Positions 1 to 24,126 of a stretch of DNA of 24,126 nt are shown here, in pieces. Numbering within the stretch: the first letter of the stretch is position 1; each line of letters starts with the position of its first letter. The position numbers and the translations under genes were made by a program. Below the pieces are notes generated by a model, which saw only the letters and a list, made by a program, of their open reading frames with translations, had not been told where the DNA came from and searched no databases. Source of the DNA: a virus. The stretch spans positions 1-24,126 of the IMG/VR virus record IMGVR_UViG_3300030101_004221; one strand, written 5' to 3'.

Positions 1-1
1 G

Positions 2-1279
2 AAGTCCGTGTATCGAAACTGGATGAAAGAGATTAATACTTTTATATCGGGTGACTATGATTACAAAGTCAATACATGGGAACCTTCTATGATAGATCCC
101 TATACAAAAGAACACTTATCCACAGATAAATTTTTTAGATTAGCTAAAGAAACCAAATTACATATTTTTTTGATGAACATAGAATCACTCTCTACACCTA
201 AAGGTTTAAAATTCTTAAATGTATTTTTACATAGTAGAGATAAAAGTAGAACAATGATGATTGTAGATGAAAGCACCACAATCAAAACACACACAGCAAA
301 AAGAACTAAGAATTTAATTAAGATTACAAAAGATATTGGATACAAAAGAATCTTGACAGGAACTCCTGTTACGAAGAGTCCTTTAGATATTTACACACAG
401 TTTGCTTTTCTTGACCCCAAGATACTTGGTCAAACTAATTACTATGCCTTTCGTGCTAGGTACGCCAAGATAGTCAATAGACCTACATCAGGTGGTCGTA
501 ACTTTCCGTTAATTACAGGATATCAACGTTTAGAGGAGTTAGAAGAAAAGATATATACTCATGCCTTTCGTGTCAAAAAAGAAGAGTGCACTGATCTGCC
601 TGAGAAAATATATATGAAAAGGTTCATACCTATGAGTGAGAAACAACTTGTAGCTTATGAATCATTGAGAAGAAACGCAATGTTTATTTTCAATGACAAT
701 ACAACCACATCTGTGAACCGGCTCTCACAGATTGTTAAGTTGCACCAGGTATGTTGTGGATTTACTATCAATGATGATGGTGAAGTCCACGACGTGCCTA
801 ACAAACGATATGATGAACTGTTAAATGTATTAGAGGAGACAGACGGCAAAGTTATTATCTGGGCAAACTACAGACATAATATTGAAACAATAACTAAAAA
901 ACTAAAGGATAAATATGGTGATACTTCGGCTGCGGCTTTTTATGGTGATACAGATAATCAAGTACGCATGGATCTTGTCCAAAATTTTCAGGACGAAGGA
1001 CATGATCTCACGTACCTTGTTGCGAACCCTAAGACTGGTGGATATGGAATCACTCTTACTGCCTCTCACACTGTTGTGTACTTTTCAAACAATTATGATC
1101 TTGAGATAAGACTACAAAGTGAAGATCGTGCTCATAGAATAGGACAGAAGAATAAAGTGACTTATGTTGACTTTGTTTGTAAAGGAACTGTTGATGAAAA
1201 GATATTAACTGCCTTGAAGAACAAGGTTGACATAGCCAGTCAAGTTATGGGTGATGAGTTAAAAAGTTGGATTACTTAA
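2..1279 (+). CDS. SNF2-family DEAD/DEAH helicase, C-terminal part (5' end outside window)
   Basis: Superfamily 2 ATPase of the SNF2 type, acting on double-stranded DNA, probably in phage replication or recombination. Counting from the GTG at base 8, motif II reads DEST (about residues 87-90), motif III LTGTP (116-120), motif V is around NPKTGGYGITL (340-350), and motif VI is QSEDRAHRIGQ (370-380), which is the SNF2 signature. The frame is open to the left edge and the residues there (KSVYRNW) look like motif Ia, which normally follows a Walker A segment. The true start and Walker A are therefore missing and the GTG is not a start. It is the only plus-strand gene and converges with the minus-strand run, overlapping its last gene by 8 bp. 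The family call is secure from the motifs; the role in replication is inference. Confidence 0.93.
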   Translation, partial: KSVYRNWMKEINTFISGDYDYKVNTWEPSMIDPYTKEHLSTDKFFRLAKETKLHIFLMNIESLSTPKGLKFLNVFLHSRDKSRTMMIVDESTTIKTHTAKRTKNLIKITKDIGYKRILTGTPVTKSPLDIYTQFAFLDPKILGQTNYYAFRARYAKIVNRPTSGGRNFPLITGYQRLEELEEKIYTHAFRVKKEECTDLPEKIYMKRFIPMSEKQLVAYESLRRNAMFIFNDNTTTSVNRLSQIVKLHQVCCGFTINDDGEVHDVPNKRYDELLNVLEETDGKVIIWANYRHNIETITKKLKDKYGDTSAAAFYGDTDNQVRMDLVQNFQDEGHDLTYLVANPKTGGYGITLTASHTVVYFSNNYDLEIRLQSEDRAHRIGQKNKVTYVDFVCKGTVDEKILTALKNKVDIASQVMGDELKSWIT

Positions 1280-1460
1280 TTTTGCCTTTTTTATCTACTT
1301 TAAATCTTCTACCACCAGCACCTCTGTAGTTTCCCTCAGGTAATTTTCTTAACATCTTACCAGTTGTTTCATCTTTATACTGTGGTGTTTTTTTCGGATT
1401 ACCGAAAGTTCTTTTCAGAGCTTTACCAAAACCTCTTAATGCTATGCCTACGCCGCTCAT
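1272..1460 (-). CDS. small basic protein, 62 aa, unknown function
   Basis: Unrecognised 62-residue protein rich in Lys, Arg and Gly, with no hydrophobic segment, no cysteine and a very basic C-terminus. It carries a Gly-Gly-Arg-Arg element (GAGGRRFKV) like the GG elements in other small proteins of this window. The ATG follows one base after the stop of the 1462-1617 gene, so translational coupling is likely, and no clear Shine-Dalgarno is visible. It is the last gene of the minus-strand run; its stop lies inside the end of the helicase gene, so no terminator fits between them. A role in nucleic-acid binding is only a guess from charge. Confidence 0.7.
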   Translation of the reverse strand: MSGVGIALRGFGKALKRTFGNPKKTPQYKDETTGKMLRKLPEGNYRGAGGRRFKVDKKGKIK

Positions 1461-1461
1461 T

Positions 1462-1617
1462 TTAATTAGGGCTTACATTATAGCCAAGACCTTTTTTAGC
1501 AGCACCGCCGCCTCTAGCCTTACCTCTAACTACTTGCATTTTACCAGAGTCAACAGTTGTTGCATTCTGCACAACAATTAATCTCTTAGGTGTGTTTACT
1601 GTTTTATTTTTTGCCAT
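1462..1617 (-). CDS. small basic Gly-rich protein, 51 aa
   Basis: Unrecognised protein beginning MAKNKTVNTPKRLIVV. A longer frame starts at 1644, but the ATG at 1617 is chosen because AAGGAG lies six bases upstream (1624-1629). The extra upstream residues would also lie inside the coding sequence of the preceding gene. The second half has an Arg-Gly-rich element (ARGGGAAKK). It overlaps the preceding 87-aa gene by 14 bp and precedes the 62-aa gene by one base, so it belongs to a chain of four coupled small genes downstream of the lysozyme. No domain, membrane segment or cysteine is seen. Confidence 0.72.
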   Translation of the reverse strand: MAKNKTVNTPKRLIVVQNATTVDSGKMQVVRGKARGGGAAKKGLGYNVSPN

Positions 1618-1867
1618 TCTTTGCTCCTTTTTTAATAACACCACGACCTATAAGGATGTCTTTTCTAGTAACTTTACCATCTCCGCTCAGGTCTGGAAAC
1701 TTCTTTTTCATTGATCCACCTTTAGCTTTTTTAACAGGTTTCTTGTCTGTTATATCCATTTTTCTAATGGCATTATCCATAGCTCTTTTCGACAAAGTGC
1801 CATTCTTAACAGATCGTGCTAAAGCACGTTCGATGATACTACGTATGCCTGAAGATGCTCTTTTCAT
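1604..1867 (-). CDS. small basic protein with an EF-hand/dockerin-like calcium-loop motif, 87 aa
   Basis: Basic 87-residue protein. Residues 59-70 read DLSGDGKVTRKD, which fits the 12-residue EF-hand or dockerin loop (Asp at 1, Ser at 3, Asp at 5, Gly at 6, hydrophobic at 8, Asp at 12). It is preceded by KKAKGGSMKKK, one copy of the GG element shared by several small proteins here. The first half is predicted helical and basic. A single loop without clear flanking helices may or may not bind calcium. The ATG overlaps the stop of the 52-aa gene upstream (TAATG). I have the impression that similar proteins occur in marine phages near the lysis or tail genes, but function is unknown. Confidence 0.75.
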   Translation of the reverse strand: MKRASSGIRSIIERALARSVKNGTLSKRAMDNAIRKMDITDKKPVKKAKGGSMKKKFPDLSGDGKVTRKDILIGRGVIKKGAKNGKK

Positions 1868-2025
1868 TACTTTTTCTTTTTAGCTTCTCTGGCTTTTCTA
1901 GCTCTATCCATGGCTTTAGCAGTTACGCTTACTGGATCTAACTTAACTTCTACTATTTTAGATTCATCAACTACGCCAGGAGTTTGAAAAAGCTTATGTC
2001 CTAAATGTTTAAATGTATGTCCCAT
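1867..2025 (-). CDS. small basic protein, 52 aa
   Basis: Gene found by hand. The ATG at 2025 opens a 52-residue frame starting MGHTFKHLGHKLF and ending in a Lys/Arg/Ala-rich helix (RARKAREAKKKK). Its TAA shares one base with the ATG of the 87-aa gene (TAATG), and it starts 15 bp after the lysozyme stop, so it fills the only gap in this part of the run. The Shine-Dalgarno is weak (TAGGA, about nine bases upstream). Three histidines in the first ten residues are unusual, but no metal site can be claimed. Function unknown. Confidence 0.65.
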   Translation of the reverse strand: MGHTFKHLGHKLFQTPGVVDESKIVEVKLDPVSVTAKAMDRARKAREAKKKK

Positions 2026-2040
2026 GCTTGAATCCTATCT

Positions 2041-2496
2041 TTATACGTTAGTGTTTGCAACTATTTCTGCAAGACTTTCACATCTTTTTGTTGTCTGTTT
2101 ATGCCATTTCGAATCCTTCATCTCGGAAGCGGCGTCTTTCCAGCGTTTTTCACGCATGGCTTTCCACATGTTGCGGAACTTGCGGACACCGTTTGTGCCC
2201 AGTTGATAGACCATTTCAAGAATGACCTCTGATACAGGTTGAGGCAAATCGTGTCCAACACATTCATCTATTAATAAATCAGCCCCCGCAGCAGCTCTAT
2301 TCAAGTCTACATCAAATAGTTCTTCGACTTCCTCCATAGAGATTTCTACTCCCTCAGAGTATCTTTCTCGTTCGTGAGGCTGAATAAGGTGGCCTATGCC
2401 GATCGTGGCTTTGCCTAAACTGTCCAGGTACATCTGGGTGCGCACGCCTTCGTGCAAACGCACTCGAGCTTTCAGGTCATCTGTTAAATCTATCAT
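2041..2496 (-). CDS. endolysin, T4-lysozyme type muramidase (GH24)
   Basis: Muramidase that cuts the glycan strands of peptidoglycan at the end of infection. The catalytic triad of T4 lysozyme is present with identical spacing: Glu16 in LHEG, Asp25 in YLDSLG and Thr31 in TIGIGHL (T4: 11, 20 and 26). The C-terminal lobe also matches, with a YQLGTNGVRKF segment and an EKRWKDAA helix. Length (151 aa) is close to T4 lysozyme (164). There is no signal peptide or N-terminal anchor, so it should need a holin to reach the wall. AAAGGAG (2502-2508) lies five bases before the ATG, giving strong initiation. Its position at the far end of the virion run suits late expression. Confidence 0.96.
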   Translation of the reverse strand: MIDLTDDLKARVRLHEGVRTQMYLDSLGKATIGIGHLIQPHERERYSEGVEISMEEVEELFDVDLNRAAAGADLLIDECVGHDLPQPVSEVILEMVYQLGTNGVRKFRNMWKAMREKRWKDAASEMKDSKWHKQTTKRCESLAEIVANTNV

Positions 2497-2506
2497 GTGT
2501 TCTCCT

Positions 2507-3016
2507 TTAAATATTATAAGTTTTATTTATAGACAAAATTCCAAGAGGTTTCAACATATTTGCTTGCAATAAGTTAGGAATACCTCCTATGCTCTGTGGC
2601 ATAGGATCAAAGAAACCTTGAATAAAAGGATCTGGATCTCTTGGATATACTTCTCTAGGGTCAATTGTAGGGGTATTGAACATTCTTTCTTCTAATCCCA
2701 TACCTTCTATCATTCTATCTGCTCCAGGCATAGATCTGACGTTAGGTTCGCTAGGCATGACTCCTTTAGGCACCGGAACAGGAAAAGTATTTCCACTCAT
2801 TTGTGGTATAACATTAGGTTCACTAGGAATTACCTTTTCTTCCTGTGGTAATTCAAATTGATTAGGTCCTGCTTCAAAGCCTTCAAACCTTGGTAACATG
2901 TTTATATTTTCTGGTGGACCTTCTGCTAATTTTTTTTCAGCTTCACCACCCTTTTGCATTTTTAATGGCTTTGTTGGTATTTGACTTAACGGTGTTACAG
3001 CATCTAAAGCGATCAT
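2507..3016 (-). CDS. Pro-rich, low-complexity protein, 169 aa, probably virion-associated
   Basis: Unrecognised protein rich in Pro, Met, Glu and Asn, probably largely disordered. It contains two near-identical PSEPNV elements (VIPSEPNVIP and VMPSEPNVRSMPG) about 28 residues apart, and a MQKGGE element near residue 20. It has no cysteine or membrane helix. Its ATG overlaps the stop of the 949-aa gene by four bases (ATGA), so the two are coupled and perhaps work together in the particle. The many prolines make it one conceivable substrate for the oxygenases encoded upstream, which is speculation. No function is assigned. Confidence 0.72.
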   Translation of the reverse strand: MIALDAVTPLSQIPTKPLKMQKGGEAEKKLAEGPPENINMLPRFEGFEAGPNQFELPQEEKVIPSEPNVIPQMSGNTFPVPVPKGVMPSEPNVRSMPGADRMIEGMGLEERMFNTPTIDPREVYPRDPDPFIQGFFDPMPQSIGGIPNLLQANMLKPLGILSINKTYNI

Positions 3017-5862
3017 AGTGTTCCTATTCCTCTTTTCATCATCTGGCTTTCTAAGGCATCATCTAAAGTTCCAAAAGCTAAATCACTTCGAGTTTGTGGT
3101 GCAAGTTGTGCTCCTGGAATATTTGGTTGTAGTGAAACGTCCGGTTGAAAAGTAGTATCATAAAAACGTTGTTCTTGTGTATCGGGTGTTACTCTATCTG
3201 ATATTTCTCTTAGTGTACGTAAATCATTAGGGTCAGCTCTTCCTCTGTCTTCCATTAACTGTATTTGTTTATCATAAGCTGCATTTTGTTCCATCTTACC
3301 TGCAGGGTTTGATATTAAACTTATAATTGATTGATCAATCTCTTTCATAAAATCTTGATCCTCCAGCTCTTGGTCCGTAGGCAATGTTTCTTCAGCCCAC
3401 TTTAAAATATCATTTCTTCTTGATTTAGTTAAAGGATCTTTTGTTGGAAACTTTAAAGCATCTGTATAAACATCAGTAAAAGCTTTTAGTGCTTTAGGAC
3501 TTGTTAATAATTTAGAACCATATTTTAACATTAATGCAGTCATTATTGGATTCATAGCAACAAAGCCGCCAGCACTACCACCGATAGCTGAACCTAACAT
3601 GACTCCTTTAAAACCACTCAATGTAATTCTTCTAGTAACAAAAGTTGAAGGATCATTTACTATAAAAGCACCTGCCATGTCTGCTGCTTGTAAAAAGTTT
3701 TTTATACCATCTACAGTCACACCAGTGCCTTTTAAACTCTCTTCTAATATTTCAATACCATCTTCGGTATCTAAGCCTAGTTTTTTTGCAAACATAGTAG
3801 GACTAAATTCAACCTGTCCAAACTCTAACATTTCAGGAGCTGCTTTCTTTAATCCTTGTTTTTGAATTAAGTCAGGACTAGCTGAGGTAACGTTTAGATA
3901 TTGATTAGGTGTCATACCAACAGGAAGACCTGTAAGAGAATCATTCAAAGCATCTCCTAATAATCTTCTTACAACTCGTAATTGTCCTGCGTTTGGAGCT
4001 TGACTTATTATAGGAACAACTTTCTTTTCCATTAAGCCAGTTTCTTTATTCTTAACAACAGTTTCTACATCCACAGTTACACCTGATTTATTACCTGCTT
4101 TTTTATAAGCTTGAACTTGTTCTGGTGTTGATTTTGATAATTCTAATAAATGTTTCATTGCCTCAGGATCATTTTTGGCTCTCTGTAGGATAGTCTCAAA
4201 CATTTCTTTTGTGTACATCATTCCATATTTCTGATCGGGTCCTGCTCCAAAAATGTTAGCATTTATTTGTTTCATATTTGACGCAACCCCACCTGTATAA
4301 TTTGGTATAGTTGCTGCAAAATAATCATTAGCAGTAGCTAGTTTTTTTAAAGCTGTGTTAAATACAACGTCATCAATCTCATTACCTACATTCTTTAAAT
4401 TTGTAATATTATGTTCAAGCATAGCAGCTAAATTTCCTATTGCTTGTGCTTGGTTTTCAGGAATATTTCCTTTAAATTCTGTTTTAAAGTTTGTAGCAAA
4501 TTCATTAAACATTTGACGAAGAGTGATTGCTTGTTCTAAAGTAATGTTTGGATCTAATTTACCTAGCATACGATATAGCTCACCAAAAGATTCCTGGGAT
4601 CGTGATCCTGGATACCTAAACATCTCACCACCTTGCATGCCTGGTATGCCCTCTTCATAGGCAAGTCTTGTTTCGTTAGCTAAGTCTTTAAAACCATCAA
4701 TATTAATCACTTTTTTACCTTTTAGTTTTTTGGCATACTCTTCAAAGTTTTCATATAAGTAACGTTGTGCTGCTCGCACTGACTCATAGTTAGATTGCAT
4801 CATTTTAGATAAATCCTTTCCTAACATAGAAACAGTTTGTAAAGGCGCTACTGAGTTCATTAATTTACCTAAATACTGTCTTGCTCCTTCTTGCACTGCA
4901 GATTGTTGTGTTCCAAACTCTCTACCAACCCAAGGAAGAACACCAATAACTTTACTGTATGCTCTCCAAAAAGGCATGTTTGTTGCTTGAATAATACCCA
5001 TAGGCATACCATAAGTATCTGCTACGTCTGCTATCTTAGCTAAATTCTTTTTTGTAGGGCTAATACCGAAAATCTTGTTGCCTATAAATCCTTTTGTATG
5101 ATTGAAAATAGGACCTGCAGCTGCTGCACCACCTGTAAACATTGCGTTTAACATAGTATCGTACATAAATTGTGACCCTTGTTCTTTTAAATCAGGGTTA
5201 GGTAAATCAATTAAAGTTCTTAAAAGTCTATTACCTAAATCATAAGCTGTTGCCCCTGCCATTGTTCCTAAATATTCAGAACCGTAAAGTTCTTGAGGTG
5301 TCAACAAAGCGAAAGGGTTTCTAGTTCCTAAAATTTTTGCAGACTGTGCAACTGTTACTCCTGACATACCACCTATCATTTCAGCAGACGGTTTTGAAAC
5401 TAAATCTTGAGGTAGTTTCATATTTTCAGGTAAAAATTGTCCTATAAAAGGTGTGTAAGAAAAGGGATTTTTAATAGCAAATTCTTTTGCTGCTTGATTA
5501 TAATAAAAGTTCATGGGATCTTCTATCAAGGCTTCTCTTGTCATAACCTTAGATGTTTTATTAGCTAATTCTCCAAAGTATTCTTTTGTTCCTTTGTCCT
5601 GAGGTATGTCGGCAAGAAGCATTTGTTGCTCACTAGCCTCTATCTTTTTTAGCATCTCTTGAGTTTGTGTAAAAGTAAGATCAGTAGGAAGATTATAAGA
5701 TTCCTTAATTTTATTTAAATCTGCTTGAGACATCTTACCGTTTGGCATCTCTAACAGAATAGTTTTTTGATTAGGAGTACCTTTCATAAGTGTAATAGGT
5801 TTTCCTTTTTTTGTACCAGGTGTAAAAGAATCTATTTGTACGATGTTATCTTTCTCAGCCAT
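3013..5862 (-). CDS. large virion protein, 949 aa (candidate internal/ejection protein)
   Basis: The longest gene in the window. No catalytic motif is recognised, and no lysozyme or transglycosylase signature is visible. It is mostly helical and mixed-charge, with hydrophobic Gly/Ala-rich segments around residues 235-250 and 755-790 (ending near MNPIMTALMLKYGSKLL). The C-terminal 150 residues are polar and low-complexity. Size, helicity and membrane-compatible segments, at the end of the virion block next to the 628-, 294- and 297-aa proteins, resemble internal core or DNA-ejection proteins of podoviruses such as T7 gp15/gp16, but no homology can be claimed from reading. Its ATG overlaps the stop of the 628-aa gene (TAATG). 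Confidence 0.8.
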   Translation of the reverse strand: MAEKDNIVQIDSFTPGTKKGKPITLMKGTPNQKTILLEMPNGKMSQADLNKIKESYNLPTDLTFTQTQEMLKKIEASEQQMLLADIPQDKGTKEYFGELANKTSKVMTREALIEDPMNFYYNQAAKEFAIKNPFSYTPFIGQFLPENMKLPQDLVSKPSAEMIGGMSGVTVAQSAKILGTRNPFALLTPQELYGSEYLGTMAGATAYDLGNRLLRTLIDLPNPDLKEQGSQFMYDTMLNAMFTGGAAAAGPIFNHTKGFIGNKIFGISPTKKNLAKIADVADTYGMPMGIIQATNMPFWRAYSKVIGVLPWVGREFGTQQSAVQEGARQYLGKLMNSVAPLQTVSMLGKDLSKMMQSNYESVRAAQRYLYENFEEYAKKLKGKKVINIDGFKDLANETRLAYEEGIPGMQGGEMFRYPGSRSQESFGELYRMLGKLDPNITLEQAITLRQMFNEFATNFKTEFKGNIPENQAQAIGNLAAMLEHNITNLKNVGNEIDDVVFNTALKKLATANDYFAATIPNYTGGVASNMKQINANIFGAGPDQKYGMMYTKEMFETILQRAKNDPEAMKHLLELSKSTPEQVQAYKKAGNKSGVTVDVETVVKNKETGLMEKKVVPIISQAPNAGQLRVVRRLLGDALNDSLTGLPVGMTPNQYLNVTSASPDLIQKQGLKKAAPEMLEFGQVEFSPTMFAKKLGLDTEDGIEILEESLKGTGVTVDGIKNFLQAADMAGAFIVNDPSTFVTRRITLSGFKGVMLGSAIGGSAGGFVAMNPIMTALMLKYGSKLLTSPKALKAFTDVYTDALKFPTKDPLTKSRRNDILKWAEETLPTDQELEDQDFMKEIDQSIISLISNPAGKMEQNAAYDKQIQLMEDRGRADPNDLRTLREISDRVTPDTQEQRFYDTTFQPDVSLQPNIPGAQLAPQTRSDLAFGTLDDALESQMMKRGIGTL

Positions 5863-7748
5863 TAAATCATCCCTTCTATTGATGACGCATTAAATAAATC
5901 ATCTACTGTTACGGCTTCTCCGTCATTATCAAATTCGTTAGGCACCGTTTTTTCTTGTTGTACTTCAGGTTGTTGACTTTGTATTGCGTTTGCATCAGGA
6001 CTTGTTCCTGTCGATTGCATTTGTAAAAAATATTTTTCAAAATCAGCAGGATTTAAACCTAAAGCTCTAAGTTTTTCCTCAGCTTTAGCACGATTAGAGA
6101 ATGTTGGATCCTTTATTATAATCTCAGGATAAGCACGTAGCAAGCCTCCCTGTGCCTGTCTAATTTTTCTGTCAACTTCTCTCAATGCAGAAATAACGTC
6201 TTGCGGAGCTTTTGCACCATAGATTGAAACTGCATCACTGGCACGTTTAATATCATCAACGTTTAAACGACCTGTTGGTTTGTTGGCTCTGGCTAATCCA
6301 TATATAATAAAGTTTTCACGAACTTTGTTTTCTGCATAGCTAGTGTCATAACCTTGTTCTGTAAACCAGTCCTCGCTAAATATGTCTTGCATAGAAGCGG
6401 GTACATCTTTTGTTGTGCTTGCAAAAGGATTACCATCTTTTGGTAAATCTGTTAGGGTAAGAGTTGTTTCGTCTTGATCATAATCACCAAATTTAAGAAA
6501 ATCTCTATTATACATCATTTCACCATTATTAGTTAAATTTGTACCTGTAGCTCCACTACCACCTGATTGTTTTGATATTTCATTAAAAATAGATTCAATA
6601 TTAAATCCAGCAGTCTGAATAATACTTTGAATGTTACCAGGTAAACCGAGTTTATTTATGTCGTTTTGTGCTGTTAAGAGAATATTACTAATGTCAGATC
6701 TTGTTCCATCTAAAGAGGCAAACTCTTGAACACCATCAGATATTTTTTGTGCAGAAGGAACCATTGAATCAAACATACTTTTTTCTGTGCCTGGTTGCTG
6801 AGCACCGATTATTGCAAAGTCTAAAGTTCCATCTGGTCCGGCAGGAAGAGGCACATCAAAAATTTGTACAGATCTACCATCTTCTAACTGTTGTATTCTT
6901 CCCATCATTAATTGTGGTCCAACGTCAGAGGGCATTACCCTTACTGTTGCGTATTGTTTGACACCTTTTTCATCAGTGTATACACCGTAAAGTGGTTTTT
7001 CTACATTGTTTAATAAATCAACGGATGCTTTTATTCTTTCTTTTTGAACATCTAGATTATGTTGAGAAACTTGTTTTAAAATATCTTTATTAAAATTCAT
7101 ATTGATAGTCATATCTTCGTTGTCATAACCCATCATTTTTAAATAAAAGTCTGCTTCTTTTTCCATAATTATTTTGTTGGCATCTTGTGCTTGTTTTACA
7201 GCAAGTTCACCGACCTTCATTTGATAGTTTAATCTATTCAAAGTATCTTGTTCTGCTCTGCCTAAAGCTTTGCCCGTTGCTTGACTTAAGACATCAAGAG
7301 CACCTGCTACACCTTTAAAAGGTGTTCTTCCATTGAGCGCGTCAATAACAAAATTTAAAGTTTTATCTAATCCACTTTTCTCTGGAAACTCTCCTAAAGA
7401 CTTTCTTATTTCTGCTTCAAAGTCTGCGGGATTGTAACGATCACCTAAACCTAATGCTTTGTAATATTGTTCTCCATAAAGTCTTCTATTTTCACGTACA
7501 GGTAAATATTGTCCGGCAAATTGATTTGCCATCATGTTCATATAGGCTTCTGTGTTTACACTTGTTTGTGCTTGTTCTTGAGTTGTGGCAGCATTCGCTT
7601 CCATCTCGGGTGTTGGAGTAAATCTTTCTTCACCAGTGATAGTGAAACTGCCTCCTTGATTAGGCTTTATTGCTTGAAGTGGTTGAATCGGATCAACTGA
7701 TATATCAATTTTGAAATCACTGAGGGTGTCATATCCTGAAGAACTCAT
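5862..7748 (-). CDS. virion protein, 628 aa, unknown (candidate internal protein)
   Basis: Unrecognised large protein. The first 75 residues are polar and look disordered. Residues about 130-205 form a Gly/Ala then Gln/Lys/Glu-rich helical stretch (GVAGALDVLSQATGKALG, then long helices) of a type often seen in phage inner-tail or ejection proteins. The middle and C-terminal parts are acidic and mixed, with no catalytic motif, cysteine cluster or transmembrane helix. The ATG at 7748 follows a G-rich Shine-Dalgarno-like run, and the stop overlaps the start of the 949-aa gene. The two large genes are therefore translated in sequence and may form one assembly. Confidence 0.8.
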   Translation of the reverse strand: MSSSGYDTLSDFKIDISVDPIQPLQAIKPNQGGSFTITGEERFTPTPEMEANAATTQEQAQTSVNTEAYMNMMANQFAGQYLPVRENRRLYGEQYYKALGLGDRYNPADFEAEIRKSLGEFPEKSGLDKTLNFVIDALNGRTPFKGVAGALDVLSQATGKALGRAEQDTLNRLNYQMKVGELAVKQAQDANKIIMEKEADFYLKMMGYDNEDMTINMNFNKDILKQVSQHNLDVQKERIKASVDLLNNVEKPLYGVYTDEKGVKQYATVRVMPSDVGPQLMMGRIQQLEDGRSVQIFDVPLPAGPDGTLDFAIIGAQQPGTEKSMFDSMVPSAQKISDGVQEFASLDGTRSDISNILLTAQNDINKLGLPGNIQSIIQTAGFNIESIFNEISKQSGGSGATGTNLTNNGEMMYNRDFLKFGDYDQDETTLTLTDLPKDGNPFASTTKDVPASMQDIFSEDWFTEQGYDTSYAENKVRENFIIYGLARANKPTGRLNVDDIKRASDAVSIYGAKAPQDVISALREVDRKIRQAQGGLLRAYPEIIIKDPTFSNRAKAEEKLRALGLNPADFEKYFLQMQSTGTSPDANAIQSQQPEVQQEKTVPNEFDNDGEAVTVDDLFNASSIEGMI

Positions 7749-7757
7749 TGACCCCCC

Positions 7758-8642
7758 TTATCCTGCGTACCCGCCTAATGCTCCTATACCTGCCAAAAGA
7801 GGATTTCCCATTTGCGTTGTGGGTGCTGACAAGAAAGAAGGTGCAGCTCCACCTAATAAATTAGATTGAAAGGTCAACTGATCATAAGGTTGTTTAAACT
7901 GAAGCATTTGATTGTTAAAAGCATTTTGTGCAGCTTGTTGGTTAGCTTGAGTTTCTGTGACTCCTAATTGACTTAGAGTTGTTGCTAAGTTTGCTGAAGT
8001 CATTGGTGACTGAACACCGAATGTTCCATAAAGTTGACCAATACCTTGACCAAGTTCTCCACCTGCAAGTTGTAATCCCGCAGCACTTTGTTGTGCTTTT
8101 CTTTGATTTTCAAAAGCTTGTTGAGCTTGTGTCTGTGCATTTTGAAATCCACTAGAAAGTAAACCAGCTATACCAGTTCCTAATTGTTGTTGAAAACCTC
8201 TTTGTGCTTCTGCTTCTAAAACACCCTGTCTACCTCCGCCAAAAGCTCCAGCGCCAATTGCTTGTGCCGCTCTGTTTTGACCAGAGATACCAAACTGTCT
8301 TTGCATTTCTTGAGTGTACTTATCAATAACTTCTTGTTGAAAAGGGTTCATAAAAGCTTGATAGGACTGTGGATCGTAGGCCCCGGTTGTTTGAGCCGAG
8401 GTTGTCATAGCATTGCCTATCGCAGCATTGGCACCTTGTAATGCCCCTACACCCATTCCAAAATAATCTGGACCTGATGTTGCAACATTAGATGCTAAAT
8501 TTGTGGCTTGACTAATTGCGCTTGAAGGAGCAACTGTAGTCATTTGTGGAACAGGAGCTGCGTTAGATGTTAAAGCTTGTCCTGCTGTAAGGACATTGCC
8601 GTATTGTTGTGCAATCAGTTCTTGTAATTCTTGTGGTGTCAT
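7758..8642 (-). CDS. Gln/Ala-rich virion protein, 294 aa (internal virion type)
   Basis: Low-complexity Gln-, Ala- and Gly-rich protein. Its central part (residues about 105-195) has YTQEMQRQFGISGQNRAAQA followed by GAGAFGGGRQGVLEAE and long Gln-rich helices. This layout (two helices joined by an AFGGxRQGxxE turn) is familiar from virion proteins of marine and other podoviruses, generally thought to be inner-tail or ejection components. No enzyme motif is seen. The start overlaps the stop of the 297-aa gene (TAATG), and a nine-base gap separates it from the 628-aa gene. The structural role is inferred from composition and context. Confidence 0.82.
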   Translation of the reverse strand: MTPQELQELIAQQYGNVLTAGQALTSNAAPVPQMTTVAPSSAISQATNLASNVATSGPDYFGMGVGALQGANAAIGNAMTTSAQTTGAYDPQSYQAFMNPFQQEVIDKYTQEMQRQFGISGQNRAAQAIGAGAFGGGRQGVLEAEAQRGFQQQLGTGIAGLLSSGFQNAQTQAQQAFENQRKAQQSAAGLQLAGGELGQGIGQLYGTFGVQSPMTSANLATTLSQLGVTETQANQQAAQNAFNNQMLQFKQPYDQLTFQSNLLGGAAPSFLSAPTTQMGNPLLAGIGALGGYAG

Positions 8643-9535
8643 TAAACTCTACCTATTCCCATGCTTTGTGCTTTTTCTTCTAAATTGTTCATCATACTAT
8701 ACATTTGTTTAGTACCTTCGTCTCTGTCGCCATTACCAGCAGCCATAACCGCTTGTTTAGTCATAACAAATTCGCCATCGGAAAGCATTGCAGGGATATC
8801 GTCAGATTGACCATCACCTGGACCATTAATCATACCTTCTTTTTCTGGAAAGTCCATAACTCCGCCTTGGTTCATAGTAGCGGCGTAAAGAGGATTTATA
8901 TCTTCAAAAAAAGCTTTATCTCTTCCACCACTAGGTAGATAAGGATTTTTTGTAGGATCATAAAGTAATCTTTGCTCTTCATCAGATAAGACCGCAGATA
9001 AAACACTTGCGCCAACGGCACCTATTTTTAGAAGAGGAGAATATTTTTTAAAGAAATCTGTTTCATTTTCATTAATAAGAGAGTCAGTGATACTTTTAAG
9101 CAGTCCTGGTTTTGCAGGTTGTTGTGCAACTGTTTCTCTTATGGCACCAGACGATCCAGCTAACGGATCATAAACTTGACCTTGTACAGGATTGTTTAAT
9201 GCTGTAGCAGGATTCATACCTAAGCTTCCTTTTACGCCACCCATAAAACCACCTGGTTGATCTAAGTTTCGTATGCCACCCATAGCTGTTCCGTAGGCCA
9301 CGTTTCTTAAAACATCTTCAGGTTTTGCACCAGAAATTAAACCAAGTCCTGCTTGTGTAAGCATAGGGTTAGCGGCAGCGAAAGCTCCAATACCACCTAA
9401 GGCTCCTTTGATACCACCTAACTTACTCATCGCACCAAAAGTAGGTCCTAAACCAGGTAGGAGTAAACCAATACCTAGTTGTCCTACTGGACTTCTGATT
9501 AAATTTTTTGCTGCTTTAAATATCTTTTTAAACAT
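8642..9535 (-). CDS. virion protein, 297 aa, with C-terminal LSDGEFVMT motif
   Basis: Starts with an amphipathic basic helix (MFKKIFKAAKNLIRSP) followed by a hydrophobic Gly-rich stretch (residues about 15-65), suggesting membrane interaction. Near the C-terminus is INGPGDGQSDDIPAMLSDGE, followed by FVMTKQAV. This GPGxGxSDxIPAxLSDGEFVMT element is a widespread motif in phage tail and inner-virion proteins, though its function is not established to my knowledge. Shortly before it, MNQGGV matches the GG element of the small proteins here. It begins four bases after the 83-aa gene and overlaps the 294-aa gene at TAATG. Probably part of the injection apparatus. Confidence 0.84.
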   Translation of the reverse strand: MFKKIFKAAKNLIRSPVGQLGIGLLLPGLGPTFGAMSKLGGIKGALGGIGAFAAANPMLTQAGLGLISGAKPEDVLRNVAYGTAMGGIRNLDQPGGFMGGVKGSLGMNPATALNNPVQGQVYDPLAGSSGAIRETVAQQPAKPGLLKSITDSLINENETDFFKKYSPLLKIGAVGASVLSAVLSDEEQRLLYDPTKNPYLPSGGRDKAFFEDINPLYAATMNQGGVMDFPEKEGMINGPGDGQSDDIPAMLSDGEFVMTKQAVMAAGNGDRDEGTKQMYSMMNNLEEKAQSMGIGRV

Positions 9536-9538
9536 ATT

Positions 9539-9790
9539 TTATTCCGGCAGTGTATGTGCTCCTGCAAATACATTAGGAGCTGTTACGTGAACATCTCTTC
9601 TAATATCTGCCTCTGTTGTGTCTGTTTCGGCGTTATCAATGTCGGCCTGACATTCTTCGTGTGAACTGTATTCTTGACCTGTTTTAATATTAGTTACAGT
9701 GGTTTCTACTTTAGCACTGTAAACAGGTATTTTCTTACCGCCAATCTCGTCATAACGTAAGATTATTGGTTCGTCTACAATTTTTGCCAT
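9539..9790 (-). CDS. conserved-looking small acidic protein, 83 aa
   Basis: Acidic protein starting MAKIVDEPIILRYDEIGGKK, rich in Thr, Glu and Asp, with one cysteine. A middle VETTVTNIKTGQEYSSHEE segment looks beta-stranded, and the C-terminus ends in HVTAPNVFAGAHTLPE. I recall similar small proteins in the tail region of marine phages, without function. It follows one of the larger gaps of the minus-strand run (40 bp), where promoter-like boxes are seen and no Shine-Dalgarno is visible before the ATG. It is followed closely by the 297-aa virion gene. Confidence 0.78.
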   Translation of the reverse strand: MAKIVDEPIILRYDEIGGKKIPVYSAKVETTVTNIKTGQEYSSHEECQADIDNAETDTTEADIRRDVHVTAPNVFAGAHTLPE

Positions 9791-9798
9791 AGTATAGT

Positions 9799-9825
9799 TT
9801 TATAGGCGAAAAACTCATAAATCAA
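9799..9825 (-). promoter_or_regulatory. candidate promoter upstream of the 83-aa gene
   Basis: On the minus strand TTGATT (9825-9820) and TATAAA (9804-9799) are separated by 15 bp, shorter than the usual 16-18. The predicted start of transcription would fall within a few bases of the ATG at 9790, which has no visible Shine-Dalgarno, so a leaderless or near-leaderless transcript is possible. AT-rich DNA gives such boxes by chance, so confidence is low. Confidence 0.25.
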
Positions 9826-9830
9826 TAGGA

Positions 9831-10187
9831 TTATTGTTGTTGTTTTATCTCTAAAACAGATACTTCAATCATAGCTCTAGAGGCAGCATTTGCTTGAACT
9901 TTTAAAGAGTCACCCTCGGCATATACCATACTAGTGGATATTGTATTGGTATCACTTGCAGAGACATCAACTTGAAATACTTGAAGGTCTGCACTACCAT
10001 TATTGTGATCAATATTTACAGTAACTGCATTTGATCCATCATAATTGTGAGTATTTATAGTTTTTACAATAAAGGTAGAAACAGGAACTGGAGGTGTTGC
10101 AGATATATCAGCAGTTGGAACTGTAAAAACTGTTGTCAAATCTGTAGTAGTAACATTAGCTATAAATCTTTTAAAAACGTCAGCCAT
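9831..10187 (-). CDS. small beta-rich virion-type protein, 118 aa
   Basis: Protein of Val/Thr/Ala/Asn-rich alternating strands, starting MADVFKRFIANVTTTDLTTV and ending VSVLEIKQQQ. It has no cysteine or catalytic motif. The pattern is that of small all-beta virion or decoration-like proteins in marine phages (VFTVPTAD, then YDGSNAVTVNIDHN, then QVFQVDVSASDT). Its ATG lies eight bases inside the end of the 56-aa gene. No strong Shine-Dalgarno lies close to the ATG, so coupling to the upstream gene is likely. The structural role comes from composition and context only. Confidence 0.78.
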   Translation of the reverse strand: MADVFKRFIANVTTTDLTTVFTVPTADISATPPVPVSTFIVKTINTHNYDGSNAVTVNIDHNNGSADLQVFQVDVSASDTNTISTSMVYAEGDSLKVQANAASRAMIEVSVLEIKQQQ

Positions 10188-10350
10188 TTAAAAACCACGT
10201 TCTTCTTGTGGCCTCCTCTTGAGTATCCTGTGTATATTGAGTATTTAATTGTTGAATTAATTCTTCCAACTGCCTTATTAACTCAGCAGACTGTTGAGCG
10301 TCATACTCTGGTCGTGGATCAGGAAATCTTTGTAAAACTAATTTAGCCAT
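10180..10350 (-). CDS. small coiled-coil protein of the structural region, 56 aa
   Basis: Gene found by hand. It begins MAKLVLQRFPDPRPEYDAQQ, followed by a Leu/Glu/Gln-rich helix (ELIRQLEELIQQLNTQYTQD) and a TWFLNG end. The N-terminal extended part plus one coiled-coil helix of about 30 residues is a layout I recall for small proteins in structural regions of many marine phages. The ATG overlaps the stop of the upstream oxygenase gene (TAATG) and the stop overlaps the next gene by eight bases. Function is unknown; a small oligomerising virion component is plausible. Confidence 0.8.
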   Translation of the reverse strand: MAKLVLQRFPDPRPEYDAQQSAELIRQLEELIQQLNTQYTQDTQEEATRRTWFLNG

Positions 10351-10847
10351 TAATTAAATATATAGAAGTTTGTGTTAAATGAAATAATAGTTTTTTTATC
10401 CATAGCTCTCTTTATTTCAGGTGAGCGATGAGGTATAAAAGCAGGAAAACTAATAATATCACCTTCTTCAAAATCCTCTTTCACATCTTTAAACTCGGTT
10501 TCACAACCCTTTGGACACTCTAAAAAATAAACATTTGAAAAATGACACTGACCATGAGTGTGCCAATTATGAAAACCCGAGGTAATATATTGTTGAAACC
10601 AAAACCCTGTTATTTCATATTTTAAACAATTTAATGATTTTGTAATTTTTTCTAAATGAGGTCTTACTATGTCAAAAAATAAATACGAATATTCCCTATG
10701 CATTTCCTTAGGTAAATTATAATCAGTATGTAGAATATTTTGAAAATCATTAATAAACGGATTATTAGGAATTAAATTTATTTTGGATAATAATTCTTGT
10801 TTAATTTGATTGTGATTATCAATTTTTGTTTTAAAAAAGTAATTCAA
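10350..10847 (-). CDS. 2-oxoglutarate/Fe(II) oxygenase-like protein, 165 aa (outlying copy)
   Basis: Resembles the 2OG-FeII_Oxy_5 type (PF13759), which hydroxylates an unknown substrate using 2-oxoglutarate, O2 and iron. The proximal site appears as His96-x-His98 in NWHTHGQ, followed by the strand FSNVYFLECP. The distal His140 lies in SFPAFIPHRSP, after the EEGDIISFP turn, and a lysine pair (151-152) sits where the 2-oxoglutarate-binding Arg is usual. The start is TTG, directly after the TAA of the 608-aa gene; the next Met is residue 49, inside the fold. It is separated from the other three oxygenases by the 608-aa virion gene. Family fairly confident, substrate unknown. Confidence 0.75.
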   Translation of the reverse strand: MNYFFKTKIDNHNQIKQELLSKINLIPNNPFINDFQNILHTDYNLPKEMHREYSYLFFDIVRPHLEKITKSLNCLKYEITGFWFQQYITSGFHNWHTHGQCHFSNVYFLECPKGCETEFKDVKEDFEEGDIISFPAFIPHRSPEIKRAMDKKTIISFNTNFYIFN

Positions 10848-12674
10848 TTATCTTCTACCATCAGGTTGTATTTCAAAACGCTGTGTTCCTAGTCTCCAAG
10901 ATGTCCCTGTGGTATTGGAAACAACATTGACTGTAAACTCTCTACCACGTCCTCTCAGGCTTACAAACTCTGTGCTATCTACAAAGCTAGTAGTTTTAAT
11001 TACACTAGTGCTATTGTTTGGATAGTTTTTAAATTCTAAATTCATGTTTAAAGTTCCCTCTTGATTTTGCACATCAGGAATAAGCTTTGAAACAAAAGAA
11101 AATTCATCACCTTGACCTATTTCAACAGAACCTGATTTAACATATGCAGTGATAGCTTCATCATCTCCGTTGTTACCCACTTCGTGTAAAAACATTTGAC
11201 TAGCTCCGTCACTAAGTCCTGATATAACTTCATTGTTGGCCGTGGTTGTTGGTAAGTAGTCCGAGGCCACTGGATTATCGTACACTTCTCTATCAATCCA
11301 AGCTGTTCTATCTAATGTTCCAATCCACCAAGTTTGTTCTAAATAATTATAAGCAACTACTGCATTAATTTGATTTGAACCTGTTCTATTATAGAACCAT
11401 AAAATTTCGTTGTATTCACCATTGTGTCCTGCAAAAGCATTCTCAGATCCTGTTTGATTAATATTATCAAATATGTATTGCTCTACTGTGCAAGGTAATT
11501 TTTTAACTGTACCGTCAAAGAGAAAGAAAGAATCTTGAGACATCCAATAAGAAACACCATTAATATCTATACCTGCATGTTGTCCTATGATGCCACAGTT
11601 TTGACCAAGTTGTCTTAAACCAAAAGTAAAAGGTGGGCCAATAAATTGCATGGAGTGTAGAGAAGTATCTGTCCAAACAAGTATTTGACCTCTCGATCTT
11701 TCTGCTGCCACGATTCGTGATCCGTCAGCAATTCTTAAAGAACCTGCTGTGTTTTCTGCTGTGGGTTGATATGTTTCAATGTCTTCTTGGTTTGAAAATC
11801 TTATAAGTAAATCATCCTGAGCATTAGTTCCACCGATAGTTGGTTGAGATCCCATTAAAAGTAAGTGTCTGTCAGGTGTAGATACTAATCCTAATCTTGA
11901 TTTAGTTGGTGCGTTTGTAATAGCTGCTGCTCTTGTTGATACACCTCCTGATGTGTCCCATTTAAAAGCTCCACCATTTAATACAACTGCAATTAAATCT
12001 TCACCAAAATTATCTAATGACCATTGTCTTGCCTCTAGTGTTACATTAGAAGCTGAGGAGGGTGTACCCCATGTGCCAGAACTCCAAGAATCTGTTCCCC
12101 AACCAAAAGCAGGTACAGAAAACTCAGGACCAATATTAATTTGATACTTTGCATTTCCTGTGCCTCCACCTCCTGAAGTTGATCCAGAGGCAGCGGAAGT
12201 CGCTGTGACCACATAGGCATTATTATTTGCTACCGAAGTTACTTCAAATTCTTTGTTCATGTCTAAACCATCAATAGCTGAAAAGGAGTCAAAGGTAACA
12301 AAGTCACCTTTTTGTGCACCGTGTGCTGTGTCAGTGACTACAACAGAAACTGTAGCATTTGTGGTAAAAGGATTGGTTAGAGCTTGTGTCTCTCTAATAG
12401 GAGTAATATCGTAGGCTAGGCCTTCTTGAATAACATATAGTTTTCTATCTGTACCCACAGCATCGTGCCTAGTTCCATCTAAAGATATCCAAGCGTGTTG
12501 ATCTCTCACCACTCCTACTAAAGTTGTAGATATGAACTTCTGCCACCCTTGAATTTTCTGTGGTGATCCTTGAAAGAAGCGCACATTATCACCATCTGTC
12601 CACTTGCCTTCACCTGTGTAATCAGTGACTTCTTTGTTAATACCGGGAGTTGGTCTAAAATTTACTAAGGGCAT
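10848..12674 (-). CDS. large virion protein, 608 aa (tail nozzle/stabilisation-protein type)
   Basis: Beta-rich protein starting MPLVNFRPTPGINKEVTDYT and then GEGKWTDGDNVRFFQGSPQK, a start I associate with tail or head-tail structural proteins of marine podoviruses, possibly equivalent to the P22 gp10 tail-nozzle family. Residues about 100-180 form an inserted domain (TAHGAQKGDFVTFDSF) ending in a Ser/Gly linker. The rest shows repeated blade-like strands (AVGTDRKLYVIQ, GEDLIAVVLNGGAFKWD, FNNIN-like loops), consistent with a propeller. It has no enzyme motif. The ATG is 18 bases after the glycosyltransferase gene and has no clear Shine-Dalgarno. The equivalence to gp10 is inference. Confidence 0.82.
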   Translation of the reverse strand: MPLVNFRPTPGINKEVTDYTGEGKWTDGDNVRFFQGSPQKIQGWQKFISTTLVGVVRDQHAWISLDGTRHDAVGTDRKLYVIQEGLAYDITPIRETQALTNPFTTNATVSVVVTDTAHGAQKGDFVTFDSFSAIDGLDMNKEFEVTSVANNNAYVVTATSAASGSTSGGGGTGNAKYQINIGPEFSVPAFGWGTDSWSSGTWGTPSSASNVTLEARQWSLDNFGEDLIAVVLNGGAFKWDTSGGVSTRAAAITNAPTKSRLGLVSTPDRHLLLMGSQPTIGGTNAQDDLLIRFSNQEDIETYQPTAENTAGSLRIADGSRIVAAERSRGQILVWTDTSLHSMQFIGPPFTFGLRQLGQNCGIIGQHAGIDINGVSYWMSQDSFFLFDGTVKKLPCTVEQYIFDNINQTGSENAFAGHNGEYNEILWFYNRTGSNQINAVVAYNYLEQTWWIGTLDRTAWIDREVYDNPVASDYLPTTTANNEVISGLSDGASQMFLHEVGNNGDDEAITAYVKSGSVEIGQGDEFSFVSKLIPDVQNQEGTLNMNLEFKNYPNNSTSVIKTTSFVDSTEFVSLRGRGREFTVNVVSNTTGTSWRLGTQRFEIQPDGRR

Positions 12675-12692
12675 AGCGTCAATATATATAAA

Positions 12693-13508
12693 TTACTCTT
12701 TTTTAGCAACTAAAGACCCGACATGACCCTTAAATGCTCTATTACCAAAATGAGTCAAAGGCATGGCTAAGTCTGCCCAAATTTGACCACCACATTCTTG
12801 CCATAAACGAGAAAAATAGTAGTCTTCAGATAGGTATCTTATTTGTTCACCCCCTTGTGGCATCTTAGTTTTGTAAGGTCCAACTGCAAATAAGTCATAA
12901 CAATTATCAGATTTATATGAACCGCCATTAACAATTTGATCTGACTCATATTTTCTTTCAGGAAACCTTTTCATCATAGTTTTAAATACATGTCTTTTAA
13001 CAAGCATCATTCCCGTTGCTGCCTCTTGTACTGGAAAGAAACCTTGCTCTCCTTTTAAATTATTAGGATTGTCAAAGTTCACATTATAACCTAACGCCTT
13101 TGCTTCTATCTCATCAGGTTGTGCGTTAGGATTTTCTTCAAAGATCTTTTTTAATTTTTCCAAATGTAAATGTTTTCTTGGATAAATCCCACAAGCTACT
13201 TCTTTATCAGCACAAAGTAACCTTTCAATATTCTGCCATGTGAAACCTATGTCCGCATCTATAAATAGTAAATGAGTTGCTACAAAGTCTTGTTGATCAA
13301 ACATCATAGATACTATTGTATTTCTAGCTCTTGTAATAAGACTTTCATTACCCATTGTTTGAATTCTGAGCTGCACATTATTAGCTACAGTCCAAGATTG
13401 TAAGTCTAACAACCCATGAAGTGTGCTTTCTGTAAGCATTCCTCCATACATAGGCATCCCTAAAAATATTTTAAAGTTTTGATCTTTGATTTCTTCTTGT
13501 TTAATCAT
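12693..13508 (-). CDS. GT-A-type glycosyltransferase, 271 aa
   Basis: Predicted nucleotide-sugar glycosyltransferase. The N-terminal strand KIFLGMPMYGG leads into a Rossmann-like half, and the metal-binding DxD appears as Asp84-Ala-Asp86 in LLFIDADIGF. Further on are CGIYPRK (106-112), an acidic Glu-Asp pair in LSEDYYFSRLW (around 228) and His253 in LTHFGN, in the order expected of GT-A enzymes that bind a divalent metal. It has no membrane anchor, so it is probably cytoplasmic. AGGAG lies close before the ATG, which overlaps the stop of the oxygenase gene upstream (ATGA). It is the last gene of the accessory cassette. The sugar donor and acceptor are unknown. Confidence 0.82.
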   Translation of the reverse strand: MIKQEEIKDQNFKIFLGMPMYGGMLTESTLHGLLDLQSWTVANNVQLRIQTMGNESLITRARNTIVSMMFDQQDFVATHLLFIDADIGFTWQNIERLLCADKEVACGIYPRKHLHLEKLKKIFEENPNAQPDEIEAKALGYNVNFDNPNNLKGEQGFFPVQEAATGMMLVKRHVFKTMMKRFPERKYESDQIVNGGSYKSDNCYDLFAVGPYKTKMPQGGEQIRYLSEDYYFSRLWQECGGQIWADLAMPLTHFGNRAFKGHVGSLVAKKE

Positions 13509-14095
13509 TTGTTCTCCTGATAAGCGTTTATATTTTCTTCATTTGTAAAGTTAAAAGCAACCGTAATTCTATCTATTTCACAATCTTCCACGGCATGATA
13601 TAGCCATGAGGGAAATAGTATTAACGTTCCTTTTTCTTCATTTATTCTTTGATTGATTTGTTCTTCAAACTTTTTACTCAATCCTTGAACATCTTCTGTT
13701 TTTGCAAATACTAAATTACCTTTACCTGGTTGAACTATTAGCACCGCAGAATAATCTGCTATTGCATGAAAGTGCAGATGAGCTTTATCTTTTTTTTCAT
13801 AAAAGTTTATCCAAGCCTCATGTGCATACCAATTATTGTACTTCCATTGTTTTGTTTTACCTATTTCTGGTAAAACCTTTTTACTTATAAAGTCAGATAA
13901 ATCTCTAATAACTTGATATCTTTTAAGACCATTCCAACCAGTTGTTTTTGCATCAACATATCTCAATCCTTTTTCCCATTGATTTTTATCATGTTCTATG
14001 TCTTTTAAAATATTATCACAAATACTATCATCAATTTTTGTGCTATACACTTCTGTTGGAAACCAATTAGTTTTTTCTACTTTAAAATCACTCAT
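13505..14095 (-). CDS. 2-oxoglutarate/Fe(II) oxygenase, 2OG-FeII_Oxy_5 type, 196 aa
   Basis: Non-haem iron dioxygenase-like protein. The N-terminus NWFPTEVYSTKIDD is the usual WFPTxVY start of this family (PF13759). The proximal metal site lies in HLHFH (His106, 108, 110), followed by a YSAVLIVQPG strand. The distal His167 is in GTLILFPSWLYHAVE, and Arg176 (DRITVAFNF) is placed to bind 2-oxoglutarate. All expected elements are present in order. It overlaps the GT9-like gene by eight bases and the GT-A gene by four, tying hydroxylation and glycosylation genes into one translated unit. The substrate is unknown. Confidence 0.88.
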   Translation of the reverse strand: MSDFKVEKTNWFPTEVYSTKIDDSICDNILKDIEHDKNQWEKGLRYVDAKTTGWNGLKRYQVIRDLSDFISKKVLPEIGKTKQWKYNNWYAHEAWINFYEKKDKAHLHFHAIADYSAVLIVQPGKGNLVFAKTEDVQGLSKKFEEQINQRINEEKGTLILFPSWLYHAVEDCEIDRITVAFNFTNEENINAYQENK

Positions 14096-14882
14096 TTATT
14101 AATTTATCTATATTACTAAATAGACTTTCTCCTTCAAAAAACATTGAGTTTGGTAGTTCAGATTGTAAATTAATATTATGTTCATATCCATATTTTTTAT
14201 AACTAGTTGTTCCCCACAATACCAAGCCTTTTTTCTTATTAAATTTATTGCAAGAAAAGTGTTGTAAACAAGAATCAATAGACACAAAAAATCTACATTT
14301 TTGAGTTAATAATAAATATTCTTTATAGCTTAAATGGTTTGAAGTTATTGTATTCTGTAAGGGTTTTTGATACAAAGCTCTAACTTCAAGAACTTTTAAA
14401 TTTTTAGAGTTAAGGTAATCGACTATCTCTTGAGCATTACTCCTACTCAAACTTTTATAAACTTGTTTATATTCATCGTGAGTGTTACCAGACCATTGAA
14501 AAAGAATTAAATTGTCATCAACATAATCATTTACATCAGTATAATCTTGCTCATTTATATAAAACTCATTTTCAAGGCTTGAGTTTGGTAAGTTAAAAAT
14601 ACTATGACAATAATCAATAATGTGTTGATTTGTTGTTAAGAACGTTTTATCAGCGTAGGGGTACATGTCCTGAATCGTATCAAAAGATTTAAAAAAATCT
14701 TTATGATTTCCAAGACGAGCAAAAAACCGTGCATCATAGATTTTAATTACATTTGGATTATTGTTAAAAATATACGGCCAAGAGGTTAAAATGCAAACCG
14801 GACTGTTAAGTTTAGTCAAAGCACTAGTTAAGGTGCAGGCATCGCCTATTCCCGCATCAATTACAATAAGTTCTTTTTTCAT
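14088..14882 (-). CDS. GT9 (heptosyltransferase)-like glycosyltransferase, 264 aa
   Basis: Resembles GT-B enzymes of family 9, which transfer ADP-heptose in lipopolysaccharide core synthesis. The N-terminal strand VIDAGIGDACTLTSAL matches the GxGD loop of the family (residues 11-14), and the C-terminal half has CRFFVSIDSCLQHFSC (about 196-211), corresponding to the (S/A)xDTGxxH donor-site motif, followed by LVLWGTTS (220-227). At 264 residues it is shorter than typical GT9 enzymes (about 320-350), so domain loss or divergence is likely. The composition is rich in Asn, Lys, Tyr and Phe. Donor may be a heptose or another sugar. Confidence 0.7.
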   Translation of the reverse strand: MKKELIVIDAGIGDACTLTSALTKLNSPVCILTSWPYIFNNNPNVIKIYDARFFARLGNHKDFFKSFDTIQDMYPYADKTFLTTNQHIIDYCHSIFNLPNSSLENEFYINEQDYTDVNDYVDDNLILFQWSGNTHDEYKQVYKSLSRSNAQEIVDYLNSKNLKVLEVRALYQKPLQNTITSNHLSYKEYLLLTQKCRFFVSIDSCLQHFSCNKFNKKKGLVLWGTTSYKKYGYEHNINLQSELPNSMFFEGESLFSNIDKLINE

Positions 14883-15577
14883 CTATAGCTTTTCTTTTGC
14901 CAAAACTTATTACGATAATTGTTCCAAAAGCTTCTAAAGTGATTAACGTTTGTCTTTCTATAAGTTTGATCATCTATTTTTTTTGTCTCATGTCTCCAAG
15001 ACTCTCTTTTAAATGGTATAATTAATACCATTGGAGATCCTGCTTCTAATGTCTCGTCGTTTTTCCAATCGGCAGTCCAATAAAAAGGAAAAAATACAGG
15101 ATACTGGTAGGTATCTGTATCAACAATGCCATCAATAATTTTGAACGGAGCGTTTCTATTAAAAGGTTGTGTAAAAATACAACTATATCCTGGAGGTGTT
15201 TTTACAATCCAAGGATTTGAAAACTTAAAAACAGCATCAATCGTTCTTCTACTATGCATAAAACCTTTACCTATTTGTTCATTAACGTGACCTTCAACTC
15301 CAAAATAAGCTAAGATGTCGTGAGGTAGATTTGGATTAAGATTAAAATGTGCCATATTTTTTTCTTGATCGTAATGAAAGCCTATATCAAAAGAAAAAGG
15401 TATAATATATCCGCAAGTTAAAGCATCCAAAACAGGAACACATTTTTTAACAGTGGCTGTTTCAAAATTTATATTAGTTTGTAATTTTTTGTAAGCTTGA
15501 GGTATAAATTGTAAAGCAGGTTTTGGTTTTAAAACTAGATCTTCATAAACAGATTCAAAAGTAATTTTTAAAGGCAT
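14879..15577 (-). CDS. DUF6065-like protein of the accessory cassette, 232 aa
   Basis: Beta-rich protein without an obvious catalytic motif. Key elements are CGYIIPFSFDIGF (residues about 85-97), FKFSNPWIVKTPPGYSC (about 137-153) and FTQPFNRNAPFKIIDGIVDT. The NPWxxKTPxGYSxxFxxPxN pattern resembles proteins I recall as DUF6065, which appear in phage and bacterial gene sets alongside oxygenases and glycosyltransferases; that family name is from memory and unchecked. The fold may be cupin-like, but no metal-binding pair is evident. It overlaps the GT9-like gene by four bases and follows the oxygenase gene by four, so it is an integral cassette member. Confidence 0.72.
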   Translation of the reverse strand: MPLKITFESVYEDLVLKPKPALQFIPQAYKKLQTNINFETATVKKCVPVLDALTCGYIIPFSFDIGFHYDQEKNMAHFNLNPNLPHDILAYFGVEGHVNEQIGKGFMHSRRTIDAVFKFSNPWIVKTPPGYSCIFTQPFNRNAPFKIIDGIVDTDTYQYPVFFPFYWTADWKNDETLEAGSPMVLIIPFKRESWRHETKKIDDQTYRKTNVNHFRSFWNNYRNKFWQKKSYR

Positions 15578-15581
15578 GCCT

Positions 15582-16169
15582 TTATTGGCCTAGAGACTTT
15601 CTTTTATCATATTTAAATTCTTTATATTCGCCCTCTTGATCTACATAATGCAAAAAGACAGTTATAAAATGATCATGTTTACAGATTTCTCTCCAATGTA
15701 TTGTTTTCATGCCTTTAAATATTAAAGCGTTGTTTGGCTTCATACTAAATTTATGATCAATCCTACACTTAACAAGTGTATCACCTTCAAAATATTTGTA
15801 ATCTGAAGAATCGTCTTTCTCACCTATAAAAATTTCGTAGGGTTGATCTGAAGGCTCACAACCTAAACATAAGGCTACAGTGTATTCACAAGATTCTCTG
15901 TCTGTATGTATTCTTAAATCCGACCCCTTATCATAAATTCTAAAATAAGAATAAGTTGGCCATAGTTTTTTTTCTAAATTTTGTTCAATAACAGGAGTGC
16001 TTAAATCCATAAGAGTTTCCATAACAGGACACCCATGCACACCTATTAAACTGCTTGCTTGAGGATCGACATTATAATTATCTAAATTTGAATACTTAAT
16101 TATGCAGTAACTATTTAAAAAATTTAACAATTGAGTGGGTAAAAAATTCTCTATAAATATTGGTTTCAT
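15582..16169 (-). CDS. 2-oxoglutarate/Fe(II) oxygenase-like protein, 195 aa
   Basis: Probable non-haem iron oxygenase. The ATG at 16169 is chosen because it forms a four-base ATGA overlap with the upstream gene; a TTG three codons earlier is less likely. The facial triad is His88-x-Asp90 in DLRIHTDRES and distal His158 in FKGMKTIHWREI. The sequence between (YTVALCLGC, then EGDTLVKC, then KPNNALIFKG) has the jelly-roll spacing of the family. The usual Arg before the last strand is not obvious: the segment before VFLHYV reads KHDHFIT, so the 2-oxoglutarate contact may be His, Lys or Arg160. Activity is therefore less certain than for its neighbours. Confidence 0.78.
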   Translation of the reverse strand: MKPIFIENFLPTQLLNFLNSYCIIKYSNLDNYNVDPQASSLIGVHGCPVMETLMDLSTPVIEQNLEKKLWPTYSYFRIYDKGSDLRIHTDRESCEYTVALCLGCEPSDQPYEIFIGEKDDSSDYKYFEGDTLVKCRIDHKFSMKPNNALIFKGMKTIHWREICKHDHFITVFLHYVDQEGEYKEFKYDKRKSLGQ

Positions 16170-16711
16170 ATTATCCAACCTATCAATGCATATCGAGTGC
16201 CTCTTGTTATTTGATTCACTTGATGAGGAAAAAGAAAATTGGAAGGAAAGATTAGAGCATCACCAACATTTTGACCTATTTGATATTCTTGTTTTGGTAA
16301 ATCAAAAACAAATTCACCACCTTCAAAGTCATTGTTGAGGCAGATTGAAATAGATATATGTCTTTGCGTGCCTACTCCCGTATCAACATGATAGGCATAC
16401 CCTGATTTATAATTATTGTTATCGTACTTTAAGAGATCTAATTGTGAAATTTTTGAAAAATTAAAATGATTATGTTTTTTGTGATAAAACTTTGCACAAT
16501 CGTGCAACTTACTTTTTACATAATTCGACACTATTTTTTCACCAAAAGTTTTGGTGTCCAAAATGTTTCTAGTCACACAGTTTCTTATTTCTTTATCTAT
16601 GCAACCCGTGCCTACTCTCGCATCAAAAAAGTTAGCATCAAAATAATCAATTATTTTTTTACATTGAATTTTTGGAATAAGCTTTTTTACTTCTAAAATG
16701 TAGTTTTGCAC
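16166..16711 (-). CDS. prolyl-4-hydroxylase-like 2OG-Fe(II) oxygenase, 181 aa
   Basis: Clear P4H/PKHD-type dioxygenase (PF13640-like). Motifs in order: GYAYHVDTG (His108-x-Asp110), HISISICLNNDFEGGEFVF (the GGEF strand typical of the family), GDALIFPSNFLFPHQV (distal His163) and RGTRYALIGWI (Arg173 for 2-oxoglutarate, ten residues after the distal His). The start is GTG: TAA lies directly before it in frame and the protein has no later Met. It begins four bases after the 150-aa structural gene and opens the cassette. Substrate may be a Pro or other residue in a protein, or a small molecule. Confidence 0.92.
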   Translation of the reverse strand: MQNYILEVKKLIPKIQCKKIIDYFDANFFDARVGTGCIDKEIRNCVTRNILDTKTFGEKIVSNYVKSKLHDCAKFYHKKHNHFNFSKISQLDLLKYDNNNYKSGYAYHVDTGVGTQRHISISICLNNDFEGGEFVFDLPKQEYQIGQNVGDALIFPSNFLFPHQVNQITRGTRYALIGWII

Positions 16712-16715
16712 TTAC

Positions 16716-17168
16716 TTAATAAGTAATACTATGACCTGATAGGTAATTGTTTCTAGCTGTATCGGCTGAACTTGTTGCTGCAGTTACAGCAGCAGAGTCA
16801 TCTTCAGCGTTTGCATCAGAATGTGCGTTATATGTTGATGTATAATTTGTATTCCAGACATCTTGAGCTTCCGCTCTGATAACTACATTGGTAGCCCATT
16901 GAGGAAAAGAGGATAAAGAATCATTTGCTCTGGTGTCCACATATTCTAATTCACCAGTATTTGTTGTAGCATCCCATTGTAGAGCATGAACACTGGCATC
17001 TATTTCTGTATGAGATCTTAAGTTAAGATAAACTTTATCATCTAAATAAACATCAGACTCAGTATCACCTGTGCCTTTAGCAGGACCATTACCATTAAGG
17101 TTTCCACCTGCATCAAAAAGAATAGTTATTCTACTTTGAACTGTTGTGTTATTTACGGTTGTTGCCAT
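16716..17168 (-). CDS. structural-region protein, 150 aa, unknown
   Basis: Polar, Asn/Asp/Thr/Ala-rich protein starting MATTVNNTTVQSRITILFDA. The centre has KVYLNLRSHTEID and VHALQWDATTNTGELEYVD, which look like beta strands. The C-terminal 50 residues are Ala/Ser/Asn-rich (NAHSDANAEDDSAAVTAATS). It has no cysteine or membrane segment. It overlaps the four-cysteine gene by 20 bases and follows the tail fibre and that gene, so a tail-fibre-associated role (subunit, chaperone or attachment) is plausible. It is the last structural gene before the accessory cassette. Confidence 0.72.
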   Translation of the reverse strand: MATTVNNTTVQSRITILFDAGGNLNGNGPAKGTGDTESDVYLDDKVYLNLRSHTEIDASVHALQWDATTNTGELEYVDTRANDSLSSFPQWATNVVIRAEAQDVWNTNYTSTYNAHSDANAEDDSAAVTAATSSADTARNNYLSGHSITY

Positions 17169-17613
17169 TTTTTTTTACCTTTTTAGTTGTTGCCTTTTTA
17201 GGCTTCTTCTTAACTTTTACCTTATTATTACTTAATTGTCTAATGGTTTCCTCTTCCAAATTTTCGTCGTTAGTATCAATAGCTTTTTGATGATTACCAA
17301 TTATTTCAAATATAGAAGAAGCCGTTGCCATGGCTTTTTGTGCATCGCCACTTTGAGCTAAAACCTTAGTCATTATATTATTTGATTGCACCATTTCATT
17401 TCTAAAAGACTCAGTAGCTGCCTGAACTCCTGCCGTTTTTGCTGAATTTTCTACAAGCAGTAAGGGAATCCAAGCTATAGAACAGCCCCATTCTTGAACG
17501 TCTAATCCTGTTTGAGGGTTTTTACCTTGAAGCATATTGTACCAAACACATTGATGTTTAATACACTTCCTATTTAAAAGAGGACACTTACCATCAGGGT
17601 CAAATATAGGCAC
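17149..17613 (-). CDS. four-cysteine protein downstream of tail fibre, 154 aa (possible metal or Fe-S site)
   Basis: The N-terminal 45 residues carry Cys10, Cys17, Cys22 and Cys44 in the contexts CPLLNRKC, KHQCVWY and EWGCSIAWIP, with NPQTGLD between. This C-x6-C-x4-C-x21-C layout with WGC is a pattern I recall in many phage proteins close to tail genes, with no agreed function. Four conserved-looking cysteines suggest a zinc or iron-sulfur site. The middle (residues about 55-105) is helical, and the C-terminus is a Lys-rich tail (KVKKKPKKATTKKVKK). The start is GTG, sharing one base with the TAG of the tail-fibre gene, so it is translationally coupled to the fibre. Confidence 0.82.
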   Translation of the reverse strand: MPIFDPDGKCPLLNRKCIKHQCVWYNMLQGKNPQTGLDVQEWGCSIAWIPLLLVENSAKTAGVQAATESFRNEMVQSNNIMTKVLAQSGDAQKAMATASSIFEIIGNHQKAIDTNDENLEEETIRQLSNNKVKVKKKPKKATTKKVKKNGNNRK

Positions 17614-18683
17614 TAGTCTTTAGCGGCTACAATCACGTTTGCAAATTTAATATTCATTGCGGGTATTGTAAGTGCGGTATCGGCAGTTGCCGCAGATGAA
17701 AGAGATGCACTAGAAACACTAAAGGGGTGAGTGTGACCTCCACCACCACCTGCATTTGCGGTAGAATCAGAAGGGTTTCTAGTTCCTGAAAAGGTACCAC
17801 CTGTTACACCAGACATTGATCCATTGTTATTAGGATTAGCCGGATTTCTAACTGTCATCGTATGCGAGTGTGATGCAATTTCTGGAGTAGATAGTGTGTG
17901 AGAACCAACACTACCTGAAACAGAAACAGAACCTGAAACAGGAATTGCTCCTGATTGTAAAGATCTACTAGCTGCAAATGTTGTTTGAAAAGTATCACTA
18001 CCACCTGTGCCTGCGCCTGTACCTGTGGTCACACGAAAAGCAGCATCGCTTAAAGCTGTTGCAGTATCTTGTGTCCAACCTGTTGGAGCTGAGGCTTGAT
18101 AGAAAACCATTTTTGTTCCTGATGCAAAAGGTTCAACTCCTGTTAAACCTGCACCACTACCTGTAAATAAAGTAGCTTGAACTTGTCCATTACTTCTAAG
18201 TGTGATGTTACCACCACCTGCAGTTAAATTTTGACCAGAAGCAATAGTTAATGCCCCCAATTTGTCAACTGCATTATACATTTTAAAATTAGCAGAACCG
18301 TCATTATAAATATGTGAGTAAGCACCTTGAGCGATTGCAATACCATTTGCTGTATGCCCTGTAGCTGCAATAGTTAAAGTTTGAGAACCAGAAGTATTAT
18401 TAAAGAAAACATATTCACCTTCTGTAGCGGGAACAAAAACAACAATGTCTCCTGTTAAAGCTCCTGTGAGTTCAATTATTTTATTAGAGGACTCAGCAGT
18501 TGGATCTGCGTCTGCAGTTGAAAGAGTAATGTTGGAAGAACCTGCTACAGATTTGGCTAAGTAGCCTCCTCCAAAAGCGTCTAAAACGTCTAAGTTATTG
18601 TTAGTTCTGGTGCCCCAGGTATTGGCGTTAGCCCCTGTCTCCATCTTCTCTAATTTAAATCTACTTGTAAATGTGCTTGCCAT
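17613..18683 (-). CDS. tail fibre with C-terminal collar-type domain, 356 aa
   Basis: Receptor-binding fibre candidate. The N-terminus (SRFKLEKMETGANANTWG, then NNNLDVLDAFGG) is the usual fibre start that attaches to the tail. The shaft (about 45-185) is beta-rich and Gly/Ser-rich. The C-terminus has KMVFYQASAPTGWTQD (191-206), a GTGGSDTFQTTF strand, HSH (272-274), a Gly run and HTH (317-319), ending in NIKFANVIVAAKD, as in phage tail-collar domains. Paired HxH motifs bind iron in T4 gp12-type fibres. AGAGG lies about seven bases before the ATG, and promoter-like boxes lie in the 50-bp gap upstream. Confidence 0.9.
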   Translation of the reverse strand: MASTFTSRFKLEKMETGANANTWGTRTNNNLDVLDAFGGGYLAKSVAGSSNITLSTADADPTAESSNKIIELTGALTGDIVVFVPATEGEYVFFNNTSGSQTLTIAATGHTANGIAIAQGAYSHIYNDGSANFKMYNAVDKLGALTIASGQNLTAGGGNITLRSNGQVQATLFTGSGAGLTGVEPFASGTKMVFYQASAPTGWTQDTATALSDAAFRVTTGTGAGTGGSDTFQTTFAASRSLQSGAIPVSGSVSVSGSVGSHTLSTPEIASHSHTMTVRNPANPNNNGSMSGVTGGTFSGTRNPSDSTANAGGGGGHTHPFSVSSASLSSAATADTALTIPAMNIKFANVIVAAKD

Positions 18684-18699
18684 ATTTTTACCTCTCTAA

Positions 18700-18727
18700 A
18701 ATATATCCTTTTTTGCTATTCAAGCAA
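18700..18727 (-). promoter_or_regulatory. candidate promoter upstream of the tail fibre
   Basis: On the minus strand TTGCTT (18727-18722) and TATATT (18705-18700) are separated by 16 bp, in one of the few gaps of this run, before the AGAGG ribosome site of the tail fibre. The -10 box matches TATAAT at five of six positions and the -35 box TTGACA at three of six. The surrounding DNA is very AT-rich, so this may be chance. Confidence 0.25.
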
Positions 18728-18733
18728 CACTTT

Positions 18734-19723
18734 TTATGCTGCATCTACCTCTGTCCAAGTATTACTTGCACCTGTTACTACATTTGCCCAAGGTGTTGCA
18801 AATGGATTTCCTGTGACTATTGATAGATCAAGACCTGTCACATTGACTGTGGCTCCTCCTGTTGTTGTAGTGGTTCCTTCAGCAAAAGATAAGGCTACTG
18901 TTGAAACACTTACAATAACTCCTGTGCCTACCTCTACAGTTTCAGTTCCTAGCGCAGAACTCATGCTTAAACTACCAAGAGTAACTAAAGCGTCAGCTTC
19001 TGCAACAGCAGTGCCCAAAGCTGAAGTCATTGTGACTGGAACAGGATCTACTTGTGTAAATATTTCAATAGTAGGAGTTCCGATAGCAAAATCTAATTGA
19101 TCAGAAGGTGCTATGACAGCAACACTTCCTTCACCAGAAACAGTGGCTCCTGATAAAGCTACACCAACAGTTAATGCAGTTGGGTTTACTAAAGCAGTTG
19201 CCTCAGAAACTACGAGAGTTCCCGCACTAGCCGTCATGGTGACAGGTGTTGCGTTTACTATAACACCAGATCCTACTTCTACTGTAGGAGTGCCTAACGC
19301 AGTAGACATCGTAACGCTACTGACGTTGGTAATAAATTCTATATTCTCATTCCATGCAAAAGATCCCCATGTAGATCTTCCCCAACCTGCATCAACAGAA
19401 CCGGTTGCTACTTCTGTGCCTATTCCAAAAGAAGTTGATAAACTTCCAAGAACGACACCTGCGCCTTCTTCAATTGCTAATGCTCCAGAGAGTTGTGTTT
19501 CGAATGAAACACCTGTAGGTGAGATTACGTGTTCAGCTTCACCTACTGCAGTGCCTAACGCACTGGTCATAGATAAAGTTGAAACGGCTACTAATGCATC
19601 GGCAACTACAGACTCAGTTCCTATAGCTGTTGTTGTTGATAGTCCAGTAACAGATACTGTAATTGAGCTTTGTTGGCCCCATGCGCCTTCGCCCCAATTA
19701 TTTTCACCCCAAGCATCTGCCAT
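18734..19723 (-). CDS. virion repeat protein with about 12 degenerate repeats of about 23 residues, 329 aa
   Basis: Starts MADAWGENNWGEGAWGQQ, a Trp-Gly repeat start that recurs at residues about 112-127 (AGWGRSTWGSFAWNEN). The rest is a chain of about 12 units near the consensus VxxLxMTSALGTAxVEAxALV, for example STLSMTSALGTAVGEAEHVI, SSVTMSTALGTPTVEVGSGV and VPVTMTSALGTAVAEADALV. Regular hydrophobic alternation with a central ALGT turn suggests a beta-solenoid or stacked beta sandwich. It has no cysteine, and Lys is almost absent, unlike the neighbours. It lies between the tail fibre and a small virion protein, so it is probably a fibre or adhesion component. AGG lies ten bases upstream of the ATG. 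Confidence 0.8.
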   Translation of the reverse strand: MADAWGENNWGEGAWGQQSSITVSVTGLSTTTAIGTESVVADALVAVSTLSMTSALGTAVGEAEHVISPTGVSFETQLSGALAIEEGAGVVLGSLSTSFGIGTEVATGSVDAGWGRSTWGSFAWNENIEFITNVSSVTMSTALGTPTVEVGSGVIVNATPVTMTASAGTLVVSEATALVNPTALTVGVALSGATVSGEGSVAVIAPSDQLDFAIGTPTIEIFTQVDPVPVTMTSALGTAVAEADALVTLGSLSMSSALGTETVEVGTGVIVSVSTVALSFAEGTTTTTGGATVNVTGLDLSIVTGNPFATPWANVVTGASNTWTEVDAA

Positions 19724-19736
19724 GGTAATGCTACCT

Positions 19737-19759
19737 TATATTAAGATAATCTTAATATA
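19737..19759. repeat. perfect inverted repeat, 11-bp arms, one-base centre
   Basis: TATATTAAGAT (19737-19747) and ATCTTAATATA (19749-19759) are exact reverse complements around a single A at 19748. As RNA it can form a nine-pair stem with a five-base loop. It covers the last codons and the stop of the 147-aa gene and ends 13 bases before the ATG of the repeat protein. No U-run follows on either strand, so it is not a normal intrinsic terminator. It could be a processing or mRNA-stabilising hairpin, a binding site, or a coincidence of AT-rich sequence. Confidence 0.8.
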
Positions 19760-20184
19760 GCACTTGAAGCATCGTTAGTTGGGAATGCGATTGTGAATGT
19801 ACCGTTTGTTGATGTCTTTACACTTCCGAAATCAAGAACAGCAATAGCTGCATTTGTAGCACTTGAAGATCTATTATAGATCAAAGCTGCTTGTGCAGAA
19901 ATTGTTGCTGATGTAAAACTTGCGTTTGCAAAGTCGACAAATGCTGTTGAAGCTGTTGCGCTTGTTGCTGTTAAGCCAATGGTTGGACTTGTTAAAGTAA
20001 TACCACCTGCTGCATATGTTCCTGAATTACCTACTTCGTTTGTTGCGGAATAGGCTGTTGTGTTTCCATTTAAAGTTACAGAGCTTGTGTACAGAGCGAG
20101 ATTGATAGTATCATTATCAATATCGTGATCCCCTTCTAATAACTGCTTTTTAAAGGAAGCACAGACTGCTTGATTTATTGCCAT
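19741..20184 (-). CDS. small virion structural protein, 147 aa
   Basis: Starts MAINQAVCASFKKQLLEGDH and continues LALYTSSVTLNGNTTAYSAT, with Ala/Thr/Ser-rich beta strands and an end reading VLDFGSVKTSTNGTFTIAFP. This start and end are familiar from abundant structural proteins of marine phages (decoration or tail-associated), although the exact location in the particle is not known to me. AAGGAGG (20194-20200) lies nine bases before the ATG, one of the best ribosome sites in the window, which suggests high expression. Its last codons form one arm of the inverted repeat. It has one cysteine near the N-terminus. Confidence 0.85.
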   Translation of the reverse strand: MAINQAVCASFKKQLLEGDHDIDNDTINLALYTSSVTLNGNTTAYSATNEVGNSGTYAAGGITLTSPTIGLTATSATASTAFVDFANASFTSATISAQAALIYNRSSSATNAAIAVLDFGSVKTSTNGTFTIAFPTNDASSAILRLS

Positions 20185-20193
20185 ATTTTATGC

Positions 20194-20200
20194 CCTCCTT
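20194..20200 (-). promoter_or_regulatory. strong ribosome binding site of the 147-aa virion gene
   Basis: AAGGAGG on the minus strand, nine bases before the ATG at 20184. It overlaps the stop codon of the adaptor gene at 20199-20201. It is nearly a full match to the anti-Shine-Dalgarno, stronger than those of its neighbours. Confidence 0.75.
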
Positions 20201-20891
20201 AGGCCTTTGGGTCTGCGGAAGGCAAAGCCACTCTAAGGACTCCATCCACATACTCGTCTCTTCGTTTACGTCCCATTTGCTCATTAGCAAAAGCTTGTAA
20301 AGCTGTCTGGAACTTTTGAGTGTATAATTGCATATCTTTGTCATTTTTCAAGTATGAAAATGCTTCCGATAGCGTACCATACAACAAAACCTCTGGTGCA
20401 TTATTTGATATAAATGTTGTTGTTGAAGTTGTACCTGCACCGTTTCCTAATCTTTCTGCTGTTTCGTCATACCACATCTCAACTGTATAGGCTGTGTTTG
20501 GAGTTGGAGCCACAATCAAAGTTGTTGCGTCCCAATTAGCCCAATACTTAGGTTGACCTGTAAAATTCACATCTGTGGTTGATCTTTCTACTGCATACTC
20601 GTCAATAAAAGTAGTATCTCTTTGTTCCATCCAAGTAATTGTTCCGTCTGCAGCATGTATTTGTAAACCTCTTGCAAATCTGAACCCACCCTCTGGACCT
20701 GATACATCTAGAAAAGCATTGTTTGCTTCAAAGGTAGTTGTTGCATATCTTCTTTGTGCGTCAGAATCTAATAATCTTTCTATTTGATTTTCAATATTAA
20801 CAAGAAAAACATTAACCACAGTATTTGATAAAACATCAGAGGTCACCTCTGTGTAATTTCTTACATTATCTAATAATTCAGAATAATTCAT
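20199..20891 (-). CDS. head-tail adaptor-like protein, 230 aa
   Basis: Starts MNYSELLDNVRNYTEVTSDV, with helices then NIENQIERLLDSDAQRRYAT, followed by a beta part (FLDVSGPEGGFRFARGLQIH, YWANWDATTLIVAPTP, YTVEMWYDETAERLG) and C-terminal helices (PEVLLYGTLSEAFSYLKND). This N-terminal helical pair, central beta-strands and PEVLLYGxLxEA ending are the architecture of SU10-type phage adaptor proteins that join the portal to the tail. Its ATG overlaps the stop of the zinc-ribbon gene by four bases. The C-terminus is basic (MGRKRRDEYVDG). The family call rests on pattern memory. Confidence 0.8.
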   Translation of the reverse strand: MNYSELLDNVRNYTEVTSDVLSNTVVNVFLVNIENQIERLLDSDAQRRYATTTFEANNAFLDVSGPEGGFRFARGLQIHAADGTITWMEQRDTTFIDEYAVERSTTDVNFTGQPKYWANWDATTLIVAPTPNTAYTVEMWYDETAERLGNGAGTTSTTTFISNNAPEVLLYGTLSEAFSYLKNDKDMQLYTQKFQTALQAFANEQMGRKRRDEYVDGVLRVALPSADPKA

Positions 20892-21331
20892 GTTATCACC
20901 ACAGATACTTTACCAACAAAAGATAATACGGTCAATTTTTGATTAGGGACTTGAGGCAACATACTAGATGTGCCTGTAGGTGGACCGCCATCATTGGGTG
21001 AAACTGATTGTGTTGTTGTCAAAAAAGCACTATCACCTGGATCTCCAACAAATACTACCATAGGCATTGGTTGCCCAAAAGTTTCTGTAACAGCATCATT
21101 AGGTCCTGTCGGAGAATTTGCAGTTAATATTTTATTTGATTCAGGTCTAGGATCTTGTAAGGCTATTGGATCTGCTGGATGATAAGGAGGATCTAATTGT
21201 GGATGCTTTGGTTCAAAACATTCAGGACAAGTAAACAGTCCATTCCATTCTTGTCTTAATTCTAAATACTTATATCGTTGCCCGCATCTATCACATATAG
21301 CTAAGGAACGATTACCATTTGCAAAGGTCAT
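20888..21331 (-). CDS. zinc-ribbon protein of the head-tail region, 147 aa
   Basis: The N-terminus has two Cys pairs, Cys13-x2-Cys16 (AICDRCGQRY) and Cys35-x2-Cys38 (LFTCPECFEPKHPQLDP), separated by YLELRQEWNG. This CDRCG...EWNGL...CPECFEPKHPQ pattern is widespread in phages between connector genes and is expected to bind one zinc. The remaining 100 residues are Pro/Gly/Thr-rich, ending in beta-like LTVLSFVGKVSVVIT. It lies between two adaptor-like genes, overlapping one by four bases and separated from the other by three. A scaffold-like or structural role is likely; DNA binding is possible but unproven. Confidence 0.85.
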   Translation of the reverse strand: MTFANGNRSLAICDRCGQRYKYLELRQEWNGLFTCPECFEPKHPQLDPPYHPADPIALQDPRPESNKILTANSPTGPNDAVTETFGQPMPMVVFVGDPGDSAFLTTTQSVSPNDGGPPTGTSSMLPQVPNQKLTVLSFVGKVSVVIT

Positions 21332-21334
21332 TCA

Positions 21335-22012
21335 TTACCCCACGTAAAAACTTCTTGGCACAATGTTTACAGAAGTAGATTGACTATCTTCTGTAAGTGC
21401 TCTTTGTAATTCCGCCTCATATCTTCTTTCTAATTCCTGTGATTTTTCTACAGCAACTTCTTGACTTAAATAATATGCAAGTCCAGAGACTGTACAGGGT
21501 AAAAATCTATAAGGTGCATCGGGATCATTTGTGTATGCTCCGACATCTTCAATTCTACCTACATAAAAATAATTTATCTGTGTGTCAGTAGTGTTTGGTG
21601 TTTGATACAAACTAATTTCTACATTAGATAAATTTCTTTGTATGTAATATTGACTAGGTTGACCTTGTGAAAACTTGTTAGGTATATTTTCATATTCAGA
21701 TCTTGAAACTTTTGTCATGCTGGTATCAGTAGTAGTTGTACCACTTACTTCTCTGAAAACTAATTCAAGAACGTCAGAAGCATCTGTTGGGGCTGTGTAT
21801 GTAGTAGTACCAGCTGTTAAATTTTGTGTGTGATTTTTTACTTTCCAAAGGTGAATACCTCGGTTACCCCATTCTGAAAATAATAAGTTAAGATTATCTC
21901 TTGCAGCCTGTAATTGGTATCCAGTCCTAAGAGAAGTACCACATCGTGCGTATGCACGGTTGATGATATTATCAAAGCTTAGATTAAAAGATGTTGTTCC
22001 CGAGGTAGCCAT
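21335..22012 (-). CDS. adaptor/tail accessory protein (P22 gp4-like architecture), 225 aa
   Basis: Starts with FDNIINRAYARCGTSLRTGY then QLQAARDNLNLLFSEWGNRG, an N-terminal helical domain, then a beta-rich centre (TTYTAPTDASDVLELVFREV, PSQYYIQRNLSNVEISLYQT), and ends in a helix around LSQEVAVEKSQELERRYEAE. The RAYxRCG...ARxxLNxLxxEWxNRG start is familiar from head-tail joining proteins in marine podoviruses and resembles P22 gp4-type accessory factors that connect portal and tail. No enzyme motif is seen. It begins three bases after the 36-aa gene and is three bases from the zinc-ribbon gene. Confidence 0.83.
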   Translation of the reverse strand: MATSGTTSFNLSFDNIINRAYARCGTSLRTGYQLQAARDNLNLLFSEWGNRGIHLWKVKNHTQNLTAGTTTYTAPTDASDVLELVFREVSGTTTTDTSMTKVSRSEYENIPNKFSQGQPSQYYIQRNLSNVEISLYQTPNTTDTQINYFYVGRIEDVGAYTNDPDAPYRFLPCTVSGLAYYLSQEVAVEKSQELERRYEAELQRALTEDSQSTSVNIVPRSFYVG

Positions 22013-22015
22013 AAG

Positions 22016-22126
22016 TTACTTTTTCTTTTTTCTTCTTTTTGTAGCTTGTTTTTTTGCTTTGCCGCCACGTTTCATAGCTACTGGCTTACCGCCTCTTTTC
22101 ATGGCTTGTTTTTTCATTGGACCCAT
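22016..22126 (-). CDS. tiny basic protein with duplicated MKRGGK element, 36 aa
   Basis: Gene found by hand. The sequence starts MGPMKKQAMKRGGKPVAMKR and ends in a run of Lys/Arg. MKRGGK occurs twice within about ten residues and there are no acidic residues, so the protein is strongly cationic. AAAGGAG (22134-22140) lies seven bases before the ATG, a convincing ribosome site. It overlaps the end of the 206-aa gene by 41 bases in another frame and stops three bases before the adaptor gene. It may bind DNA or RNA or carry the shared GG element; function unknown. Confidence 0.72.
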   Translation of the reverse strand: MGPMKKQAMKRGGKPVAMKRGGKAKKQATKRRKKKK

Positions 22127-22706
22127 GTCGTTTCTCCTTTTTAAAAAGTTTTTCGTATGTTTCTTGGCGAGTTTGTACGACGTCGTCGTAATACTCTGCC
22201 GGCCACTTTTTATAATAACCTATCTTATGTAGTTTGCAACTTGCATCATAGAGTTGTTTAAACTTTTGAATTAGCATCATACTATACATATATTCAGGCT
22301 CCCAATCACAATCATCATGTGGATTTACAAGAAACTCTTGATCTTCAACTGTGGCAGGATTATTTGGGTGAAAGCCCATAAAGTAAACATCACGTCTATT
22401 GTAGGTTTTGTTATAAAAATCTATTTTATCTTGAAATTGCTCTTCGTCATATTGCTCCCAAAAGGGATCACAAAAAATAATAATATCATGTTGTTTTTTA
22501 TTCCAGTCATTAAGAACAGTTGTAAGATGCTTTTCGTATTTTGATTTGTCAGATCTTACTTCAATTCTAAGTTTATTGTCCCTTCTCCATTTTGCAGCAA
22601 AAGGACATGCAGGAAAACCTATATGTTTATTCATTGGTTCTAAGACATTCTTAGACCAATTGATTACATCACTTTTTATTTTTTCTGCGAGTTTTTTTCT
22701 TGACAA
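22086..22706 (-). CDS. unrecognised protein with CPF motif, 206 aa
   Basis: Soluble, mixed alpha/beta protein. A central element reads NKHIGFPACPFAAKW (Cys34), followed by LRIEVR and later HDIIIFCDPFW and RRDVYFMGFHPNN. The C-terminus (residues about 150-190) has many Tyr and Lys helices. I have the impression of having seen FPACPFA-containing proteins in marine phage genomes, with no known function. The start is TTG at 22706 (the frame is closed by TAA two codons before it); the only alternative is the ATG at residue 25. It overlaps the upstream 91-aa gene by 38 bases and the 36-aa gene by 41. Expression may be low because of the weak start. Confidence 0.72.
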   Translation of the reverse strand: MSRKKLAEKIKSDVINWSKNVLEPMNKHIGFPACPFAAKWRRDNKLRIEVRSDKSKYEKHLTTVLNDWNKKQHDIIIFCDPFWEQYDEEQFQDKIDFYNKTYNRRDVYFMGFHPNNPATVEDQEFLVNPHDDCDWEPEYMYSMMLIQKFKQLYDASCKLHKIGYYKKWPAEYYDDVVQTRQETYEKLFKKEKRHGSNEKTSHEKRR

Positions 22707-22944
22707 TTGTTTTTACCATTGTGGGTTTACCACCTGGATTACCTGCTTGCTGTTTACGCCGAACGGCACTTGATTTCTGACCTTTTGACATAGCTCTTGC
22801 TTTTGCTATAGGGACGCACTTGGGGTAGTTTTTTCTTTTTTCACCACCGCTTCTACCACATTTTGGATAGGAACCGTCAGATCTTTTATTCGCTATGTCG
22901 ACCCAATTATCTTTTACCCAAGCGCGTAAACCTTTTTTTGCCAT
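22669..22944 (-). CDS. small basic protein, 91 aa, DUF5872-like
   Basis: Starts MAKKGLRAWVKDNWVDIANK, then SYPKCGRSGGEKR and NYPKCVPIAKARAMSKGQ, then AVRRKQQAGN, and ends in Lys/Arg runs. The WVxxxWVDI...PCGR...YPKCVP...KARxM...AVRRK pattern matches proteins I recall as DUF5872, found in phages and large algal viruses; the name is from memory. Two cysteines (29 and 43) could bind metal only if paired in a dimer. The ATG overlaps the stop of the 43-aa membrane gene (TAATG). A role in nucleic-acid or capsid binding is plausible from charge, no more. Confidence 0.78.
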   Translation of the reverse strand: MAKKGLRAWVKDNWVDIANKRSDGSYPKCGRSGGEKRKNYPKCVPIAKARAMSKGQKSSAVRRKQQAGNPGGKPTMVKTIVKKKTRRKNKK

Positions 22945-23075
22945 TATACTACTTGATTATATACGGCCCATGCTATAACAGCTACAACAACAACGACAAT
23001 AAGCTTGCCTTTCTTGTTGAGGTTATTCCATTTCTTACCGAGAAGAAATGACCACTTATTCCATATTTTCTCCAT
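22944..23075 (-). CDS. small one-TM protein, 43 aa (holin/pinholin-like candidate)
   Basis: Gene found by hand. The first 23 residues are basic and Trp-rich (MEKIWNKWSFLLGKKWNNLN), followed by a hydrophobic span LIVVVVVAVIAWAVY (about 25-39) and a short tail. One membrane segment with a positive N-side predicts N-in orientation. AGGAGG (23081-23086) lies five bases before the ATG, a perfect ribosome site, and the TAA shares one base with the next ATG. With the 76-aa membrane protein nearby, it is one of two candidates for the holin that releases the lysozyme; a Val-rich span like this is also found in small phage proteins without a lysis role. Confidence 0.75.
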   Translation of the reverse strand: MEKIWNKWSFLLGKKWNNLNKKGKLIVVVVVAVIAWAVYNQVV

Positions 23076-23080
23076 GATTA

Positions 23081-23086
23081 CCTCCT
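23081..23086 (-). promoter_or_regulatory. strong ribosome binding site of the 43-aa membrane gene
   Basis: AGGAGG on the minus strand, five bases before the ATG at 23075. It supports the reality of this very short gene. Confidence 0.75.
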
Positions 23087-23360
23087 AAACAAAAAGTTTG
23101 GTTTTTTTTCGTCTACTTTTGTCAACCATGCCACATCCTGCGGCAACGATTGATCCGCCTTTAGCCATACGGTTAGCAGATACGGATTTTCTTTGTTGTG
23201 AAATTGAACCACCCATTGCTTTCTTTTTAGGTTTCTTTTTACCACCAGGAGTTACTTTTCCTGAACAAACTGCACTAGCATACATATTAGCATATGCACT
23301 AGGGTAGACTTTAAATCTTGCCTTTGCGGCGGCTTTTCCTCTTGCGCAGAGTTTTCCCAT
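23085..23360 (-). CDS. small basic conserved-looking protein, 91 aa, GKLCARGKAAAK type
   Basis: Starts MGKLCARGKAAAKARFKVYP, followed by SAYANMYASAVCSGKVTPGG and a Lys-rich middle. The LCARGKAAAKxxFKVYPSAYANxYAxxVC pattern is one I recall from proteins of marine phages and large algal viruses, with unknown function. The second half has two GG elements (KKAMGGSIS and RMAKGGSIVAAG), and the end reads DKSRRKKTKLFV. Cysteines at 5, 32 and 76 are not in a known zinc layout. GGAGGT (23368-23373) lies seven bases before the ATG. It overlaps the 35-aa gene by 50 bases in a different frame. Confidence 0.82.
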   Translation of the reverse strand: MGKLCARGKAAAKARFKVYPSAYANMYASAVCSGKVTPGGKKKPKKKAMGGSISQQRKSVSANRMAKGGSIVAAGCGMVDKSRRKKTKLFV

Positions 23361-23418
23361 TTTTTTTACCTCCAGGTTTCATAATTTGTTGTTTCATTTG
23401 TGAACGTCCTATAGCCAT
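23311..23418 (-). CDS. tiny basic protein, 35 aa, overlapping the next gene
   Basis: Gene found by hand. The frame reads MAIGRSQMKQQIMKPGGKKN and then a Lys/Arg-rich end, with no acidic residue. The ATG shares one base with the TAA of the 76-aa gene, as do many true starts in this run, and MKPGGK matches the GG element. The last 50 bases lie over the start of the 91-aa gene in another frame, through an eight-A run (GGTAAAAAAAATGGG). It could be a real small protein or a translated leader that helps the 91-aa gene start. Confidence is limited by its length. Confidence 0.5.
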   Translation of the reverse strand: MAIGRSQMKQQIMKPGGKKNGKTLRKRKSRRKGKI

Positions 23419-23648
23419 TAAAACTCACTATAATTTTTTATTAGAAACTCTTCCATCCATGACATCTTATCATTCATTGATTGAATCTGTGTTTTAATTA
23501 CAGCAATATCTTGTTGCATTTCTGCAACACTATCAGCTTTCTTTTCTACTGCATTCAAGCGTTCTGACCACATACCCCATGTCATAGCTAATGTGGCTAA
23601 TAATACAAGGTAGGGTAAAACTGTTTTAAAGTCTATCTTAGTCGACAT
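23418..23648 (-). CDS. one-TM coiled-coil protein, 76 aa (holin or spanin candidate)
   Basis: Starts MSTKIDFKTVLPYLVLLATL, with a membrane span at about residues 9-27 ending in AMTWGMW, followed by a coiled coil of about 45 residues (ERLNAVEKKADSVAEMQQDI, then VIKTQIQSMNDKMSW). The ATG at 23648 is preferred to a TTG two codons earlier because AGGA (23655-23658) lies six bases upstream. A short N-terminus, one TM span and an exposed helix suit an inner-membrane spanin-like (Rz-type) or holin-like lysis protein, but also other small phage membrane proteins. The lysozyme is 21 kb away, so lysis genes would be split. Confidence 0.78.
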   Translation of the reverse strand: MSTKIDFKTVLPYLVLLATLAMTWGMWSERLNAVEKKADSVAEMQQDIAVIKTQIQSMNDKMSWMEEFLIKNYSEF

Positions 23649-23680
23649 ATACAATCCTGATCTGTTTTACAATTACACAT
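23633..23680 (-). CDS. possible 15-residue four-cysteine microprotein
   Basis: A frame of 15 codons, MCNCKTDQDCICRLR, starts at 23680. GAGGAG (23688-23693) lies seven bases before the ATG, an excellent ribosome site that no other gene explains. The four cysteines form two CxC pairs separated by five residues, a typical metal-binding layout. It overlaps the start of the 76-aa gene by 16 bases and may instead be a leader whose translation opens that start. No homology can be judged at this length. Confidence 0.4.
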   Translation of the reverse strand: MCNCKTDQDCICRLR

Positions 23681-23687
23681 TAGTATA

Positions 23688-23693
23688 CTCCTC
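23688..23693 (-). promoter_or_regulatory. ribosome binding site in front of the microprotein frame
   Basis: GAGGAG on the minus strand, seven bases before the ATG at 23680. The 76-aa gene has its own weaker AGGA, 32 bases further on, so this site is best explained by a translated short frame. Confidence 0.55.
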
Positions 23694-23727
23694 ATTTTGA
23701 TTTAGCGGACATTCCACTTAAAGGGTT

Positions 23728-23755
23728 ATTTAAAGCCTTATCTATCTTAAGTCAA
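23728..23755 (-). promoter_or_regulatory. candidate promoter upstream of the microprotein and one-TM gene
   Basis: On the minus strand TTGACT (23755-23750, five of six to consensus) and TTAAAT (23733-23728, four of six) are 16 bp apart. The -35 box lies within the last codons of the coiled-coil gene. It would drive the 61-bp leader region and the small genes after it. AT-rich context makes chance matches common. Confidence 0.3.
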
Positions 23756-24126
23756 GACTTTCTTCTAGTAATTTCATTTCATCAAGAAGCTCTCTTGCAT
23801 CTTCTTTTTGTCTATCTTCCACGTCATTCACAATTTCAGTGATGTGACGCACGTCTCCCTCAACCATGCGAAGATCCGTTTTAAGGTCATCTTTAAGTTC
23901 ACGACTAACCTGACTTATTAGATCTATTTCACCTAATATAATTTCTAATTCGCTTTTCAAAGCATCTAACTGTTGTGATACTAACTCTATTTGTGCTCCT
24001 GTTTGTGTTTCTACAAGAGCAATCTTCTTATCAAACCCGCTGAGGTCCGGTGCCGTATAGGCTTCAATCTGAGCTGACATATCTTGAAATTTTTTGAAAG
24101 CCTCAAAACCACCATACAAAACACCC
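23742..24126 (-). CDS. coiled-coil protein, N-terminus outside window
   Basis: At least 127 residues of acidic, Leu/Glu/Asp-rich coiled coil (QIEAYTAPDLSGFDKKIALV, then QQLDALKSELEIILGEIDLI, then REL-DDL-rich heptads to the end). The frame is open to the right edge, where it reads GVLYGGFEAFKKFQ. The TTG near the edge is unlikely to be a start, and a hydrophobic N-terminal part probably lies outside the window, giving a membrane-anchored coiled-coil protein. It is the first minus-strand gene here, followed by the one-TM coiled-coil gene, so both could be lysis or membrane-associated proteins. No catalytic motif is seen. Confidence 0.75.
   Translation of the reverse strand, partial: GVLYGGFEAFKKFQDMSAQIEAYTAPDLSGFDKKIALVETQTGAQIELVSQQLDALKSELEIILGEIDLISQVSRELKDDLKTDLRMVEGDVRHITEIVNDVEDRQKEDARELLDEMKLLEESLDLR

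Follow-up and report, generated by a model that had tools for sequence, protein, structure and literature searches.

Why should a marine phage carry four putative Fe(II)/2-oxoglutarate (2OG) oxygenase genes and two glycosyltransferase-like genes among the genes of its tail? The question arises from the 24,126-base virus record IMGVR_UViG_3300030101_004221, analysed here over its whole length (the window), which comes from a marine phage whose host, inferred from its relatives, is probably a SAR11 bacterium. A sequence-only reading had placed three oxygenase genes, a GT-A-like and a GT9-like glycosyltransferase gene and a DUF6065-like gene between the tail fibre block and the gene of a 608-aa virion protein, with a fourth oxygenase gene beyond the latter, and had proposed that they form a hydroxylation-plus-glycosylation cassette. 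All of these genes are present as described and at the positions then given, and the enzyme genes all lie on the minus strand. In the order of that strand, the features are:

17613..18683, minus strand: FIB356, tail fibre-like (phrog_12796, tail fiber, 5.8e-5); candidate target
17149..17613, minus strand: orf154, fibre block; conserved Cys/His-rich N-terminus and Lys-rich tail
16716..17168, minus strand: orf150, small fibre-block protein; candidate target
16166..16711, minus strand: OX1, P4H/PKHD-type 2OG-Fe(II) oxygenase (predicted); first of a near-constant pair
15582..16178, minus strand: OX2, prolyl-hydroxylase-fold oxygenase (predicted), of a family labelled 'ferrochelatase' (phrog_2954)
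14879..15577, minus strand: DUF6065-like (phrog_7084; PF19541), with a predicted dUTPase-like beta fold
14088..14882, minus strand: GT9-like, probable glycosyltransferase; GT-B, heptosyltransferase-type
13505..14095, minus strand: OX3, 2OG-FeII_Oxy_5 type oxygenase (predicted), HxH...H...R
12693..13508, minus strand: GTA, GT-A-like probable glycosyltransferase (phrog_1574); conserved frame gene
10848..12674, minus strand: STAB608 (608 aa), virion 'stabilization' or constituent protein (phrog_3287, 1.3e-85); frame gene
10350..10847, minus strand: OX4, 2OG-FeII_Oxy_5 type oxygenase (predicted), HxH...H; beyond STAB608

Upstream of FIB356, towards the right end of the window, lie genes for small basic proteins and then the conserved tail or head-tail genes orf225, orf147b, orf230, orf147 and orf329; 3' of OX4 there are more structural genes and then an endolysin gene, and a helicase gene on the opposite strand closes the window. 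The junctions are as tight as had been claimed, with overlaps of 13 bp (OX1/OX2), 4 bp (DUF6065/GT9-like), 8 bp (GT9-like/OX3) and 4 bp (OX3/GTA) and gaps of 4 bp (orf150 to OX1, and OX2 to DUF6065); 18 bp separate GTA from STAB608, which directly abuts OX4. STAB608 shares 38–45% identity with its counterparts in Pelagibacter phage HTVC027P and in phage DSL-LC04, whose homologue is annotated as a stabilization protein; for the HTVC023P-type group the identity is 38–40%. Both the order orf225-orf147b-orf230-orf147 and the helicase end are common to the window and HTVC023P/HTVC027P. Judged by these homologous structural genes in the same order, the phage is a podovirus related to the HTVC023P-type pelagiphages. 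The N-terminal half of orf154 is very conserved (C10, C17, C22, C44, H20), ahead of its Lys-rich tail.

The oxygenase assignments were examined gene by gene. OX1 matches PF13640 (1e-12), and the solved structures matched by its profile include PKHD hydroxylases, prolyl hydroxylases and the mimivirus lysyl hydroxylase-glycosyltransferase; its best matches also include PiuC, an iron-uptake factor. OX3 matches PF13759 (5e-11), with 3bvc and 2rg4 as solved relatives, and OX4, with the same solved relatives, matches that family at 1.3e-5, 1 bit under the cut-off, and phrog_81 at 5e-22; for OX1, OX3 and OX4 alike, the PHROGs label is 2OG oxygenase. In alignments of relatives, H108xD110...H163...R173 of OX1, H108xH110...H167...R176 of OX3 and H96xH98...H140 of OX4 are invariant. 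The strict HxD iron motif occurs only in OX1 and OX2, OX3 and OX4 having an equally invariant HxH...H, and a 2OG-binding Arg at the canonical position is present in OX1 (R173) and OX3 (R176). The double-stranded beta-helix fold was seen in a model of OX2 and, for the other three, only through profile matches to solved members. By family, motif or fold, OX1 to OX4 are thus putative Fe(II)/2OG oxygenases, and the solved structures closest to OX1 and OX2 belong for the most part to protein hydroxylases. Among the loci of relatives, the pattern H-x-[DEH]...H was found in 361 of 363 open reading frames assigned as oxygenases versus 78 of 395 others, an enrichment far beyond chance.

The most solid new point concerns OX2, which has no Pfam match and falls in a PHROGs family, phrog_2954, named 'ferrochelatase'; two papers (one of them PMC9599517) treat genes of this family as the haem or iron partner of 2OG oxygenases. 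An AlphaFold model of OX2, built on an alignment of 41 relatives (pLDDT 93.8), gave Fe/2OG enzymes as the best 50 listed Foldseek matches, small-molecule oxygenases included, and a structural aligner superposed it on prolyl hydroxylases, PHD2 among them, with Z ~15.7 at 3.3 A over 166 of 198 residues, the match running throughout residues 1–192. Among the structure matches listed there was no chelatase fold, although this by itself is not enough to exclude one. H91xD93...H161 is invariant, and the longer pattern HxDR...HWR is found in all relatives as well as in the 'ferrochelatases' of S-PM2, Syn9, Mosig and HTVC033P; OX2 has no 2OG-binding Arg at the usual spacing, the invariant R80, R94 and R163 being candidate substitutes. 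The ferrochelatase family PF00762 was matched by none of the 41 family members, by none of five cultured-phage 'ferrochelatases' and in none of 19 phage records, versus 10 of 14 control genomes, while phrog_2954 was positive in 17 of the 19 phage records and in no control. The prolyl-hydroxylase fold, the invariant HxD...H and the lack of a PF00762 match speak strongly against a ferrochelatase identity for OX2, and sequence and model together make phrog_2954 a family of prolyl-hydroxylase-type oxygenases of predicted activity. OX2 matches 152 phage records, and single members are already annotated elsewhere as 2OG oxygenases. A search of bacterial genomes returned OX2 relatives in many bacteria. 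The contigs of four Pelagibacteraceae genome records (L132, L141, L145 and L146) carry similar phage blocks, not host loci, with OX2 near a tail or stabilization-like gene, linking such phages to SAR11.

A second label in cyanophages and pelagiphages, 'DNA endonuclease V', is probably wrong as well. Families so named (phrog_274 with Syn9 gp51 and gp53, at L092:4201-5908, and L003:7978-8514, L numbers denoting loci of relatives) match 2OG oxygenase profiles, and the P-SSM2 'DNA endonuclease V' shares a fold with OX2.

These assignments bear on the published interpretation of such genes (PMC9599517 and others), in which they are auxiliary metabolic genes, partnered by a ferrochelatase, that draw down 2OG or serve the metabolism of iron or nitrogen. 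Host iron transport is indeed published to rise during HTVC027P infection, but the supposed partner has a prolyl-hydroxylase fold and no match to the ferrochelatase family, and it would be odd for a metabolic supplement to comprise multiple, diverse oxygenases in each genome, all restricted to the tail block and changing along with the fibres. We therefore consider this explanation unlikely. The argument that the locus holds more oxygenases than a host-metabolism moron would need is supported by its relatives, in which the median is five per locus.

The remaining enzymes were less readily placed, and a PDB sequence search with the GTA, GT9, DUF6065 and OX2 profiles gave no meaningful match. 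GT9-like reaches PF01075 only at E 0.2 in the window, below the Pfam cut-off; its homologue in HTVC111P (gp53) scores 6e-4, 2.4 bits under the cut-off, and none of 11 relatives matched PF01075 at E 0.1 in a Pfam scan. It has a conserved IDSxLxH motif, and with PF01075 scores that stay below the cut-off we call it 'GT9-like' only. GTA has no Pfam match, but it matches phrog_1574 at 1.5e-36, is 80–92% identical in relatives and has invariant D84xD86 and SED residues; its homologues match Anp1, GT2 and GT21, all under the cut-off. Their motifs and weak homologue matches make both proteins probable glycosyltransferases. Homologues of GTA in Sinorhizobium phage phiN3 and phage ctz7E20 have replication or recombination genes (clamp or RusA) nearby, and the GTA family may have non-virion targets in other phages. 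The DUF6065-like protein is a member of its family (PF19541, 1.2e-6, 28.6 bits versus a cut-off of 26.6). Structure prediction of the cassette proteins, which the sequence-only reading had proposed as a check, supported an oxygenase in the case of OX2; the DUF6065 model (pLDDT 77.6) resembles dUTPases (Z 9.9, 2.5 A, 118 residues). Many haloarchaeal tailed viruses have relatives of DUF6065, and the one in HF1 adjoins a ribonucleotide reductase gene, a neighbour that together with the dUTPase-like fold of the model hints at nucleotide binding.

One could also envision these oxygenases and glycosyltransferases acting on phage DNA as base-hypermodification enzymes, given that the GTA homologues of some other phages have replication genes as neighbours and that thymidine hypermodification genes are published for other HTVC023P-type clades. 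However, the island sits in the tail block, its oxygenases match P4H/PKHD families or PF13759 with no TET/JBP match, and thymidylate synthase was found in none of 16 records with positive controls. HMUDK_hel was likewise found in none of the 16, with one weak match in the controls and so almost no positive control, and ADDT in none, with nothing in the controls either, so that this last result is uninformative. We regard an action on DNA as very improbable.

How constant the set is was judged from 80 IMG/VR relatives, retrieved through GTA, gene-called and classified; extra oxygenases were assigned by a profile-profile probability of at least 75 or by a PHROG match of cluster members, and the counts are thus approximate. 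A frame FIB356-orf154-orf150-OX1-OX2 ... GTA ... STAB608 recurs. Slots lie on either side of GTA, towards OX2 and towards STAB608, and again beyond STAB608, and each holds from none to several accessory genes. Among 68 loci there were 39 arrangements, and the OX2..STAB608 arrangement of the window was found in one. The 34 loci spanning the block have a median of five oxygenases (range 3–7); GT9 is present in nine of them, DUF6065 in seven and a Nol-like carbamoyltransferase in eight, and a slot of L056 holds a tryptophan halogenase. By gene content and order, the enzyme genes are accordingly a frame with swappable slots, not a fixed cassette. The fixed pathway that had been proposed is not supported by these counts: when cassette order was compared across relatives, as the sequence-only reading had suggested, the genes were found largely to occur independently of one another, and a collagen-like sequence of hydroxylation and then glycosylation is unsupported because the glycosyltransferase and the oxygenases assort independently. 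The broader idea of virion modification is plausible.

In 16 whole records (34–62 kb long), the oxygenase matches are confined to the vicinity of the tail block, and in L002 OX2 and OX1 form a natural fusion. L065 (2702-3727 and further), where the OX1-OX2 pair is inverted, and HTVC027P (42092-43753) each have an oxygenase group in the opposite orientation to the tail genes. Two slot proteins (L006:2151-2654 and L014:7331-7987) match both phrog_1644, 'minor coat protein', and the oxygenase-type phrog_274/phrog_81; they may be a virion part with an oxygenase fold, or the phrog_1644 label may be wrong.

Such variability could mean that the region is a selfish recombination hot spot beside the fibres, in which enzymes are carried along, targets vary and there is no common function. 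The 39 arrangements in 68 loci would be expected of it, as would the G+C content of the accessory genes, which in all 80 loci falls below that of the structural genes, by 0.087 on average, a deficit that fits foreign origin but may alternatively be a property of the enzymes themselves. We find a hot spot devoid of common function quite improbable, in that OX1-OX2 is near-constant with invariant iron ligands and enzymes of these classes are met again in unrelated phages.

The near-constant part of the enzyme set is the OX1-OX2 pair, which the earlier reading had overlooked, as it had the identity of the 'ferrochelatase', and it is this pair that is linked to the tail fibres. The distance matrices of OX1 and OX2 correlate with each other (r 0.94) and with those of FIB356, orf154 and orf150 (r 0.69–0.84; FIB356 0.82–0.84, orf150-OX2 0.84; Mantel p 0.0005), as compared to r 0.23–0.33 for GTA and STAB608 and about 0 (down to −0.1) for orf147, orf329, orf118 and orf83. 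Within the main clade only, the contrast is weaker but persists (r 0.33–0.53 with the fibre block versus 0.11–0.28 with GTA/STAB608). The borders are sharp despite adjacency, with r 0.22 for orf329/FIB356 on the left and 0.29 for OX2/GTA on the right. Block recombination of neighbouring genes accounts for part of the correlation between OX1-OX2 and the fibres. Of the supposed tie between the enzymes and the tail genes, the part that concerns OX1 and OX2 therefore stands, whereas GTA evolves with STAB608 and not with the oxygenases. Conserved Pro, Lys and Asn residues in the fibre-block proteins picked out no single target.

To us the most interesting point is this fibre-linked, swappable enzyme island. 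We propose, with about even confidence for and against, that it is an exchangeable post-translational modification set that acts on tail fibre or adhesin proteins and is changed together with the fibres. Under such circumstances, OX1 and OX2 would act in the late phase of expression, hydroxylating side chains of FIB356, orf154 and orf150, which are encoded just upstream; further, exchangeable marks would come from the variable enzymes (additional oxygenases and GT9, or a carbamoyltransferase or halogenase in relatives); the conserved GTA could carry out a glycosylation that stays constant, with a core virion protein perhaps as its substrate; and a joint exchange of enzymes and fibres would alter receptor binding or conceal the adhesin. 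By analogy, carbamoyltransferase and halogenase chemistry would suit decoration. We favour tail decoration because OX1/OX2 distances track the fibre block, all oxygenases lie near the tail block and relatives sit beside tail genes; counted against it are block co-inheritance, the position of some cyanophage 2OG genes and of GTA homologues near replication genes, the small-molecule enzymes among the fold relatives and the match to PiuC.

The same enzymes might instead remodel LPS or other glycans on the surface of the infected host and so exclude superinfection, GT9 being a heptosyltransferase family and glycosyltransferases of pelagimyophage host-recognition islands having been published in that sense. 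It is not obvious, though, what four or more protein-hydroxylase-like enzymes in one phage would do to LPS, and OX1-OX2 track the phage's own fibres, so this reading seems doubtful.

Modification of tail proteins would not be without parallels. OX2 relatives and other 2OG genes adjoin tail fibre or tail genes, in other gene orders, in HTVC033P, Mosig (between the tail fibre and neck genes), HTVC023P and 023Pt_psg01, and the GT9 homologue of HTVC111P lies directly behind the tail fibre gene. In Syn10, a tryptophan halogenase gene is found ~8 kb from the OX2 relative, with genes similar to the Syn9 2OG genes between them; VirX1, a halogenase from Syn10, accepts large substrates. During experimental evolution of S-TIM4, an oxygenase gene directly before the tail fibre gene mutated in the course of host adaptation, and its authors read it as a nutrient gene. 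In the HTVC023P-type pelagiphages, members of the same enzyme families lie between the tail genes and that for the stabilization protein (PMC9599517), published as auxiliary metabolic genes with a ferrochelatase, whereas here the 'ferrochelatase' is assigned as an oxygenase; added here are the finding that OX1-OX2 follow the fibres and a map of the slots with GT9, DUF6065 and carbamoyltransferase. The variable host-recognition region of cyanophages and pelagimyophages (Syn9, S-PM2, Mosig) likewise holds OX2 relatives and 2OG, 'DNA endonuclease V' and halogenase genes, but these phages are myoviruses with another gene order, and their oxygenases were published as nitrogen metabolism or DNA repair. 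Mimivirus L230, a procollagen lysyl hydroxylase and glycosyltransferase like LH3, joins a viral oxygenase of the same superfamily to glycosylation (6ax6, OX1 profile E 0.002), but as one bifunctional protein acting on collagen; here the genes are separate, no collagen-like target was found, and the glycosyltransferase is unlinked to particular oxygenases.

Mycobacteriophages encode glycosyltransferases that modify virion proteins; no hydroxylases are known to take part in that glycosylation. Full-text literature searches found no study of phage virion hydroxylation. More tentatively, and with somewhat less than even confidence, we suggest that an exchangeable system of tail decoration is common to the marine podoviruses and myoviruses that infect SAR11 and cyanobacteria. 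In it, a near-constant hydroxylase pair and swappable hydroxylases and glycosyl-, carbamoyl- and halogen-transferring enzymes would modify the adhesin proteins and be exchanged along with them, so varying host binding. The relabelling of the 'ferrochelatase' stands on its own and touches published claims on phage haem and iron metabolism. If tail proteins are decorated by exchangeable enzymes, host range would be set by chemistry as well as by fibre sequence, and genes counted in ocean surveys as helpers of host metabolism (2OG oxygenase, 'ferrochelatase') would be virion-maturation genes.
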